A stretch of DNA of 64,000 nucleotides from assembly GCA_016931715.1 (NCBI GenBank), contig JAFGEF010000168.1, positions 1 through 64,000 of the forward strand, in the 5' to 3' direction. Position numbers and translations under genes: made by a program. The stretch is from Sedimentisphaerales bacterium (GTDB lineage: Bacteria; Planctomycetota; Phycisphaerae; Sedimentisphaerales; Anaerobacaceae). The notes under the pieces are model-generated. The model did no database searches and was not told the origin of the DNA. It saw nothing but the letters and a program-made list of their open reading frames with translations. How positions within the stretch are numbered: the first letter of the stretch is position 1; the number at the start of each line of letters is the position of its first letter. Shown one piece after another: positions 1 through 64,000 of the stretch.

Positions 1-6
1 AATTGG

Positions 7-340
7 GTGTCCCGATCATATAATTGCTTCGTTTTTATTCGCAAGAAGCACAATAATTTCGGCAGCGTCAGCGTTAAGGTCATCTACAAATCTCATGGTT
101 ATCGGGTACTTAAGACCATTGATGCAGCTCGCAATCAGGAGAAGATAGAGCAATTTGTTGAATTAGGAAAGGTATTGATTAACAGGCAGAACAATTATTC
201 CCATCAGTGCTAATAGATCTGCAGAACTTACACAAAATATGTGCGAGATTAACTTCAAACAGCCAACATTCCCACAATTACTCCTGATTATACTTCAAAT
301 GGACGATGAACAACATCAACTCTACAATCTGCTGTACTAA
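7..340 (+). pseudogene. IS1634-family transposase remnant (N- and C-terminal ends only)
   Basis: The first 68 codons (7-213) read FIRKKHNNFGSVSVKVIY...GYRVLKTI, which matches the conserved N-terminus of IS1634-type DDE transposases. After the stop at 211-213 a second frame (215-340) reads ELTQNMCEINFK...LLLIILQMDDEQHQLYNLL, which resembles the C-terminus of the same family. The whole catalytic core is missing and the two ends are out of frame, so this is an internally deleted, dead copy. The right edge near 343-380 carries GAGTTCCGAATTGG-like sequence on the reverse strand, which may be the old terminal repeat. The left edge is cut by the window. Family assignment rests on remembered motif similarity. 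Confidence 0.6.
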
Positions 341-402
341 ATTGAGTGGGTGTTCCAATTCGGAACTCAGGTTCCAAATAACAGTTTTTTGAGGTCTTCA
401 TA

Positions 403-447
403 AAAAACGTGGCTTGTGATGATTTCACATAGCCGCGATTTTTATTG
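403..447. terminator. bidirectional-looking terminator hairpin
   Basis: An A-tract, the stem arms CGTGGCT/TAGCCGCG with an inner TGTGA...TCACA pairing, and a T-tract (GATTTTTATTGTTTTTT) lie just downstream of the minus-strand gene ending at 470. The A-tract on one side and T-tract on the other would let it work in both directions. Confidence 0.6.
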
Positions 448-469
448 TTTTTTAAAGTTCGATTATTTA

Positions 470-1489
470 TTAATTTAGCGACGCTGGTTTTATCTTTATT
501 TCCTGTTTTTCATCGCTGTTCTGTGCTGTATTAATCTGAACTGAAGAATCTGTTGAATTACCAGCCGCTGCAACCGCAGATGGTTTCTCCATTTCAGCAT
601 TGCGAACGAAATTATGCTGCAAATCATAAATTTTGCCCTCGGATGCAACATAAATTTCGAGGGCTTCTTCACGAGATACAATATCGCCGGTTGCTTTTTT
701 GACAAATTTGCCGGTCTTTTTATCTAGAGAATATTCTTTTCTAATTTGGTATTTTTCAGCAACAGGTCTTAAGATTTCTCGCACCTGGCCTGTCGTACTA
801 TCAAAATGATAAGCAGTTTCATATCTCGTAGTTGGCTGAACCACTTCAGCAAGCTCCTGAACTACCTTGCCATCCAGATCGTAAAACTTGCCCTCACTTG
901 CAACGTAAGTTTCTATTTTCTTAGTCTCTTTATTGAAAAACATTGTGGCCCCACCCTGCTTATCTGGGGAAACCTCCTTTTTAACCTGGTCTATGATTTC
1001 ACTTCTTGTTTTTTGATCATACAAAACATAAGGCGGGTCATAACCACCAACAGAATCAATTTTCCCTGTCAATACTAAATCTTGATCTATATAGACTAAA
1101 TATTCATTAGGGAAAACACCTAAAGTGTCACTAAAGATAATTGCTGAAGAGTTATACAAATAAGATGAGTAACCATCAACCCAAACACTCAAATATCCAT
1201 CTTGACTATTGCCAACACCCAAACCACCGCAAAGAAACCCGTAATCCTCATCTGTTGCCATATAATAATTATTATGATTGAAATACAAATAATCATAATA
1301 ACCGTCTGTTATTGTTAAGTCAGTTCCAGATATATCGCCCCCTGTTATTGAACCGCCAACTTCCAAATCACCATCAACAGTCATAGTTCCCTGCTGGACT
1401 GTGACGTCGGAAGCAAAAATAAATCCAACTGAAATCACCATTAAAAATAAAACACACAACCCTATTTTGATTTTTAACATTCTGTTCAT
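470..1489 (-). CDS. hypothetical exported protein
   Basis: 339 aa. The first 26 residues form a clear signal peptide (positively charged MNRMLKIK, then a hydrophobic run ending VGFIFAS), so the product is exported. The mature start, VTVQQGTMTVDGDLEVGGSI, looks like the beta-rich shaft or coiled-stem start seen in many planctomycete surface proteins. The C-terminal half carries an internal repeat, KIETYVASEGKFYDLDGKVV and ALEIYVASEGKIYDLQHNFV, spaced about 75 residues apart. It begins 35 bp after the end of the frameshifted subtilase gene, on the same strand, so the two are probably co-transcribed, and it ends at the hairpin at 403-447. I do not recognise a family and assign no function. Confidence 0.75.
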   Translation of the reverse strand: MNRMLKIKIGLCVLFLMVISVGFIFASDVTVQQGTMTVDGDLEVGGSITGGDISGTDLTITDGYYDYLYFNHNNYYMATDEDYGFLCGGLGVGNSQDGYLSVWVDGYSSYLYNSSAIIFSDTLGVFPNEYLVYIDQDLVLTGKIDSVGGYDPPYVLYDQKTRSEIIDQVKKEVSPDKQGGATMFFNKETKKIETYVASEGKFYDLDGKVVQELAEVVQPTTRYETAYHFDSTTGQVREILRPVAEKYQIRKEYSLDKKTGKFVKKATGDIVSREEALEIYVASEGKIYDLQHNFVRNAEMEKPSAVAAAGNSTDSSVQINTAQNSDEKQEIKIKPASLN

Positions 1490-1524
1490 TTTAAGACTCC
1501 TTTAAATATTTTATAAACATTTTC

Positions 1525-2322
1525 TTAGTTTCCTTCTTCAAAAACATAACCTGATAAAAACAGGTTTCCCCAATGATCAAATAAAGCAACTACTTCCTCG
1601 TTTTCATTAATAATCACAAATTCCTGATATCCAGCTTGAAGCAGCGTATTGAAATCGTCATAGTCTTCAGTAAGACACCCTGCAATGGTCATATTTCCTG
1701 TTGAACAATCAGTAACTGACATTTTATAATTTTGATACATAATAATGAATTCGTCATTAGCAGTTGCAATTGGTGTTCCATATTCAGTTAAGTACCCTGT
1801 TAAAAACAAATTTCCTTCATCATCTATTGTTACAACATCTTCACTCAAAGAATTTTTAACAGTAAATACTGAAGTAGTTTCAAATCCTCCGAGAGACCAT
1901 ATCATAAGACGATCTAATGCATAATTATAAACATGAACATCATCGATAAGGCCATCGAATGAGTAGCCTCCATCTGATCCTATGAATGCAGGTGTTTTAA
2001 CACCATATTCGTCTGTCACAGATTCTTCACCTGCAGGGTATCCATTTACATAAATCTTTAAATCTGAACCATCATATGTCCCTACAATATGGTACCATTG
2101 GCCCGTCTCAATTGAAATATTAGATACTACTTCGGAATCGTTAATGTAAAATGCGGGGGTATCATAATTAAGGCACAAATAATGCCCGAAATTTCCACCA
2201 TCATAATAGAACTGCGTAACAATAGGCTGGTACTCGATATTTAGGGTATCTGTTTTTATCCATGCTGATATTGTTATAGTTTGACTTGCCATTGGAATGG
2301 TAGGAGCTATCAGTACCATCAA
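1525..2322 (-). CDS. C-terminal part of frameshifted subtilase: LamG half plus repeat tail
   Basis: This frame continues the protein encoded at 2201-4060. Joining the frames near 2297-2303 restores a normal LamG (concanavalin-like) start, SFDGTDSSY then IPMASQTITISAWIKTD, so the two reading frames are one gene with a one-base frameshift. The LamG domain then runs on with WYHIVGTYDG and LIDDVHVYNYALD. The tail holds two copies of a short motif, IDDEGNLFLTGYLTE and FDHWGNLFLSGYVFE, of a kind often seen repeated in large planctomycete exported proteins. If the frameshift is real this piece is not translated with its own signal peptide and is a broken end; if it is a sequencing error the intact protein is about 850 aa. 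Confidence 0.7.
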   Translation of the reverse strand: MMVLIAPTIPMASQTITISAWIKTDTLNIEYQPIVTQFYYDGGNFGHYLCLNYDTPAFYINDSEVVSNISIETGQWYHIVGTYDGSDLKIYVNGYPAGEESVTDEYGVKTPAFIGSDGGYSFDGLIDDVHVYNYALDRLMIWSLGGFETTSVFTVKNSLSEDVVTIDDEGNLFLTGYLTEYGTPIATANDEFIIMYQNYKMSVTDCSTGNMTIAGCLTEDYDDFNTLLQAGYQEFVIINENEEVVALFDHWGNLFLSGYVFEEGN

Positions 2323-4060
2323 AGCTTAAGGCATAACCAGTCTTTCCTGAAGCCCATGAAGCACCAGAAATGGTTCCGTCATAATAACCGATAGAATCAT
2401 AAGCTGTACTACCTTGATTTTCATTGAATCCCCAACAACTCCCAAGAAAATCGGCAGAAAAATTCGTGGCCATAGTCAATGCACTATGAATATTTATCCT
2501 TCCCCAGCCGAACAGTTCATCCCAACCGGAGTCTCCAAAATCATCGCATGTTCCATCAATAATATATTTAACTTCGTCAGGAGTAAGTGAATCATCCACA
2601 GATAAAATCAATGCAGCAAGACCTGTAACCTGAGGTGCAGCAGCGGAAGTGCCGCTAAACCATTTCATATAATTTCCTGCGGCATCACCAAGACTTGTAC
2701 TTCCATAATTCATACCTCCTGAGCCAGTGATATCTGTTGTCCATAAAATTGTAGTTCCTGACATACCATCATAATCTCCACTCGGTGCAACAACATCCAA
2801 AGCAGTTCCATAATTGCTGTAATCCCAAAGTTCATCATCTGCGTCGGTTGCACCAACGGCAATTACAAATGATAATGATGCTGGATAACTAACAGAGCTT
2901 GAGGAATCATTACCAGATGCAAAAACTAAAATACAACCTGCTTCTTTTGCTTCTGAAATTGCGTCAGTCAGGTCTTGATCCGGACTTCCACCACCCCAGC
3001 TACAACTTAATACATTAGCACCATTAACACGAGCATAATCAATAGCGTCTGCAGCATCAGCTACATCAATATAACTTGTGTCTGATATCAAAAGAGGCAT
3101 AATTTTACAATTCCATGCGACACCAGCTACTCCCTGGTTATTGTTTGACTCGGCAGCAGCCAAGCCTGCACATGGAGTGCCATGACCATACGTGTCGTTT
3201 GGATCATTATTATTTGAAACAAAATTCCAACCCGATACCAGATTACTTGATAAATCTTCATGACTTAAATCCACGCCTGTATCGATAACAGCGATTACAA
3301 TACTCGAACTTCCTGTACTACTATCCCATCCTTCCGGAGCATCTATGTCAGCATCTGAGGTTCCATCAGGCGGATTCTGTCCTGTATTATGTAGATTCCA
3401 CTGAGATGAGAAATACGTATCATTGGGAGTTGTGCTGTATAAGGCATCAAGAACTATAAAATCAGGTGCAGAAGACATAATATTAGGATTTTGATGATAA
3501 ATATTTGCCATATCCATAGCATTTTTGTCTTTAGGATTTAAAACACGCAAAACAAACCTATTGTGCCTGTATGGGCTTTTTCTGACAATTTCAACATTGT
3601 TTGTTTTATTTAGAACTTCGATTTCTTTTTCAGTTACATTTTCTTTGAATCTTACAATAAACTTATCTGTCATAATCATCTTATGACTTTTATATTCAAA
3701 GACAGGCGTGCAGTATTTGACTTGTGACAAGTAATTTAGCATTCCTATTGCTGCATTGATATTAACATTATTGATAGTATTAACCAGGGCTAACCCGTAA
3801 GGAAGCTTCTTATCTGATATTCCTTTTAAAGATGAATCTGCACTAATTAAATCCTTTTTCTGATTATCAGTAACTTTTTCTGAAAAACAGATAGCAATTT
3901 CATCCTTAGCTGTTTCCAAATATATAGGCTTATCATAATAGTAATAAAAATAACCATTACCTTTTTCCGATCCAAAACTTATTGTGGTAATCAATACGCA
4001 AAATATAATTAGCCGTACCAACAAAAAGTGAGGATGTTTGTACTTTAGTCTTTTCTTCAT
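2201..4060 (-). CDS. exported subtilisin-like serine protease (S8), frameshifted at its C-terminal LamG domain
   Basis: 619 aa as read. The N-terminus is a signal peptide (LVRLIIFCVLITTISFG), followed by a propeptide-like region (FIVRFKENVTEKEIEVL...). The peptidase S8 domain has the full catalytic triad: Asp in AVIDTGVD (about residue 260), His in YGHGTPCAG (about 292) and Ser in FSGTSAAAPQ (about 469). After the catalytic domain comes the start of a LamG domain (CWGFNENQGSTAYDS...YALSFDGTDSS). The frame is then lost and the last 30 or so residues are out-of-frame filler. The rest of LamG lies in the -1525-2322 frame. No slippery heptamer is visible at the join, so I read this as a mutation or sequence error and not programmed frameshifting. 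The likely role is extracellular proteolysis or protein processing. Confidence 0.85.
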   Translation of the reverse strand: MKKRLKYKHPHFLLVRLIIFCVLITTISFGSEKGNGYFYYYYDKPIYLETAKDEIAICFSEKVTDNQKKDLISADSSLKGISDKKLPYGLALVNTINNVNINAAIGMLNYLSQVKYCTPVFEYKSHKMIMTDKFIVRFKENVTEKEIEVLNKTNNVEIVRKSPYRHNRFVLRVLNPKDKNAMDMANIYHQNPNIMSSAPDFIVLDALYSTTPNDTYFSSQWNLHNTGQNPPDGTSDADIDAPEGWDSSTGSSSIVIAVIDTGVDLSHEDLSSNLVSGWNFVSNNNDPNDTYGHGTPCAGLAAAESNNNQGVAGVAWNCKIMPLLISDTSYIDVADAADAIDYARVNGANVLSCSWGGGSPDQDLTDAISEAKEAGCILVFASGNDSSSSVSYPASLSFVIAVGATDADDELWDYSNYGTALDVVAPSGDYDGMSGTTILWTTDITGSGGMNYGSTSLGDAAGNYMKWFSGTSAAAPQVTGLAALILSVDDSLTPDEVKYIIDGTCDDFGDSGWDELFGWGRINIHSALTMATNFSADFLGSCWGFNENQGSTAYDSIGYYDGTISGASWASGKTGYALSFDGTDSSYHSNGKSNYNNISMDKNRYPKYRVPAYCYAVLL

Positions 4061-4353
4061 TTTTCTTTACTCCTTTCTTCTTAAAAAATCATTTATCAAA
4101 ACAAAACCTTAAAATAAGCGCGCACTATCCAAGGCATTAACACAATTCTTGTTATGATTATTGTTAATCTTGCTTTATGCTTTACAAACTAAGCAGAATC
4201 CGCATCGTTGCGACTACGATTGAGGTAAGAATAATTTAAAAAAAGATTTGTAAACGCTTAATTTCTTTTGAAGTAATACTTACTTTACTTTCCTCGTTTC
4301 TCCATAATCTCCCTTCTAAATTAAGTCCATTTAATTTTTATTAATTTGTAATC
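4061..4353. other. AT-rich intergenic region upstream of the subtilase gene
   Basis: About 290 bp with no coding sequence. On the minus strand an AGGAGT-type ribosome binding site lies just upstream of the subtilase ATG. I see no other clear element. Confidence 0.5.
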
Positions 4354-4391
4354 ACCTTAATATTATTGCATTACTGCAATAATATTAAGGT
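4354..4391. terminator. 17-bp perfect inverted repeat overlapping the stop codon of the beta-helix gene
   Basis: ACCTTAATATTATTGCA, a 4-nt loop (TTAC), then the exact reverse complement. It spans the last codons and the TAA of the minus-strand gene at 4385. The stem is long but almost all A/T, and no strong U-run follows, so it may be a weak terminator or an RNA-protecting 3' hairpin. Confidence 0.45.
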
Positions 4392-6358
4392 TCTGCACTC
4401 GCTGATATTGTTATTGAAGTTCTGACTTCAGTTGGATAATAATTCCCCGGTTCACGAGCATCGTTCCAGGGTGAGTTATACATAATCCCAAAAATATCAT
4501 AAGTCCCTGGTCCAACGAGATAACCATCATCATTTATCATATCCCAACTGTGAAAAATTACATCTGATTCTCCTGCAGAAAGTTCAATTACGGGCATATC
4601 CCATGTAGTACCCTGCACTTTGGACCATATTTCTATGACATCCTTTTTAACTTTAAGATTTAAATAAGCACCTTGCGAACAATGGATATATACAGTTTCG
4701 TTATTTAGATTAGTAACAGAAAAATCCATCTGTACACTTTCACCTTGCTTGTAGAATGTTTTATCAGTCTGTACACGAAATTCCACACCATTTATAATTT
4801 CCGAGCCGGGATTATTTTCTTCGAGCCAGTGTGAGAGCATAATCAGCATATCGTTAATATCTACTCTGCAATCGCCATTGATATCACCTGCGACTATTGT
4901 TTCGCATACAGGTTTTCCAAAATATGATTTGCTTGCCTCTGTTGTTCCGCCGTAAGCGCCCATATTTATATAGCCGCCGTTGGGGAATGGTTCTAATCTT
5001 ATTGGCGACATCGGGTCACCTGCATCTATACATGGGCTTGTATTATTATCTATCACCCAGCTTTGAGTATTTGAATCCCATCTTCCTGCCTGAGATTTTA
5101 AATGATAATCACCATTATTGGGATCAGTGAATAATGGCTCGGTATCAATATTCCCATCACACCAGACTAATTTTGTATTCGGGTCATAAATAGCCGCCAG
5201 ACCATTCTGAACATTGCTGTAACATACCTCTATTTTTGAGGCATTATTGTTCCATATCTCATCCTGGCCGCCGTTGTATAAAATAGAATTTCTTATTTTA
5301 AGGTCAGAGGAGGTAAAAATAGCTTTACCTTGTAACGCTGAGTTCCTGATAAAAGTTATGTTTTTTATTTCTATAGGGCTGTAATTTGATTCCATGTACA
5401 TAGCGCCGCCGTTATTCGTGGCCGAATTACCAACGAATAAAGAGCTTGTTAAACTGCTGTATTTTAAGTTATTATGTGAATATACTGCGCCCCCATCAGA
5501 AGCTGTATTGTTTTTGAAACTGCTATTTTCAATAATAATTTTGCCGTCTTCGTTGTGTATAGCGCCACCTTTATATTCAGCAAGATTATTCTCAAAAACA
5601 CAGTTGACCAGTTTTATTTCACCATTTTTATTATAAATGGCGCCCCCATTTGAAGACGAATTTGCCTTAAAAAGACAATTTATCACTGTTATTTGCCCAT
5701 TGTTTATTAAAATACCAGCTCCACTTGCTCCAAAGTTATTTAAAAAAGAGCAGTTGTAGATTTGAAGTTTGCCGGAACCCATTCTTATTCCACCACCAAA
5801 GCTAACACCACGACCTACAAAGAGAGTACCTCCTGCAATTTTAAAACCATCAAGTACGCTCAAGCTAACTGCTTGGTAAGCAGTAATAACACAATAACTA
5901 TTATCTTCTCTTGTCGGCTCATTTTCCAAGAAATTTGGGTCATTCACTTCTATGTCGTTTCCAGACAAATCACCTGAAAGAATTGTTACATATTTTTCAT
6001 AATCTCTTCGACTTTGATCAGGATCGAAAATACCTGCGTATCCTCCTGATAATATAACTCCGCTTGTGGTTTTGAAAGAAGCTTCCCTATCTCCGGCTGT
6101 GTGGCCTGCTCCCTTGTCGGGTTTATACGTTCCCTGTGCTACGCGGATTTCAACTGGTTTTTCTGCAAGATTTGCATCAGCTAAGGCATCCTGCAGGTAA
6201 ATATAGGCGTTTTGCCAGTTTGAGCCGTCATTAGCTCCGGATGCATCGTCATCGACGTAAATAATTTTGTTTGCTAAGGCAAAATTACCAAAGAAAAATA
6301 AAGAAAAGAAAAACATCGCTGATTTATAAGAAATTCCATGTTTTAACATATAAAACAC
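4385..6358 (-). CDS. exported parallel beta-helix protein with dockerin-like motif and BsuPI-like C-terminal domain
   Basis: 657 aa. It has a signal peptide (hydrophobic MFFFSLFFFGNFALA), then YVDDDASGANDGSNW, the usual start of planctomycete choice-of-anchor/Pmp-like beta-helix proteins. The helix region (about 60-460) has stacked repeats of the form GGAIYN..G.I.L.NCVFENN. Around residue 495, GDINGDCRVDINDMLIML is a dockerin-type calcium-binding loop. The last 130 residues (RVQTDKTFYKQGESVQMDFSVTNLNNETV...) resemble the BsuPI/intracellular proteinase inhibitor beta-sandwich. Probably a cell-surface or secreted adhesion or carbohydrate-binding protein; the exact substrate cannot be told. It is transcribed alone, upstream of and in the same direction as the subtilase. 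Confidence 0.8.
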   Translation of the reverse strand: MFYMLKHGISYKSAMFFFSLFFFGNFALANKIIYVDDDASGANDGSNWQNAYIYLQDALADANLAEKPVEIRVAQGTYKPDKGAGHTAGDREASFKTTSGVILSGGYAGIFDPDQSRRDYEKYVTILSGDLSGNDIEVNDPNFLENEPTREDNSYCVITAYQAVSLSVLDGFKIAGGTLFVGRGVSFGGGIRMGSGKLQIYNCSFLNNFGASGAGILINNGQITVINCLFKANSSSNGGAIYNKNGEIKLVNCVFENNLAEYKGGAIHNEDGKIIIENSSFKNNTASDGGAVYSHNNLKYSSLTSSLFVGNSATNNGGAMYMESNYSPIEIKNITFIRNSALQGKAIFTSSDLKIRNSILYNGGQDEIWNNNASKIEVCYSNVQNGLAAIYDPNTKLVWCDGNIDTEPLFTDPNNGDYHLKSQAGRWDSNTQSWVIDNNTSPCIDAGDPMSPIRLEPFPNGGYINMGAYGGTTEASKSYFGKPVCETIVAGDINGDCRVDINDMLIMLSHWLEENNPGSEIINGVEFRVQTDKTFYKQGESVQMDFSVTNLNNETVYIHCSQGAYLNLKVKKDVIEIWSKVQGTTWDMPVIELSAGESDVIFHSWDMINDDGYLVGPGTYDIFGIMYNSPWNDAREPGNYYPTEVRTSITISASAEP

Positions 6359-6816
6359 CTCTCTTTTTTGAAATCAGGGCATTTATAGCCGCTATTCCTG
6401 AAATATATGAAGCCTTCCCTGAAAATATCTACCGCTTTAATTGTACCTCAAAAAAGCCAAAAAGTCAATTTTCACAGGTCTTTCCGCCTGAGTTAATTAA
6501 ACGATTTTTACTTCTTTTCGAGTTGAAACGCCGCACTCGATACTGCACTTTATAAATCTATAATTACATATACATAAAAACATTGTCAAGCAAAATTAAT
6601 ATAAATTCTGAAGAATTTTTTTCAGTATATATATGCCGTAAGTATTTATATTACAGTACTTTACAAAAATACTAAATAATATAAAAAATTTTGTTTTTGC
6701 CTTGATTATCCATTGTTTTTATAAGCAAATAATATATCATATTGCTTATTATATATAATGTTTGTAAGCAGGTAATATAACGCAGGCTGCTTCATATAAA
6801 AAGGGGTAAGTTATAA
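6359..6816. other. AT-rich divergent intergenic region
   Basis: 458 bp between the divergently transcribed beta-helix gene and pgl, presumably holding both promoters. An 8-bp inverted repeat (ATAAGCAA at 6721-6728, TTGCTTAT at 6742-6749) lies about 70 bp upstream of pgl and could be an operator. An AAGGGG ribosome binding site precedes the GTG of pgl. No ORF is credible here. Confidence 0.4.
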
Positions 6817-7569
6817 GTGACTGTAAAGAAATACGAGCCGAAAATAGAGGTTTTGCCAAATTCTGAAATTTTAGCACAAAGATGTGTTGAGATTTTTATA
6901 TCCGACGCCAATAAAGCAATAGGAACCAAACAATCGTTTCAAGCCGCTTTGTCGGGAGGGAATTCCCCTAAGCGTTTTTACGAACTGCTTGGAATACAGC
7001 CTCAAGCTAAAGCTTTGAAATGGAGTAAAATTCATTTGTTTTGGGTAGATGAGAGGTACGTCCCTGCAGTTTCGCCGCAAAGCAATTACAAATTAGCCTC
7101 AGATTCATTTCTAAAAAAAGTCCCCATCCCACAGGAAAATATTCATCGTATTGCGACAGAATATCCAGACATAAATACTGCCGCCCGTAAATACGAGGTA
7201 ACTTTAAAGACCGTTTTCAAACTCGAAAAGGGACAAAAACCCGAATTCGATTTAATTATACTTGGCATGGGTACCGATGGGCATACAGGTTCTCTGTTCC
7301 CGAATTCGACTGTATCTTTCGATACTGACAACCTTGCATGTGTAGTATATGGAATAGACGATAAGCTCAAACGAATCACTTTGACTGCTCCTGTATTGCG
7401 CCAGGCAAAACACCTGCTTGTTCTGGTACAAGGAACGGAAAAAGCCTCTATTCTTAAAAAGGTTATAACCAGTGAGCCGGATGAAATCCGCTATCCAATT
7501 CAAGTACTCTGGCCGGTGCTCAATAAAGTAACATGGCTTGTTGACAAAGAAGCGGCCGGTCTTTTATAA
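6817..7569 (+). CDS. pgl: 6-phosphogluconolactonase
   Basis: 250 aa, the normal length for the DevB/SOL-type enzyme that hydrolyses 6-phosphogluconolactone to 6-phosphogluconate in the cytoplasmic oxidative pentose phosphate pathway. Family signatures are present in order: ALSGGNSPKRFYELL (about residue 45), the active-site segment FWVDERYVP...SNYKLA (about 75) and LGMGTDGHTGSLFP (about 150). The start is GTG, supported by AAGGGG about 8 bases upstream. It stands alone, with no zwf or gnd beside it in the window. Confidence 0.93.
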   Translation: MTVKKYEPKIEVLPNSEILAQRCVEIFISDANKAIGTKQSFQAALSGGNSPKRFYELLGIQPQAKALKWSKIHLFWVDERYVPAVSPQSNYKLASDSFLKKVPIPQENIHRIATEYPDINTAARKYEVTLKTVFKLEKGQKPEFDLIILGMGTDGHTGSLFPNSTVSFDTDNLACVVYGIDDKLKRITLTAPVLRQAKHLLVLVQGTEKASILKKVITSEPDEIRYPIQVLWPVLNKVTWLVDKEAAGLL

Positions 7570-7655
7570 AAAGCTGAATATATTTTGATTACGTTACGGA
7601 AAAAATACAACGTTATTAAAATCCTGCTTTTTTAAATATAACCTCATTAAAAGAC

Positions 7656-7683
7656 TTGCAGTAATTTCTATTCATACTATAAT
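7656..7683 (+). promoter_or_regulatory. sigma70-like promoter for the TPP riboswitch/thi4 transcript
   Basis: TTGCAG (7656-7661), 16-nt spacer, TATAAT (7678-7683). Transcription would start a few bases before the riboswitch aptamer. Confidence 0.6.
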
Positions 7684-7703
7684 TTTATTGAAAATGTTAA
7701 TAA

Positions 7704-7785
7704 GCCAGGGGCGCAAAAGGCCGCAAGGCTCAAGCTGAGAATTGACCCTATGAACCTGCTCGGGATAATGCCCGCGAAGGAAGGC
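7704..7785 (+). promoter_or_regulatory. TPP riboswitch (THI element)
   Basis: All hallmark segments of the TPP aptamer are present in order: CAGGGGCGC, CTGAGA (7735-7740), ACCCTATGAACCTG (7745-7758), GGGATAATGCCC and CGAAGGAAGGC. GCC/GGC ends close helix P1. It lies between a promoter (7656-7683) and a terminator (7891-7918) upstream of a thiazole synthase gene, as expected for thiamine-diphosphate control of thiamine biosynthesis, with bound TPP favouring termination. The P3 arm carries a small variable stem (GGCCGCAAGGCTC). Confidence 0.93.
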
Positions 7786-7809
7786 AAAATAAAGTAAAAA
7801 GTAAAGAGT

Positions 7810-7868
7810 TGCAGAGTGGGCTTCAGCCCACCATTTATAATTCAGCATGGGCTAAAGCCCATCCTGCA
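7810..7868. repeat. REP-like palindromic element (two GGGCT..AGCCC hairpins in an outer inverted repeat)
   Basis: Two small hairpins, GTGGGCTTCAGCCCAC and ATGGGCTAAAGCCCAT, sit inside an outer imperfect inverted repeat of about 20 bp (TGCAG...CTGCA at the ends), giving a 59-bp dyad. Each half is itself a palindrome, the architecture of REP/BIME-type dispersed repeats. It is inserted between the TPP aptamer and its terminator. Confidence 0.6.
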
Positions 7869-7890
7869 CTTTTACCTTTTACATATCATG

Positions 7891-7918
7891 CACTCCTCAA
7901 CGCAGGAGTGTTTTTTTT
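7891..7918 (+). terminator. intrinsic terminator of the TPP riboswitch expression platform
   Basis: CACTCCT, 6-nt loop, AGGAGTG, then eight T. It lies 55 bases before the thi4 start codon and 105 bases after the aptamer. The right stem arm contains AGGAG but lies too far upstream to be the thi4 ribosome binding site. Confidence 0.85.
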
Positions 7919-7972
7919 GACGAAATGCTCCTGGCGAAGCAAAGATTAGTTTAAAAAAGAAAGGAAAAGGAA

Positions 7973-8725
7973 ATGATAGAAACAGAAATTTCCAGAGCAA
8001 TTACACAAGAGTATTTCAAAAAACTGACTGAACATCTCGAGAACGATGCAGTTATCGTTGGAGGCGGTCCCGCCGGTATTACAGCAGGATATTATCTGGC
8101 AAAAGCTGGTATAAAAACTATAATGCTTGAAAGAAAGCTCTCTATTGGAGGCGGCATCTGGGGCGGCGCCGCTGGTTTTAACGTTATTGTTACGCAAGAT
8201 AATGAAATACCGGGCGAATTTCAGATTACTTCTCAGAAAAAAGGCAAGTTATATCTATACGATTCGATAGAATTCGCTTCTGCTCTTACTTATCGTGCCA
8301 AACAAGCAGGACTGGAGATTTTCAATCTTACCGATGTGGAAGACGTGATTATAAAATCCGTTGCCGTGGAAGGTGTTGTAGTGAATCACTCCGCCATAAC
8401 AAGCGCAAAACTGCATGTTGACCCATTCTGCATTTCCTCTAAATATGTAATAGATTCTTCAGGTCATCCTGCGGAAGTCGTGCATATGTTACTTAAAAGA
8501 AAACCTGAACTGCTTCCCAAAGGAATACAGGAAGGATTCATGAATGTTAAAAAAGCCGAAGCGGGCGTAGTAGAAAAAACCGGTGAAATCTTTCCGGGTC
8601 TTTATATCGCAGGAATGTCTGTTTGTGCGGTGTACGGACTTCCGAGAATGGGACCGATTTTCGGAGGAATGTTAAAATCCGGCAAAAAAGTCGCTCAGAT
8701 GATAATTGAACAATTGGAAAAGTAA
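7973..8725 (+). CDS. thi4: sulfide-dependent thiazole synthase Thi4
   Basis: 250 aa, typical of archaeal/bacterial Thi4, which makes the thiazole moiety of thiamine from NAD and glycine. The Rossmann dinucleotide motif VIVGGGPAGITAGYY is at about 27-41, and the Thi4 segments SIGGGIWGGAAGFN and YGLPRMGPIFGGML are present. In KLHVDPF the residue aligned with the sulfur-donating Cys of yeast THI4 is His148. This marks the catalytic, sulfide-using form known from methanogens and not the suicidal form, and fits an anaerobic lifestyle. The TPP riboswitch directly upstream supports the assignment. The ribosome binding site is AAGGAAAAGGAA. No other thi gene is adjacent. Confidence 0.92.
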   Translation: MIETEISRAITQEYFKKLTEHLENDAVIVGGGPAGITAGYYLAKAGIKTIMLERKLSIGGGIWGGAAGFNVIVTQDNEIPGEFQITSQKKGKLYLYDSIEFASALTYRAKQAGLEIFNLTDVEDVIIKSVAVEGVVVNHSAITSAKLHVDPFCISSKYVIDSSGHPAEVVHMLLKRKPELLPKGIQEGFMNVKKAEAGVVEKTGEIFPGLYIAGMSVCAVYGLPRMGPIFGGMLKSGKKVAQMIIEQLEK

Positions 8726-8740
8726 AACGTTGATATATTG

Positions 8741-8773
8741 GGAAGGTGAGATGCTACAAACATCAAACCTTCC
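8741..8773. terminator. weak hairpin between convergent thi4 and pgsA
   Basis: GGAAGGT and ACCTTCC arms around a 19-nt loop in the 73-bp convergent gap. There is no good T-run, so it is only a possible terminator. Confidence 0.25.
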
Positions 8774-8798
8774 TGTCATTTATTGTGCATACCGATAA

Positions 8799-9428
8799 TT
8801 AACTGCTTCTGGCTTGTTTCCATGATTCCCGCTGCGTCGCTCGCAGGCCCGAATAAATAGTTGTTATAATCATAATAATGAATATCACCGTTGTGAACCA
8901 GTAGCCCCATGCCGCGGTCTGGACATGAGCCATTTTAAAAATCACGGTGCCGATAGCGAAAGACTGGAAAAACATTTTGAGCTTGCCGGACCTTGTCGCT
9001 GCGAAATTAATTCCCTTTGCTTCGGCGATATGCCGCAGGATTGTTACATATGCCTCCCTTGCAATCAATACGGCTGCGACAAGCCAGTGAATAATTGTCA
9101 GGCTTGTTTTGTCAAGGTTGAATAGTTTCGGCTCGCCTATTAATGCAAAACAAATAAACGCTCCGCAGACGAGGATTTTATCAACAAGTGGGTCGAGCAT
9201 TCTGCCGAACTTGCTGGTGACCTTGAGCCTCCGAGCAGCCATGCCGTCAAAAATATCCGTGAGACCGGAAATCACAAATAATATAAACGCAATATCGAGA
9301 AATCCGGGAAATGGAACCTCGCCATTGGCGTAATACCGCGGTGCGTAAAGAATCATGACAAGAACAACAAGCGTCAAAACAAGCCTGCTGAAAGTTAAAA
9401 TATTTGGAATCTGTTTTATCATGGCCAT
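8799..9428 (-). CDS. pgsA: CDP-diacylglycerol--glycerol-3-phosphate 3-phosphatidyltransferase
   Basis: 209 aa membrane enzyme of phosphatidylglycerol synthesis. It carries the CDP-alcohol phosphotransferase signature DG..AR........G...D...D as DGMAARRLKVTSKFGRMLDP with the last Asp in LVDK (about residues 60-85), and several hydrophobic segments. It starts 31 bp after rimO on the same strand, so the two are probably one transcript. The general family also includes other CDP-alcohol transferases, but the length and N-terminus (IPNILTFSRLVL) are typical of PgsA. Confidence 0.9.
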   Translation of the reverse strand: MAMIKQIPNILTFSRLVLTLVVLVMILYAPRYYANGEVPFPGFLDIAFILFVISGLTDIFDGMAARRLKVTSKFGRMLDPLVDKILVCGAFICFALIGEPKLFNLDKTSLTIIHWLVAAVLIAREAYVTILRHIAEAKGINFAATRSGKLKMFFQSFAIGTVIFKMAHVQTAAWGYWFTTVIFIIMIITTIYSGLRATQRESWKQARSS

Positions 9429-9459
9429 AAGTTTACTTCTGTTTTATTTTTTTTCAATA

Positions 9460-10836
9460 CTAAATCGGTTCAACAATCAAATCATATTCTTTAAAATCAA
9501 CAACTTTAACTTCGACAAACCTGCCCGGAGAAAGCAAGTGATTTAATTTTCCTGCTTTTGACTTTATTAAACAGACGCTATCAATATCAGGAGCCTGCCC
9601 AAAGAATCGTCCCTTAGCATTGTGTTTGCTTTCAATCGAATCTATCAGGCAGGTCATTTTATGGCCGATTCTGTCTCGGTTTTTCTTAAATACGATTTCC
9701 TGCTGGCGCAGCATTATCTCTTCGAGTCGTTCTATTTTTATATTGTCAGGAATCTGTTTAGGCATTTTTGCTGCATCAGTACCTTCTTCGGGGTAATATT
9801 TAAAACAGCCTAAAGCATCGAATTGTGCCCCGTCTATAAATTCCACAAGCTCATTAAATTGCTGGTCGGTCTCACCCGGAAAACCGACTATGATTGTCGT
9901 ACGCAGGACAATGTCAGGAATTGCAGAACGAATGTTTTCTATTAGTTGCAGAATTTGTGTTTTAGAATCAGGACGATGCATCGACTTCAATATACTATCG
10001 TTTATGTGCTGAATGGGAATATCGAGATAATGCACAATCTTTTTGCTTTTACTAATAGTATCAATCAGTTCATCACTAATTCCGGTCGGATATAAATACA
10101 TCAACCTTATCCACTCAAGCGAATCGATAGTTTCAAGTTGATTTAATATTGAAATCAAACCATTTTTAATATTCAAATCGCGCCCATAATATGTCGTATC
10201 CTGTGCGATAATATTCAGTTCGACAATACCATTTGAGACCAGCTCGTTCGCTTCGGCAATAACCATCCCAAGCGGCTTGCTGCGAAATGGACCGCGTATT
10301 GACGGTATTGTGCAAAAACTGCATCGCCTGTTGCAGCCTTCACTAATTCTTAAATATGCCCAGTGGCCGGGATTAATAAGGAGCCTTGTTCTGTCATCGT
10401 GGATTATGGTTACATGAGTTCCCTGTTTTTCACCTATATAGACTACTGGTTCATCAGAAATTTGTGTTTCTTGAATGATTTCTGCGATTTTATCTCTATA
10501 TTCAAGACCAACTATTGCATCGATGCCTTTAACACGCTCTAAAAGCGCATGGCCGACTCTTTCCGAAAGGCATCCTGCAACGATTACTTTTTTTACACAT
10601 CGTTTTTTGTCCGTTTTCCATGTTATTGCCTCTCTTATTGATTCAAGCGATTCTTCTATTGCCGGCTCTATAAAAGCACACGTATTTATTACAACAACAT
10701 CAGCTTCATCAGGTTCTTCAGCTATAAGCAAACCTGATTTTGCTATTTCGCCCAGCATCCTCTCGCTGTCAACTACGTTTTTAGGACAACCTAATGCAAT
10801 GAAACCTACAGAAATTTGTTTTATCTTTCTATTCAT
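9460..10836 (-). CDS. rimO: ribosomal protein S12 methylthiotransferase RimO
   Basis: 458 aa radical SAM methylthiotransferase that adds a methylthio group to an aspartate of ribosomal protein S12. The N-terminal UPF0004 domain has FIALGCPKNVVDSE, INTCAFI and VAGCLSERVG, supplying the three cysteines of the auxiliary cluster. The radical SAM cluster motif is CNRRCSFCTIP at about 170. YYGRDL and the SxxxxLxWIRLMYLYP stretch are also typical of RimO over MiaB, and a TRAM-like region ends the protein. Its target S12 is encoded at 45291 in this window and keeps the target Asp in [12 protein letters not shown]. Confidence 0.95.
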   Translation of the reverse strand: MNRKIKQISVGFIALGCPKNVVDSERMLGEIAKSGLLIAEEPDEADVVVINTCAFIEPAIEESLESIREAITWKTDKKRCVKKVIVAGCLSERVGHALLERVKGIDAIVGLEYRDKIAEIIQETQISDEPVVYIGEKQGTHVTIIHDDRTRLLINPGHWAYLRISEGCNRRCSFCTIPSIRGPFRSKPLGMVIAEANELVSNGIVELNIIAQDTTYYGRDLNIKNGLISILNQLETIDSLEWIRLMYLYPTGISDELIDTISKSKKIVHYLDIPIQHINDSILKSMHRPDSKTQILQLIENIRSAIPDIVLRTTIIVGFPGETDQQFNELVEFIDGAQFDALGCFKYYPEEGTDAAKMPKQIPDNIKIERLEEIMLRQQEIVFKKNRDRIGHKMTCLIDSIESKHNAKGRFFGQAPDIDSVCLIKSKAGKLNHLLSPGRFVEVKVVDFKEYDLIVEPI

Positions 10837-10909
10837 CTGAATAAAATTAGCATATTAATTGAGTTTCGTCTAAAAAAATCGGATTTTATCTGATTATTTG
10901 AAAATAACC

Positions 10910-10937
10910 TTGACGATACACTATTAAAAGCTACAAT
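10910..10937 (+). promoter_or_regulatory. sigma70-like promoter for the secretin-like gene
   Basis: TTGACG (10910-10915), 16-nt spacer, TACAAT (10932-10937), in the gap between divergent rimO and the secretin-like gene. Confidence 0.55.
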
Positions 10938-11033
10938 AGTCTTGTACTTTTATAATGGATATTACAATTATCTTTTGAATCGGCCGATTGTAAAAAGTTA
11001 TCGATGTCGAACTTATGCTTTGCGCGTGATATT

Positions 11034-12686
11034 ATGAACATCGGCACACCAAAAATAAGAAGTAATTGGCGTCTTCTGGGGGGAGTTTTATTAACATTTT
11101 TTTTCTGGAGCATAATTGTAAATAGTTTATACGCCCAGCCTACTACAGAAAACGAAGCGATTGAAACACTAAAAGAACTTCGATTGCAGTTTGTACCTGA
11201 GCCTAATGTGCCTATGCCGGAAATTTATAAATCCGACCCGGAAATGGTCGAGCAAACTGTCGGTGGTAAATCAGAATGGAAATTGTTTTATTTCTGCAGG
11301 TACCATACATCCGATGAGTTAAAGACAATTATCCATGAGCAGTTTGCTACAAAACTTTTCGACCAAAAAGGCAAAGAAACTCAGATGCCGGACTATAATG
11401 TAACCAGCAACCCTGCTACAAATCAACTGATTGTCAGATGTCCCGCCCGGCAAGACACCGAAGCAGTGCTTGAAACGCTTCGTCAAATAGATGTTCCCCC
11501 TGTTCAGGTCAAAGTAGATTGTCTTATTTCTGAAATTTACGCGGATTTCACTTATGACCGCGAAACCACAATAGCAATTGAAAACCTGTTTGGTGAGAAT
11601 GTAACTCTAAAACCGGGAGGTACGGCATTTGGAGAAGATGTTCGGGAACTTATCGATGATGATGAATATCTCGCTGCTTTTCCAGGCGCATCACTAAGAG
11701 AGCTGATTCGTGCCAGGATGGGCTTAAAAATCGGATATTCAAGCACTGCACATGAATTTACTGCACTTGTCGATATGCTTGAGTCAAGGGGTTTTCTGAA
11801 AATCCTGATGAATCCGACTCTCGAAATTGTTAACGGCAAGACGGCAAAAGTAGAATCGATACAACATGTACCTATAGATACAATCACGATGCGCAGCACG
11901 CAATCAGACTACCTGGAGACTAAAACTGAATATGAAGATGTAATAGATTCTCTTGAAATTACTCCCCACGTTTTTGCTGACGGCTATATCGGGCTGGAAA
12001 CCAAAATAATACTTGGTGCAAAAAACACCCCTGACGGAGTAAAACAAATACCAATTCTCACAAAAAAAGAAATTACCAGTAAAGAAAACCGTATTCGCAG
12101 CGGAGAAAGCCTGATTATCGGAGGGATGAGAAAAACCGAGAAATTCGGAGTAGCTCGGGGCGTACCTATATTAAAAGACATACCTTTGATAGGATTTCTT
12201 TTTTCAGGCGAAGATACTGAAGAACGTGCGGTTGAAACTGTTTTTATTTTAACTCCAGTTATATCAACAAATGGCAGACCACAGGAGGAAATTTTAGCTG
12301 AAATTGAAAGAAGACACTCAACCGATAAATCATCTAATAATAGTATTTCTGATACAATTACTGATCCATTTGGAACGGTAGCAAGGCAGCACTCACAAGA
12401 TTCGATAAGTTCAGACACTGAAAAGGAACGCATATCCGCTGATGTCAAGATCGCCGAATCTCAGGCCGCTGTCAGAAAGGCTAACGAGCAACTGAAATTA
12501 GCAGAAGAAAGGCTCAGACAAGTAACGGAAGAAGCCGAAAAAATCAATGCGGATTTACAAAGAATTCGGACTGAATCAAACACTTTACAAAAAAAAGATG
12601 ATATTGCAGATTTAAATAAAAAAGAGCCGGAAGTTCAGGTACAAAAAGGAGGACCAACAAGCAATCAAACAGAACCGGAAACTTAA
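11034..12686 (+). CDS. secretin (type II/III secretion or pilus outer-membrane channel) family protein
   Basis: 550 aa from the ATG at 11034; an in-frame ATG at 11004 would add ten residues. The N-terminal hydrophobic segment LLGGVLLTFFFWSIIVNSLYAQ is a signal peptide. Residues about 90-150 form a secretin N-domain (TSDELKTIIHEQF...NQLIVRCP..DTEAVLETLRQID), followed by the secretin core starting VKVDCLISEIYADF and ending GESLIIGGMRKTEKFGVA...VPILKDIPLIGFLF..ETVFILTPVI, the GspD/PilQ C-terminal signature. The last 100 residues are charged and coiled-coil. No other secretion genes are adjacent, so which system it serves is unknown; such lone secretin genes are common in planctomycetes. Confidence 0.85.
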   Translation: MNIGTPKIRSNWRLLGGVLLTFFFWSIIVNSLYAQPTTENEAIETLKELRLQFVPEPNVPMPEIYKSDPEMVEQTVGGKSEWKLFYFCRYHTSDELKTIIHEQFATKLFDQKGKETQMPDYNVTSNPATNQLIVRCPARQDTEAVLETLRQIDVPPVQVKVDCLISEIYADFTYDRETTIAIENLFGENVTLKPGGTAFGEDVRELIDDDEYLAAFPGASLRELIRARMGLKIGYSSTAHEFTALVDMLESRGFLKILMNPTLEIVNGKTAKVESIQHVPIDTITMRSTQSDYLETKTEYEDVIDSLEITPHVFADGYIGLETKIILGAKNTPDGVKQIPILTKKEITSKENRIRSGESLIIGGMRKTEKFGVARGVPILKDIPLIGFLFSGEDTEERAVETVFILTPVISTNGRPQEEILAEIERRHSTDKSSNNSISDTITDPFGTVARQHSQDSISSDTEKERISADVKIAESQAAVRKANEQLKLAEERLRQVTEEAEKINADLQRIRTESNTLQKKDDIADLNKKEPEVQVQKGGPTSNQTEPET

Positions 12687-12811
12687 ATCAATAATAATAC
12701 GTATATTCAGCCAAATAATTATAATGTCCTATAAAATAGCACTAAACACTACTATTTGATTGTTTTTATTACGTTAAACAATAAAGATATAACTTTTTAG
12801 AGGAAAAACTT

Positions 12812-13237
12812 ATGGACAATTTCGATCTTGGCAAAACAGGCAACTTAAATCTTAATAAACCAGTTTCTCCCGGCAAAGATATTGATAAACCTATCCCGCT
12901 GGATGAAATAGACACGGGAAAAAAGGCTGTTTCACATTCACCCCTGGATTTAGGCGGCAGCCGGCCTATAGAAGTCCAGAAAGTTCAAAAACCGCAACCA
13001 ATCCCTACCGCACAAGCAGTAAACACTACTGTTAAAACCATCTCAACAGGCCGAATAACAGGTCTTAAAACGTTTTTTACAAAGTTACACGCAGGTGCAA
13101 TTGAATTTCTTGACGAACAAATTGCTGAATGGCTAAAGAAAAATCCTTCTATTAATATAAAACAGATACAAACAACCGTCGGTGAAATTCAGGGTAAAAA
13201 AACTGAACCCAATATAATAATCACTTTATGGTATTGA
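12812..13237 (+). CDS. hypothetical protein
   Basis: 141 aa, start supported by AGAGGAAAAA. The first 85 residues are low-complexity and Pro/Gly/Asp-rich (NLNLNKPVSPGKDIDKPIP...), and no signal peptide is visible. The last 55 residues look folded (FFTKLHAGAIEFLDEQIAEW...TVGEIQGKKTEPNIIITLWY). It sits between the secretin-like gene and the rpsB operon. Not recognised; no function assigned. Confidence 0.6.
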   Translation: MDNFDLGKTGNLNLNKPVSPGKDIDKPIPLDEIDTGKKAVSHSPLDLGGSRPIEVQKVQKPQPIPTAQAVNTTVKTISTGRITGLKTFFTKLHAGAIEFLDEQIAEWLKKNPSINIKQIQTTVGEIQGKKTEPNIIITLWY

Positions 13238-13246
13238 TTTGGGGCC

Positions 13247-13299
13247 TTTTTTCACAAAAAACGCCAAAAAACAGAAAACTTATTTAATTTGTGAAAAAA
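13247..13299. repeat. inverted repeat in the rpsB upstream region
   Basis: TTTTTTCACAAA (13247-13258) and its exact complement TTTGTGAAAAAA (13288-13299), with GCC/GGC a few bases further out. It may terminate the preceding gene or be part of rpsB control. Confidence 0.35.
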
Positions 13300-13316
13300 A
13301 CTTGGCATAAAAAACC

Positions 13317-13345
13317 TTGACATATTCTGCTTATTACATTAACCT
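13317..13345 (+). promoter_or_regulatory. possible rpsB promoter
   Basis: Perfect TTGACA at 13317-13322, with a weak TAACCT -10 (13340-13345) after 17 nt. It lies 64 bp upstream of the GTG start of rpsB. Confidence 0.4.
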
Positions 13346-13408
13346 GTTCTGTTTGTGCATTTGTATGTAGCAAATGTATCTAAGTATCTATACTGTTTGG
13401 AGTTATTT

Positions 13409-14257
13409 GTGGCTAAAGAGTTAACTCGAAAATTAATAAACGCCGGAGTGCATTTTGGTCATGCCGTAAGCAGATGGAATCCCAAAATGGCTCCGTACAT
13501 TTTCGTAAAACGCGGTAATATTCATATTATCGACGTTAAAAAAACCCTAAAAGGAATGCTGGTGGCAAAGAAGCTTCTCGCCGAGGTGGCTTCCACAGGT
13601 AAGGACGTGGTCTTTGTAGGCACTAAGCGCCAGGCACAGAAGGCAGCCGAGAGTGCGGCAGAAAAGTGCGGTATGCACTACGTTTCTCAGCGATGGCTTG
13701 GCGGTATGCTTACTAATTTCAGGACTATCCGCATTCGTCTTCAGAGACTTGAGCAGTTAGAAGCTATGGCAGAAGACGGGACTTTGGATAATGAGAGTAA
13801 GAAACAAGCGTCAAGACTTAAACGCGAGATGAAAAAAATCAAATCCAACCTTCAGGGCGTACGAAAAATGTCTCGTTTACCGGGAGCTGTAGTTGTGATT
13901 GATGCCAAAAAAGAATATCTCGCTCTTCATGAAGCCAAAAAATTAGGCATAGTAACTGTAGGTATTCTCGATACTGACTCAGATCCCGATACTGTCGATG
14001 TTGCTATTCCTGCTAATGACGATTCTATCAGGGCTGTAGATTTAATTCTTAACGAGCTTGCTGATGCTGTTGCTATCGGAAAAACTATGGTTGCTGCACG
14101 TCAGGAAGCAACAACACAAAGGCCCAAAAGAGTTCGTTCAAAGAGACCTGCACTGGCAAGAGCAAGAGAAGGCAGTTCAGAAACTGCAACTGCCGCCGAA
14201 CAAGATCAGGTACAGGTTTCAGAGACGGCGCAACAGGAAGAACAGAACGAGCATTAG
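13409..14257 (+). CDS. rpsB: 30S ribosomal protein S2
   Basis: 282 aa. The start is taken as GTG 13409, with GGAG six bases upstream, because the family begins at AKELTRKLINAGVHFGH; the longer frame from 13355 adds residues with no family match. The S2 signatures GVHFGHAVSRWNPKMAPYIF, FVGTKRQAQ and RWLGGMLTNF are all present. The C-terminus has an extra basic/acidic tail of about 45 residues rich in Arg, Ala, Gln and Glu. It heads the common rpsB-tsf-pyrH-frr operon. Confidence 0.96.
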   Translation: MAKELTRKLINAGVHFGHAVSRWNPKMAPYIFVKRGNIHIIDVKKTLKGMLVAKKLLAEVASTGKDVVFVGTKRQAQKAAESAAEKCGMHYVSQRWLGGMLTNFRTIRIRLQRLEQLEAMAEDGTLDNESKKQASRLKREMKKIKSNLQGVRKMSRLPGAVVVIDAKKEYLALHEAKKLGIVTVGILDTDSDPDTVDVAIPANDDSIRAVDLILNELADAVAIGKTMVAARQEATTQRPKRVRSKRPALARAREGSSETATAAEQDQVQVSETAQQEEQNEH

Positions 14258-14434
14258 GATTCTGTTTAAAAAAGTAAAAATAAATAGTTTTTGTATGTTT
14301 ATTGTAATAAAGAAAAAGGCTGTATGCTTTTGCGAGAAGAAGTTTGCAGCCACCTGGTTCGATGTGGATGTCGATTTCCAAACAGGTAAATTTCCTTTGA
14401 ATAATTATGAAAAAAAGAGAATAGGAGTTTTAAG

Positions 14435-15301
14435 ATGACGGAAATTTCGGCTGCAATGGTTGTCAAGTTGCGAAAAATGTCCGGACAGGGAATGATGGAC
14501 TGCAAACAAGCGCTTCAGGAATCTGAAGGCGATGTCGAAAAGGCAATGGATACCCTCAGAAAGAAAGGTCTTGCTACGCTGGCAAAGAGAGCTGAGCGTG
14601 AAACCACCCAGGGAATGGTCGTTGGTAAAACCAGTAACGAAGGAAAAACAGCGGCAATGGCGACGCTTTGCTGTGAAACAGATTTTGTTGCAAAGAACGA
14701 TGATTTTAAAACAGCAGCCAAAACCCTGGTTGATTATGCTATTGCATGTCCTCAGGATCAGGGTATAGATAATGTTCTTGATACTACAATAGGCGGAAAG
14801 AAATACAGAGATATTCTTACGGAATTAGTCAGCAAAACCGGCGAAAAAACACAGGTTGGTGACTATCAGAAGTTTACTCTCGACAAATCCGGTTTTATAA
14901 GTACATATATCCACTTCAATGAAAAAGTCGGCACAATGGTTCAAATCGATGTTTCTGACAAATCAATGATCAACAATAATATGCTAAAGCAAACTGGTAA
15001 TGATATTGCAATGCATATCACTGCAACTAAACCATTAGCACTGAACAAAGACCAGATTGATCCTGAAACGATTAAACATGAGAAAGCCATTTTCGCAGAG
15101 CAGGTTAAAAATAAACCCGCAAATATCGTCGAAAAGATAGTAGAAGGTAAAATGAGTAAATTCTATGCGGAAAATTGCCTGCTTGATCAGCCGTTCGTAA
15201 AAGATGACAGCAAAACAGTGTCACAGGTTCTCGCTGATGCAGCAAAACAGGCAGGTGGTCAGGCCTCTATCGCAAGATTTGTGAGATTTGAAGTAGGCTG
15301 A
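14435..15301 (+). CDS. tsf: translation elongation factor Ts
   Basis: 288 aa guanine-nucleotide exchange factor that recycles EF-Tu-GDP. The N-terminal UBA-like domain LRKMSGQGMMDCKQALQES...DVEKAMDTLRKKG and the core signature ETDFVAKNDDF are intact, followed by two dimerisation-type subdomains. It follows rpsB by 177 bp, a gap with no clear terminator, and is preceded by TAGGAG. Confidence 0.96.
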   Translation: MTEISAAMVVKLRKMSGQGMMDCKQALQESEGDVEKAMDTLRKKGLATLAKRAERETTQGMVVGKTSNEGKTAAMATLCCETDFVAKNDDFKTAAKTLVDYAIACPQDQGIDNVLDTTIGGKKYRDILTELVSKTGEKTQVGDYQKFTLDKSGFISTYIHFNEKVGTMVQIDVSDKSMINNNMLKQTGNDIAMHITATKPLALNKDQIDPETIKHEKAIFAEQVKNKPANIVEKIVEGKMSKFYAENCLLDQPFVKDDSKTVSQVLADAAKQAGGQASIARFVRFEVG

Positions 15302-15341
15302 TTTCATCCAAGAATCGTTTCTCAGTTGAGATACGAACTAT

Positions 15342-16070
15342 ATGGGAACAAGCAAATACAAACGTGTGTTACTAAAACTTTCGGGTGAAAGTTTTTGCAA
15401 ACCCGGCGGTTTTGGTATTGATGGTCAGGCTCTTGCTTCTATAGCCGAAAGAATAGCCGAAATTACAAAAATGGGACTTCAGGTAGCGGTTGTTGTTGGC
15501 GCCGGAAATTTTTTAAGAGGCGAGCATTTCTCACAGGCAAGTCAAATACCAAGAAACACAGCGGATTATATGGGAATGCTCACTACTATTATAAATGCCT
15601 GTGCTCTTCAGGAAACACTTGAAAAACTCGGCCAGGAAACAAGAGTACTCAGTGCGATTGATGTTCCGGCTTTATGCGAGACTTTTATTCGCAGAAGGGC
15701 TATCCGTCACCTTGAGCGTGGAAGGATTACTATACTGGCAGGCGGAACGGGAAATCCGTTCTTTACTACAGATACCTGTGCGGCACTAAGAGCATCTGAG
15801 TTGGATGTTGAGCTGCTTATCAAAGCAACAAAGGTCAAAGGTGTTTATAACGACGACCCGAAAAAGAATCCCAATGCTGTATTATTCGAAGAATTATCTT
15901 ACGACCAGGTTCTCTCCCAAAATCTTAGAATAATGGACCATTCGGCGATAAGTCTTTGTCGAGATAATAAAATACCCATAATTGTTTTGAATATTTTTGA
16001 AAAAGGCAACATAGCAAAAGCTCTTTCCGGTGAAAAAGTAGGTACAAAAATTATTGCTAAGCGAGGTTAA
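15342..16070 (+). CDS. pyrH: UMP kinase
   Basis: 242 aa amino-acid-kinase-fold enzyme phosphorylating UMP to UDP. Visible motifs are KRVLLKLSGESF at the N-terminus, VVGAGNFLRG for phosphate binding, the bacterial PyrH segment NTADYMGMLTT, and FFTTDTCAALRA. Normal length, in the conserved position between tsf and frr, with the stop two bases before the frr start. Confidence 0.96.
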   Translation: MGTSKYKRVLLKLSGESFCKPGGFGIDGQALASIAERIAEITKMGLQVAVVVGAGNFLRGEHFSQASQIPRNTADYMGMLTTIINACALQETLEKLGQETRVLSAIDVPALCETFIRRRAIRHLERGRITILAGGTGNPFFTTDTCAALRASELDVELLIKATKVKGVYNDDPKKNPNAVLFEELSYDQVLSQNLRIMDHSAISLCRDNKIPIIVLNIFEKGNIAKALSGEKVGTKIIAKRG

Positions 16071-16072
16071 AG

Positions 16073-16630
16073 ATGGCAAATGATACTTTCTCCGATACCG
16101 AATCAAAAATGAAAAAAGCAGTTGAGGTTCTGCATGATGAACTTAAAACCGTTCGCAGCGGCAGAGCTTCCACAGGACTGATTGAGAATATTAAGGCTGA
16201 TTTTTATGGAACCCCCACGCCGCTAAAGCAGATGGCAACGCTGGCTGCACCTCAGGGCGACGTCATTATAATCAAGCCTTTTGATCCATCCTCGATTAAG
16301 GAAATTGAGAAGGCGATTAAAAGCAGCGATTTAAGTATTGCTCCTGTTATAGACGGAAAAATGATCAGATTGAATGTCCCGCCATTGAGCCAGGAAAGAA
16401 GAAAGCAGCTTGTTCAGCAGGCAAAACAGGCCGGCGAGCAGACCAAAATTACTATTCGTAATATACGCCGGGATGCGAATAAACAATTCGAAAAACAGGA
16501 AAAAGAAAAACTCCTAACCGAAGACGGCCTCGAAAAACAGAAAAAGCAGGTTGAAGATATTACCAAAGTGTACATCGATAAAATTGATGAAATTATTAAG
16601 CACAAATCGGACGAGATAATGCAGAATTAA
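16073..16630 (+). CDS. frr: ribosome recycling factor
   Basis: 185 aa, full length. It splits post-termination ribosomes together with EF-G. The signature ELKTVRSGRASTGLIENI near residue 25 and the coiled C-terminal half (RRKQLVQQAKQAGEQTKITIRNIRRDANK) are typical. It starts two bases after pyrH, so translation is likely coupled. Confidence 0.96.
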   Translation: MANDTFSDTESKMKKAVEVLHDELKTVRSGRASTGLIENIKADFYGTPTPLKQMATLAAPQGDVIIIKPFDPSSIKEIEKAIKSSDLSIAPVIDGKMIRLNVPPLSQERRKQLVQQAKQAGEQTKITIRNIRRDANKQFEKQEKEKLLTEDGLEKQKKQVEDITKVYIDKIDEIIKHKSDEIMQN

Positions 16631-16718
16631 TTCCTGCAAAAATATAATTTACAAGTGCTTAACACATAAAAAAATTTGCTTCGTATTTTCCAAATAACTC
16701 TTTTTGGGGGTCAAGGCT

Positions 16719-19700
16719 ATGGAACGTAAAGATAATCCAAAAACAAAGCCGGGAAAAAGAACATTCAAAAGAGTATTCCAGGTGCTTTTAGGAGTATTAT
16801 TACTCCTTGTAATTTTTATTGTTTTTGCGGTACCAGCAATTCTATCTTCTGGAAAAGTAAGTCAGATAATCCTTTCCAAAATCAATACTGCCGTTGAAGG
16901 CAAAACAGAATTTTCCGATCTGTCCGTAAGCTGGCTGAAAGGAGTCCATATAGCAGATTTCAGCTTCGATGATAACGCAGGCTGGATTTCAGTAAGGGTT
17001 AAAAACATCTCAACAAAACCCAATTACGGCTCTTTATTGACTGGCAATCTTAACTTCGGCCAGACAAATATTGACACGCCGCTGGTTAAGATAAATATGA
17101 ACAACAAGCCCCCTGCTGTTTCTGCTTCAAGCTCTGTCGAATCGGAAAACTCAGCTTCCGAAACAGCGAAGTTTGCACTCGCTACGGATATCAGCCTAAA
17201 AGATGGAAACGTTAAATTAACAGGAACGAATTCGAAAACGGTTGAACTGGCACAGATAAACTCTAACATCAATGTCAGGCCTCTCGGCGAACAATCGAGT
17301 TTCAATCTTGGCATGGTTATTGCTGCAAATAGTGAAAAATCAACTGTCGAAGTAAAAGGAAATGTCACACCTGCCAAAAAATCCGGCTGGACCATGAAGA
17401 ACGCAGATTTGGATATTGGTATTAATATTGAAAACCTCGATCTCGAATCGATAGAACCTTTTCTTAAAATGGCCGGTCTCGATATTAAGTCCAAAGGGAG
17501 CATTTCAGTTGATATTCAAAGTCGTGTGATTGATGGACAGTTGGAAAATGCAGCCGGAACCGTTAAAGGCTCGCAGCTTGAAATCGATAACAAACGAACA
17601 CAGGAAAAAATTAAAACCTCAGTTCTTGATGTTGACTTAAAACTCACGCAGAAACAAAAGATGATCAACATCGATAAAATGGAGATTCATACTGATTGGG
17701 CGAAAATCCAGGCTGGCGGAACAATACCTACGACAATAAAGTCACTTGATAGTTTTCTCAAATCAGATGCCAATTACGACCTGAATAGTACTTTTGATTG
17801 TGATGTTGCGGCTATAATTTCACAGTTACCCATAACACTGGGTTTGAAAGACAATGCACAAATTTCTTCAGGAAATATTACAGGGGAAATTAAAACCACC
17901 GGCACTGCAGGCCGGAAACAAATTCAGGCACAGGCAAAACTGGCAGATTTGAAAGGAACTGTTGACGGAAAACAAGTTGCTCTCTCTGCTCCCATATCTG
18001 CGGAAGCAAAGGTATCGCCTGACAAAGCTGGAATTAATATTAACAATTTGCTTGTCTCTTCATCATTTATAAAAATTAATGCAAGCGGTAATCTCGAACA
18101 GATAAAATTCGATGGCCAGGCTGATTTGACCAAACTCCAGACTGAACTGAGCCAGTTTGTTGATATAGGTCCGTATAAGCTTGCAGGTCAGTTTATTGAA
18201 TCAGGCCAATTCTCTCTGGCTGATCAGAATATCAGGCTTTCAGGCTCTTCAATCATCAAGGATTTAAATATAACAGGTCCAAACAATGTCACCGCCTCGA
18301 TGCCTTCAGGTGACGTGACATATACCCTTCATCTCAATAGGGAAAAGAATATTCTTAACATAAGCTCTTTTGACGCGGGTATGGATTTCGGTCGTACCAG
18401 CATTAAAGATGCGATTGTTCCATTGAAAAAAGAAAATTTCGATGCGTTTAATGTAATTGTCAAGGCGGAACAAATGAATCTGGCTAAGCTGAAACCTTTT
18501 GCGGTTTTATTTGGAGGTATGCCTGAAAAAATTGGACTGTCCGGCATTGCGGAATCTCAGGTTGCGATTAGTGCACAAAAACAGATATTTTCAGTAAAAT
18601 CAGATTCGACTTCCTTAAAAAATCTGAAAGTAACTTTTCCCGATAATAAACCTCTCGAACGCAGTGAAGCAACCGCAGTATTTGATATTAAATTAGACGC
18701 AGAACATAAAGAAGTTCAGGAAGTATTTTTCAGGCTCAACAGTCCTGACTTAAATATTCCAAAAGCCAACATAAACCAGACACAACAGAACGGCATAACA
18801 AAATTGAACGGCGATATCGAGCTGCAATATGACTGGTCAGCTTTGAGCCAGATTGTTGGACCATTCATGCCGGAAGGTCTTCAACTGAAAGGCAAAAGAA
18901 CAAACAATATTAATTTTGTCAGCGAGTATCCTGCTGGGCAAACAGATAAACTTCTTGCCAATCTTAATGCAAAGGCTGATTTAGGTTTTCAGCAGGCAGG
19001 CTATATGGGACTTAATATCGGCCCGACGGATATAGATATCGCGGTTACAAATGGAGTGCTGGAAATTCCTCCATTTTCTACTACCGTTAATGAAGGAAAA
19101 TTAAACTTCGGAGCAAAAGCAGATTTCAAAAAACAGCCTGCTTTATTCGAAACAGGCAAACCTATGCAGATTGTACAGAATATTAAAATAGATGACCAGA
19201 TGGCTAAAATCCTGTTGAAATATCTTAATCCTATCTTTGCAAATGTCTCGAAAGCTGAAGGTATAGCAAACCTTCATTGCGAGAAACTCATTATACCGCT
19301 CGACTCAACTGCAAAAAATAAAGCCGAAATAGTTGGTACAATATCAGTAATGAACCTTAAAATGCAAACGTCAGATTTTCTTGGACAGATTGTCGCTTTA
19401 TCCGGAGGCAATGTCCCTGGGACAGTTATAACTATTCATCCAACAAAATTCACTTTAAAAGACAGCTATCTTAAATATGATGATATGCAAATGGACATTG
19501 GCGATAATCCTGTCAACTTTTCAGGAGTCATTGGTCTTGACAATACTATTAACATGACAGTGGCATTACCATATACTTTTAGCGGTACTACAGCCAGAGT
19601 TGGCCGGCAAAGTGAAAACAGAATTTCTTTATATATCACAGGAACGGCCGATAATCCGCAGCTTGATACCCGTAAAATTCTCGAAGAAGGATTCAAACAG

Positions 19701-19748
19701 GAATTGCCTGACTTGCTACGCAGAGGTCTCGAAGAATTATTTAAGTAA
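16719..19748 (+). CDS. large AsmA-like membrane-anchored protein
   Basis: 1009 aa. The start is ATG 16719, preceded by a GGGGG run about nine bases upstream. One N-terminal transmembrane helix (LLGVLLLLVIFIVFAVPAIL) is followed by an AsmA-type opening, SKINTAVEGKTEFSDLSVSW, then a very long beta-rich repeat region and a C-terminal segment like the AsmA C-domain (VGTISVMNLKMQTSDF...). AsmA/TamB-type proteins span the periplasm and are linked to outer-membrane biogenesis or lipid transport. That role is inferred from family resemblance. It lies directly downstream of frr and upstream of the BrkB-family gene with a 12-bp gap. Confidence 0.75.
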   Translation: MERKDNPKTKPGKRTFKRVFQVLLGVLLLLVIFIVFAVPAILSSGKVSQIILSKINTAVEGKTEFSDLSVSWLKGVHIADFSFDDNAGWISVRVKNISTKPNYGSLLTGNLNFGQTNIDTPLVKINMNNKPPAVSASSSVESENSASETAKFALATDISLKDGNVKLTGTNSKTVELAQINSNINVRPLGEQSSFNLGMVIAANSEKSTVEVKGNVTPAKKSGWTMKNADLDIGINIENLDLESIEPFLKMAGLDIKSKGSISVDIQSRVIDGQLENAAGTVKGSQLEIDNKRTQEKIKTSVLDVDLKLTQKQKMINIDKMEIHTDWAKIQAGGTIPTTIKSLDSFLKSDANYDLNSTFDCDVAAIISQLPITLGLKDNAQISSGNITGEIKTTGTAGRKQIQAQAKLADLKGTVDGKQVALSAPISAEAKVSPDKAGININNLLVSSSFIKINASGNLEQIKFDGQADLTKLQTELSQFVDIGPYKLAGQFIESGQFSLADQNIRLSGSSIIKDLNITGPNNVTASMPSGDVTYTLHLNREKNILNISSFDAGMDFGRTSIKDAIVPLKKENFDAFNVIVKAEQMNLAKLKPFAVLFGGMPEKIGLSGIAESQVAISAQKQIFSVKSDSTSLKNLKVTFPDNKPLERSEATAVFDIKLDAEHKEVQEVFFRLNSPDLNIPKANINQTQQNGITKLNGDIELQYDWSALSQIVGPFMPEGLQLKGKRTNNINFVSEYPAGQTDKLLANLNAKADLGFQQAGYMGLNIGPTDIDIAVTNGVLEIPPFSTTVNEGKLNFGAKADFKKQPALFETGKPMQIVQNIKIDDQMAKILLKYLNPIFANVSKAEGIANLHCEKLIIPLDSTAKNKAEIVGTISVMNLKMQTSDFLGQIVALSGGNVPGTVITIHPTKFTLKDSYLKYDDMQMDIGDNPVNFSGVIGLDNTINMTVALPYTFSGTTARVGRQSENRISLYITGTADNPQLDTRKILEEGFKQELPDLLRRGLEELFK

Positions 19749-19760
19749 AGGAAAACAGGG

Positions 19761-21173
19761 ATGTCATTCTTTTCAGAGCTTTTAACAACACCAAACACAC
19801 AACTCGGTAGAATGGGCCGTCTTGCTGTCTTTCAGATAAAATTATGGTCACATTGTGCCAAGCTGCTCAGATTGAATCGTGCCGCCCTGCAGGCTGCGGC
19901 GTTGTCCTATCGCACTATCTTCGGAATGATTCCCCTTGCAATTGTGATGCTTTTAATATTCAGACTGTTTCCGGCTTATAGTGACATAGGCTTTAAAGTC
20001 AAAAACCTTATATATGATGAGCTTCAGCTTTCAAATATCAAATATACTTCAAATGATAATAATGTTTCAGAAAGTGACGCAAACAATATTTTTTCACCCA
20101 TCATATTCGTCAATGACATAAATAACATAGACCCAAAAACAAATGATCCTGATAATACCATCGTGCTCACGGAAACTCTCGATGATATTGTTTCGGACTT
20201 TTTCGCAGGTGTTCACAGCAGCTCGGTAACACTGGTCAGTATTCTGATAGTTATCTGGGCTGCAATTGCTCTGCTTTCTACTATAGAAAAAGCATTCAAC
20301 AATATTTGGCGAGTCTCCAGAGGAAGAAACTTTTTACAGAGAATCATCAACTACTGGACACTTCTCACACTTGGACCGATACTTCTCGGAGTAGGTGTTT
20401 ATATTGCGACCACTAATGCGGCTTTCACCGAACTCGAAACCTCTGGCCCGGATTACATACCTGCTGTTTTGTCTTATCTTATATCTGTGGTTGCTTTTTT
20501 TCTGTTATATTTCGTTTTGCCCAATACGAAAGTAAATATTAAGCCGGCTATCTGGGGCGCAGCAGTAGCTGCACTGGTCTGGGCTTTTGCAAAATGGATT
20601 TTCGGAATGTATGTTAATAAATTCATACCTTACAACCAGGTTTATGGAATGCTCGGCTTAATTCCCTTAAGTGTTTTCTGGATTTATATAAGCTGGCTGA
20701 TTGTTCTTTTCGGGCTGCAATTGACATACACAACACAGCATTTGAAAAGCCTGGACGCCGCAGAAATTGCGTCAGCTAAAAAGAATGAGGAATACTTCAT
20801 CGCAAATGATATTACTGCTATAAATATCGTAAGAGAGATTGCTTATGCATTTCAATATAAACAGTCCCCGCTTGAGGCAGAAGCCATATCCGGCAAACTG
20901 GATATCCCTGTCGAGCTGACTGAAAAAATTCTGCGATCTTTTGTTAATCATGGAATTTTAGTAAAAACATCAGAGCCGAAAACTGGATATGTTCCCGCAA
21001 GGGATCCCGAAATGATAAGCTTGTCGGAAATATCGGAAGCTCTCTCGAGCATAGGCTTTGCACAATCCATGGCTGATTACAATGACAGTTTACAACATAT
21101 AACTCAGGTTGGTCGTAATACGCTGGCTCAATACAATTTAAAACAAATCCTCAAGACAGAGAAAGAAAGCTGA
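19761..21173 (+). CDS. YihY/BrkB family inner-membrane protein
   Basis: 470 aa. The BrkB/YihY-type region spans about residues 30-330 with six predicted membrane segments and the family motifs AAALSYRTIFGMIPLAIVML, IEKAFNNIWRV and VYGMLGLIPLSVFWIYISW. The C-terminal 120 residues form a soluble domain that looks winged-helix-like (ISGKLDIPVELTEKILRSFVNHGIL). The family was once called RNase BN in error; its true role is unclear. It is close between the AsmA-like and ClC genes, probably in one transcript. Confidence 0.85.
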   Translation: MSFFSELLTTPNTQLGRMGRLAVFQIKLWSHCAKLLRLNRAALQAAALSYRTIFGMIPLAIVMLLIFRLFPAYSDIGFKVKNLIYDELQLSNIKYTSNDNNVSESDANNIFSPIIFVNDINNIDPKTNDPDNTIVLTETLDDIVSDFFAGVHSSSVTLVSILIVIWAAIALLSTIEKAFNNIWRVSRGRNFLQRIINYWTLLTLGPILLGVGVYIATTNAAFTELETSGPDYIPAVLSYLISVVAFFLLYFVLPNTKVNIKPAIWGAAVAALVWAFAKWIFGMYVNKFIPYNQVYGMLGLIPLSVFWIYISWLIVLFGLQLTYTTQHLKSLDAAEIASAKKNEEYFIANDITAINIVREIAYAFQYKQSPLEAEAISGKLDIPVELTEKILRSFVNHGILVKTSEPKTGYVPARDPEMISLSEISEALSSIGFAQSMADYNDSLQHITQVGRNTLAQYNLKQILKTEKES

Positions 21174-21188
21174 AATATTATTTCTACA

Positions 21189-23237
21189 ATGAGTCATAAT
21201 AAATTACAAAAACAATCTCTATTTCACCGCCTGAAAATGTCACCGGCAACCCAAATGCTGATTTTAGCTGCTCTTGTCGGTGTCCTCGGCGGATTCGGTG
21301 CGCTTTTTTTTAAGAAAATGATTTACCTTTTCCAGGGAGCTTTCTGGAATACTCCGAATATGGCATCACAAACGCTCCTTGAAGTTGCATGGTATCGCAG
21401 ACTGCTTATGCCTATGCTTGGCGGAGCTATTGTCGGGCCTTTGATTTATTTCCTTGCGCGTGAAGCCCGTGGTCCCGGAGTTCCGGAAGTAATGATAGCA
21501 GTAATTGCAAAAAACAGTATCATTCGTCCAATAGTTGTATTAGTAAAAATCCTTGCATCTGCTCTCAGTATCAGTTCAGGCGGCTCAGTTGGTCGTGAAG
21601 GCCCAATCGTTCAAATCGGCGCTGCGATTGCCTCTACAACGGGACAGATGCTTCGCCTGAGTCCTGTTCAGCTTAAAACGCTTGTCGGCTGCGGCGTAGC
21701 TGCGGGAATCTCTGCAACCTTCAATGCCCCCATAGCAGGCGCCTTATTTTCCCTGGAACTGATTGTCTCTGATTTCGGACTTACGCCTTTTACGCCAATA
21801 CTTGTCTCTTCGGTATCCGCCGCCGCTGTAACCCGCCATTTTCACGGCAACATAACCGAGTTCGTCAATTTGCCGTCTTTCAATTTAGAGTCCCCATGGG
21901 AATTCGCTTTCTATTTTATACTTGGTCTTACCGCCGGATTTGTGGCGTTTGTGTTTTCCAGAAGTATTTATATCGGGGAAGACCTTTTTGAAAAAACTAA
22001 AATTCCTCAATGGATACGGCCGGCTTTCGGCGGAATTATCGTAGGAATTATAGCTCTCAAGTTTCCGCATATTATGGGTGTTGGTTACGACACTATTGAA
22101 GAGCTTTTCCAAAAAAAAATTGAGCTCGATATCATTCTGCTTCTCGTAGTTTTAAAAATTCTCGCGACGTCTGTCACTATCGGTTCAGGCGGTTCAGGCG
22201 GTGTCTTTGCGCCCTCGCTATTTATCGGTGCAATGCTTGGCGGAGCGTTCGGCACTATAGTCTATCACTTCTTTCCGCAAATCACCGCTTCACCGGCAGC
22301 CTACGCTCTTGTCGGAATGGCCGCTGTCAATGGTGCATGCACTATGGCTCCGCTTTCGGCTATTATAGTTCTTTTTGAATTGACGAACGAATACGGAATT
22401 ATCCTGCCGCTTATGTTTACCGTTGTTATTGCGACATTCATCTCAAGAAAACTGTGCGCCGAATCAATTTATACCGAAAAACTTCGCCGAAGAGGAATAA
22501 TGGCACATCATGGCGACGATCTTAATATTATTCGCACAATATCAGTAAAAGACGTTATGCGTCACGATGAGGTAACAATTTCTGAAAATACCAAATTTGA
22601 CGAACTTGTTCGTCTTGCACTGGAAACACATCGAAATAATATTTTTACTGTCGATAGCGAAGGCAGGTACACCGGAGCTATCCAGCTTCTGGACCTTAAA
22701 TATGTCCTAAACAACCCGAAAGAACTGGCGCATATTCATCATATAGTCGATTTCATACAGGAACTTCAGGCGGTATCGATAAATCAATCCCTGGATACAG
22801 TAGTTGACCTCTTTTCTGGAACAGGTTTCGACCGCCTGCCTGTTACTGATTCTCAGCAGCGCCTCGTCGGCTCGGTCATTATGAGTGACATTATGCGCCG
22901 CTATAATCAGGAAGTTGCCAATCGCAGCATAACTATCGAACTCGGCGCACGGATACCTGCTCACGATAAATCCAATATTCTGAATATAGGCGGCGATAGT
23001 GTTATAACAGAAATTGAGGTACCGGGCTGGATGGTCGGTCAGGCATTGGAACAACTCCGCCTTCGTTCGCGTTATAACATTTCTGTTTTTCTTGTAAAAG
23101 GAAAAAAGGAACATGGCGAAGAATCCCAGTTTATCACACCAAGTGCAGAATACATCTTCCAAATGGGAGATACACTGCTCGTTTGCGGCTCAGAAAAGGA
23201 TATAGAAACATTGAAGAAAAGCGCAACTGCTTATTGA
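21189..23237 (+). CDS. ClC family chloride channel/transporter with CBS and TrkA-C domains
   Basis: 682 aa. The membrane part (about 15-430) carries the three anion-selectivity motifs GPGVPE, GREGP (with the gating glutamate) and GGVFAPSLFIGAMLGG. It is followed by two CBS repeats (VKDVMRHDEVTI... and DRLPVTDSQQRLVGSVIMSDIM) and a C-terminal TrkA-C/RCK-C domain (ITEIEVPGWMVGQAL...LVCGSEKDIETL). The last two suggest cytoplasmic ligand control of transport. Channel versus proton-coupled antiporter cannot be decided from sequence alone here. Confidence 0.92.
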   Translation: MSHNKLQKQSLFHRLKMSPATQMLILAALVGVLGGFGALFFKKMIYLFQGAFWNTPNMASQTLLEVAWYRRLLMPMLGGAIVGPLIYFLAREARGPGVPEVMIAVIAKNSIIRPIVVLVKILASALSISSGGSVGREGPIVQIGAAIASTTGQMLRLSPVQLKTLVGCGVAAGISATFNAPIAGALFSLELIVSDFGLTPFTPILVSSVSAAAVTRHFHGNITEFVNLPSFNLESPWEFAFYFILGLTAGFVAFVFSRSIYIGEDLFEKTKIPQWIRPAFGGIIVGIIALKFPHIMGVGYDTIEELFQKKIELDIILLLVVLKILATSVTIGSGGSGGVFAPSLFIGAMLGGAFGTIVYHFFPQITASPAAYALVGMAAVNGACTMAPLSAIIVLFELTNEYGIILPLMFTVVIATFISRKLCAESIYTEKLRRRGIMAHHGDDLNIIRTISVKDVMRHDEVTISENTKFDELVRLALETHRNNIFTVDSEGRYTGAIQLLDLKYVLNNPKELAHIHHIVDFIQELQAVSINQSLDTVVDLFSGTGFDRLPVTDSQQRLVGSVIMSDIMRRYNQEVANRSITIELGARIPAHDKSNILNIGGDSVITEIEVPGWMVGQALEQLRLRSRYNISVFLVKGKKEHGEESQFITPSAEYIFQMGDTLLVCGSEKDIETLKKSATAY

Positions 23238-23247
23238 AACAATAGTT

Positions 23248-23490
23248 TCAGTGCACTATAAAGAAACAAAAGACCAAAAGAACAACTCCGCATAAGGCAA
23301 GAACAACTATAAAACCCTTTCGTCCAAGCGAAGCTGAACCTTTGCGGCTTGCCCATGACAATAATTGAAGCCAGATTAAATCAACCGACCAGTGTGCAGC
23401 CGCAAATATTGCGAAAGACCAAATCCCGAAACCTTTTGCATTCTGTGCCAGTTTCAAACCTACAGTCGCCAATCGTACAATCTTATTCAC
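23248..23490 (-). CDS. small two-helix membrane protein, possibly a LysE C-terminal fragment
   Basis: 80 aa with two hydrophobic segments ([20 protein letters not shown] and [21 protein letters not shown]). The pattern HWSVDLIW...L followed by a glycine-containing last helix resembles the C-terminal end of LysE/RhtB-type exporters, but the other helices are missing. The start overlaps the end of yjbQ by 8 bp, suggesting translational coupling. It could be a decayed exporter or a genuine small membrane protein. Confidence 0.5.
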
Positions 23491-23899
23491 CGATGATTTT
23501 AACTAAGACACGTTTACTTCTTTTGCCATCGAACTCACCGTAGAAAATCTGCTCCCATGGACCGAAATCAAGCTTCCCCTCTGTCACTGCGACAACAACT
23601 TCCCTTCCCATAACGCTCCGCTTCAAGTGCGCATCGGCATTATCCTCGAAGCCGTTATGATGATATTTTGAATATGGTTTTTCAGGTGCGAGTTTTTCCA
23701 GCCACACCTCGAAATCATGAAGCAATCCCGATTCATCGTCATTTATAAAAACACTTGCTGTAATGTGCATAGCGTTGCAAAGCAGAAATCCTTCTTTTAC
23801 GCCGCTCTCGGCAAGACATCGCTCAACCTCCGGCGTAATATTGATATACTCGCGCCTTTTCGTTGTATTGAACAAAAGTTCTTTTCTATAGCTTCTCAT
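23483..23899 (-). CDS. yjbQ: YjbQ/UPF0047 family protein (secondary thiamine-phosphate synthase-like)
   Basis: 138 aa from ATG 23899, chosen because GGAG lies nine bases upstream and the family begins MRSYRKEL; upstream ATGs at 23905 and 23914 are possible. Conserved segments are [29 protein letters not shown] and the metal-site histidines in [17 protein letters not shown], with [28 protein letters not shown] in two halves at the end. Members show weak thiamine-phosphate synthase activity in vitro; the physiological role is unsettled. Confidence 0.88.
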
Positions 23900-24058
23900 A
23901 ATCATTTTCTCCATGTATAATCAAATTTTCAGGATTGTACCATGTTTCAGCTCAGACAGGAATTGTATCTTGAAGATTCCTTAAACGAGATTTATACTGG
24001 ATGAAAATATCAATTGTCGAAAGGTAATAATCAATGAAAAACAAAAGCCGCATTAAAA

Positions 24059-24400
24059 TTATAATTGTATTTCCGCTAATGGGTCTCGAATCCAGCCTAC
24101 AGCTTCCATGTGCTTGCCGCTTTTTTGTTTTTTGGAATCATCGAGAATCAATTCGATAGTTTCGCCTTTGTCGGGTCTGAGCAGATTGAGCAGGTCGTAT
24201 GCTTTCACGTGCAGAACCTGAGCGTAGTTGCATCTTCCAACACTGAGAAAGTTATTGAATCGACTGCGGTGCGGCTGATTGCGGCTGTCGAGATGACGGT
24301 AGAGCGAGGTGATATTGCGTCGTCCTCATGAAAAGTCTATCAGCAGAAGGAGCATCTGGAAGTATTGGAAGTGGTTAAAGTGGAACTTATTTTGTAAGGG
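24059..24400 (-). pseudogene. N-terminal fragment of a DDE transposase (IS4/IS701-like), with in-frame stop
   Basis: The minus-strand frame reads FNHFQYFQMLLLLIDFS, a TGA (24326-24328), then GRRNITSLYRHLD...SRFNNFLSVGR...LLNLLRPDKGETIELILDD and KKQKSGKHMEAVGWIRDP, and stops at 24059. The RFNNFL, LLRP.KGE and LDD.KK..GKKMEAVGW pattern belongs to IS4/IS701-type transposases common in planctomycetes. The TGA falls where a Trp is expected, and the protein ends before the rest of the catalytic core, so the copy is dead. Family naming is from motif memory. Confidence 0.6.
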
Positions 24401-24570
24401 TCAAAGAAAGATTTTAGTTTTGACGGAAAACGAAAGATTTTGAACATATAGGCAATCTCCCAATGATACTTTTTTTGTTCAAAATCTATATCGTAGAAAT
24501 TGCCTGTTTTTATTGAGATTTTGTCCATATATGTAAAAAATCACTGAAAAAAGTCAGTCAAGTTGAGTAT

Positions 24571-26049
24571 TTAGTTTTTTGCATTAAGCTTTTGTGTGTC
24601 GTTCCAGTTTCCGCCGAGAGCAAGGTGGAGATTCACTCTTGATGACCAGATTTGACTCTTTAGAATGATTAGTTGCTCTTCAGACATTCTGCTTCTGCGT
24701 TCCGATTCGAGGACAGCCAAAATACCTTCAACGCCGTTCTGGTATAGCTGTCTCGACAAATCTTCCGCCGCTTTTGCTTCGGTTAATTGAATTTGTGCCT
24801 GTTCAAGCTGTTCTGCAAGTTTTTTTTCTGTAATCAGGGCATCTTCAACTTCTCTCAGGGCATTTAAGACGGTTCCTGCATAATTTGCGGCAAGTTCTTC
24901 GTAGCGAGCCCTGGCTGCTTTTATCTGTGCTTTAATTTGTCCGCCTTTGAAAATCGGCTGAGAAAGATTCATAATAGCTGCGTACATTTCAGTATAGTCA
25001 TATTTGAAAATTTCTTCGATAGTATCACCTGAAAAGCCATAAGAACCGGTTAGTGCAAGGTCGGGATAAAGCTGAGCTATGCTTACGCCTACACGTTCGT
25101 TAGCGGCGATAAGTGTAAATTCGGCAGCCATGACATCAGGTCTGCGATCCAGCAGTGACGCAGGCAAACCAACAGGTATGTTTTTCATTTGCGGCAAATC
25201 TTCCAGAGTTTCAGGAAGATTTTCAGAAGAACCCGGCCTTCGTGCCAGTATTACATCAAGAGCGTTGCGAGCTGTAATTAGTTGAAGCTCAATTGCAGGT
25301 TCTATAGCTTTTAAAGAAGCTAAATTTTCACGAGCCAGCCTGAAATCTACCGGTCCTACGAGACCCTCTTGGTATCGCCTCTCAACGATTTCAAGTGTTT
25401 GCTGCTGGCTTGTTATGTTATCCCTTGCCAGAGCCAATCGTTTCTGAGCCATTGCGATATTAATTCTGGCATTAACAACTGAAGCGATAATCGAGTTTGT
25501 CAAGGTCTGCTCATTTGTTTTTATCATAAGCAAATCAGCCCATGCGGCTTTTTCCATGTGTTTAAGCTTGCCGAATAAATCCAGAATATATGTGGCGGAA
25601 ATATCCTGCGACCATGTCGTGCTCATGACGGTGAATCTGCCGCCTCCGGCAAAACTGCCAAGGTTGAATGATTGTTTGCTCCTGTTGCGGTTGAGGTTGT
25701 AAGAAATATCAGGCCATTGTAAGCCGCGAGTTTCAGATAATGATGCCTGTGCCTGCAATACCCTTGATGCTGCCGCTTTTAGGTCATAGTTATTGGTCAG
25801 GGCTTCTTCTACAAGCTCTGCTGTAATAGGATCACCGAAGTTTTCCCACCATTTGTTAACAGCCGGTAAACTATTTACATCACTTTCATGGCTGCCTGCA
25901 TGAATATAGGTTTCCGCAGTTTCTGCCGTAGTTTCAGGTCTTGAATATTTTGGTCCAGCCATGCAACTGGATAATATGACACAGACGCATAACATTATTA
26001 AATTCAGTAATAAAGGTCTGATATTTAAGACCTTAAATTGTTTCTTCAT
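24571..26049 (-). CDS. TolC/NodT-type outer-membrane efflux lipoprotein
   Basis: 492 aa. Signal peptide with lipobox (VILSSC, Cys about 29), then GPKYSRP, the usual start of RND-efflux outer-membrane lipoproteins. It carries the two OEP repeats of helical hairpins (NNYDLKAAASRVLQAQASL and RYEELAANYAGTVLNALREVEDAL). Such factors form the outer-membrane exit duct for RND or similar pumps. The gene overlaps the upstream TetR-type regulator by 17 bp. No membrane fusion protein or pump gene follows; a broken transposase does, so the rest of the pump may have been lost or lie elsewhere. Confidence 0.9.
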   Translation of the reverse strand: MKKQFKVLNIRPLLLNLIMLCVCVILSSCMAGPKYSRPETTAETAETYIHAGSHESDVNSLPAVNKWWENFGDPITAELVEEALTNNYDLKAAASRVLQAQASLSETRGLQWPDISYNLNRNRSKQSFNLGSFAGGGRFTVMSTTWSQDISATYILDLFGKLKHMEKAAWADLLMIKTNEQTLTNSIIASVVNARINIAMAQKRLALARDNITSQQQTLEIVERRYQEGLVGPVDFRLARENLASLKAIEPAIELQLITARNALDVILARRPGSSENLPETLEDLPQMKNIPVGLPASLLDRRPDVMAAEFTLIAANERVGVSIAQLYPDLALTGSYGFSGDTIEEIFKYDYTEMYAAIMNLSQPIFKGGQIKAQIKAARARYEELAANYAGTVLNALREVEDALITEKKLAEQLEQAQIQLTEAKAAEDLSRQLYQNGVEGILAVLESERRSRMSEEQLIILKSQIWSSRVNLHLALGGNWNDTQKLNAKN

Positions 26050-26722
26050 TATCTTTTTCCTTTAAATATGCACTAATTCCGGCGCATGAGAATTTTACAA
26101 TATGATTAATTATTTCGTTAGAATTGAATGCTTTTTGTATTAATTCGTTGGTATCTTCTTTAAAAATTTCCCTTACATGAACTAAATGTACAAGCTGGCC
26201 AATAAGAGAAAAAACAATCAAAGGAATTTTTGATTCATCAAGGTTGGGAAAAGTCAGCATTAATGCTTTTTGCATGGCATTAACCGTAGGCATCATTATT
26301 TCATTCAGAAACATATTTTCGGGTAAATGCTTGTTAATATATTCCCGGGCCATGAGTTTACCTAACCGAGAGGTCTTTTGTGTATCAACTATTGAGCCGA
26401 CAAATTCGTCGGCAAAAGACTTTATCAATTCTTCCAAGTTCGGTTTTTGTTCCTTTTTCTGGGAGATTTGTTCTATACTGGCGATTCTTGAATCTCTCAT
26501 CGGAATCAGATGATGCTGCCATACCTGTTCATATAATTGCTGCTTGCCTCCGAAATAGTAATTTACCGAAGCAATGTTGCATCCTGCAGATGCGGCAATG
26601 TCTCGTATGCTTGTTCCCTCAAATCCGCGTTCGCAGAAAAGCTCTTCTGCCGCATTGAGAAGCCTCTCCTGCACAGATTTGTTTGAGTTTTCGTCTATGC
26701 TATTGTTTTCTGAGTCTGCCAT
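26033..26722 (-). CDS. TetR family transcriptional regulator (CecR-like)
   Basis: 229 aa. The N-terminal TetR helix-turn-helix is clear: RLLNAAEELFCERGFEGTSI...IAASAGCNIASVNYYFGGKQQLY. The ligand-binding half (MMPTVNAMQKALMLTFPNLDESKIPLIVFSLIGQLVHLV) resembles the CecR/DUF1956 C-domain. It overlaps the efflux gene it presumably controls, and a perfect palindromic operator candidate lies 14 bp upstream of its start. This fits autorepression and control of the efflux gene. Confidence 0.9.
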   Translation of the reverse strand: MADSENNSIDENSNKSVQERLLNAAEELFCERGFEGTSIRDIAASAGCNIASVNYYFGGKQQLYEQVWQHHLIPMRDSRIASIEQISQKKEQKPNLEELIKSFADEFVGSIVDTQKTSRLGKLMAREYINKHLPENMFLNEIMMPTVNAMQKALMLTFPNLDESKIPLIVFSLIGQLVHLVHVREIFKEDTNELIQKAFNSNEIINHIVKFSCAGISAYLKEKDNEETI

Positions 26723-26735
26723 TAAATAAACCTTG

Positions 26736-26751
26736 TTAAACGGACGTTTAA
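26736..26751. promoter_or_regulatory. TetR-type palindromic operator
   Basis: TTAAACG-GA-CGTTTAA is a perfect 16-bp palindrome starting 14 bp upstream of the TetR-family gene. Its size and position are typical of an autoregulatory TetR operator. Confidence 0.6.
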
Positions 26752-26903
26752 TACGATAGTTTAAAACATGTGTTTAGGTGTGTCAATGATATTTTCCATA
26801 TAAGGTATTTATCATAAAAAATATATTTTAAGAATATGGCGAATTTTAACATTCTTTTTTCCATGATTTTTCGGGCAGAATCAAATTATTTTGAGATGTG
26901 TAA
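26752..26903. other. AT-rich spacer between the regulator gene and the transposon
   Basis: No gene is seen. It probably holds the promoter of the TetR-family gene; AT-rich and otherwise featureless. Confidence 0.4.
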
Positions 26904-26911
26904 AAAAAATT
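26904..26911. repeat. left 8-bp target-site duplication
   Basis: AAAAAATT, repeated exactly at 30258-30265 on the other side of the transposon. Eight bases is the duplication length known for IS1595-family elements. Confidence 0.8.
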
Positions 26912-26934
26912 CGGAAGTATATACTTTACGCACA
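26912..26934. repeat. left terminal inverted repeat
   Basis: 23 bp starting CGGAAGTATATACTTTACGC, the exact reverse complement of 30235-30257. The inner AAGTATATACTT is itself palindromic. Confidence 0.88.
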
Positions 26935-26972
26935 GATAAATTGTGGTGTGATTTTTAAGGTAATCTTATTGG

Positions 26973-27128
26973 TTAAGAATCTTTAGCTTTATCCTTATCT
27001 GGCCATCCAGATTCAGGTTTCTTCCTTAAAATCGCCTTTTTTACTGCAATTTCCCAGTTTTCTTCATCAATTTTGAGGCTATCGGGCTTAGGGCCGGAGT
27101 TTTTATTCTTTTTTCCCTTGTTTTTCAT
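26973..27128 (-). CDS. small hypothetical protein (51 aa) in the transposon
   Basis: A Lys-rich 51-codon ORF (MKNKGKKNKNSGPKPDSLKI...) with a structured-looking centre, DEENWEIAVKKAILRKKP, and the ending GWPDKDKAKDS. It lies just inside the left repeat, transcribed outward. The EENWE.AVKKA..KKKP...GWP pattern looks protein-like. No function is known to me. Ribosome binding site weak. Confidence 0.5.
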   Translation of the reverse strand: MKNKGKKNKNSGPKPDSLKIDEENWEIAVKKAILRKKPESGWPDKDKAKDS

Positions 27129-27192
27129 TAGTATCACTTAGTGTTTAATAGTATTATGCTTTTAAAATAATTTCAAAAATATTAATTTTCCA

Positions 27193-27220
27193 TTGCGTTT
27201 GTCTTGTGTTCTTGTATAAT
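27193..27220 (+). promoter_or_regulatory. promoter for the coiled-coil/winged-helix gene
   Basis: TTGCGT (27193-27198), 16-nt spacer, TATAAT (27215-27220), followed by an AAAGG ribosome binding site at 27236-27240. Confidence 0.6.
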
Positions 27221-27248
27221 CAAGATAGGTTTAATAAAGGATATATCT

Positions 27249-27680
27249 ATGAACTTAAATGAATTAGTAAACTTAAAAGAAATAAAGATTAAACAACGCA
27301 ACGAAATGTTGCAATCGGTCGAACAAATTACCAAAGAGCTTGAGGCTTTAGATACTGTGTTATCTATGCTTCAAAAGACTGATGTTGGCATAAACATAAC
27401 ACCTATTCAACATCCTACTACTACAATAGAACAAAGTCAAGCAGAAGGATATGGCTCATTGACTAAAAATGTAAAAAGAGCTATTAGTCAATTTCCGGGA
27501 ATATGGGATAAAAATGATATAATGGCAAGCATCGGCAAAGTTGATGACGGTTCATTAGCTGGTTGCTTCAATCGGCTTATTAAACAGAGATACATTGAGA
27601 TAGTACAAAAGGGTAGCGGTAGAAGACCGGCTACATATCGAAAAATAAACAACGTTACAATATTTAATAAAAAGGAGTGA
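27249..27680 (+). CDS. coiled-coil/winged-helix-like hypothetical protein, transposon passenger
   Basis: 143 aa from ATG 27249, with AAAGG eight bases upstream; the frame is open from 27204 but that part has no support. Residues 1-45 form a charged amphipathic helix (LKEIKIKQRNEMLQSVEQITKELEALD). Residues about 72-135 look like a winged helix (LTKNVKRAISQFPGIWDKNDI...GSLAGCFNRLIKQRYIEIVQKG), ending in a typical wing (GRRPATYRKI). A DNA-binding role, perhaps regulating the element, is inference. It has its own promoter and a downstream hairpin. Confidence 0.65.
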   Translation: MNLNELVNLKEIKIKQRNEMLQSVEQITKELEALDTVLSMLQKTDVGINITPIQHPTTTIEQSQAEGYGSLTKNVKRAISQFPGIWDKNDIMASIGKVDDGSLAGCFNRLIKQRYIEIVQKGSGRRPATYRKINNVTIFNKKE

Positions 27681-27688
27681 TAAAAGAT

Positions 27689-27715
27689 AAGGGGTTTGCT
27701 ACCAACAAACCCCTT
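27689..27715 (+). terminator. hairpin after the winged-helix gene
   Basis: AAGGGGTTTG, 7-nt loop, CAAACCCCTT: a perfect 10-bp stem nine bases after the stop codon. No T-run follows, so it may terminate weakly or protect the 3' end. Confidence 0.5.
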
Positions 27716-27805
27716 ACTAATATTAGTATGGCACGGATGCTCATACACTTCAATTATTTATTACATATCTTACAGCCTCGGGCGCCACCACGTCAAGCGA
27801 AAAAA

Positions 27806-27851
27806 TGGCCTTGTAGGAAATTTCTGTACTCCCAGAGAGCCTACAAGGCCA
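27806..27851 (+). ncRNA. stable hairpin upstream of the tRNA gene, possibly a small RNA or terminator
   Basis: TGGCCTTGTAGG (27806-27817) pairs perfectly with CCTACAAGGCCA (27840-27851) around a 22-nt loop, followed by AAACTTTT and, 11 bases on, the tRNA gene. No ORF explains it. It could be a terminator, a processed leader of the tRNA, or a small structured RNA of the transposon. Confidence 0.4.
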
Positions 27852-27862
27852 AACTTTTAATT

Positions 27863-27946
27863 GCTCCGGTGATGAAACGGCAGACATATTACGCATGGAA
27901 CGTAATGGCATTTATTGCCTTCTGGGTTCGATTCCCAGCCGGAGCA
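27863..27946 (+). tRNA. class II tRNA-like gene, leucine-type body with apparent UGG anticodon
   Basis: 84 nt folding as a complete class II tRNA: acceptor GCTCCGG/CCGGAGC with A73, D-arm ATG...CAT with GG and GCAGA as in tRNA-Leu, anticodon stem TTACG/CGTAA, long variable arm GGCA/TGCC, and T-arm CTGGG TTCGATT CCCAG. The seven-base anticodon loop is CATGGAA, putting UGG (proline codons) at 34-36 and A instead of the near-universal U at 33. The body and discriminator suggest LeuRS recognition. CCA is not encoded, as in the other two tRNAs here. It is a transposon passenger and may be a decayed tRNA-Leu or a recoding tRNA. Confidence 0.6.
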
Positions 27947-28022
27947 TTGATTGCTGGTCATAAAGAACTACAGCAATCCAACGTGTTTAACAGTTCTGTT
28001 GCTTTATTTGAAAGGTTTTTGT

Positions 28023-28148
28023 ATGCAACAGCAACAAACCCCACAAGGCCATTGGGTCTATACTGCATATATTACACTCCGTAATGGAAAAGTAATATAT
28101 GCGGCTTCCTATGGCCTCAAAGCGTTTAGAATCTGGATTAAATCCTAA
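28023..28148 (+). CDS. 41-aa small protein, transposon passenger
   Basis: Starts at ATG 28023, with AAAGG seven bases upstream. The sequence reads MQQQQTPQGHWVYTAYITLR then NGKVIYAASYGLKAFRIWIK. The Trp/Tyr-rich beta-like pattern ending in a basic helix-like tail looks like a real small protein. It follows the tRNA by 76 bp and ends just before a terminator. Function unknown. Confidence 0.5.
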   Translation: MQQQQTPQGHWVYTAYITLRNGKVIYAASYGLKAFRIWIKS

Positions 28149-28160
28149 ATTCTGAACATT

Positions 28161-28200
28161 CTCCCAGTCGAGGCTTACCCCTTGACTGGGGGATATTTTT
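28161..28200 (+). terminator. terminator after the 41-aa ORF
   Basis: CCCAGTCGAGG, a 6-nt loop, CCTTGACTGGG, then GGATATTTTT: 10 of 11 stem pairs plus a T-run, 12 bp after the stop codon. It also faces the end of the convergent transposase gene. Confidence 0.65.
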
Positions 28201-28238
28201 ATATCGTCCAAATATTAACTTGTCAAACAACAATTCTA

Positions 28239-29219
28239 TTATGCTGTTTTTGAAATTGGTTCTTTATACATTAATCGTTTGCCGTCTGCACTTCTAATAG
28301 CCTTTTGAACACGCATACCATCGTCTATTTTACGGGCATTCCATCGAAAAGCAAACTCATTTATATAGCGGTGTAGATGTTTTTTGGAGACCGAGTGAAA
28401 AGTCCCATAAACGCCACGTTTCAGCAAAGCAAAGAAACTTTCTACAGTATTGGTGTTATCTTCGCCGCGAGTATATTCTTTTATTTTATGATTTACAATC
28501 CCATGACCGCCGTCAAATGGCTTGCCAATATTCCGATAAAGAGGAAAATCATCAGTATTAAGCCTTGACGATAATTCGACATTTTTTATTAATTCTTCTT
28601 TTAACGTTTCTACCGTTATTTTTTTCATTACTTTTGTTCTTACATTGCCATTTCTTTCGACAATGGCAAATACAGGTGTCTTTTTTGTTCCACGACCGAT
28701 TGAACGTTTAATGCCTTCAATTTTTGTCTGATGATGTCTGGGCTTGCCGCCTACATACGTTTCATCAGCTTCTACTGTTCCCTGTAATTTCTCTTTTTGT
28801 TTTGGCTCTGTCATTGCATAACGTATTCTGTGCATTAGGAATAAAGCACTTTTGTATGTAATGCTACATTCACGACTTATCTGTAATGCACTAATGCCTT
28901 TTTTAGAGGAACAGGCTTTCCAAAAGGCATAACACCATATTCTCAATGGAATACGTGAATCTTCAAAAACTGTTCCGATTCTTACTGTAAATTGTTTCTT
29001 ACATCCATGACAACGCCAAAGATAACGCTTATTTCTCTTTCCATCTTCACCCATCACTTTAACAACATCGGTATCGCCACAATGAGGACAAGCAGGAATT
29101 TCACCCCATCTTTGCTTTTCCATAAATTCTGTTGCGGCTGTTTCGTCTATACAGGCTAATGGGATTTCTTTTAATACTTCGTTATCTGTTTGACCGGGTT
29201 TTGTATTTTTCTTTTTCAT
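28239..29219 (-). CDS. IS1595 family transposase (ISXO2-like)
   Basis: 326 aa, apparently intact. The N-terminal zinc ribbon is CPHCG...CHGCKKQF (about 45-80) with the family helix IPLRIWCYAFWKACSSKKGISALQISRE. The ISXO2-like DDE domain follows: first Asp in VEADETYVGG, second in RLNTDDFPLY, then the motif NTVESFFALLKRGVYGTFHSVSKKHLHRYINEFAFRWN split by its conserved residues. It catalyses movement of the surrounding element. It is transcribed opposite to most of the cargo, from a promoter that contains a copy of the terminal-repeat core. Confidence 0.93.
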   Translation of the reverse strand: MKKKNTKPGQTDNEVLKEIPLACIDETAATEFMEKQRWGEIPACPHCGDTDVVKVMGEDGKRNKRYLWRCHGCKKQFTVRIGTVFEDSRIPLRIWCYAFWKACSSKKGISALQISRECSITYKSALFLMHRIRYAMTEPKQKEKLQGTVEADETYVGGKPRHHQTKIEGIKRSIGRGTKKTPVFAIVERNGNVRTKVMKKITVETLKEELIKNVELSSRLNTDDFPLYRNIGKPFDGGHGIVNHKIKEYTRGEDNTNTVESFFALLKRGVYGTFHSVSKKHLHRYINEFAFRWNARKIDDGMRVQKAIRSADGKRLMYKEPISKTA

Positions 29220-29230
29220 AATATACTAAT

Positions 29231-29257
29231 TTTATACTTGACGCACAGAATTATCAA
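29231..29257 (-). promoter_or_regulatory. transposase promoter overlapping an internal terminal-repeat-like site
   Basis: On the minus strand TTGATA (29257-29252), 15 nt, TATAAA (29236-29231). The plus-strand stretch 29233-29249, TATACTTGACGCACAGA, matches the inner terminal repeat and adjacent bases at 26920-26936 at 16 of 17 positions, so the transposase may bind its own promoter. Confidence 0.5.
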
Positions 29258-29411
29258 GAAGAAAATAAAGATTTTTTGGATAAATTTGCATATTTTTGCA
29301 CTTTTTTTTGGTTATTCTAAAAAGTATGAACATTTTTAGAAAAAATTTAGTAAATTTTCTTGGCAAGAGTTAATTTGGTCGATATTTTATAGTTGCCGTT
29401 GCGTATTTTAC

Positions 29412-29440
29412 TTGCCGTTTGAAAGCAAATATGATATATT
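29412..29440 (+). promoter_or_regulatory. promoter for the DUF5678-like/protease pair
   Basis: TTGCCG (29412-29417), 17-nt spacer, TATATT (29435-29440), 55 bp upstream of the ATG at 29496. Confidence 0.45.
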
Positions 29441-29495
29441 ATATCTGGTGAATAACATGAAATGTATCACCTTTTTTTAGTGTGGAGCGTCTTTT

Positions 29496-29699
29496 ATGTC
29501 TAAAACGAAAAGCAAAAAAGATAATATCTGTAAAAGTTCCGAGTCTTCTTATGTTGCCTTCGACCCTGTAAAAGGAAGTTCAGATATTATTGCTTGTGAT
29601 TCCAATGTCGGTAAAGTAATTGATTTGGCTCGGAAACAAGGTATTGATGTTCCTGCTATTATGTTTGTTCCAGAAGAAGGGGTAACATACATATATTAA
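29496..29699 (+). CDS. DUF5678-like small protein, transposon passenger
   Basis: 67 aa. After a charged N-terminus, residues 20-67 read YVAFDPVKGSSDIIACDSNV then GKVIDLARKQGIDVPAIMFV and PEEG..YIY. This is the beta-beta-alpha-beta pattern of DUF5678-type small proteins (aDG.VIA.G.d..ev...A...G...P.v.FVP). Ribosome binding site GGAG. It is followed by the protease gene after 7 bp, clearly co-transcribed. A partner or antitoxin-like role next to the protease is speculation. Confidence 0.65.
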   Translation: MSKTKSKKDNICKSSESSYVAFDPVKGSSDIIACDSNVGKVIDLARKQGIDVPAIMFVPEEGVTYIY

Positions 29700-29706
29700 A
29701 TGAACG

Positions 29707-30210
29707 ATGCCTATTCAAGAATACCCATTTCTTTTACCAACAAAAGAAGGGATTAAAATAAGATGCCCTAATTCTTTACCGATGCTCTGGATTAGGGTTA
29801 TTAATCCTGCCAATAAAATTGCTGTTGTAGTCCCCGCTTTAATAGATACTGGTGCTATTAGTTGTGCTTTTCCCGCAAGCTGTGCCTCTAAACTTGGGCA
29901 TGATTTACGTTCAGTTCCTCATAAAAAAATTATAACAGGGAATGGTGTTACTTGTGCTTTTCCACATACATCAATAGTCCAAATATTAAATATTAAACCA
30001 GATGGAAATCCTGATATAACAAAAATTTTATTTACAATAAACGAGCAATTAATAGATTACACTGAAGGATTGGATGCTTTTTTGTTAGGCCAACAAAATT
30101 TTCTTGATAAATTTATATTAAGCATTAATTATCCACAAAAAAAATTATCTGTCCGTTACCCTCACTCACCAATAGAGAAAAAAATAAAAATCAAAAAAAG
30201 AAGGCACTAA
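29707..30210 (+). CDS. retropepsin-like aspartic protease domain protein, transposon passenger
   Basis: 167 aa. The catalytic loop PALIDTGAISCAFPASCASKLG (Asp-Thr-Gly-Ala, about residue 47) is followed by the flap/strand region and LGQQNFLDKFILSINYPQKKLSVRY, equivalent to the LLG.dFL..f...id.....l.i motif of clan AA aspartic proteases. Bacterial one-domain retropepsin-like proteins are predicted to work as homodimers. The C-terminus is very basic (KKIKIKKRR). The substrate is unknown. It sits with the DUF5678-like gene just inside the right terminal repeat. Confidence 0.75.
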   Translation: MPIQEYPFLLPTKEGIKIRCPNSLPMLWIRVINPANKIAVVVPALIDTGAISCAFPASCASKLGHDLRSVPHKKIITGNGVTCAFPHTSIVQILNIKPDGNPDITKILFTINEQLIDYTEGLDAFLLGQQNFLDKFILSINYPQKKLSVRYPHSPIEKKIKIKKRRH

Positions 30211-30234
30211 ATTAATATAATTATTCCCAATTTT

Positions 30235-30257
30235 TGTGCGTAAAGTATATACTTCCG
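30235..30257. repeat. right terminal inverted repeat
   Basis: 23 bp, exact reverse complement of 26912-26934. Confidence 0.88.
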
Positions 30258-30265
30258 AAAAAATT
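30258..30265. repeat. right 8-bp target-site duplication
   Basis: AAAAAATT, identical to 26904-26911. Confidence 0.8.
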
Positions 30266-30427
30266 TTAAGAATTTTTATTTTTTTTCCTTTTTGTATTTG
30301 CAAATTTGAGGATTTTCTTATAGATTACATAGTTTTCATTAGGAATTATACATAGAATTGTTATATTAACCATCGACAGGTGATTTATCAATATGAAAAA
30401 TCGCCTAAATGATGGACTGTTTATTGT

Positions 30428-30499
30428 GCTGCTGTAGCTCAGTGGTAGAGCGCGTCCTTGGTAAGGACGAGGCCATGGGTTCAAGCCCCATCAGCAGCT
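30428..30499 (+). tRNA. tRNA-Thr (GGT)
   Basis: Acceptor GCTGCTG/CAGCAGC, D-arm GCTC...GAGC, anticodon stem CGTCC/GGACG with loop TTGGTAA (anticodon GGT, U33 present), T-arm ATGGG TTCAAGC CCCAT, discriminator T. CCA is not encoded. A tRNA-Thr directly upstream of tuf is common in bacteria. Confidence 0.95.
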
Positions 30500-30654
30500 A
30501 AATGCAAGCGTGTCGAGCTGCATAATTTTTTCCGGTCATGTAGTTGAAAAGAGTAGCGACTGGTATTGAATTGGCAAGCTTGATAGCAATTTTCGTATTG
30601 ATAAAGAAAGGTAAAAGAAAATAGTAACCGAGTACATTGGAGGTTCATATTACA

Positions 30655-31881
30655 ATGGCAAAAGCATTATTTGAGCGTACGAAACCACATATAAACGTAG
30701 GAACAATTGGTCACGTTGACCACGGTAAGACAACTTTAACAGCCGCAATGACTCGCGTGATGGATTATAAGGGGCTGTCAAAGTTTAAATCTTATGACGA
30801 TATCGCTAAAGCATCCGAGTCTCAGGGACGAAGGGATGCAACAAAAATTCTAACGATTGCGACAGCACACGTGGAATATGTTACTGAAAACAGGCATTAT
30901 GCACATATTGATTGCCCTGGTCACGCTGATTATATAAAGAATATGATTACCGGCGCAGCACAAATGGATGGTGCAATCCTGGTAGTAAGCGCTGCTGATG
31001 GACCGATGCCGCAAACTCGTGAGCATATTATTCTTGCCCGTCAGGTAAACGTACCGGCTATAGTAGTGTTCCTCAATAAAGTAGATTTGGTTGATGATCC
31101 TGAATTGCTTGATTTGGTGGAATTAGAAATACGAGATCTCCTTAATAAATATGAATTTCCTGGTGATGACACACCTTTGATTAGAGGTTCTGCGAGCCTG
31201 GCAATGAGAGCTGAAAGCATTGATGATCCAGCCTGCAAACCGATAATTGAGTTGCTTGATGCCATGGATTCATATATTCCCATTCCTGTTCGTGAAATTG
31301 ATAAACCTTTCCTTATGCCTATAGAAGACGTTTTCAGTATTAAGGGACGTGGTACAGTTGGTACTGGTCGTGTTGATCGCGGCAAAGTTCGCACTGGTGA
31401 GGAAGTTGAAATTATAGGTCTTTCTAAAGATATTCGCAAGACAGTTGTTACCGGCGTAGAAATGTTTAATAAAACACTGGACGAAGGTCATGCAGGCGAT
31501 AATATTGGTTTGCTTTTAAGAGGTGTCGAGAAAAAGGAATTGGAGCGTGGTCAGGTTATAGCGGCTCCGGGCAGTATTACACCGCATACTAAATTTGATG
31601 CAGAAGTGTACGTGCTTACGAAAGAAGAGGGAGGCCGCCATACGCCGTTCTTCGCAGGTTATAAGCCACAGTTTTATTTCAGAACAACAGATGTAACTGG
31701 TGGAGTACTTGCTCTTAAGACAAAAGAAGGCAAGAGTGCAGAAATGTGTATGCCTGGTGATTATATAACAATGGAAGTGGAAATTATATCCCCAATCGCT
31801 ATGGAAGAAGGTCTTCGTTTTGCTATCCGTGAAGGCGGCAGGACGGTTGGCGCCGGTGTTGTTACCAAAATTCTTGCTTAG
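30655..31881 (+). CDS. tuf: translation elongation factor Tu, with remodelled switch I
   Basis: 408 aa. Start ATG 30655 with GGAGG upstream; the frame opens 18 bases earlier without support. It delivers aminoacyl-tRNA to the ribosome. GTPase motifs: GHVDHGKTT (P-loop), DCPGHADY (G3), NKVD (G4), GSASL (G5); domains 2 and 3 are standard ([33 protein letters not shown]). The switch I segment is unusual: where most EF-Tu have D.APEE...RGITI..HVEY, this one has [19 protein letters not shown] followed by ATAHVEY, about five residues longer, with the Thr of RGITI kept as Thr67 but Arg-Gly changed to Lys-Ile. It starts the tuf-rpmG-secE-nusG-rpl-rpo cluster. Confidence 0.96.
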
Positions 31882-32029
31882 TTGTTAGCGGATAGATTAT
31901 TAGTTTGCCTGGCCCAGAAAAAAGGTAAAACAGGTAGAAATTAAATCTGCCGGTTGCTTCCGGAAGATATTATGATAAAGGCAAGTGCGTTAATAAGGTA
32001 AACCTGCCTGCTTGGCGGGAATTAGTATT

Positions 32030-32200
32030 ATGGCAAAAAGAAAAAGTAAAAGAGAATATATTTGGCTTGAGTGCAGTCAATGCAAGAGCAGGAATTATCG
32101 CACAAGTATAAGTGTTGCAGAAGGCACACCTAAATTAGAGCTTCGGAAATTTTGTAAAACGGAGCGGGAACGAACTGTCCATAAAATAAGACGCAAATAA
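32030..32200 (+). CDS. rpmG: 50S ribosomal protein L33
   Basis: 56 aa from ATG 32030 (MAKRKSKREYIWL). The first zinc pair CSQC and the motif SRNYRTS are present, and LELRKFCKTERERTVHK keeps only one cysteine of the usual second CxxC pair, so the zinc site is incomplete. It lies between tuf and tRNA-Trp as in many bacteria. Confidence 0.92.
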   Translation: MAKRKSKREYIWLECSQCKSRNYRTSISVAEGTPKLELRKFCKTERERTVHKIRRK

Positions 32201-32233
32201 TTCGTTGGTCGATAATTTGATGAACTGTTTGAT

Positions 32234-32307
32234 AGGTCAGTAGCTCAATTTGGCAGAGCGTCGGTCTCCAAAACCGAAGGTTGGGGGTTCGATTCCCTTC
32301 TGACCTG
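32234..32307 (+). tRNA. tRNA-Trp (CCA anticodon)
   Basis: Acceptor AGGTCAG/CTGACCT with G73, D-arm GCTC...GAGC, anticodon stem TCGGT/ACCGA with loop CTCCAAA (anticodon CCA), T-arm TTCGATT loop. CCA tail not encoded. Conserved position before secE. Confidence 0.95.
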
Positions 32308-32353
32308 TTTCTTAATTAAGGTTAAAAAAGACTTCGTATAGAATGGAGTTGTA

Positions 32354-32737
32354 ATGGTTTTTGATATTTATAAATCCGGTCAGGGTAAAAACACGAGACT
32401 TTTTAGTGCTTTTGGCCTGGCAATAATTGTTGCTGTTGGGTGCTGGCAGCTATATAATCAGCTTCAGGCAAGAGTTGAAAATATGTGGATTGAAACCCTG
32501 ATTCCTGTTGGCTTGTTTGTAGTCCTGGCTTTTGGGATTTTCATTTTGTCGAATAAACCGAAAGTAGCAGATTTTATGATTGCTGCTGAAGGAGAAATGA
32601 AGAAAGTAAGCTGGTCAAGCAAACAGGAGATAACAGTCTCGACATTGATTGTAATTATAGTAGTGGTTTGCATGGCGCTGCTTCTTGGAGCGACTGACCT
32701 CTTTTTTCAGTTATTTTTCGGCTGGCTTTTCGGTTGA
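32354..32737 (+). CDS. secE: preprotein translocase subunit SecE
   Basis: 127 aa, longer than the usual single-helix form of about 60 aa. It has two N-terminal hydrophobic segments (FGLAIIVAVGCWQLY, LIPVGLFVVLAFGIFIL) and then the SecE signature AEGEMKKVSWSSKQEI followed by the third helix (VSTLIVIIVVVCMALLLGA). It clamps SecY in the membrane. Position between tRNA-Trp and nusG is canonical. Confidence 0.92.
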   Translation: MVFDIYKSGQGKNTRLFSAFGLAIIVAVGCWQLYNQLQARVENMWIETLIPVGLFVVLAFGIFILSNKPKVADFMIAAEGEMKKVSWSSKQEITVSTLIVIIVVVCMALLLGATDLFFQLFFGWLFG

Positions 32738-32774
32738 TATCATAAAAAAATAATCGGATATCTATGGTGTAAAT

Positions 32775-33317
32775 ATGCAGTGGTATGTTTTACGAGTTGC
32801 AGCAAATAAGGAATCTCAGGTTAGAGATGCTCTTGCACAGAAAGTTGAAAGAGAATGCCTGACTGATATTATTGGCAGAATCGAGGTTCCGGTTGAGCGG
32901 ATAAAACGTATTCGCGGCAATAAACAGACGGTTCATAATCGGAAATTATATCCCGGTTATGTTTTTATGGAAATGGCAGCAACTGATGACGGCCGGGTAC
33001 CAGAAAAAGCCTGGTTCATGATTAAAGGAACATCAGGTGTAGGAGATTTCATTGGAACTGATGGTATTCCTACGCCAATGCGTGATACTGATGTGGCTAA
33101 AATGCTTATGGAAGCTGAAAAGCCTGAAGAAACGCCGAGCATTAAGGTTGAATTTAAAAAAGGCGACATGATCAGGATACGAGAAGGCGCTTTTGAAAAT
33201 TTTGAAGGTGTTGTGGATGCAATTGATACTGAAAGAGGGATTGTTAAGGTAATAGTCTCAATATTTGGGCGTAGTACTCCGCTTGATATTGAGTATTGGC
33301 AAATAGAAAAAGTGTAA
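32775..33317 (+). CDS. nusG: transcription termination/antitermination protein NusG
   Basis: 180 aa. The NGN domain opens QWYVLRVAANKESQVRDAL and includes RKLYPGYVFMEM and the NusG signature VGDFIGTDG..TPM; the KOW domain is KGDMIRIREGAFENFEGVVDAID. It couples RNA polymerase to Rho or to the ribosome. Standard place between secE and rplK. Confidence 0.95.
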   Translation: MQWYVLRVAANKESQVRDALAQKVERECLTDIIGRIEVPVERIKRIRGNKQTVHNRKLYPGYVFMEMAATDDGRVPEKAWFMIKGTSGVGDFIGTDGIPTPMRDTDVAKMLMEAEKPEETPSIKVEFKKGDMIRIREGAFENFEGVVDAIDTERGIVKVIVSIFGRSTPLDIEYWQIEKV

Positions 33318-33374
33318 GTGGGTGGGTGTTAAGAGTTTCCATAAATAGATAAGAGCAAGAATTGAAGGTGATTA

Positions 33375-33800
33375 ATGGCTAAAGAAGTAGTAGTAAAAAT
33401 TAAATTGCAAGCACCTGGAGGCCAGGCAACGCCAGCCCCGCCTATAGGACCTGCTTTGGGTCAGCATGGTGTTAATATCGGGCAGTTTATTTCACAGTTT
33501 AACGAGCGTACGAGAGATTTAAACGGAACGATAGTACCGATTATAATCACAGTATATACGGACAAAAGTTTTACTTTTGAAGTTAAAAGCCCTCCGGCAG
33601 CGGTATTGCTTAAACAGGCGGCAGAAGTAGCAAAAGGAAGTGCCGTGCCGAACAAGGAAAAAGTCGGTAAAATTACACCTGCGCAACTGCGTCAGATTGC
33701 TGAAAAAAAATTCAAGGATTTGAATGCATATGATATAGAAAATGCTGAGCAGTTAATCAGAGGTACCGCACGGAGTATGGGTATAGAAATAAGTGAATAA
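33375..33800 (+). CDS. rplK: 50S ribosomal protein L11
   Basis: 141 aa, normal length. Motifs [23 protein letters not shown] and [14 protein letters not shown]. It forms the GTPase-associated centre with L10 and L7/L12. The next gene's open frame overlaps its end. Confidence 0.97.
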
Positions 33801-33834
33801 CAAAATAAATAGTAAGCTATATGAGAAAAAAGCT

Positions 33835-34518
33835 ATGCGACTAAGAAGCAAAAGATATAACAGTGAATCACAGGCAACAAGCAAGGAACCCATGAATCTT
33901 CCTGATGCTGTTGAAAAAATAAAGTCGTTTAAATCGGTAAAGTTCGATCAAAGCATCGAGTGTGTGCTTCATTTGGGGATAGATACGAAGATAGCCGATC
34001 AGTTGGTTCGCGGCTCTATTTCGTTACCTCACGGAATCGGAAAACAGAAAAGAGTTATTGCTTTCTGTGATGATACGGATGCTGAAGCTGCAAAAAAAGC
34101 AGGTGCGGTTGAAGCCGGTTCGGATGACCTGATTAAAAAAGTAACGGATGGCTGGCTGGATTTTGACGTTGCTATTGCTTCGCCCAAGGTTATGGGCAAA
34201 GTAGGTAAACTTGGTAAAGTTCTTGGGCCTCAGGGTAAAATGCCTTCACCTAAAAACGGCACAGTTACGAGTGATGTGGCAACGGCAGTGTCTGAATTTA
34301 CGGCAGGAAAGATTGAGTTCAGGAATGATACCGGCGGCAATATCCATGTTGTAGTGGGCAAACAAAGTTTCGATGCTAAAAAACTTGTCGATAATATAGA
34401 AGCAGTCGTTTCTTTTATAAAGAAAATCAAACCGGCTTCATCAAAAGGTACATATATTAAGAAAATGTGCATATCAGCTACAATGAGCCCGGGTGTGCTG
34501 GTTAATGTCAGCAACTAA
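33835..34518 (+). CDS. rplA: 50S ribosomal protein L1
   Basis: 227 aa from ATG 33835 (MRLRSKRYNSES), the usual L1 start; the frame extends up to a GTG at 33793 overlapping rplK. Signatures FDQSIECVLHLGIDTKIADQ, RGSISLPHGIGK and PKVMGKVGKLGKVLGPQGKMP are present. In many bacteria L1 also represses this operon. Confidence 0.95.
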   Translation: MRLRSKRYNSESQATSKEPMNLPDAVEKIKSFKSVKFDQSIECVLHLGIDTKIADQLVRGSISLPHGIGKQKRVIAFCDDTDAEAAKKAGAVEAGSDDLIKKVTDGWLDFDVAIASPKVMGKVGKLGKVLGPQGKMPSPKNGTVTSDVATAVSEFTAGKIEFRNDTGGNIHVVVGKQSFDAKKLVDNIEAVVSFIKKIKPASSKGTYIKKMCISATMSPGVLVNVSN

Positions 34519-34554
34519 TCATAGATTATTAATTAAACGATACGAGAAATAAAC

Positions 34555-35088
34555 ATGAGCAAATATGTAAAAGAATTATTGCAGTCGGAATTGGAAAAGA
34601 AAATTACCGACAATAATGTAAAAGAATTTTTAGTTCTAAGCGTTAAAGGTATTAGCGGCGTTGATAATAACGTAATGCGAGGTGAGCTTAAGAATAAAGG
34701 TATTAAGCTGACTATAGTAAAGAATTCTTTAATCAAAAAAGCATTGCCTAATTTAAAAATGGATTCGGCCGTTTCGTTATTTAACGGGCCATGTGCCATT
34801 GCTTACGGCAGTGACAACATTGTCGATCTCGCAAAGGAAATGATCGAGTGGACTAAAAAGGTTCCTGTAATTGAAGTTAAAGGAGCTTTTCTTGAAGGTT
34901 CAGCACTGGATGACAAAGAAGCGTTAGCACTGGCAAAGATGCCTACCAGAGCAGAGTTACTGGGTCAGGTTGTTATGCTTTCTCAGTCAGTCGGCAGAAA
35001 ACTTGCATCAATCATTGGCGCCCCGGCTGGTGTTATCGCCGGTTGCATAGAAAAAGTTGCAGACAAACAAGAAAAGCAAGCGGCTTAA
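34555..35088 (+). CDS. rplJ: 50S ribosomal protein L10
   Basis: 177 aa stalk base protein. N-terminal domain with [51 protein letters not shown]; the C-terminal helix that binds L7/L12 dimers follows [25 protein letters not shown] in pieces. Directly upstream of rplL. Confidence 0.95.
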
Positions 35089-35198
35089 AAATCAATATTG
35101 AAGTGCCTGCGTGGCTGTCCCTGTTCTTGAACGAAGGGGTTAAACGAAACAGTGGAGTTTCGGCTACCATCAGGCTTAAATGATAGGAGTTTATTAAA

Positions 35199-35609
35199 AT
35201 GTCAGAAGAAACAGCAGTAAAGTGGAACAGTGAAATTAAGAAACTTGGAGATCAAATTGTAGGTTTAACTCTTTTACAGGCAAAAGAATTAGGTGATTAC
35301 CTGAAGCAAGAGTATGGAATTGAGCCTGCAGCAGGCGGCGCCGTTATGGTTGCAGGACCTGCAGCTCCGGCAGCAGGAGGAGAAGCAGCCGCTGAAAAAA
35401 CAAGTTTCAACGTAATTCTGAAAGAATTCGGGGATAAGAAGATTCAGGTTATCAAAGAAGTAAAAACCATTACAGGATTAGGTTTGAAGGAAGCCAAGGA
35501 CCTTGTGGATAGTCTTCCAAAACCTGTTAAAGAAGGTTTGAGCAAAGATGATGCCGAAGCTGTTAAAAAGCAGCTTGAAGCCGCTGGTGCGGTAGTTGAA
35601 TTAGCATAA
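35199..35609 (+). CDS. rplL: 50S ribosomal protein L7/L12
   Basis: 136 aa. N-terminal dimerisation helix, Ala/Gly-rich hinge ([20 protein letters not shown]), and the factor-binding C-domain ([40 protein letters not shown]). The 110-bp gap after rplJ carries no clear terminator. Confidence 0.97.
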
Positions 35610-35641
35610 ATGGGAGTGGGCATATAAGCCTGTCGTTTTAC

Positions 35642-35668
35642 TATGTGGAAAATCAGAACAGCCACATA
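35642..35668 (+). promoter_or_regulatory. possible attenuator hairpin between rplL and rpoB
   Basis: TATGTGG and CCACATA arms with a 13-nt loop, followed by TATTTGTTTT. An attenuator at this place is known in other bacteria; here the stem is short, so the call is weak. Confidence 0.3.
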
Positions 35669-35715
35669 TATTTGTTTTGAAAAACGATTGGTACAGTTAA
35701 TTTTGGAGAATAATA

Positions 35716-38700
35716 ATGCGTAAAACTAGCGCGGAACGAGTCGTTCGCAGTTTTGGCAATGTTCAGGATGCGGTTGAAATTCCAAATCTGGTTGCAATAC
35801 AGAACAAGAGTTTTGACCTGTTTCTGCAAAGAGATGTTGCGCCGACAAAAAGAAAGCCTGTCGGGCTTGAAGCACTTTTTCTGGAAACTTTTCCAATCGA
35901 AAGCTACGATAAGAAAACAGTCCTGGAATATCTCTATTACGAGCTTGAAAAACCGCATTATACACCTGTTCAGTGCAAGCAATTACGTCTGACATACGGC
36001 TATCCGGTAAAGATTACTTGCAGACTGCGATCCAAGGAAGGTGAGGATTTGGCTGAGCAGGCGATATATCTCGGTGAAATACCAGTCATGATTGGGGGCG
36101 GAGAATTTATCATTAATGGAGCTGTGCGTGTTATAGTGAACCAACTGCACCGCAGTCCGGGCGTGGATTTTCTCATTGAAAGCAAAGAAGGCGACAGGGT
36201 TCTCCACGGCGGCAGGGTCATACCGGAAAGAGGAAGCTGGATAGAGATTAGTGTTACAAATAAAGACATTCTTGTTGTAAGAATCGACCAGTCCAGCAAA
36301 ATTCCCGCAACAGTTTTCCTGCGTGCAATGCATAATGCTTATGGTACTACCGCGGAAATTATACGATTATTCTACGAAACGGAACAGGTGCCGGTTAGCA
36401 AATTAACACCCACTATGTGGGCGGTTGAGCCAATTGTTGATAAAGAATCCGGCGAAATCATTGTCAATGCAGGCGATCAAATTAGTGATAAGGTTTCACA
36501 GGTTCAGGATGCATATGAAAACAATCCGGAAAAAAGTGCTAAGAAGAAAACAAAGATCAAAAAATCCGAAGACTCCGCTGCAACCGTGGAAGTGATAAAA
36601 AATGTTCGAGATACAATTATTTTGAACACACTTGCCGAGGATGATTGCCAAAGCCACAAACAAGCGCTTTTGAAGTTTTATATGAGACTAAGACCTGGAA
36701 ATCCGCCGAATGAAGATAAGGCGAAAGAATTTTTCTTTGAAAAGTTTTATGATTCGAACAGGTATCGTCTTGGCAGAGTCGGCAGGTTCAGATTGAATCG
36801 AAAGTTTAACCAGTCGATAGATGAAAATGAGATGACACTTCGTCCGGAAGACTTTCTTAATACAATGAGATACATCGTATCTCTGCGTAATGACAAAGGT
36901 GAGGTCGATGACATCGACCATCTTGGCAACAGAAGGCTGCGTACAATTGATGAGCTTGCGGCGGATGAAATCAGGAAAGGTCTGCTGAAACTGAGAAGAA
37001 CGGTGCAGGAACGTATGAGCATGAAAAGAGATTCTGAAACTCCCATGCATATAGCGGACCTGATAAACTCAAAGAGTGTTTCAAGCAGTATCAATTATTT
37101 CTTCGGACGCGGCGAATTGAGCCAGGTTGTTGACCAAACTAATGCTTTGAGTCAGTTGACTCATGAAAGAAGGCTTTCTGCTCTGGGTCCGGGAGGTCTT
37201 AACAGGCGACGTGCCGGCTTTGAAGTCCGAGACGTGCATATCAGCCATTACGGCAGGATTTGTCCGATTGAGACCCCTGAAGGAACAAATATTGGTTTGA
37301 TTGCATCGTTAGCAATATTTTCTTCGATAGACGAATACGGTTTTCTTCTTACGCCATATAAAAAAGTCAAAAATGGTAAAATCACCGGCGAAGTTGCATA
37401 TTTACGAGCAGATGAAGAAATGAAAGCAATATTCGCGCCGCCAAGTGAGGTTGATGTCAAAACTGGAGAGCTCAACAAAGGATTAATTCTCGCAAGAAAA
37501 GTCGGTGAGCTGGCGCATGTTGCCAGGGAAGAAGTAGATTATGTCGATATTTCTCCGAAGCAAATTGTCGGAGTTTCGGCATCGCTGATTCCATTTTTGG
37601 AACATGATGATGCAAACCGTGCTTTAATGGGTTCAAACATGCAGCGTCAGGCTGTTCCATTGCTGGAGACAGAACCTCCATTGGTCGGAACCGGTATGGA
37701 AGGTGAGATTGGGCGCAATTCGAGTATGGTAGTACGGGCTGAAAACAGCGGCACAGTTACTGAAGTTGATGCTATGAAAATTGTAATCAATCACACTGAC
37801 GAATATAATCTTGAAAAGTTCGAAGGTTTGAACGAGAGAACATGCCTCAATCAAAAACCTGTTGTACACTTGGGTCAGAAAGTAAAGGCCGGACAGATTA
37901 TAGCAGATGGCGGCGGAACATCTAATGGCGTGCTTGCTCTCGGAAAAAATATCCTTGCAGGATTCGTTTCTTTTGATGGTTATAACTTTGAGGATGCAAT
38001 TATTGTCAGCGAGAGACTTTGCAAAGGCGATAGCTTCACAAGTATTCATATAGATGAATTTACCGCTGAAGTTCGTGAGACGAGACTTGGCAAAGAAGAG
38101 TTTACACGTGATATACCTAATGTAAGCGAAAGAGCTCTTAGAAATCTCGACGAATTCGGAGTCATACGTGCAGGAACAAGAGTTTGCTCAGGCGATATTC
38201 TTGTAGGTAAAGTTATACCGAAAAGCAAAACAGAGCTTACTCCTGAAGAAAAGCTGCTTCATGCTATTTTCGGCAGGGCAGGTGAAGATGTTAAAAATGA
38301 TTCACTCGAGCTGCCGAGCGGGTATGAAGGTGTTGTAATTAAAACAGAGCGGTTTTCAAGACGCGGCACCGGAACAGATGAACAAAAGAAAGCGCTTGCT
38401 GCACAGATAAAAGATTATGAAAAGCAAATGAGAAATAAAGAATGTATGGTTTTCAAACAAATGATTGATACCATACATGAGAAGATAGAGGTCAATATTA
38501 TTGACCCGTCAACACGTCAGAAAGTCGGCGCAAGCACAGATGAAGAAGTTATTTACGAGCAAATTGAACACTTCAACAGTGAATGGATAAAACCCGCCGC
38601 CGCAAGAGAACAGGTGCAGAAAATCGTAGATAAATTCTGGGCAAAAATTACTGCTCTTCAGGATGAGAAAAAACAAAGGGTTGCAAATATAAAACATGGA

Positions 38701-39546
38701 GACGAATTACCAAGCGGCGTGCTGCAAATGGTGAAAGTCTATGTCGCAATAAAAAGAACATTATCAATCGGCGATAAAATGGCGGGTCGTCACGGTAATA
38801 AAGGCGTTATCGCCAAGATTATGCCGCAAGAGGATATGCCGTTCCTTGAAGATGGAACCAGTCTCGATATATTATTAAATCCGCTCGGTGTTCCAAGCAG
38901 AATGAACGTAGGTCAGATTCTTGAAACACATCTCGGCTGGGTTGCGAAAGTGCTTGGTTTCAATGCTGTTACCCCGGTTTTTGACGGTGCTACGGAAGAA
39001 GATATTCAGACATTAACAGCCGAGGCCAATGAGCGTATGAGGAATCGAAAGGCTGAACTTGAGAAAACAAAGCAAGTTCCTCCTGAAGATGAATTTTTCG
39101 TCAATATTCCAAATATATTGAAAGCTCAGTTATATGACGGCAGAACCGGCGAACCTTTCGATCAGTGTGCTACTATCGGTTATATTTATATGATGAAGCT
39201 GCATCATCTTGTTGATGACAAGATTCATGCAAGAGCAACCGGTCCATACAGTCTTATTACACAACAGCCGCTCGGTGGAAAAGCCAGAACAGGCGGACAG
39301 AGGTTTGGAGAAATGGAAGTCTGGGCGCTCGAAGGATATGGAGCAGCTTATACTCTGCAGGAAATGTTAACTGTAAAAAGCGATGATGTGGAAGGACGAA
39401 CAAAAATTTACGAATCAATGGTTAAAGGACAGAATACTCTCGAAGCAGGTACGCCTCTGTCTTTTGATGTTTTATGTAACGAAATAAGAGGGCTCGGCCT
39501 GAATATTCAACTTGAGAAAAAGCGACTTGGCAATACGACTCTCTAA
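35716..39546 (+). CDS. rpoB: DNA-directed RNA polymerase subunit beta
   Basis: 1276 aa, full length. The rifampicin-binding cluster reads [20 protein letters not shown] then [10 protein letters not shown], with most drug-contact positions (Gln, Asp, His, Arg, Ser) of sensitive enzymes kept. The catalytic-side motifs [14 protein letters not shown] and [12 protein letters not shown] are intact, and the C-terminus ends in the usual [20 protein letters not shown]...[12 protein letters not shown] Lys/Glu-rich insert occurs around residue 275. Followed by rpoC after 52 bp. Confidence 0.98.
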
Positions 39547-39598
39547 AATGAATCGAATATTTTCCAACTATCAACTGTCACAGATAAGGGGAATTTAA

Positions 39599-42500
39599 AT
39601 GTTAGGAAGTATATACGACCGCATAAATGACTACGGGTCGGTCAAAATCTCTTTGGCCAGCCCGAATGATATCCGGAGCTGGTCTTTCGGAGAAGTACGA
39701 AAACCTGAAACAATTAATTATCGTACTTACAGGCCGGAAAAAGACGGATTGTTTTGTGAAAGAATCTTTGGACCCGAGCGCGACTGGGAATGTGCCTGCG
39801 GTAAATATAAAGGCACCAAGTTCAAAGGTATTATCTGCGACAGATGCGGCGTGAAAGTTACTCACAGCCGTGTTAGAAGAAAACGTATGGGGCATATCAA
39901 TCTTGCTGCGCCTGTCGTACATATATGGTTCTTCAAAGCTATCCCGAATCGTTTGGGCAATTTGCTTGCGATGAAATCCGCAGATTTGGAAAAAATAATA
40001 TATTTTCAGGAATATGTTGTTACTGACCCCGGACAAAGCCCTTTAAAAATTGGACAGCTCCTTACAGAAGATGAGTGCAGAGATGCAACTAATAAGTATG
40101 GAAAGTCGTTTAAAGCTTCTATGGGTGCAGAAGCCATAAGAACAATGCTGGAAAATCTCAAGCTTGATGATATTGCTAATCAGCTCAGGGACACAATTAT
40201 AAAAACAAACAGCAAGCAGAAAATAAAAGACTTAACAAAACGTCTCAAAATTATTAACCAAATCAGGAACAGCAACAATAAGGCCCAGTGGATGGTGCTT
40301 GAAGTTATACCTGTAATTCCGCCGGATTTAAGGCCGCTTGTTCTGCTTGAGAGAGACAATTTTGCTACAAGTGACTTGAATGATTTGTATCGGAGAATTA
40401 TCAATCGAAACAACAGGTTGAAAAAACTGATGGATCTTAATGCTCCGGAAGTTATCATTCGTAATGAGAAACGAATGCTTCAGCAGGCGGTGGACTCGCT
40501 CCTCGATAACGGGCGATGCAGACGTTCTGTTCTTGGCAGTAATAACAGGCCTCTTAAATCCCTGACTGATATGATTAAAGGCAAGCAGGGAAGATTCCGT
40601 GAAAATCTTCTCGGAAAACGTGTTGATTATTCGGCACGTTCAGTAATTGTTGTCGGACCTGAACTTCAATTATATCAATGCGGGCTGCCGAAAAAAATTG
40701 CTCTTGAACTGTATCAGCCATTTATTATTAAAAAACTGAAACAGCATGGATTAGCAGATACGATTAAGAGCGCAAAGAGAATGATTGAAAGACGCGATGA
40801 GCAGGTTTGGGATATCCTCGAAGAAGTCATTCATCAGCATCCGGTCTTGCTTAACCGAGCTCCGACACTCCATAGAATGGGTGTTCAGGCTTTTGAACCT
40901 GTGCTGGTCGAAGGTAATGCAATCATGCTCCATCCTTTGGCATGTAAGGGTTTCAATGCGGACTTTGATGGTGACCAGATGGCTGTACATTTGCCGCTAA
41001 GTGTCGAGGCTCAGGCTGAAACTCATATATTAATGATGACAACCTCGAATATTTTTTCGCCGGCCAATGGTTCGCCGATGGTAGGGCCGTCACAGGATAT
41101 GGTGATGGGCAATTACTATCTGACTTATATGTCACCTTATGATACTACCAAACCTGAAAATCAAAAACTTTTTAAGGATGCTTACGAGGCGATAATGGCC
41201 TACGAGCTTGGAAAAATAGGCATACATACGAAGATCAGGGTAAGGCTTCAAGAGAACACAAAAATAGTCGGTGATTCGGCTAACTCAGGATCTAAAATCA
41301 TAACGACAACTGTTGGTCGATGCATATTCAATGATATGCTTCCGGCCGGCATGCCTTTTTATAATATAACAATGGCACAGAAGAAATTAAGCCAGGTAAT
41401 CAGTGATAGTTATCAATATTCTGGTTCTGCACAAACGATTACTTTGCTGGATAAGATAAAACAATACGGTTTCAAACATGCAACGCTGGCAGGATTAAGT
41501 TTCGGTGTTACAGATCTTAAGATTCCTCATAAAAAACCGGAGATTATCGAAGCAACTGAGAAAAAAGTCGATAAAATTCTACAGAACTACAACGATGGAG
41601 TTCTAACTGAAGGTGAAAGATACAATCAGGTAATCGATGCCTGGACAAATGCTCGTGTAGCTGTAACCAACGAAATGATGCGCGGCCTTAAAGAAGATAA
41701 GACTGATGATGGAAAGCCGCATTTGAATCCAATATATCTCATGAGTGATTCAGGCGCAAGGGGAAGTGTTGACCAGATTCAGCAGCTTGCAGGCATGAGA
41801 GCGTTAATGGCAAAACCAAGTGGTGAGATTATTGAAACCCCGATTAAATCGAACTTCCGTGAAGGTTTAACTGTACTCGAATACTTCAGTTCTACACACG
41901 GTGCGCGCAAAGGACTTGCTGATACTGCGTTGAAGACTGCTAATTCGGGTTATCTGACGCGCAAACTCATTGATGTAGCGCAAAATGTGATTGTTATTGA
42001 ACGTGATTGTCAGACTTTACAGGGAATTACAAAGAGCGCTATTAGTACATCAAGAACTGAAGCAGTTAGTATCCCTCTTTCTCAGCTTATCATAGGAAGA
42101 ACAGCAAGAGATAATATTCGCAATCCGATAACAGATGAAATGATAATTCGTGAGAACGAAGTAATAACACCGGCAGCAGCAGCTAAAATTGAAGCGCTGG
42201 GGCTTGATGCAATAAGAATCAGAAGTACGCTGACTTGCGATAGTCCTTTCGGTGTTTGTGCAAAGTGTTACGGATGGGATATGAGTACGGGGCAATTGGT
42301 TGAGGAAGGCTCTGCCGTAGGAATTGTCGCAGCTCAGTCCATTGGTGAACCTGGTACTCAATTGACATTAAGAACATTCCATACAGGTGGTGTTGCTGAA
42401 AGAGCTATTCTTGAAAGAGAGCAGAAAGCCACACATGCCGGAATTATCCAATATCGTGACATTAATGCTGTTCAGGTAGATCAGAAAGATGGAACAAAAC

Positions 42501-43900
42501 TGACGATTGCATTGAAGCGCAACGGTGAAATGATTATTACCGATCAGAAGGAAAGAGAACTTGACAGGTTCAAAGTTCCATATGGCGCTGTTGTAATAAT
42601 TGAGGACGGACAGAAAGTAAAAGCAGGCACGCCGTTATTCGGCTGGGATCCTCATCGTACGCCTATTTTGGCTGAAGTAGCTGGTGTGATAAGATTTGTC
42701 GATATTATTGTCGGAGAGACAATAGGAATTGAGGAAGAGCGGAAAGGACAAACCGGAAAACCGATTGTCATTGAACATAAGGGTGATAAACATCCGCAAA
42801 TCATTATCGAAGACAGTGACGGTAAAATTCTTGATGTCCACTATCTGCCGGCGGGAGCGAGAATTGAAGTTATTGAAGGACAGTCAGTCCAGGCAGGTCA
42901 ATTACTTGCTCATCAACCCAGGGCTACTGGCGGTACACAGGATATTACAGGCGGTTTGCCCAGAGTAACGGAAGTATTTGAAGCCCGTAAGCCCAAAGAT
43001 CCAGCAGCTATGGCGGAAATTAGCGGCAGGGTTGAGCTTAGAAGCGATAAACGAAAAGGTAAGATGACAATCATCATAAGAAGTGAAAGCGGTATGGAAA
43101 AAGAACACCATGTTCCGCGAGACAGGCATCTCAATGTTCATACCGGTGACTATGCTGAAGCAGGTGACGCTTTAACTGATGGACCGCTGGTACCGCATGA
43201 TATTTTGAGAATTAAAGGTGAAGAGGCCTTACAAAGATATTTAATTACGGAAATCCAGAATGTCTATCGTTCACAGAATGTGAATATTAACGACAAACAT
43301 ATTGAGATTATTTGTTCACAAATGATGCGAAAAGTCGAAATTGAATCCGTAGGTGACAGCAATTTCCTGCCGGGTGAAGTGGTTGATAAATTTGTTTTCA
43401 GGAGGGAAAATGAAAACCTTGCAGGTAGTCTGAAAATTGCCGAGCTTGGAGATGTAACTGAGTTGAAAGTAGGTCAGATTGTCTCCAGAAAAGAACTGCA
43501 AAATGCCAACGATAAAGTCGAAAGCATCGGTGGCACCGGAGCTACTGGTAAAAAGCCAAGACCTGCAACAGCGAAAACACTGCTTTTAGGCATAACAAAA
43601 GCATCTTTGTGGTCGGAAAGCTTTTTCGCGGCAGCAAGCTTCCAGGAAACAACCAAGGTTCTTACAGAAGCATCGTTAGCAGGACAAACAGATGAGCTTC
43701 ACGGTTTGAAGGAAAACGTAATACTCGGTCATTTAATACCAGCCGGAACTGCTTTCAAACCGTATTTGAACATGCAGATTAAACATCTTGCCGAAGCCCC
43801 GCTGCCCAAAGAATTCGAAGAAGTCGCAGAAATCAGAGAAGCAAAAGAAGCCGAAGCCAAAGCAGAAGCAGCGGTCAGAGAAGCATTGGGTATCGAGTAA
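39599..43900 (+). CDS. rpoC: DNA-directed RNA polymerase subunit beta'
   Basis: 1433 aa. N-terminal zinc ribbon CACGKYKG...CDRCGVKV, catalytic Mg-binding loop [13 protein letters not shown], bridge/trigger region ([39 protein letters not shown] with V.I variants), second zinc site [11 protein letters not shown], and a C-terminal acidic Ala/Glu tail. All core motifs are present. A convergent gene of unknown role starts from the other side 19 bp after its stop. Confidence 0.98.
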
Positions 43901-43919
43901 TTCGAGCCGAATAGACTAC

Positions 43920-44816
43920 TTATTTAATTTGATGGTCTTGACTGCGTGCCTGCAGACGCCTAACTAAATCTGCTATAGCCTTTAATTCCTTGATATCAAG
44001 GGGAAGGTTATTATCTTTTTCAGTTGTATCTGAGGGATTGCAGTTTTCTTTGTTTTCAGCATGTTGCGATTGAAAATACCGGACGGGAATTTTCTGCTCT
44101 GTGGAGGTTTGGTCTGTTTTCTGACTGTTTTGCAGCGATTCTACCTGCCTATGTCGGTGTTCATTGCTATCAGGAGTCTTTTCAGTCAGGTCTTTTGTTT
44201 GTAGGATTTCTAAAAATTCGGGAGATTTGTATATTTCCTTAAGTTCATGCTGAGTTTTGCAAGTAACGGTGTCTTCAAAAAACTCTTCCTGTTTTTGTGC
44301 AAATAAAGTCGTTATCAACTCATTAGTCTGATGTTTAAGTTCCTCCTCGATTTTCATCCGTTTGCTGATTTCTGACTGTAATTTCTCGTTTCTACTTTTT
44401 AGTTCGGTTATTTGCTCTTTGAGATGTTTCTCTGATCGTTCATGCTTACCGATATCATGCTGGAGGTGCCTGATTTTTTCTCTTAATTGTCTCCATTCTC
44501 TGGTAGTCTGACCCCATGATTTTGGTTCTTCCTCTTCTTCAGGAACAGAAACAGCCTGTTTTTTCCAGAATTTGTTCTTTGTGCGGTAAGTATTTTCCGA
44601 TCCTGACAGGTTAGTCCCGATAATATCCGAGCTAACAGATTTTTGAATTACATGTATTTCTCTTAGTCTTGCCTTTCTTAGGTAAAATAAAAATCGCACT
44701 AATAAAAACAAAACGGCTAAAGAAATAATTATTAATTGCCAGTCTTTAAGTCCTGTCTGAGAATATATCCAGGTGTAAAACTGCATCAGGATGCCTAAAA
44801 AATTATCTATGCTCAT
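43920..44816 (-). CDS. hypothetical membrane-anchored coiled-coil protein
   Basis: 298 aa. One N-terminal transmembrane helix (WQLIIISLAVLFLLVRFLFY) then a basic stretch. Residues about 105-170 form a strong coiled coil (QLREKIRHLQHDIGKHERSE, LKSRNEKLQSEISKRMKIEE). The C-terminal 100 residues are polar and low-complexity, ending DIKELKAIADLVRRLQAR. Not recognised. It is the only minus-strand gene in the tuf-to-rpoA stretch. Confidence 0.65.
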   Translation of the reverse strand: MSIDNFLGILMQFYTWIYSQTGLKDWQLIIISLAVLFLLVRFLFYLRKARLREIHVIQKSVSSDIIGTNLSGSENTYRTKNKFWKKQAVSVPEEEEEPKSWGQTTREWRQLREKIRHLQHDIGKHERSEKHLKEQITELKSRNEKLQSEISKRMKIEEELKHQTNELITTLFAQKQEEFFEDTVTCKTQHELKEIYKSPEFLEILQTKDLTEKTPDSNEHRHRQVESLQNSQKTDQTSTEQKIPVRYFQSQHAENKENCNPSDTTEKDNNLPLDIKELKAIADLVRRLQARSQDHQIK

Positions 44817-45194
44817 TTTTTTCTTTCCAAAATCAAAACTCTAAAGTCTTTCTTATCAGGAAATTTTAACCAAAACAAATTGGATATAGTTCTTTCTGGT
44901 TCCCTCAATAAATTTTTTATCATTATTTTATTTCGAGTAATTTATCAGTTTGAATTGTGCATGTCAAAAAGAAAATCGTCTATAAGAAACCTGCGTTACA
45001 TAATGTTATAATGGGTAATTTTATAGCAATAATCAGCGTTATCAGGCTAATAACCTTGTTTATAAAGCAAGGTTAGTTGATAAATATATTATGCAATCCT
45101 AACAATACAGAAAAAAATGACTTTGAACTATTATTTCTCTTTTTATGAGAAAAGATAATTTATAAAAAAATTATTGCCGAAACGTAAAAAAATG
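44817..45194. other. AT-rich divergent intergenic region before rpsL
   Basis: No ORF. One hairpin is visible (TAACCTTG 45051-45058, CAAGGTTA 45068-45075, 9-nt loop). It may hold the promoter of the minus-strand coiled-coil gene. Confidence 0.4.
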
Positions 45195-45222
45195 TTGGAA
45201 TTTTCTGACTTAATGCTACAAT
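45195..45222 (+). promoter_or_regulatory. rpsL promoter
   Basis: TTGGAA (45195-45200), 16-nt spacer, TACAAT (45217-45222), 68 bp upstream of the rpsL ATG. Confidence 0.55.
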
Positions 45223-45290
45223 ATTCTTTCTATATGTAATTAGTTGATAAGAATAACAAAAAGTATTTAAATCAGGAATTATTAAAAATT

Positions 45291-45662
45291 ATGCCAACAA
45301 TCAATCAATTAGTAAGACGACCTCGTGCTAAATCGAAGGGACAAAAGCGTGTTTCTGATATAAGCGGCTCGCCTCAGAAACGCGGTGTTTGTCTTATTGT
45401 AAGAACCCAAACACCGAAAAAACCTAACTCGGCGTTGCGGAAAATAGCACGTGTGAGACTCACTGACGGCAAGGAAGTTACAGCTTATATACCTGGTATA
45501 GACCATAATCTGCAGGAACACAGCACTGTGATTATCAGGGGAGGCAGAGTAAGAGATTTGCCTGGTGTGCGTTATCATATTGTCAGGGGTGTGCTTGATT
45601 GTGCTGGCGTAGCAAACAGGAAACAGGGAAGAAGTAAATACGGGGCAAAGAAAGGAAAATAA
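45291..45662 (+). CDS. rpsL: 30S ribosomal protein S12
   Basis: 123 aa. Decoding-site motifs [15 protein letters not shown] (streptomycin-related Lys kept) and [17 protein letters not shown]. The Asp in RVRDLPG is the residue methylthiolated by RimO, whose gene is at 9460-10836. First gene of a str-type operon. Confidence 0.97.
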
Positions 45663-45718
45663 ATTAGCGGCTTAAAGCCTTAAGCTATTTAAGTATATAA
45701 AAAAACTGGGAATATATA

Positions 45719-46189
45719 ATGAAAAGTTTTACAGCTTCAAATGAACAATTAAAACCCGACTCAAAGTACAGCAATAAGCTGGTTTCAAAATTTATCAACT
45801 GTCTGATGCTGGATGGGAAAAAAAGTACCGCACAAAAAGTTTTTTATGACGCAATGGACATAATTGGTACGAAGGTCAAAGATGTCAGCGCGCTTGAAGT
45901 ATTCGAGAAAGCAATAAATAATGCTAAGCCTTTAATTGAAGTTCGCAGCAAGCGCGTCGGCGGAGCCAGTTATCAGGTGCCTATGCAGGTCAACTCGAAA
46001 AGACAGCAATCGCTTGCCTTCAGGTGGATTCTGGCTTCAGCCAGGTCTAAAAAAGGCAAACCAATGTGTGAAAAGCTTGCCGCCGAATTGATAGATGCTT
46101 TTAATGAGCAGGGCGGCGCAATGACAACACGTGAAAATATCCACAAAATGGCTGAAGCAAATAAAGCTTACGCTCATTTTGCATGGTAA
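45719..46189 (+). CDS. rpsG: 30S ribosomal protein S7
   Basis: 156 aa. Signature [20 protein letters not shown], then [16 protein letters not shown]-like segment ([19 protein letters not shown]) and the C-terminal [18 protein letters not shown]. Followed by a strong terminator that separates it from fusA. Confidence 0.96.
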
Positions 46190-46205
46190 AATATTTGTTT
46201 CTTAT

Positions 46206-46246
46206 TGCCACGGTAATTTTAAAGTAATAACCGTGGCATTTTTTTT
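46206..46246 (+). terminator. intrinsic terminator after rpsG
   Basis: TGCCACGGT, 15-nt loop, ACCGTGGCA, then eight T. A strong rho-independent terminator 17 bp after the stop codon, which implies partial or separate transcription of fusA. Confidence 0.85.
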
Positions 46247-46302
46247 ATATAAGATTTGCATCTTTGGTTTTATGAAATGATTCTTGCCGTAAGAAAATAA
46301 AC

Positions 46303-48375
46303 ATGGGTACTCTGGCCGAAATAAGAAATATTGGGATTATGGCTCATATTGACGCCGGTAAAACAACTGTATCCGAGCGCATATTATATTATTCCGGCAA
46401 AACCTATAAGATGGGGGAAGTCCATGACGGTACAGCAGTAATGGATTTCATGGAAGAAGAGCAGGAAAGAGGTATTACAATAACTTCCGCAGCTACAAAA
46501 TGCCCTTGGAAGGGTTATGATATAAATCTTATTGATACTCCCGGGCACATTGATTTTACTGCTGAAGTTGAAAGGTCGTTGCGAGTTCTTGACGGGGCAG
46601 TTGCCGTGTTTGACGCCAGTGAAGGAGTACAGGCACAAAGCGAAACAGTCTGGAGGCAGGGGAAAAAGTATGAACTTCCTTGTCTCTGCTATGTGAATAA
46701 AATGGATAAAGTTGGCGCAGATTTCGAAATGACTATTGAAAGCATTCGCAATAAACTTCTTGCGGTTCCTGTTGTGATGCAAATTCCAATAGGAGCAGAA
46801 GATTCGTTTGAAGGTATAATTGACCTTTTGAAAATGCAGGCTGTTTTCTATAAAACAGAAAAAATGGGAGCCACTTTTGAAGAGACAGAAATTCCTTTAC
46901 GATTGCAGAAAAAAGCTCAGAAACAAAGAAATCTTTTAATTGAAACTGCTGCTGAATATGATGAGGAATTGATGGATTGCTATGTTCACGATAAAGCTAT
47001 AAGCAGTGAAATGATTATGCGGGCAGTCAGAAATGGAACCATTAGCAATAAAATTAATCCTGTCTTTGTCGGCTCAGCCTTGAAATATATTGGTGTTCAG
47101 CGTCTGCTTGATGGCGTTGTAGCATATTTGCCTTCCCCCCTGGAAAAACCTGTTATAGAAGGACACAAACCGGGCGATGAAGGTAAAAAGATATCTATAA
47201 AATGCGATCCGAATGATACTCTCGTAGCGCTTGCGTTTAAGATTACAAGCGATGCCCATGGTGATTTATACTTTTTAAGAATTTACCAGGGCAAACTTAA
47301 AACAGGCAGCAGAATCCTGAATCCAAATCGCGATAAAAAGGAAAATATTACCCGAATATTCGAGATGCATGCAAATGAACGAAAAGTACTGGATTCATGC
47401 AGTGCAGGTGATATTGTTGCTGTTGTAGGTTTAAAACAAACTCTGACAGGTGATACTATCTGCGATTCCAGAAAACCTGTTTGTTTGCCAAGCATTTCTT
47501 TCCCCAAGACGGTTATCAATATGTCAATTGAGCCTCAAAGTGCCGCTGAAAGGGCGAAACTGAACGATGCCCTGGCGGATTTGAAGCGTGAAGATCCGAC
47601 TTTTGAATGTAAGGTTGATAGCGAAACCGGTCAAACTATAATTAGCGGCATGGGAGAATTGCATCTGGAAGTATTGCAGCATAAGCTCATAAGAGAAAGA
47701 GGACTGAATATTCGTATTGGTAAACCCCGCGTAGCATATAAAGAAGCGATTACGCAAACTACACAAGCAGAAGGTAAGTTTGTGCGTCAAACAGGGGGTC
47801 ATGGGCAATATGGGCATGTAGTGTTGCGGATAGACCCTCTTTTAACAGGAGATGGACATTGGTGTGATGATTTTGAATTTGTCAATGAATCCGGTGGTGA
47901 TGCCGTACCTAAAGAATATGTTATTGATGTAGAACGTGGCTGTAAAGATGCCTTAGGCTGCGGCGCATTGAGCGGCTATCCTGTTATTGGGGTAAAAATA
48001 ACTTTAATTGACGGCTCATTTCATTCTGTGGATTCATCAGGCCTGGCTTTTGAGCAGGCCGCGTCAATAGCAATGGAAAAATTGATTAAACAGGCAGGTC
48101 CGGTTTTGCTTGAGCCAGTCATGAGGCTTCAAATAGTTGTTCCGCAGGCTAATTTCGGGTCTGTACAGGGTAATTTGCTTTCAAGAAGGGGCTTAATTAC
48201 CGATAGCCATATTCATGGAAATATGCAGGTTATTGATGCCAAAGCACCTCTTGCTGAAATGTTTGGTTATTCCAGTGAAATCAGGAGTTTAACCGCTGGT
48301 CGAGGTTCTTTTACCATGGAGCCATTAAATTATGAAATGGTTCCTGAGCAGATAGCCCGGGAAATTATTTTATAA
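46303..48375 (+). CDS. fusA: translation elongation factor G
   Basis: 690 aa. GTPase motifs AHIDAGKTT, ERGITITSAAT (normal switch I, unlike the EF-Tu here), DTPGHIDFTAEV and NKMDKVGADF; domain IV with HGQYGHVVLRIDP and GYPVIGVKITLIDGSFHSVDSS; C-terminal domain V. It moves tRNAs and mRNA through the ribosome and helps recycling with Frr. Lies after rpsG; no second copy is seen in the window. Confidence 0.97.
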   Translation: MGTLAEIRNIGIMAHIDAGKTTVSERILYYSGKTYKMGEVHDGTAVMDFMEEEQERGITITSAATKCPWKGYDINLIDTPGHIDFTAEVERSLRVLDGAVAVFDASEGVQAQSETVWRQGKKYELPCLCYVNKMDKVGADFEMTIESIRNKLLAVPVVMQIPIGAEDSFEGIIDLLKMQAVFYKTEKMGATFEETEIPLRLQKKAQKQRNLLIETAAEYDEELMDCYVHDKAISSEMIMRAVRNGTISNKINPVFVGSALKYIGVQRLLDGVVAYLPSPLEKPVIEGHKPGDEGKKISIKCDPNDTLVALAFKITSDAHGDLYFLRIYQGKLKTGSRILNPNRDKKENITRIFEMHANERKVLDSCSAGDIVAVVGLKQTLTGDTICDSRKPVCLPSISFPKTVINMSIEPQSAAERAKLNDALADLKREDPTFECKVDSETGQTIISGMGELHLEVLQHKLIRERGLNIRIGKPRVAYKEAITQTTQAEGKFVRQTGGHGQYGHVVLRIDPLLTGDGHWCDDFEFVNESGGDAVPKEYVIDVERGCKDALGCGALSGYPVIGVKITLIDGSFHSVDSSGLAFEQAASIAMEKLIKQAGPVLLEPVMRLQIVVPQANFGSVQGNLLSRRGLITDSHIHGNMQVIDAKAPLAEMFGYSSEIRSLTAGRGSFTMEPLNYEMVPEQIAREIIL

Positions 48376-48411
48376 AATTTAAAATATTTTAAAATTTTTT
48401 CCAACATTTTG

Positions 48412-48438
48412 TTGACATTGATAATGTTGTGTGATAAT
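48412..48438 (+). promoter_or_regulatory. promoter of the S10 operon
   Basis: Perfect TTGACA (48412-48417) and an extended -10, TGTGATAAT (GATAAT 48433-48438), with a 15-nt spacer; alternatively TAATTT after 17 nt. It lies 373 bp upstream of rpsJ. Confidence 0.5.
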
Positions 48439-48444
48439 TTTAGA

Positions 48445-48810
48445 GGTTTTCAGCCGTAGCGAGCATAGTCACGGATGACTTTGCGAAACTTTTTTAGTTG
48501 GGCTGTGGCAAATCGAATTGTTAGTCAAGGATGGTTTATTGGTTTTTTTAGGGGTGTACCTGAATCCAAAATAATTTTTGGATGGGTCGCTGCAAGAGTA
48601 GCAGCCCCAAGTCTTAAGGAAGGCGAATTTGATAACTGAAGATTAGTTAATAAAAGAAATAATCAAAAGTAAATCAAAAAGGCCTTTCCTGCCGTTGTTA
48701 GATAAAGTTAATATTGTTGATTACACTAAAACTATAACCTTATTAGGATTTGCTGATTAATCAGCGAGCTACAAAAGGCTAAAAAGAAGGTAGTAGCAAA
48801 AAGGAAAGTT
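48445..48810 (+). promoter_or_regulatory. long structured 5' leader of the S10 operon
   Basis: About 365 nt of untranslated leader. It contains two abutting hairpins, ATCCAAAA-TAAT-TTTTGGAT (48564-48583) and GGGTCGCTGC...GCAGCCCC (48584-48608), and further weak stems. No credible ORF. Such a leader could mediate ribosomal-protein autoregulation; which protein binds is unknown. Confidence 0.45.
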
Positions 48811-49125
48811 ATGGCTACTGAAACAGAAAGAATCAGAATAAAGATGGAATCCTACGATCACAGGACTCTTGATACATCCGCCAAGGAAATAGTAGATCAT
48901 GCTCGAAAAACAAACGCAAGGGTCAGCGGTCCTGTTCCATTGCCCACTCGGGTTGAAAGATATACAGTTTTACGAAGTCCTCACATTGATAAAAAATCAC
49001 GTGAGCAGTTTGAATTGAGAACCCATAAGCGTCTGATTGATATTCATGAAGCTAATGCACGAACTGTTGAGGTATTGAATCGTTTAGTTGTGCCTGCGGG
49101 TGTTTTTGTAAGGATAAAAGCCTGA
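48811..49125 (+). CDS. rpsJ: 30S ribosomal protein S10
   Basis: 104 aa. Motifs [45 protein letters not shown] in conserved order, and HKRLIDIHE. First gene of the S10-spc-alpha cluster; also the NusB partner NusE in antitermination. Confidence 0.97.
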
Positions 49126-49162
49126 TAAATTATTTTCAGGTTTAAATTAGGAAAAATAAGTA

Positions 49163-49828
49163 ATGGCAATGCTGTTAGGTAAAAAAGTTGGAATAACGCA
49201 AGTTTATGACGAATCAGGTAGTATGGTTCCTGTTACTGTTATACAAGCCGGTCCATGTGTCGTTATGCAGGTGAAAACACCTGAAACTGACGGTTATAAT
49301 GCAATACAGCTTGGTTTTGAAGATGTAAAGCCATCCCGAAGATTAAATCCTGCTATTGGTCATGCCAAAAAAGCCGGAGCAGTTCCGAAGAGATTTGTAA
49401 GAGAAATGCGTTTATCTGCAGATTCAAAAGAAGAATTTAAGACAGGAGATTCGCTTTCTGTTTCTGTTTTTGCTGAGGAAAAGTTGGTTGATATTACCGG
49501 AACCAGTAAGGGAAAAGGTTTTGCGGGCGTAATGAAAAGGTATCATTTTGGCGGAATGCCTGCTTCGCATGGTACAGAACGCAAACACAGATCTCCGGGT
49601 TCTCAGGCAGGTTATGGAACTGACCGTGGTCATGGCGGAAATATCAAAAAAGGCAAAAGAATGTCCGGCCATATGGGGTTTGTTCGTATTACATCCAAGA
49701 ATCATCAGCTTGTTAATATAGATAAAGATAATAATTTGTTGATTGTCAAGGGTTCTATCCCAGGTCCCGCAGACGGGTATTGTATTATCCGCAGTTCGAA
49801 AAAAGATGCTTCAACAGAGAAAAAATAG
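49163..49828 (+). CDS. rplC: 50S ribosomal protein L3
   Basis: 221 aa. GKKVGITQVYDESG..VPVTVI start, DITGTSKGKGFAGVMKR, and GSQAGYGTDRGHGGNIKKGK (in the variable tip near the peptidyl-transferase centre, slightly atypical). Conserved position after rpsJ. Confidence 0.96.
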   Translation: MAMLLGKKVGITQVYDESGSMVPVTVIQAGPCVVMQVKTPETDGYNAIQLGFEDVKPSRRLNPAIGHAKKAGAVPKRFVREMRLSADSKEEFKTGDSLSVSVFAEEKLVDITGTSKGKGFAGVMKRYHFGGMPASHGTERKHRSPGSQAGYGTDRGHGGNIKKGKRMSGHMGFVRITSKNHQLVNIDKDNNLLIVKGSIPGPADGYCIIRSSKKDASTEKK

Positions 49829-49903
49829 GTAAGTTGCTATTTAACGGGAAAATGATATAATCCCCGGAATAATAACCGGATTAAAAAAAAGAGACGTGAA
49901 AAA

Positions 49904-50539
49904 ATGATAGATTTGACTGTTTATAATATTCAGGGAAAAGAAGTCGAGAGCTTGAAGATAGATAAAGAAGCTCTGGGCGGTTCTATTAGATATCCGCTGC
50001 TTAAACAGGCTATCGTAATGTACCATGCAAATAAACATCTGGGGACTGCCGCAAATAAAGGCAGAAGCATGGTTGCTGGCTCAGATAAAAAACTATTTAA
50101 GCAAAAAGGTACAGGTAATGCCAGAGTTGGAAACAAGAGAACAGGCAAAAGGGTAGGCGGCGGAGTTACTTTTGCAAAGACTATGAGAGATTTCGGCAAG
50201 CAAATGCCAAAAAAGCAGAAAAAGTTAGCAAGAGATTCGGCAATATTGGCTAAGCTTCTGAAAAATAATATTGTTGTTGTTGACGAGCTTCGTTTTGAGA
50301 AACCTCGTACACGTGATTTTGTTAATGTTTTGAATAATCTGAAAATTGAGCGCAGTTGCCTTGTAACGGTTTATTCAGCGGACGAAAATATTTATAAATC
50401 AGCAAAGAATATTCCGCAAATAACTATTACGCCGGTCACTGATCTTAATGCCGGTGAAATTTGTTCTTTTCATAAGATGTTATTTACAAAAGAAGCGCTT
50501 TTGTCCGTCTTGAATCAAGATAAGGAAAATAATAATTAA
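49904..50539 (+). CDS. rplD: 50S ribosomal protein L4
   Basis: 211 aa. Core loop KGRSMVAGSDKKLFKQKGTG NARVGNKRTGKRVGGGVTF reaches into the exit tunnel; the rest is a standard alpha/beta fold. In other bacteria L4 represses the S10 operon through its leader. Confidence 0.95.
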   Translation: MIDLTVYNIQGKEVESLKIDKEALGGSIRYPLLKQAIVMYHANKHLGTAANKGRSMVAGSDKKLFKQKGTGNARVGNKRTGKRVGGGVTFAKTMRDFGKQMPKKQKKLARDSAILAKLLKNNIVVVDELRFEKPRTRDFVNVLNNLKIERSCLVTVYSADENIYKSAKNIPQITITPVTDLNAGEICSFHKMLFTKEALLSVLNQDKENNN

Positions 50540-50550
50540 CAGGTATTATT

Positions 50551-50829
50551 GTGGATGATTTTAACGTTATAATCAGGCCTTTAGTTACAGAGCAGGGAAT
50601 GCACTTTGCGAATGTTAAGAGTGCGTATTCTTTCGAAGTAAATAAAAAGGCGAATAAAGCACAGATAAAGAACGCCGTAGAGAAAATATACAACGTCAAG
50701 GTTGAGAAAGTAAGAACTGCCAATCGTCCTGGTAAATATCGTCGCAAAGGCAGGACTTACGGTCAGACACCAAGCTGGAAGAAGGCAGTTGTGTTTTTGA
50801 AGCCGGAATTTCATATTGATTTGTTTTAG
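50551..50829 (+). CDS. rplW: 50S ribosomal protein L23
   Basis: 92 aa from GTG 50551. Motifs VIIRPLVTEQGMHFANVKSAYSFEV and KKANKAQIKNAVEKIYNVKV, RRKGRTYGQTPSWKKAVV. A tunnel-exit protein and docking point for trigger factor and SRP. Confidence 0.95.
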   Translation: MDDFNVIIRPLVTEQGMHFANVKSAYSFEVNKKANKAQIKNAVEKIYNVKVEKVRTANRPGKYRRKGRTYGQTPSWKKAVVFLKPEFHIDLF

Positions 50830-50851
50830 TTAATATTAAGAGATATACGTT

Positions 50852-51703
50852 ATGGGTATTAGAATTTATAGACCAACAAGTGCCGGACGAAGAAACAGTT
50901 CCGTCAATGATTATGCCGAGCTTACGGTTACTAAGCCTGAAAAGTCGCTTTGCAGGCGAATAAAAAAGACCGGCGGCAGAAATCATAAAGGAATTACGAC
51001 CTGCCGTTTCAGGGGCGGCGGCGCCAGAAGAATCTATCGTGTGATTGATTTCAAACGCGATAAAGATAATATTCCGGCAAAAGTGGCAACAGTGGAATAT
51101 GATCCAAACAGGAATTGCTTTATTTCCCTGTTGCATTATCTTGACGGCGAGAAAAGATATATTTTATCACCGTTTGGGATAAAATTAGGGGATATGGTGG
51201 AAAGCGGCATTTCATGTGAACCGAAAATGGGAAATGCGATGCCTTTGAGTTCAATTCCCGCTGGTCTTGAAATTCATAATGTCGAAATGAGAGCAGGTCA
51301 GGGCGGCAAGCTCGTAAGAGGTGCCGGTAACTCTGCAAGAATAGTTGCCAAGGAAGGTGACTGGGTAACAATCATTTTACCAAGCGGTGAAATGAGAATG
51401 ATTCGCAAGGAGTGCCGTGCTACAATCGGAAGATTAAGTAACCCGGATGATCAAAACGTTCGCATAGGTAAAGCAGGACGAATGCGTCATATGGGACGCA
51501 GAGGTCACGTTAGGGGAAAGGCACAGAATCCTGTAGCTCACCCGATGGGCGGCGGTGAAGGAAGAGCCAATGGCGGAAGACATCCCTGTTCGCCTACCGG
51601 TGTGCTTGCTAAAGGTGGAAAAACAAGGAATCCGAGAAATATAAGCAATAAAAGAATTATTAGAAGACGCAAAAGTACAAGAGAAAGACAATTGAGTATT
51701 TAA
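50852..51703 (+). CDS. rplB: 50S ribosomal protein L2
   Basis: 283 aa. It has the peptidyl-transferase-proximal motif NPVAHPMGGGEGRANGGRHP and the conserved GRNHKGITTCRFRGGGARRIYR. Normal length and order. Confidence 0.97.
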   Translation: MGIRIYRPTSAGRRNSSVNDYAELTVTKPEKSLCRRIKKTGGRNHKGITTCRFRGGGARRIYRVIDFKRDKDNIPAKVATVEYDPNRNCFISLLHYLDGEKRYILSPFGIKLGDMVESGISCEPKMGNAMPLSSIPAGLEIHNVEMRAGQGGKLVRGAGNSARIVAKEGDWVTIILPSGEMRMIRKECRATIGRLSNPDDQNVRIGKAGRMRHMGRRGHVRGKAQNPVAHPMGGGEGRANGGRHPCSPTGVLAKGGKTRNPRNISNKRIIRRRKSTRERQLSI

Positions 51704-51743
51704 TATAATTGTGAGAATAACTATACGATAAGAGTTACCATAT

Positions 51744-52013
51744 ATGGGAAGATCTCTGAAAAAAGGACCGTTCGTTGATGAAAAACTGTTAACCAAAGTG
51801 AACAAACAGGTTGCTGCAGGTTCGCATGAACCTATAAAAACCTGGGCAAGAAAGTGTACAATTGTTCCGGAATTTGTAGGTTATACTTTCCTTGTGCATA
51901 ATGGTAAAATCTTTAACAAGGTTTTTATAACGGAAGACATGGTTGGACATAAACTTGGTGAATTTTCACCGACAAGAATATTCAAGGGACATTCAAGTAA
52001 GAAGATTAAGTAA
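51744..52013 (+). CDS. rpsS: 30S ribosomal protein S19
   Basis: 89 aa. [14 protein letters not shown] start and the C-terminal signature [17 protein letters not shown]. Standard. Confidence 0.97.
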
Positions 52014-52083
52014 TGTGCAGTCAGAAACCTGGGCATAGTCAATAAAACATGCGACACGTTGTCTGAGTGTGAGAATGATAAAT

Positions 52084-52632
52084 ATGTTAAGTGCAGAAAA
52101 ATTAAAAGATATAAGTCGTGAGCGACAGGTGACTGTTGAGAAGTTAGCTAATCACCTTGTCAGGGCAGGATTCGACCAGAAGAAGGCGGTGTCCGCAGTT
52201 AAAAACTGGAAGAAAGGTCTTTTCAAGCCCATGCCGGGTGCAGAGGATATTCGTCGCCTTGCATCAGTTCTTTCCGTAGAAGTGAACGATTTGACTGACT
52301 GGCATTCTTCTTGCAAGTATGCTCCTGTTTCAGCACAGAAAGCACGTTTAGTTACACAGTTGATAAGCGGCAGAAGTGTTCAGGATGCGATGGATGTGCT
52401 GAAGTTCACAAGAAAACGCGCTGCATCGATAATTGATAAAGTTCTTAAAAGTGCGGTTGCAGATGCTGATGAGCAGCAGGCGGATGTTGATAATCTTTAT
52501 GTAAGCTGTGCCAGGATTGATGATGCTGGAATACGAATAGGTACTAAACGATGGATTCCTAAAGACAGGGGAAGAGCTCATTCGATACAAAAAAAAGCCT
52601 GTCATATACATATAACGGTAACACAAATATAA
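52084..52632 (+). CDS. rplV: 50S ribosomal protein L22 with N-terminal XRE-like HTH extension
   Basis: 182 aa from ATG 52084 (frame open from GTG 52069 and ATG 52075). Typical L22 is about 110 aa. Here the L22 domain begins near residue 77 (YAPVSAQKARLVTQLISGRSVQDAMDVLKF) and ends with the tunnel-loop region RWIPKDRGRAHSIQKKACHI. The first 75 residues read like a Cro/C1-type helix-turn-helix: VTVEKLANHLVRAGFDQKKA, then VKNWKKGLFKPMPGAEDIRR and LASVLSVEVNDLTDW. The fusion is in one open frame with no break between the parts. Function of the extension unknown. Confidence 0.93.
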   Translation: MLSAEKLKDISRERQVTVEKLANHLVRAGFDQKKAVSAVKNWKKGLFKPMPGAEDIRRLASVLSVEVNDLTDWHSSCKYAPVSAQKARLVTQLISGRSVQDAMDVLKFTRKRAASIIDKVLKSAVADADEQQADVDNLYVSCARIDDAGIRIGTKRWIPKDRGRAHSIQKKACHIHITVTQI

Positions 52633-52667
52633 TAATATAAATAAGAAATTATATATGAAATAAAATT

Positions 52668-53480
52668 ATGGGTCAGAAAACATCACCAATTGGTTTTAGA
52701 ACAGGAGTTACTCTCGGATGGCAGAGTACATGGTTTGCACCGAAAGCAAATTATGGAGAGTTTCTCGTTGAAGACCAGAAAATTCGTAAGTATGTTGATA
52801 AGAAATTTAATCGCAGTGTGCCTAATGGAGCCGTAGCAAAGGTTCAGATAATTCGCACACGCAATGAAGTGAAAGTGACACTTTACAGTGCCCGTCCCGG
52901 GGTAGTTATTGGTCCCAGGGGTGGTGAAGTTGATAAGTTCCGTGAGGAGCTTGAAGGGCTTACTGGTCGCAAAATAAGCGTCAATGTCATCGAAATAAAA
53001 GAGCCTGACCTGAACGCTTCTTTAGTCGCTGAAGCTATTGCAGAACAGCTCGGAAAACGTGCTTCATTTCGGCGTACGATGAAACAATTTTGTGAAAACG
53101 CAATGAACGCAGGAGCCAAGGGAGTGAAAATTGTTTGTTCAGGTCGTTTAGCAGGTTCGGAAATGGCCCGGAAAGAAATGCAGAAGCTTGGCAGTATCCC
53201 TTTGCATACCCTGGATGCCGATGTGGATTATGCTACGGCAACTGCAAGAACTACATATGGAGCTATCGGAATTAAGACCTGGATTTACAAAGGTAAATTT
53301 GGTGAAGAAAATGATCAGGCTATACCACATCAGCGTCGCCGTCAGTCGAAGCGTGTGAGCGCCGGTCCAAGAGGCAGGGACAGGTCAAAATTTGAAGGAG
53401 CTGAAAGCAGAAATGCTGAAAAAGCTGAATCACAACGGCCCGTTGAAAATAATGAAACGGATAATAATCAGGTCAGTTAA
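52668..53480 (+). CDS. rpsC: 30S ribosomal protein S3
   Basis: 270 aa. N-terminal MGQKTSPIGFRTGV, KH domain VVIGPRGGEVDKFREELEGL, C-domain GAKGVKIVCSGRLAGSEMAR and GAIGIKTWIYKG. A charged tail of about 55 residues extends beyond the usual end. Confidence 0.96.
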   Translation: MGQKTSPIGFRTGVTLGWQSTWFAPKANYGEFLVEDQKIRKYVDKKFNRSVPNGAVAKVQIIRTRNEVKVTLYSARPGVVIGPRGGEVDKFREELEGLTGRKISVNVIEIKEPDLNASLVAEAIAEQLGKRASFRRTMKQFCENAMNAGAKGVKIVCSGRLAGSEMARKEMQKLGSIPLHTLDADVDYATATARTTYGAIGIKTWIYKGKFGEENDQAIPHQRRRQSKRVSAGPRGRDRSKFEGAESRNAEKAESQRPVENNETDNNQVS

Positions 53481-53536
53481 AAACTGTATATTATAAAGTA
53501 ATAATATTTAAAAGAAGTAATACAAAGGTCTAAACT

Positions 53537-53956
53537 ATGGCAATGATGCCAAAAAGAGTTAAATATCGTAAGAGCCAGCGCGGCAAAATGAAAGGTAATG
53601 CCCACAGAAGCAATTATGTTGCTTTCGGGGAATACGGCCTTCAGGCTCTTGAGACCAGTTGGGTAACTGCCAAGCACATTGAAGCTGGCCGTGTAGCTGC
53701 AACACATTATTTACACAGGGAAGGAAAGGTTTATATCAGAATATTTCCTTGTAAGCCTGTAAGTTCCAAGCCTCTTGAAACAAGAATGGGAAAAGGTAAG
53801 GGCGAAACAGAATTTTGGACGGCCACTGTCAAACCTGGTCAGGTTTGTTTCGAGATCGGCGGTGTTGATGAAGATGTGGCAAAACAGGCATTAGTCAGGG
53901 TAGCCCATAAAATGCCGATTAAATGCAGATTTGTCAGGCGAAGACATTCGCTGTAA
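53537..53956 (+). CDS. rplP: 50S ribosomal protein L16
   Basis: 139 aa. [19 protein letters not shown] start, the signature [22 protein letters not shown], and [12 protein letters not shown] at the end. Lies at the A-site of the large subunit. Confidence 0.97.
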
Positions 53957-53972
53957 TAGAAAGTTGAAATAA

Positions 53973-54176
53973 ATGAAATCGCAGCAATATAGAGAAATGA
54001 GTCACGAAGAGCTCAATATGAAGCTGGAAGAGCTTGAAAAACATCTGTTTGATTTGCGTTCCCAGTCAGTTACAGAAAAGCTGGAAAACTCAAAAGCGAT
54101 AATTAATGCAAGACGTGACATTGCAAGAATAAAAACAATAATGCGCGAAAGAGCATTAGCTTCGATAAATAAATAA
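53973..54176 (+). CDS. rpmC: 50S ribosomal protein L29
   Basis: 67 aa helical hairpin: EMSHEELNMKLEELEKHLFDLR..SVTEKLENSKAI..ARRDIARIKTI. Follows rplP by 16 bp. Confidence 0.94.
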   Translation: MKSQQYREMSHEELNMKLEELEKHLFDLRSQSVTEKLENSKAIINARRDIARIKTIMRERALASINK

Positions 54177-54192
54177 AGGTTGGAAATAAAGG

Positions 54193-54453
54193 ATGCCGGA
54201 AAAAAAGTTAAAACCTGTAACAGCCGCAGTCATTAGTAAAAGCGGCAATAAAAGCGTAAAAGTTGCTATCGATTATAAGGTTAAACATCCAAAATACGGC
54301 AAGTATGTTAGACGCAGAACTACATTATCTGTTCACGACGAACATAATAAAAGTGCTGTTGGTGATATCGTGGAAATAGTAGAATCCAGGCCTTACAGTA
54401 AAACCAAGAGTTGGCGTCTGGTAAAGGTTTTGGAACATATAGTTCAGGAATAA
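54193..54453 (+). CDS. rpsQ: 30S ribosomal protein S17
   Basis: 86 aa OB-fold protein: SKSGNKSVKVAIDYKVKHPKYGKYVRRRTTLSVHDEHN in conserved order, then GDIVEIVESRPYSKTKSWRLV. Confidence 0.95.
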   Translation: MPEKKLKPVTAAVISKSGNKSVKVAIDYKVKHPKYGKYVRRRTTLSVHDEHNKSAVGDIVEIVESRPYSKTKSWRLVKVLEHIVQE

Positions 54454-54469
54454 TTGAGATTAGAATAGA

Positions 54470-54856
54470 ATGATTCAACAAGAAACAATGCTGGACATAG
54501 CCGATAATTCTGGTGTTAAATCGGCCTTGTGTATTAGAGTTCTCGGTAAAAGTGGTGCACGGGGAAAATTTTATAGATCCGTCGGCCATGTCGGGGATAT
54601 ACTTTGCGTTGCTATAAAAAAATCTTTGCCCACCTGCCAATTGGATGACAAGAAAGTACATAAATGTGTTATTATTCGTACGAAACATCCAATAAAGAGG
54701 CAAGATGGCAGCTATGTAAGATTTGACAGTAACGCAGCAGTGATGATTGATAATGACGGTAATCCGATAGGAACAAGAATTTTCGGAGCTGTTGCACGAG
54801 AGCTTCGTGAGAAAAACTATATGAAAATTATCTCACTGGCAAGTGAGGTAGTCTGA
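54470..54856 (+). CDS. rplN: 50S ribosomal protein L14
   Basis: 128 aa. [25 protein letters not shown] start, and [27 protein letters not shown] at the end. Slightly longer than the common 122 aa. Confidence 0.96.
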
Positions 54857-54889
54857 AAAGTTTTCATGAAGCATGACAGGATATAATTT

Positions 54890-55219
54890 ATGGCTTTACA
54901 TATAAAAAAAGGTGATACAGTGGAAATAATTGCCGGGGATCATAAAGGCACTACCGGCAAGGTGTTGCGTGTTATTCCTGAAAAGGACCGAGTTATTGTT
55001 CAGGGACACAATCTTGTAAAAAAACATGTTAGACCTTCCCGCAAGAATCCTCAGGGAGGCAGAATAAATGTTGAGCAGCCTATCCATATAAGCAACGTTT
55101 TACCGGTAAATCCTAAAAGCTCTAAAGGCAGTAAAGTTAGGTTTAAAATTGAAAAAGACGGCAGCAAGAAACGCGTTGCAGTCGATGGTTCGGAAATTGG
55201 TGTTGTAAGAAAGGCATAA
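54890..55219 (+). CDS. rplX: 50S ribosomal protein L24
   Basis: 109 aa KOW-domain protein: HIKKGDTVEIIAGDHKGTTGKVLRVIPEKDRVIVQG, then VKKHVRPSRKNPQGGRI. Standard. Confidence 0.96.
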   Translation: MALHIKKGDTVEIIAGDHKGTTGKVLRVIPEKDRVIVQGHNLVKKHVRPSRKNPQGGRINVEQPIHISNVLPVNPKSSKGSKVRFKIEKDGSKKRVAVDGSEIGVVRKA

Positions 55220-55280
55220 TAACTGAAAATAACATTAATTAACTGGTTTCGACCGGTACTTTAATTATCAGAGATACGTA

Positions 55281-55823
55281 ATGGCACGTTTGAAAGATTT
55301 ATATAAAACAAAAGTTGTTCCAGGATTGATAAGTGAGTTTAATTATAAGAATCCTATGGCTGTTCCTCGCATGGAAAAGATTGTTCTTTCGATGGGCATT
55401 GGAAAAGCAATACAGGATAAGAAATTTCTGGAAATGGCAAAGAAAGACCTGACAATGATTTCAGGTCAAATACCTGTGGTATGCAAAGCCAAAAAAAGCG
55501 TCTCGAACTTCAAACTTCGTGAAGGAATGGATATAGGTTTGAAAGTTACGATTCGCGGGATCAGAATGTTTGAGTTTATGGACAGGCTGATTAATCTTGC
55601 AATACCGCGTGTACGCGATTTCAGGGGTCTTAATACTGAAGGCTTTGACGGCAGAGGGAACTATTCCATGGGATTGTCGGAACAAAGTGTTTTTCCTGAA
55701 ATAAACGCTGCTAAGGTCGAGTTTCAGCAGGGTATGAATATAACATTCGTTACAACGGCAAAAACCAATGACGAAGCAAGAAAGATGCTTCAGCTTTTTG
55801 GTATGCCTTTTAAGAAAGATTAG
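55281..55823 (+). CDS. rplE: 50S ribosomal protein L5
   Basis: 180 aa. Signature [63 protein letters not shown] in order. Binds 5S rRNA. Confidence 0.97.
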
Positions 55824-55850
55824 GTTTGAATATGATTTTGGAGTGTGTAA

Positions 55851-56036
55851 ATGTCAACTAAGGCGCTTGAAAATAAAGCAGAAAAAAAGCAGAAATTTCG
55901 TGTAAGACAATACACACGCTGTCAGCTTTGCGGCAGGTCTAAAGCAGTATATCGGAAGTTTAAAATTTGCAGGATTTGTTTTAGAAACCTTGCCAATGAA
56001 GGTAAGATACCCGGAGTAAAAAAAGCAAGCTGGTAA
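55851..56036 (+). CDS. rpsZ: 30S ribosomal protein S14, zinc-binding type
   Basis: 61 aa, short (type Z) S14 with the zinc site [10 protein letters not shown]...CRICFRNLA and the end [11 protein letters not shown]. Confidence 0.95.
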
Positions 56037-56090
56037 TGCTGGTAAATATAGATTGTTTTAGGGCAGACACAATTTAAGAGAAATGGAAAT

Positions 56091-56489
56091 ATGAGTTTAA
56101 GTGATCCTATTGCTGATATGCTGACAAGAATTCGCAATGCTGCGCGAGTAAGTAAGAATGAGGTTCAGATTAAGGCCTCGAAAATATGTGTAGGTATTGC
56201 GGATGTTTTGAAAAAAGAAGGCTACATTGAAGATTATGATCGTATTGAAGACAGCAGACAGGGAATTATAAGGATTAAATTGAAATATAACCAGGATGGT
56301 CGTTCTATAATTAATGAAATAAAAAGGTCAAGTAAACCCGGTTGCAGAACGTATTTGTCTGTAGATAAATTACCCCGTGTTATGGCTGGCATGGGTATTG
56401 CGATTGTCTCGACAAGTAAGGGTGTAATGAGTGACAGAAGCTGCCGCGAAGCCAACGTCGGCGGTGAAATAATTTGTACGGTAAACTAA
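56091..56489 (+). CDS. rpsH: 30S ribosomal protein S8
   Basis: 132 aa. SDPIADMLTRIRNAARV start and the end GMGIAIVSTSKGVMSDR.CREANVGGEIIC. Its TAA overlaps the ATG of rplF by one base. Confidence 0.97.
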   Translation: MSLSDPIADMLTRIRNAARVSKNEVQIKASKICVGIADVLKKEGYIEDYDRIEDSRQGIIRIKLKYNQDGRSIINEIKRSSKPGCRTYLSVDKLPRVMAGMGIAIVSTSKGVMSDRSCREANVGGEIICTVN

Positions 56490-57070
56490 TGAGTCGTATT
56501 GGTAAAAAACCTGTTGAAATACCTGTGGGTGTCAAAGTCGAGCAGAACGGAGCTTTTATAAAAGTTTCCGGTCCTCGCGGTAATATGCAAATTGCAGGCC
56601 ACCCGCTTATTAAAGTAAAAGTCGAAGATTCTCAGAAGAGAATCCTGGTGGAAAATGAAGAACCTCAAAATCCTCAGGGTAAACAAATGCACGGCACAAT
56701 ACGTTCGCTGATTGCTAACATGGTGGCCGGAGTTAGTAAGGGTTTTGAGAGAAAAATGGAAATATACGGTACAGGATACAATCTCAAGGAACAGGGTAAG
56801 AAGTTGATTTTTCAGGTTGGTTACAGTCATCCTGTAGAGCTTGAGATACCGGAAGGCGTAAAAGTTAATGTTGATGTTGCGGCTACAAGAGGTAACGATG
56901 TGCCTGCAAAGTTTACTCTTTCTTCGATAGATAAAGCAGTTCTTGGAAAGTTCGCATCTGAAATAAGAAAAGTACGACCTCCAGAACCATATAAAGGAAA
57001 AGGTATCCGATACGCTGATGAACAAGTGATCCGTAAAGAAGGCAAAGCTTTTGCCTCGGGAGCATCTTAA
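56489..57070 (+). CDS. rplF: 50S ribosomal protein L6
   Basis: 193 aa from ATG 56489 (MSRIGKKPVEIPVGVKV); the frame opens at 56474 without support. It ends with the L6 signature RPPEPYKGKGIRYADEQVIRK in part. One-base TAATG overlap with rpsH implies coupled translation. Confidence 0.96.
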   Translation: MSRIGKKPVEIPVGVKVEQNGAFIKVSGPRGNMQIAGHPLIKVKVEDSQKRILVENEEPQNPQGKQMHGTIRSLIANMVAGVSKGFERKMEIYGTGYNLKEQGKKLIFQVGYSHPVELEIPEGVKVNVDVAATRGNDVPAKFTLSSIDKAVLGKFASEIRKVRPPEPYKGKGIRYADEQVIRKEGKAFASGAS

Positions 57071-57072
57071 TA

Positions 57073-57438
57073 ATGAATACCAAGAGTATGCAAAAAGCAG
57101 CATTGAGACGCAGAAAACACACGCGAAAGAAAATATTTGGTACACCGGACAGACCTCGTTTGACGGTATTTCGCTCGAACAGGCATATTTATGCCCAGGT
57201 TATAGACGATTCCGCCGGGGCGACGCTTGCTTGTGCAAGTACAAAATCGAAATCTATGCATGGGCAGTTGGCTAAGTCGGGAAATAAAAAAGCTGCTGAA
57301 GTAGTTGGTGAAGCAATTGCCAAGCAGGCTCTTGGCGTGGGTATCAAATGTGTTTGTTTCGATAAGAATCGATATAAATATCATGGCAGAGTCGAAGCTC
57401 TTGCCAAGGCGGCAAGAAAAGCCGGATTGGATTTTTAA
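57073..57438 (+). CDS. rplR: 50S ribosomal protein L18
   Basis: 121 aa. RRRKHTRKKIFGTPDRPRLTVFRSNRHIYAQVIDD start and end RYKYHGRVEALAKAARKAGL. Binds 5S rRNA. Confidence 0.96.
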   Translation: MNTKSMQKAALRRRKHTRKKIFGTPDRPRLTVFRSNRHIYAQVIDDSAGATLACASTKSKSMHGQLAKSGNKKAAEVVGEAIAKQALGVGIKCVCFDKNRYKYHGRVEALAKAARKAGLDF

Positions 57439-57469
57439 TCAAGTATAAATATAAGGTTTGGAGAAGAAA

Positions 57470-57976
57470 TTGGCAGTAGAACCTGTTAAATTATCAGATC
57501 AGGAAGAAAGACCTCTTGAAGATACTGTAGTCAAGGTTTTTCGCTGTTCTAAAGTCGTAAAGGGTGGCCGAAGGTTCAGTTTCGCTGCACTGGTTGTTGT
57601 CGGTGATCGCGACGGAACAGTTGGTATCGGATATGGTAAGGCTAACGAAGTTCCGCAAGCTGTTGAGAAGGCTGTAAAAGACGCGAAGAAGAGCCTGTGC
57701 CAGGTAGAATTAGTAGGACGTACTATTCCACATCAGACTCAGGGCAAGTACAGGGCTACAAGAATAACAATAGCGCCTGCCAGTCCGGGAACAGGAGTAA
57801 TCGCCGGCTCCAGTGCTCGAGCGGTGCTCGAATTTGCCGGAGTGCAAGACGTTCTTACAAAAGTGTACGGAAGCACTTCTGCCAAAAATGTTGTGAAAGC
57901 CACACTGGATGGCTTATTAAAATTACGCAGTAAGGAAATGGTTGAATCCCTTAGAGGAGTAGCAATTAAAAATTAA
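57470..57976 (+). CDS. rpsE: 30S ribosomal protein S5
   Basis: 168 aa. The start is taken as TTG 57470, with GGAG six bases upstream; an upstream in-frame TTG at 57458 overlaps that ribosome binding site. Signatures GGRRFSFAALVVVGDRDGTV, GYGKANEVPQAVEKAVKDAK and ASPGTGVIAGSSARAVLEFAGV. The next gene is rplO directly; rpmD (L30) is absent from its usual place. Confidence 0.94.
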   Translation: MAVEPVKLSDQEERPLEDTVVKVFRCSKVVKGGRRFSFAALVVVGDRDGTVGIGYGKANEVPQAVEKAVKDAKKSLCQVELVGRTIPHQTQGKYRATRITIAPASPGTGVIAGSSARAVLEFAGVQDVLTKVYGSTSAKNVVKATLDGLLKLRSKEMVESLRGVAIKN

Positions 57977-58003
57977 TTGCCGATATACTATAGGGTAATT
58001 TGA

Positions 58004-58459
58004 ATGTTAAATCACGAAATAACATCGGTTGTAGGTAAATATACAAAACGTCGTCGCATCGGCAGAGGTCCGGGAAGCGGTCACGGTAAAACTTGCGGCA
58101 GAGGCCACAAAGGCAGCGGCAGCAGGGCTGGTTCAACAGCTTTTTCATTGTTTGAAGGCGGGCAGATGCCTTTGTTCAGAAAGCTTCCGAAGCGAGGTTT
58201 CAGCAATTTTAATTTTGCCGTTCCATGTGAAATTGTAAATATTTGCCAGTTGGAAAGATTTGAAGACGGGTCGGTTATTGGACTTGAGCAGCTTTCAGAC
58301 GCAGGTTTGATACACAGTAATAGCAGCAGAGTTAAGATACTCGGCAAAGGAGATCTGACTAAAAAATTGCAGGTTACCGCTCATAAGTACAGCAAATCCG
58401 CCGAACAGAAAATAGTTGCGTTAGGCGGTTCAGCTAATCTTGTTAAGAAAAGCGGATAG
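58004..58459 (+). CDS. rplO: 50S ribosomal protein L15
   Basis: 151 aa. RIGRGPGSGHGKTCGRGHKG, KLPKRGFSNFNF and ILGKGDLTKKLQVTAHKYSKSA. Normal length. Confidence 0.96.
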   Translation: MLNHEITSVVGKYTKRRRIGRGPGSGHGKTCGRGHKGSGSRAGSTAFSLFEGGQMPLFRKLPKRGFSNFNFAVPCEIVNICQLERFEDGSVIGLEQLSDAGLIHSNSSRVKILGKGDLTKKLQVTAHKYSKSAEQKIVALGGSANLVKKSG

Positions 58460-58500
58460 GGGTTAGGCGTTTACGCCGAATGGATTTAAGAAATTAAATT

Positions 58501-59847
58501 ATGCTTGGAACTGTAGTAAATATATTTCGGATACGTGATCTTCGCAATAAGATTCTTTTTACAGTTGCGCTGCTGATGATATACAGGATTGGTTTTCATA
58601 TTCCTATTCCCGGTTTCAATTATGAAGCACAAATTCCAGAAGCCAGCAGTTCCGATTCACCTTTCGGAAGAGCTGCTGAGATGATGCGGATGTTTACCGG
58701 TGGAAGGCTCGATCAAAGCAGTTTGTTTGGATTGGGTATTATGCCGTATATTACTGCATCAATTATTCTTATGCTGCTGGGTGAAGTAATTCCTGCATTG
58801 AAGAAACTTCGTCAGGAAGGTCAAACAGGTTATAAGAAAATCAATGAATACACACGCTACCTGACTGTGTTTATATGTATAATTCAGGCGCTTATGTTTA
58901 TGAAGTTGCTGGGAGGGCAGGATTTAATTTATGCTGGCATGCAGCGCAGAGCTATACTGATGGGTGTAATCGGTATGACAGCAGGAACGGTATTTCTGAT
59001 GTGGCTCGGCGAGCAAATAGATGAATATGGCATTGGTAATGGCATTAGTTTGATAATTATGGCTGGTATTATTTCCAGAATACCATGGGTAATTCGTGAA
59101 GTTTGGCTTAATACCAATTTTACAATATCTCCTCCAGAAGGCAGTTATGGTCCGATTACAATAATATTTCTTATAGCGGCATCTGTATTTGTTGTTGCTG
59201 GTGCAATATTAATTACCCAGGGACAGCGAAGAATCCCTATTCAGCAGGCAAAACAAATGCGGGGCAGGAGAATGTACGGCGGTCAAAGACATTATCTGCC
59301 TTTAAGAGTTAATCACGGCGGTGTCATGCCGATTATTTTCGCATCGAGTTTTATGATGTTCCCTCCGATTATATTAGAAAGACTGGCAAAGGCTTTCCCC
59401 TCTGATACTTTGATAATGCTAAACGAGGCATTCGCTTTTCATGCGTATACATATAATGTTATATATGTTATATTAATCTTCTTATTTGCTTATTTCTGGG
59501 TTACAGTACAATTCCAGCCCAAGGAAATGGCTAAAAACCTCCGTGATTCCGGCAGTTTTATACCGGGTCTTCGACCAGGCCGAAGGACTGCGGAATATCT
59601 TGAAACTGTAATGATCAGGATAACATATTTTGGAGCCGCTTTTTTGGCAATAATTGCTATTGTACCTTCGGTTATCTCCGTAGTTATGTCTATTGATTAT
59701 GGTATTACGAATTATCTCGGAGGTACGGGCTTACTGATTGTTGTAAGTGTCTCTCTGGATTTGGTTCAGAAAGTAGAAGCCAATCTGTTAATGAGAAGTT
59801 ACGAAGGCTTCAGCAGCGCCGGCAGAATAAAAGGAGCGTATGCATGA
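58501..59847 (+). CDS. secY: protein translocase subunit SecY
   Basis: 448 aa with ten hydrophobic helices. IFRIRDLRNKILFTVALLMIYRIG start, LGIMPYITASIILMLL, the cytoplasmic loop QRRIPIQQAKQMRGRRMYGG, and NLRDSGSFIPGLRPGRRTAEYLE. It is the channel of the Sec translocase. Its TGA overlaps the ATG of adk. Confidence 0.97.
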   Translation: MLGTVVNIFRIRDLRNKILFTVALLMIYRIGFHIPIPGFNYEAQIPEASSSDSPFGRAAEMMRMFTGGRLDQSSLFGLGIMPYITASIILMLLGEVIPALKKLRQEGQTGYKKINEYTRYLTVFICIIQALMFMKLLGGQDLIYAGMQRRAILMGVIGMTAGTVFLMWLGEQIDEYGIGNGISLIIMAGIISRIPWVIREVWLNTNFTISPPEGSYGPITIIFLIAASVFVVAGAILITQGQRRIPIQQAKQMRGRRMYGGQRHYLPLRVNHGGVMPIIFASSFMMFPPIILERLAKAFPSDTLIMLNEAFAFHAYTYNVIYVILIFLFAYFWVTVQFQPKEMAKNLRDSGSFIPGLRPGRRTAEYLETVMIRITYFGAAFLAIIAIVPSVISVVMSIDYGITNYLGGTGLLIVVSVSLDLVQKVEANLLMRSYEGFSSAGRIKGAYA

Positions 59848-60491
59848 GAATAGTTTTATTAGGAGCTCCAGGTTCCGGCAAAGGAACTCAGTGTAAAAAT
59901 ATTGTCGAGCAATATAGCCTGCTTCATTTATCCAGCGGTGATATTCTCCGCAGGGAAAGAGCCGCGAAAAGTGATTTGGGAAAAAAAGCCCAAAGCTATA
60001 TGGACTCAGGAGCACTCGTACCTGATGATCTTATTATTAAAATGATGGCAAAGGCTATTTCAAAGGCTCCTAAAGAAGGTTTTATCCTGGATGGTTTTCC
60101 AAGAACTGTCAATCAGGCTAAAGAGCTTGATAAATCAATGGCTGATGCTGGACAGAAAATTGATTTCGTTTTAAATCTTGAAGTTGATGACGGAATTATT
60201 GAAAAACGCATAACAGGCAGAAGAAGCTGCCCGAAGTGCGGAGCGGTTTATCATATAGAAAATATGAAACCGAAGAAAGATGGTGTTTGTGACAATGATG
60301 GTACCAGTCTTGTTCAAAGACCTGATGATACATCTGAAGTTGTTGCGAATCGATTGAATACTTACCATCAGCAAACGGAACCGCTGGTGGATTATTATAA
60401 GAAGAACGGCGATGTTTATGATATTCGATCTGACAGAGATCCGGAAATAGTCAAAGCTGATATTTTTGAATTATTGGATTCTCCCGCATAG
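59844..60491 (+). CDS. adk: adenylate kinase
   Basis: 215 aa, long (lid-containing) form. P-loop LLGAPGSGKGTQC, FILDGFPRTVNQA, and a zinc-type LID with CPKCGAVYH...CDNDG: two Cys, then Cys and Asp as the fourth ligand position. Converts AMP and ATP to ADP. Overlaps secY by 4 bp. Confidence 0.97.
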   Translation: MRIVLLGAPGSGKGTQCKNIVEQYSLLHLSSGDILRRERAAKSDLGKKAQSYMDSGALVPDDLIIKMMAKAISKAPKEGFILDGFPRTVNQAKELDKSMADAGQKIDFVLNLEVDDGIIEKRITGRRSCPKCGAVYHIENMKPKKDGVCDNDGTSLVQRPDDTSEVVANRLNTYHQQTEPLVDYYKKNGDVYDIRSDRDPEIVKADIFELLDSPA

Positions 60492-60531
60492 ACATGAAGC
60501 TGCTTTTATTTAATGTAAGATGTGAAAGTAA

Positions 60532-61314
60532 ATGGCTATAACGCTTCGCAGCCCGAGAGAAATAGGATTGATGCGTCAGGCAGGAGCTGTTGTAGCAGAT
60601 GTTCTTTTAAAACTTAAAGAGAATTCGAAGCCGGGAGTAACTACTGCTTATCTGAACGATATGGCTATTCAGTTGGCTAAAGAGGCCGGAGCTGATACAT
60701 TGTTCAAAGGTGTTCGTTCGCCCTTGTCTAAAATTCCATTTCCAGGGGCAATTTGTACCTCGATCAACGAAGAACTTGTTCATGGAATACCTTCAGATAA
60801 GATAAGGCTGAATGAAGGTGATATACTCAGTATAGATTTTGGTGTCAGGCTTAATGGTTATTGCGGTGATTCTGCAATTACTGTTGCTATTGGTAAAATC
60901 AGCAGAGAAAAACAAAGACTGATGGATTTAACTGAACATATTCTTGATATAGCAATAGCAAAAGCTGCTCCTGGTTTGAAATGGAGTCAGATAGCTTCTG
61001 TGATGCAGCAGAAGGCCGAATCTGCCGGTTTTTCAGTTGTTAGAGACTTTGTTGGACATGGAATTGGCACGAATATGCATGAAGACCCGAAAGTGCCTAA
61101 TTTCGTGAGTAGAGAATTACTGGCAAACGATATTTGTCTGACTGAAGGTATGGTAATTGCGGTTGAGCCTATGGTAAATGCAGGCTCATATGCAGTAAGG
61201 ACGCTGAGAAATGGTTGGACCGTGGTAACAAAAGATAAGAAATGCTCAGCACATTTTGAACACACTATAGCAATAGTGAAAAATGGTTGTGAAGTATTAA
61301 CAATGAAGAAATAA
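60532..61314 (+). CDS. map: methionine aminopeptidase
   Basis: 260 aa type I enzyme that removes N-terminal Met. Metal ligands are visible in IDFGVRLNGYCGDSAIT (two Asp), FVGHGIGTNMHEDP (His), TEGMVIAVEPM (Glu) and EHTIAI (Glu). Standard place between adk and infA. Confidence 0.97.
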   Translation: MAITLRSPREIGLMRQAGAVVADVLLKLKENSKPGVTTAYLNDMAIQLAKEAGADTLFKGVRSPLSKIPFPGAICTSINEELVHGIPSDKIRLNEGDILSIDFGVRLNGYCGDSAITVAIGKISREKQRLMDLTEHILDIAIAKAAPGLKWSQIASVMQQKAESAGFSVVRDFVGHGIGTNMHEDPKVPNFVSRELLANDICLTEGMVIAVEPMVNAGSYAVRTLRNGWTVVTKDKKCSAHFEHTIAIVKNGCEVLTMKK

Positions 61315-61356
61315 CAAATGGTATCTCAAATAAGTCACGGTCAAAAAGAAATAAAT

Positions 61357-61572
61357 ATGGCAAAGAAGGACACAATAAGATTGCAGGCCAAGGTGACCGA
61401 AGCTTTGCCGAATGCGATGTTCAAGGTGGAACTTGAAAACGGCCACAAAGTTTTGGCTCACGTTTCCGGCAAGATGCGAATGAATTTTATTCGTATTTTA
61501 CCAGGTGATTCGGTTACAGTTGAAATGTCGCCTTATGACCTGAACAGGGGTCGCATAATATTAAGAAGTTAG
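61357..61572 (+). CDS. infA: translation initiation factor IF-1
   Basis: 71 aa from ATG 61357 ([20 protein letters not shown]); the frame is open 39 bases further up without support. OB fold with [20 protein letters not shown] and [13 protein letters not shown]. Confidence 0.96.
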
Positions 61573-61642
61573 CCGCGTCTTATGTACCTTGCATGTGCAA
61601 AGGTATTTAAGCAGCGAATTGTGATTATAATAGGTTTGATAA

Positions 61643-61756
61643 ATGAAAGTTAGAAGTTCTGTAAAACGTATATGTGAAAATTGCAAGATTGTTCGACGCA
61701 GAGGTATTGTGCGTGTAGTTTGTTCAAATCCGCGTCACAAACAGAGGCAAGGCTAA
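61643..61756 (+). CDS. rpmJ: 50S ribosomal protein L36
   Basis: 37 aa: [20 protein letters not shown] then [17 protein letters not shown]. The zinc ligands of the C+ form (CENC, C, H) are complete. Lies between infA and rpsM as expected. Confidence 0.97.
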
Positions 61757-61830
61757 CTGAACTGGTAGTTATATGTTACCGAACTTTAAAACTATAAGTT
61801 TACAGTTAAGAACAATAACAAGGAGTTAAT

Positions 61831-62217
61831 ATGCCGCGTATAGTTGGTGTTGATATACCCAACGATAAATCGATTTGGATTGCTATGACTTATATTGCTG
61901 GTATAGGCAAGAACACTTCTGAGAAGATATTGAGAGAAGCTGGAATTGATAAAACACTGAAAGCCAATAAGCTTACTGAAGACGATCTTAGCAAGATAAC
62001 ACAGATAATTGATCGAAATTATTTAGTTGAAGGTCAGTTACGTCGCCAGGTGTCTCAGAATATCGCACGGCTTCGTGATATTGGTTGTTACAGGGGTGTT
62101 CGTCATAGGAAAGGATTGCCTGTTCGTGGGCAGCAAACCCAGAGTAATGCACGGACTCGAAAAGGTCCGAGGAAAACTGTTGCGGGCAAAAAAGGTGTGA
62201 AAGAAGCTCATGGATAA
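61831..62217 (+). CDS. rpsM: 30S ribosomal protein S13
   Basis: 128 aa. [23 protein letters not shown] start, [32 protein letters not shown](Q)[15 protein letters not shown] in order. AAGGAG ribosome binding site. Confidence 0.97.
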
Positions 62218-62255
62218 TTCAATTGTTGGAATAAATAGATAATTAGAGAGGAATA

Positions 62256-62636
62256 ATGGCAAAGAAGACAAAAAGAAAAGTTCGTAAAAATATTGTTCGT
62301 GCTATTGTTCATATAAAGGCAACTTTTAACAATACATTGATAACTATAACAGATTTGGATGGTAACGCAGTTTGTACGAGTTCTACAGGTTGTGTTGGCT
62401 TCAAAGGCTCACGTAAGAGCACGCCTTTTGCCGCCCAGAAAGCCGCTCAGCGTTGCGCCACTGCCGCTATGCGTAATGGTGTTCGCGAAGTGGAAATCCG
62501 GGTTAAAGGGCCTGGTTCAGGTCGCGAGTCAGCTATTTCGGCTCTTCAGCAGGCAGGATTGCGTATTACTTCAATAGAAGATGTTACTCCTCTGCCTCAT
62601 AATGGCTGCAGACCGCCAAAACGAAGAAGGGTATAA
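62256..62636 (+). CDS. rpsK: 30S ribosomal protein S11
   Basis: 126 aa. [53 protein letters not shown]-like ([19 protein letters not shown]) and [18 protein letters not shown]. Confidence 0.97.
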
Positions 62637-62672
62637 CTAAGTAAAGATTTTTTTTGGAGATGAATAATTAAG

Positions 62673-63305
62673 ATGGGACGTTATTTAGGTTCATCTTGTA
62701 AGCAATGTCGTCGTGAAGGTATGAAGCTGATGCTTAAGGGCATCAGATGTGAGACTGCAAAATGCCCAATCGAGAAAAAGCAACGTAACCTTGCTCCTGG
62801 TATGCACGGCTGGCGCAAAGGCCGCAATAGTGAATATGGAGTTCGTTTGCGGGAAAAACAGAAAGTAAAAAGATACTATGGAATACTGGACAGGCAGTTT
62901 ATGCGATGTTTCCATAAAGCTGAGCAAATAAAGGGCAATACAGGTGAAAATTTACTGCAATTACTCGAAAGACGCTTGGATAATGTTGTGTATAAGCTGA
63001 ATTTTGCTTCTTCTCGCAAGGCGGCAAGACAGCTTATTTCACATGGTCATATTTATGTGAACGGACGAAAAAATAACATTAGTGATTATACAACTAAAAT
63101 TGGCGACAAAATTACAGTTAAAAATTCCGGAAGAAGCGCCAAGAAGGTAAAAGAGCAATTAGATAGCAATCCGAATTATACTACTCAGAGCTGGCTGCAG
63201 TTGGCTCGGGAAAAAAATGAAGCTACGGTAGTTGCTCTTCCAACAAGAGATGATGTTCAGATTCCTGTAGAAGAACAGTTCGTTGTGGAAATCTGTTCGA
63301 GATAA
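62673..63305 (+). CDS. rpsD: 30S ribosomal protein S4
   Basis: 210 aa. The N-terminal zinc knuckle is complete (C9, C12, C26, C31: SSCKQCRREG...CETAKCPIEK), marking the C+ form. S4 domain: LLQLLERRLDNVVYKLNFASSRKAARQLISHGHI in conserved order. Confidence 0.97.
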   Translation: MGRYLGSSCKQCRREGMKLMLKGIRCETAKCPIEKKQRNLAPGMHGWRKGRNSEYGVRLREKQKVKRYYGILDRQFMRCFHKAEQIKGNTGENLLQLLERRLDNVVYKLNFASSRKAARQLISHGHIYVNGRKNNISDYTTKIGDKITVKNSGRSAKKVKEQLDSNPNYTTQSWLQLAREKNEATVVALPTRDDVQIPVEEQFVVEICSR

Positions 63306-63405
63306 AAAATATTTTGTTTTTATATAGTTGAGTTCCGACAGGATCTGTTTTTATGATTTTTACAAATAAAAGTGTTGTCGGCTCAGAAGAATTGAGGAGA
63401 CTTAT

Positions 63406-64000
63406 ATGCGTGTTACATGGCGTGGTTTAGAGTTGCCGACTCGTGTTGAAAAAGATACGGTTATATCGAGTGAAAAATATGGCCGGTTCTTCATCGAGCC
63501 GTTCGAGCGTGGTTTCGGTACTACTATTGGCAATAGCCTCAGACGCATTTTGCTTTCCTCTCTGGAAGGCAGCAGTGTTACATCAATAAAAATTAAGGGT
63601 GTTGACCATGAATTCAGTTCTTTAAAAGGAGTGGTTGAAGATGTAACTGATATTGTTTTGAATGTTAAAAATCTGATTGTCAGGCTTAATGACCGCGGAC
63701 CGAAAAAAATGAATATTTCGGTAAATAAGTCTGGTGTTGTTTCTGCTGCCAATATTGTTGCTGATCCTGCAATTGAAGTTATAAACAAAGATTTGGTCAT
63801 AGCTACTTTAACCGAAGATATCAGTTTCGAGATGGAAATGGTAGTTGAGAATGGTCGTGGTTATGTGCCGGCATCAGAACGAATCGAAGATGCAGACAGA
63901 TTTGAGCAGGAAATAGGGGTAATTGTACTTGATGCGGTATATTCACCTGTAACGAGAGTTCGCTACACGACTGAAAATACGCGTGTAGGCCAGAAAACTA
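63406..64000 (+). CDS. rpoA: DNA-directed RNA polymerase subunit alpha (partial, runs off window)
   Basis: 198 codons from ATG 63406 to the window end. N-terminal dimerisation domain: [31 protein letters not shown], then the assembly-domain segment [10 protein letters not shown]. The C-terminal domain lies beyond the window. Ribosome binding site GAGGAG upstream. Confidence 0.95.

Follow-up and report, generated by a model that had tools for sequence, protein, structure and literature searches.

The window analysed here is a stretch of 64,000 nt, in which positions 26904-30265 are occupied by one IS1595-family element together with its flanking target-site duplications. The element proper is 3,346 bp long (26912-30257). 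Its terminal inverted repeats, at 26912-26934 on the plus strand (CGGAAGTATATACTTTACGCACA, with related ends across its clade) and at 30235-30257 on the minus strand, match at 23 of 23 bp, or over 25 bp if the symmetrical TT/AA of the duplication is included, and the octamer AAAAAATT is present on both sides, at 26904-26911 and 30258-30265. In AT-rich DNA an 8-bp duplication alone is weak evidence; here, however, the transposase group includes 27 other bounded elements, nearly all from other genomes, with 8/8 duplications beside matching ends, which puts the match far beyond chance. A sequence-only reading of this DNA had proposed an IS1595-family element with perfect 23-bp ends and an 8-bp duplication, and these results bear it out. 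The element is present as a single copy in the source genome.

The element is bordered by a TetR-type gene on one side and a tRNA-Thr/tuf region on the other. In G001, from the same genus, the tRNA-Thr/tuf locus lacks the element and DNA can be aligned across the joined flanks, although on the left side over only about 15 bp; given so short a left flank, the locus does little more than hint at an empty site. The element had been called freshly inserted, which is plausible because its ends and duplication are perfect, with partial support from the G001 locus.

Reading from the left, the element contains a gene for a small protein, P0005 (26973-27137, minus strand; 54 aa from a GTG start or 51 aa from ATG); a gene for P0001, a 143-aa protein (27249-27680, plus strand); a leader (27718-27862, plus strand) that leads into a class II tRNA gene (27863-27946, plus strand); a 41-aa ORF (28023-28148, plus strand); a terminator-like hairpin with a T run (28160-28193, plus strand); the transposase gene (28239-29219, minus strand); and adjacent genes for P0003 (67 aa; 29496-29699, plus strand) and P0004 (167 aa; 29707-30210, plus strand). 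All five non-transposase ORFs and the tRNA previously reported as cargo are thus present. The transposase, which had been described as intact, is so: its 326 residues match PF12762 (DDE_Tnp_IS1595; E = 1.1e-39), the N-terminal Zn ribbon PF12760 (E = 1.2e-9) and NCBIfam NF033547 (E = 5e-57; 193 bits against a cut-off of 75).

We sought relatives with the transposase in 84,980 genomes, supplemented by whole-genome and viral-contig searches, and recovered about fifty close ones. In a tree of 51 rows the relatives form a single clade with full support (100/100), which spans at least six phyla: Planctomycetota, Acidobacteriota, Gemmatimonadota, Pseudomonadota, Myxococcota and Eiseniibacteriota. Members have in common ends of the form CGGAAGTATGTACTT(t/g)(a)CGCAA or a near variant, 8-bp duplications, exact at 8/8 for 28 bounded elements when that of the window is counted, and a protein of about 45 aa described below. 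A tRNA with a leucine-type body and a mismatched anticodon is carried by about 36 members; some others have no tRNA, yet retain the transposase and the small protein. No related transposase scored above threshold in the phages searched, and the plasmids yielded one distant transposase match, with no tRNA found in its region. As in the IS1595 family at large, these elements combine a DDE transposase bearing an N-terminal Zn ribbon with an 8-bp duplication, short inverted repeats and passenger ORFs; they differ in their CGGAAGTATGTACTT-type ends, their clade-wide GPxP...GWP protein and their tRNA passenger. In the literature searched, which lay mostly outside subscription papers, we found no description of an IS1595 element with a tRNA. 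The clade is widespread and apparently undescribed.

Not all of the cargo behaves alike. The sequence-only reading had treated it as one unexplained set, and this held only in part: the small protein is clade-wide and the gene and tRNA that follow it are a recurrent pair, whereas the remaining ORFs are seemingly private. By profile search, a protein of about 45 aa with the consensus GPxPxxLxIxGDWxxAVkkALxKKxPxxGWP, represented in the window by P0005, was found in nearly every clade member, whether or not a tRNA was present; among clear comparator transposons from outside the clade, only L220 gave a match, and a marginal one. This distribution makes it a clade-wide hallmark. The 41-aa ORF had no relative in 98 related genomes. 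P0003 is DUF5678-like (a profile match below cut-off) and P0004 retropepsin-like, with a DTGA motif and a match to gag-asp_proteas just below cut-off (E = 1.9e-5). A search of 149 other genomes gave P0004 a single weak relative, and on that basis this pair, like the 41-aa ORF, looks like private cargo of the window element. Other passengers differ from element to element, with a SocA/Panacea protein in L005, an NYN protein in L042, a PIN-like/DUF433 combination in L041 and a Panacea protein in L050, and several of these variable passengers are toxin-antitoxin-like in character. By eye, the N-termini of passenger ORFs in L039 (829-1548), L040 (6692-7369), L046 and L053 resemble proteasome/Ntn hydrolases (e.g. 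TLVAAFRARENGILLCADRE); two of these were scanned and neither matches any Pfam family.

The tRNA gene joins a leucine-type body to the anticodon UGG (27896-27898) and does not encode CCA, as judged from ARAGORN, a covariance model and identity positions. It had been recognized as a class II tRNA, which is correct; its anticodon had been left unread, and the union of a leucine body with a proline anticodon sets it apart from ordinary class II tRNAs. Such genes are easily overlooked: ARAGORN labels the window copy Pro(UGG), and the Rfam tRNA model left it unreported at E ≤ 1, in the genome scan as well. Further copies, some of them with very long variable arms, were found by means of a covariance model based on 15 of the element tRNAs. 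Among 38 tRNAs from 38 distinct elements, the anticodon is UGG in 33 (read with an 8-nt loop in L041), UGC in 2 (ambiguous in one, L211) and GGG, AGG and UUA in 1 each, and a clear leucine anticodon was found in 0/38. With UGG predominating in this way, these are not ordinary tRNA-Leu genes.

The amino acid with which such a tRNA would be charged can be predicted from its identity positions. E. coli LeuRS requires A73, A15-U48 and G18G19 together with tertiary contacts between the loops, and has no need of the anticodon; ProRS requires G72, A73, G35, G36 and G15-C48; and C2-G71 acts against SerRS as an antideterminant (PMC9976931). The window tRNA has a leucine-type D arm and the tRNA-Leu set (A73, A14, A15-U48, G18G19 and the T-loop tertiary bases), and it lacks the G72 and G15-C48 of tRNA-Pro, having G1-C72 and A15-U48 instead. 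Across the 38 tRNAs, leucine identity positions are nearly invariant (A14 in 38, A73 and A15-U48 in 37 each, C2-G71 in 33). From these positions we infer that the tRNAs would be charged with leucine while reading CCN proline codons. Charging with proline through G35, G36 and A73 would instead make them ordinary helpers that add proline-reading capacity. The UGG anticodon and A73 do belong to the bacterial proline identity set (PMC9976931), but G72 is present in just 5/38 and G15-C48 in just 1/38, against A15-U48 in 37/38, and UGC and UUA variants occur, so that we regard proline charging as unlikely.

The cloverleaf is under selection, with heavy compensatory change. In the aligned element tRNAs 95.8% of cells are paired, double-sided changes occur in 23 of 25 pairs, and covariation is 0.74 versus 0.18 after shuffling. 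The gene lies inside exact terminal-repeat and duplication bounds in 24 elements, and tRNA distances follow transposase distances (Mantel r = 0.36; 0/2000 permutations): tRNA and transposase are co-inherited. As an unbiased check, we scanned 298 genomes of the class with a pattern in which a YTTGGR anticodon loop comes after a leucine body. Being strict, this pattern passes over many members and thus gauges specificity rather than frequency. It matched in 4 of the 298 and never in the reversed control. All four loci lie beside a clade transposase (L005, L199, L202 and a new one in G245, where the transposase matched at 4.7e-55 and the small protein at 2.5e-16), and no match for the leucine-body/UGG combination was found outside clade elements in these genomes.

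These data bear on the possibility of chance capture, in which the element would hold a former host tRNA gene that has no function and is decaying. A33 in the window copy, the degenerate copy in L049 and the few members that lack a tRNA are what decay would produce; compensatory changes throughout the cloverleaf, UGG in 33/38 without one clear leucine anticodon, a body/anticodon combination unmatched elsewhere in the 298 genomes and co-inheritance with the transposase are not. We consider this account very improbable, and at the level of the family ordinary host capture is rejected on anticodon conservation and the 298-genome scan, while it may hold for single copies.

The same pattern gave 20 matches in viral contigs. 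Seven are near an IS1595 transposase, two of these beside only a short remnant and seemingly copies of one locus, and one further match has the small protein only. Several matches lie elsewhere: L250 and L251 adjoin a coil/winged-helix-type gene, and UGG tRNAs such as L249 and L266 have neither IS1595 sequences nor a clear partner.

Close linkage of tRNA and transposase, and the abundance of conserved prolines in the small protein, raise the idea that the tRNA serves the element's own genes, with CCN standing for leucine in the transposase or the small protein. No such signal was seen. The P/L share of proline mismatches is 2.3% in clade transposases versus 4.0% in comparators, and the choice of proline codons in the small protein is independent of the anticodon. 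These comparisons largely refute such recoding by the element, to which we give hardly any credence.

The element tRNAs may, alternatively, act outside translation, as a processed structural or regulatory transposon RNA (a stable 3′ end, a transcription barrier or a protein-binding RNA) whose anticodon is read by a partner other than the ribosome. U33 is retained in 28/38 tRNAs and missing in 10/38, and its absence argues for weak decoding by those copies, including that of the window, where A33 probably weakens decoding. The failure of the Rfam tRNA model to report the window copy, the irregular T-armed RNAs found in tandem in several elements, and the observation that some soil-bacterial allo-tRNAs are not chargeable by E. 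coli enzymes (PMC7609411) point in the same direction. The near-invariance of the tertiary and LeuRS identity bases and of A73 does not, nor does variation of the anticodon within the proline box (UGG, GGG, AGG), as would be expected if codons are read. We hold a role outside translation to be possible, though doubtful.

In about half of the elements, the ORF that immediately precedes the tRNA and shares its strand encodes a protein of about 125-200 aa with a variable or coiled N-terminal part. P0001, which occupies this position in the window, had been read as a coiled-coil/winged-helix protein; its AlphaFold model (mean pLDDT 71) has a helix of 42 residues (3-44) followed by the order of elements of a winged helix, its Foldseek matches to winged-helix regulators are weak (best E 0.013), and position and architecture are the same in relatives. 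A weak sequence link connects it to family A (hhalign probability 30%). Searching the relatives for P0001 itself found nothing, though the same search missed its homologues in G017 and G327 and is thus of low sensitivity. Many of the upstream proteins group into small homologous families, and three have a marginal Pfam match to HARE-HTH; from such marginal profile matches and the one model, they look as though they share a C-terminal winged helix. About 15 tRNA-bearing elements have no clear upstream partner ORF. L005 and L197, the nearest elements to that of the window, share with it the ends, small protein, winged-helix-type gene, tRNA and transposase, so that elements uniting these ends with this cargo, on whose existence the sequence-only reading had staked its case, do occur. 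Conserved patches and hairpins, with one hairpin at 27807-27850 in the window, recur in the leader between partner gene and tRNA in all three, and the window leader has no Rfam match.

Four elements have a different gene at this position. In L149, L199, L202 and L210, a protein of the RmrA type, comprising an XRE domain and an M78 protease, is encoded 6-32 nt before the tRNA; those of L149 and L199 match RmrA in PADLOC (E down to 1.7e-91), and those of L202 and L210 are homologous to them by similarity. RmrA is the antitoxin of RosmerTA and pairs with diverse toxins (PMC10440598). The four elements resemble RosmerTA in having an RmrA-type gene directly before the tRNA; they differ in that L149 and L210 have the tRNA gene as its neighbour and no protein toxin was found beside it. 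In L199 and L202, where an extra ORF comes before RmrA, the toxin paired with RmrA is not necessarily the tRNA. RmrA is absent from the window element, which has a winged-helix-type protein in its place. Winged-helix-type gene and tRNA are a recurrent pair, and the tRNA is repeatedly placed behind winged-helix or RmrA-type genes. As a separate observation, ORFs upstream of a UGG tRNA in L275 (G245) and L272 (1568-2659, minus strand) resemble, by eye, a toxin-antitoxin-like pair of HigB/RelE and XRE types.

Direct computation covers the mobile unit with its ends, the tRNA, its anticodon and the small protein as conserved features of the clade, the selection acting on the cloverleaf, and the tRNA's co-inheritance with the transposase and placement behind partner genes. 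The explanation that we favour, with moderate confidence, is a mobile module in which a leucine-charged tRNA misreads proline codons under the control of an upstream regulator or antitoxin. In the host, the tRNA would be transcribed and then leucylated by the cell's own LeuRS, an enzyme indifferent to the anticodon; the product would be read on CCN codons in competition with tRNA-Pro, placing leucine at proline positions. Less certainly, the upstream protein may hold a toxic or stress-inducing tRNA at a low level, loss of this control might lead to proteome-wide mistranslation, and mistranslation might serve as an addiction or defence device that aids persistence of the element.

A designed tRNA-Ser(UGG) is toxic in yeast through mistranslation (PMC6827378), so an uncontrolled copy of the element tRNA should be costly. 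Such a cost would fit, without proving, a role for the regulator or antitoxin homologue that recurs upstream. Both tRNAs have a class II body with a UGG anticodon for proline codons; the yeast tRNA is synthetic with serine identity, and the element tRNA is natural and mobile, with a predicted leucine identity. We entertain more tentatively a broader proposal, in which the tRNA would be the toxic effector of a new toxin-antitoxin or abortive-infection class that converts proline codons to leucine, with interchangeable restrainers (winged-helix proteins and RmrA-type proteases) and IS1595 transposons as its main carrier.

The closest natural parallels are allo-tRNAs, class II tRNAs of soil bacteria, Acidobacteria included, whose body and anticodon point to different amino acids (Mukai et al. 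2017, as cited in PMC7609411). They are of serine-type identity, with a wide range of anticodons and with acceptor branches of the 8/4 or 9/3 kind, and a link to transposons or toxin-antitoxin systems has been put forward as a hypothesis only (PMC7609411). The element tRNAs share with allo-tRNAs, and with missense and nonsense suppressor tRNAs, the class II form and the disagreement of body and anticodon. They differ from allo-tRNAs in their canonical 7/5 branch (a 7-bp acceptor stem and a 5-bp T stem in the aligned members, instead of 8/4 or 9/3), their leucine identity, a single dominant anticodon and their demonstrated location inside bounded transposons. If our favoured explanation is true, a conserved, mobile tRNA with a body/anticodon conflict in at least six phyla would be natural evidence for selected, transferable sense-codon mistranslation, and the idea of misreading tRNAs as toxins, defence factors or regulators of transposition becomes directly testable.

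Several elements contain further tRNA-like sequences. Irregular ones, in which T arm and acceptor stem are good and a normal D arm is lacking, occur in tandem with the main tRNA or in its place in L051 (4204-4275), L052 (4625-4690), L035 (6364-6435), L206 (6023-6093) and the L152 element, and resemble the polycistrons of irregular tRNAs that have been described in soil metatranscriptomes. The irregular piece in L206 adjoins a leucine-body tRNA (6097-6181, minus strand) whose anticodon, UUA, makes it a potential ochre suppressor. L220, a more distant IS1595 element with the duplication ATCTGCGA, carries another mismatch: a serine-body tRNA (G73; 4739-4823, plus strand) with the valine anticodon UAC. 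L037 and L058 each have a host tRNA-Leu(CAG) gene at a distance of about 1.6-2 kb.

Follow-up and report, generated by a model that had tools for sequence, protein, structure and literature searches.

A tRNA with a class II leucine body and a proline anticodon in an IS1595-family transposon, and its possible role in decoding the linked transposase

Described recoding systems and mismatched tRNAs

Phages of the crAss-like group and others carry suppressor tRNAs and recode stop codons, for example TAG to Gln (PMC9523058, PMC10879173). The IS1595-family elements described here resemble these phages in that the tRNA of a mobile element would allow that element's genes to be read in an altered code. 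The phages reassign stop codons across many genes, whereas reassignment in the IS1595 elements would mainly concern a sense codon (CCA or GCA, read as Leu) of the single transposase gene of a small transposon. Reassignment of a sense codon is known from yeasts, where the meaning of CUG has changed (PMC8629427). The yeast and IS1595 cases are alike in that ambiguous decoding by competing tRNAs is involved, but the yeast reassignment is genome-wide and that proposed for IS1595 elements is confined to a single transposase. The alternative-code screen of the same report left out proteins encoded by mobile elements, transposons among them (PMC8629427), and was therefore blind to systems of this kind.

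Natural class II tRNAs with mismatched anticodons, charged by anticodon-blind synthetases, have been described as allo-tRNAs (Mukai et al. 2017, as summarized in PMC7609411). According to that summary, one allo-tRNA overlaps an ORF related to transposons, and a connection with transposable elements has been guessed at. The IS1595 tRNAs share with the allo-tRNAs, as summarized there, a class II body and an anticodon unfit for the amino acid. Within the same account, the acceptor/T arms of allo-tRNAs are 8/4 or 9/3, their identity is mostly Ser or Ala, and no target is known for them, whereas the IS1595 tRNAs have 7/5 arms (the tRNA examined here included), an apparent Leu identity and, in the linked transposase, a codon that matches their anticodon. 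In the open-access literature searched we found no link between IS1595 and such tRNAs, and no description of a private code within one gene. In IS1 and other insertion sequences, programmed frameshifting limits functional transposase. The tRNA recoding proposed here would likewise be a translational recoding with that effect, but frameshifting of the IS1 type proceeds without an element-encoded tRNA, whereas the IS1595 elements carry their own.

The tRNA and the transposon that carries it

The window (the whole 64,000-nucleotide stretch of DNA analysed, part of one contig of a planctomycete genome) contains a complete IS1595-family transposon of 3,346 bp at 26912–30257, with a class II tRNA as cargo. 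Its features are as follows.

26904–26911, unstranded: left copy of the 8-bp target-site duplication, AAAAAATT, read from the sequence
26912–26934, plus strand: left terminal inverted repeat, 23 bp, CGGAAGTATATACTTTACGCACA, exact inverted ends
26973–27128, minus strand: ORF A, 51 aa, lysine-rich, GPKP..LKI..NW..AVKKA..KKP..GWP, recurring in such transposons
27249–27680, plus strand: ORF B, predicted coiled coil and winged-helix-like C-terminus, weak profile matches only
27687–27796, minus strand: promoter-like site (27796–27767) and terminator-like hairpin (27717–27687), pattern matches only
27806–27851, plus strand: perfect hairpin of 12 bp just 5' of the tRNA, from sequence
27863–27946, plus strand: class II tRNA with Leu body and A73, anticodon UGG at 27896–27898 and A33 at 27895
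28023–28148, plus strand: ORF of 41 aa, MQQQQTPQGHWVYTAYITLRNGKVIYAASYGLKAFRIWIKS, within a long hairpin, from sequence
28239–29219, minus strand: IS1595-family transposase, 326 aa, intact DDE, from profile matches
28257–28259, minus strand: CCA codon of transposase residue 321, candidate C-terminal recoding position, GKRLMYKE-P-I, from codon comparison
29160–29162, minus strand: CCA codon of transposase residue 20, candidate N-terminal recoding position, EI-P-LAC, from codon comparison
29496–29699, plus strand: passenger ORF, 67 aa, whose homologue adjoins a protease gene in L028
29707–30210, plus strand: passenger ORF, retropepsin-like aspartyl protease, from profile matches
30235–30257, minus strand: right terminal inverted repeat, 23 bp, exact inverted ends
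30258–30265, unstranded: right copy of the 8-bp target-site duplication, AAAAAATT, read from the sequence

The inverted ends and 8-bp target duplication are those of the IS1595 family, one member of which has been reported with 8-bp repeats (PMC12561309). The transposase contains the ISXO2-like DDE domain and zinc ribbon that mark the family (profile matches PF12762, 1.1e-39; PF12760, 1.2e-9; NF033547, 5e-57). Both the element and its tRNA are present in a single copy in the host genome. The ends and the flanking duplication show that the tRNA belongs to the transposon, confirming that it is transposon cargo, as an earlier note on this DNA had stated.

Homologues of ORF A lie close to many transposases that bear tRNAs, and in several other elements an ORF B-type gene adjoins the tRNA. 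Many relatives also have a hairpin in the equivalent place, with a different sequence. A family search with the 41-aa ORF at 28023–28148 gave no match. In a sister genome (L028), homologues of the 67-aa ORF and the aspartyl protease are adjacent to each other, and a transposase search of that genome returned no match. A candidate short RNA from 27687–27796 would read away from the tRNA and is possibly antisense to the end of ORF B; the same promoter-like and terminator-like arrangement can be read in the related element L004. Elsewhere in the window, a TPP riboswitch lies at 7697–7799 (56 bits).

ARAGORN calls a tRNA-Pro(tgg) at 27862–27947, within which the mature gene occupies 27863–27946. 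The seven-base anticodon loop, CATGGAA, has A at position 33 and TGG at 34–36. All stems, including one of 4 bp in the variable arm, are present, as are T8, A14, G18G19, A73 and a T-loop of sequence TTCGATT; the tRNA scores under the tRNA gathering score of Rfam. A GGCAGAC D-loop together with A73 is common to this tRNA and all five host tRNA-Leu genes, whereas host tRNA-Ser and tRNA-Tyr lack the combination; the D-loop thus identifies a leucine body joined to a proline anticodon. In its class II body, its Leu-type D-arm and A73 the tRNA matches bacterial tRNA-Leu, but the anticodon is UGG rather than NAG or YAA, and the class I body of host tRNA-Pro is absent. The sequence, ARAGORN and the comparison with host tRNA-Leu therefore agree with the earlier description: class II, a leucine body, UGG at 34–36, A33 and intact stems. 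The host genome also contains ordinary class I tRNA-Pro(UGG) and tRNA-Pro(CGG), so its reading of CCA does not need the transposon's tRNA.

Among 20 aligned, related class II tRNAs, 96.5% of paired cells are paired and 22 of the 24 pairs have changes on both sides. The 146 double-change cells in this alignment were reached in 0 of 500 shuffles, and the fold is not due to chance. U33 is present in all 19 tRNAs aligned with the window copy; A33 is private to that copy and not a family feature. The window transposase also has CCA at residue 91, a true-Pro column, and on account of A33 and this codon the window tRNA may be weak or decaying. These same two features would suit a functionless, decayed copy, about which family resemblance would say nothing; with every stem intact and both key CCA codons kept in the transposase, such a copy is scarcely credible, and decay of one copy would leave the family-level result unaffected. 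The earlier note had named normal homologues with a leucine anticodon as the sign of simple mutation. None of the homologues found has a Leu anticodon: UGG or another non-Leu anticodon is kept, together with compensated stems, which rules out a mutated tRNA or pseudogene as a general explanation.

Anticodons and transposase codons in related elements

DNA similarity searches with a 541-bp region gave no match to plasmid and phage records and, among 294 genomes of the phylum, nothing beyond the window itself; related elements were instead revealed by transposase search. The closest transposase (L004, 64%) is from another genus. Its module has ends like those of the window element, the duplication CAAAATGA, ORF A, ORF B, the hairpin and a class II tRNA(UGG) with U33. 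The L004 transposase is reversed relative to the tRNA, so these elements do not always have the transposase 3' end close to the tRNA.

When 84,980 species and a set of viral contigs were scanned by pattern for UGG-bearing, Leu-like tRNAs of class II, 30 stretches came from species and 7 from viral contigs. Slightly more than half of these fold as a tRNA, and about half of those have an IS1595 transposase nearby; pattern matches inside protein-coding DNA, which have no tRNA fold, were discarded. Because the pattern itself selects UGG, a second sample was drawn by transposase alone and tRNAs were sought afterwards with ARAGORN and a covariance model, R1. The model caught tRNAs with variable arms 15–37 nt longer, which ARAGORN missed. 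In all, 23 elements carry a Leu-body UGG tRNA, 5 UGC and 2 AGG, and there is one element each with UUA, CUA, GGA, Ser-body UGG and Ser-like UAU. Their hosts are Acidobacteriota, Planctomycetota, Chloroflexota and Pseudomonadota, in addition to viral contigs. The anticodon is unfit for the Leu or Ser body, UGG being the commonest beside UGC, AGG, UUA, CUA and GGA. On the transposase tree the UGG label needs at least nine changes on well-supported (starred) branches, and clades far apart carry it, indicating that the association was gained or lost several times.

Individual elements vary in architecture. Extra-long variable arms occur at L230:4961–5075, L242:3681–3780, L196:1378–1480 and L192:2588–2690, on all of which ARAGORN is silent, and a second tRNA-like sequence lies directly 3' of the class II tRNA at L201:2669–2739 and L209:2590–2663. 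A Ser-body tRNA(UGG) at L084:2689–2773 adjoins an IS1595 transposase in which one of two CCA codons is at a position that is mostly Ser in tRNA-bearing relatives. The class II tRNA at L259:1916–2008 (93–96 nt, anticodon UAU) lies near IS1595 and resembles the Edaphobacter allo-tRNA(UAU); no ATA codon was found among the aligned columns tested of the L259 transposase. The Prevotella matches L048 and L054, and some other matches, are without IS1595. L044 and L061 have a class II tRNA(UGG) and an ORF B-like coiled-coil/winged-helix ORF with no IS1595 transposase in the stretch, and the pair of tRNA and ORF B-like gene may travel without the transposase. L067 and L076 seem to share passenger genes: in each, a GIY-YIG-like ORF occurs near the tRNA(UGG) together with a small ORF whose product ends in GTGSGC. 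IS1595 is present at only one of the two.

Codon use was tested column by column with the transposases of tRNA-less relatives as the reference. For the 23 Leu-body UGG elements, CCA columns have a Pro frequency of 0.11 and an L/I/M/V frequency of 0.29 in those relatives, compared with 0.32–0.36 and 0.14–0.16 for the other Pro codons (CCG, CCC, CCT). The sequences are related, and all permutation and exact tests were run without correction for kinship; on that basis the within-element permutation p for CCA is 5e-5 (the floor), or 6e-4 when the two key columns are left out. In UGG elements GCA behaves normally. For the five UGC elements, GCA columns stand at 0.09 against 0.33 for GCG (p = 5e-5, kinship ignored) and CCA is normal, so that by codon comparison UGG/CCA and UGC/GCA form a double dissociation. 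Among Ala codons at alignment column 151, GCA is used in 5/5 UGC elements and 1/22 others.

Invariance of synonymous codons in UGG elements singles out the same triplet, the top four of 144 columns all being CCA (median amino-acid identity 49%). As expected of an element-encoded recoding tRNA, the cognate codon stands in the element's own gene where another amino acid is conserved. True-Pro columns avoid CCA (2/54), and CCG in these transposases behaves as ordinary Pro. The earlier suggestion of Leu at CCA and CCG codons is thus favoured for CCA; a reading of CCG by tRNAs of the window type was considered and dropped. CCA avoidance was also looked for in ORF A of UGG elements, where none is clear.

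The strongest matches are at two sites. At the C-terminal site, CCA accounts for 16/17 Pro codons in elements with a UGG tRNA and 2/20 in those without (p = 2e-7, kinship ignored); at the N-terminal site the counts are 14/14 and 0/4 (p = 3e-4, kinship ignored). A UGG tRNA accompanies CCA at either site in 20/22 cases, as opposed to 3/143 (p = 1.4e-20, kinship ignored). The tRNA-less relatives have mostly Leu or another hydrophobic residue at both sites, most often Leu at the C-terminal one. The C-terminal codon is CCT in an AGG element (L248) and TAG in the CUA element L324 (GKRLTYRA[TAG]IERNK). The transposase of the UUA element L201 ends in TAA, and no convincing in-frame TAA was found there besides this stop. 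Genome G220 contains two elements whose N-terminal site is CCA in the UGG element and CCG in the UUA element; different codons within one genome argue against host codon bias as the cause.

Five elements (L242, L230, L192, L189 and L190) were first scored as tRNA-less despite a key-column CCA, and their UGG tRNAs were then found with longer flanks or the covariance model. The expectation was fixed before the last search. As predicted, L369 and L370, both newly found UGG elements, have CCA; the fragment L362 has Met, and CCT is used by eight Pseudomonadota elements that lack such a tRNA. There are exceptions: the UGG elements L196, L209 (a fragment) and L243 lack both key CCAs, L045 and L231 lack the C-terminal CCA, L230 has CCG there, and no tRNA was found for L256 and L258, which have a key CCA. 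Two in-frame stops, a TAA at a Gln position of L190 and a TAG at a Glu position of L192, were dismissed as recoding and taken as decay, since both elements carry UGG rather than suppressor tRNAs. Over several anticodons and phyla, the linked transposase has conserved codons that match the anticodon of the tRNA. A decoy or a non-translational RNA, the other roles raised by the earlier note, would leave this match unexplained.

A constraint of another kind is seen at the C-terminal codon in a Pseudomonadota clade in which no tRNA was detected. Across L323–L344 and viral relatives, about 95% of the elements with no detected tRNA have N[C/T]T there (CCT, ACT, ATT, GCT, TCT), irrespective of the amino acid. 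This third-base T constraint on the same codon would fit a signal in the DNA or RNA that keeps the CCA triplets independently of decoding. Such a signal is very improbable in the tRNA-bearing elements, in which the conserved triplet is in frame, the bases flanking the C-terminal CCA vary, and the favoured codon shifts to GCA, CCT or TAG along with the anticodon.

Proposed decoding and its implications

The likely target of the tRNA, overlooked in the earlier note, is the transposon's own transposase. We consider it probable, from the sequence comparisons above, that the tRNA is charged by leucyl-tRNA synthetase and recodes its cognate codon to Leu in that protein. Bacterial leucyl-tRNA synthetase does not read the anticodon. 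The host enzyme would charge the element's tRNA with Leu, as its body suggests, and at the C- and N-terminal sites of the transposase mRNA the charged tRNA would decode its cognate codon (CCA in UGG elements) as Leu, giving what would be the active form. In a predicted structure of the window transposase (AF2, pLDDT 84), residue 20 lies inside helix 14–24, which the model makes an unlikely position for proline, and residue 321 is in a disordered C-terminal tail. The host tuf gene has CCA at a conserved Pro of EF-Tu, and the host thus reads CCA as Pro, so recoding could only be partial. The element's tRNA would compete with host tRNA-Pro(UGG), and only a share of the transposase would carry Leu. 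This competition may limit transposition, in the manner of IS1 frameshifting, or tie the transposase to its own element; the recoding probably serves as a throttle or lock on transposase activity.

A brake by self-poisoning would work in the opposite sense: tRNA-Leu(UGG) would misread true Pro CCA codons as Leu and inactivate part of the transposase, thereby limiting transposition. This accounts for the codon–anticodon match equally well, and at the N-terminal site Pro is encoded by other codons (CCG, CCC, CCT) in four relatives that lack a UGG tRNA, showing that Pro is tolerated there. We nevertheless regard it as unlikely, because the best conserved Pro columns avoid CCA and the C-terminal CCA stands where Leu is commonest in relatives. 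The tRNA could also act on the host, through mistranslation, as a decoy for tRNA nucleases or in codon supply, with a transposase gene merely adapted to tolerate it. The occurrence of similar tRNAs without a detected IS1595 transposase, some beside an ORF B-like gene as in L044 and L061, agrees with a host target. Tolerance, however, predicts avoidance of the codon, and invariance at particular sites is observed instead, which leaves a host target quite improbable.

Recoding of the linked transposase to Leu may be one case of a wider arrangement, which we think reasonably likely: IS1595 elements would possess a private code, in which interchangeable class II tRNAs each reassign a sense or stop codon of the linked transposase, a gene read correctly only with its own tRNA. 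If so, sense-codon recoding encoded by a mobile element would control or lock its transposition. A genetic code would then be private to a 3-kb mobile element, reassigning sense codons for a single gene while operating inside cells that use the standard code, and similar systems could have escaped genome-wide alternative-code screens (PMC8629427). The control of transposases would gain a recoding route beside frameshifting. Natural tRNAs with mismatched anticodons would acquire a purpose, and partial recoding could be studied with the pairs of anticodon and matching codon that the family naturally provides.
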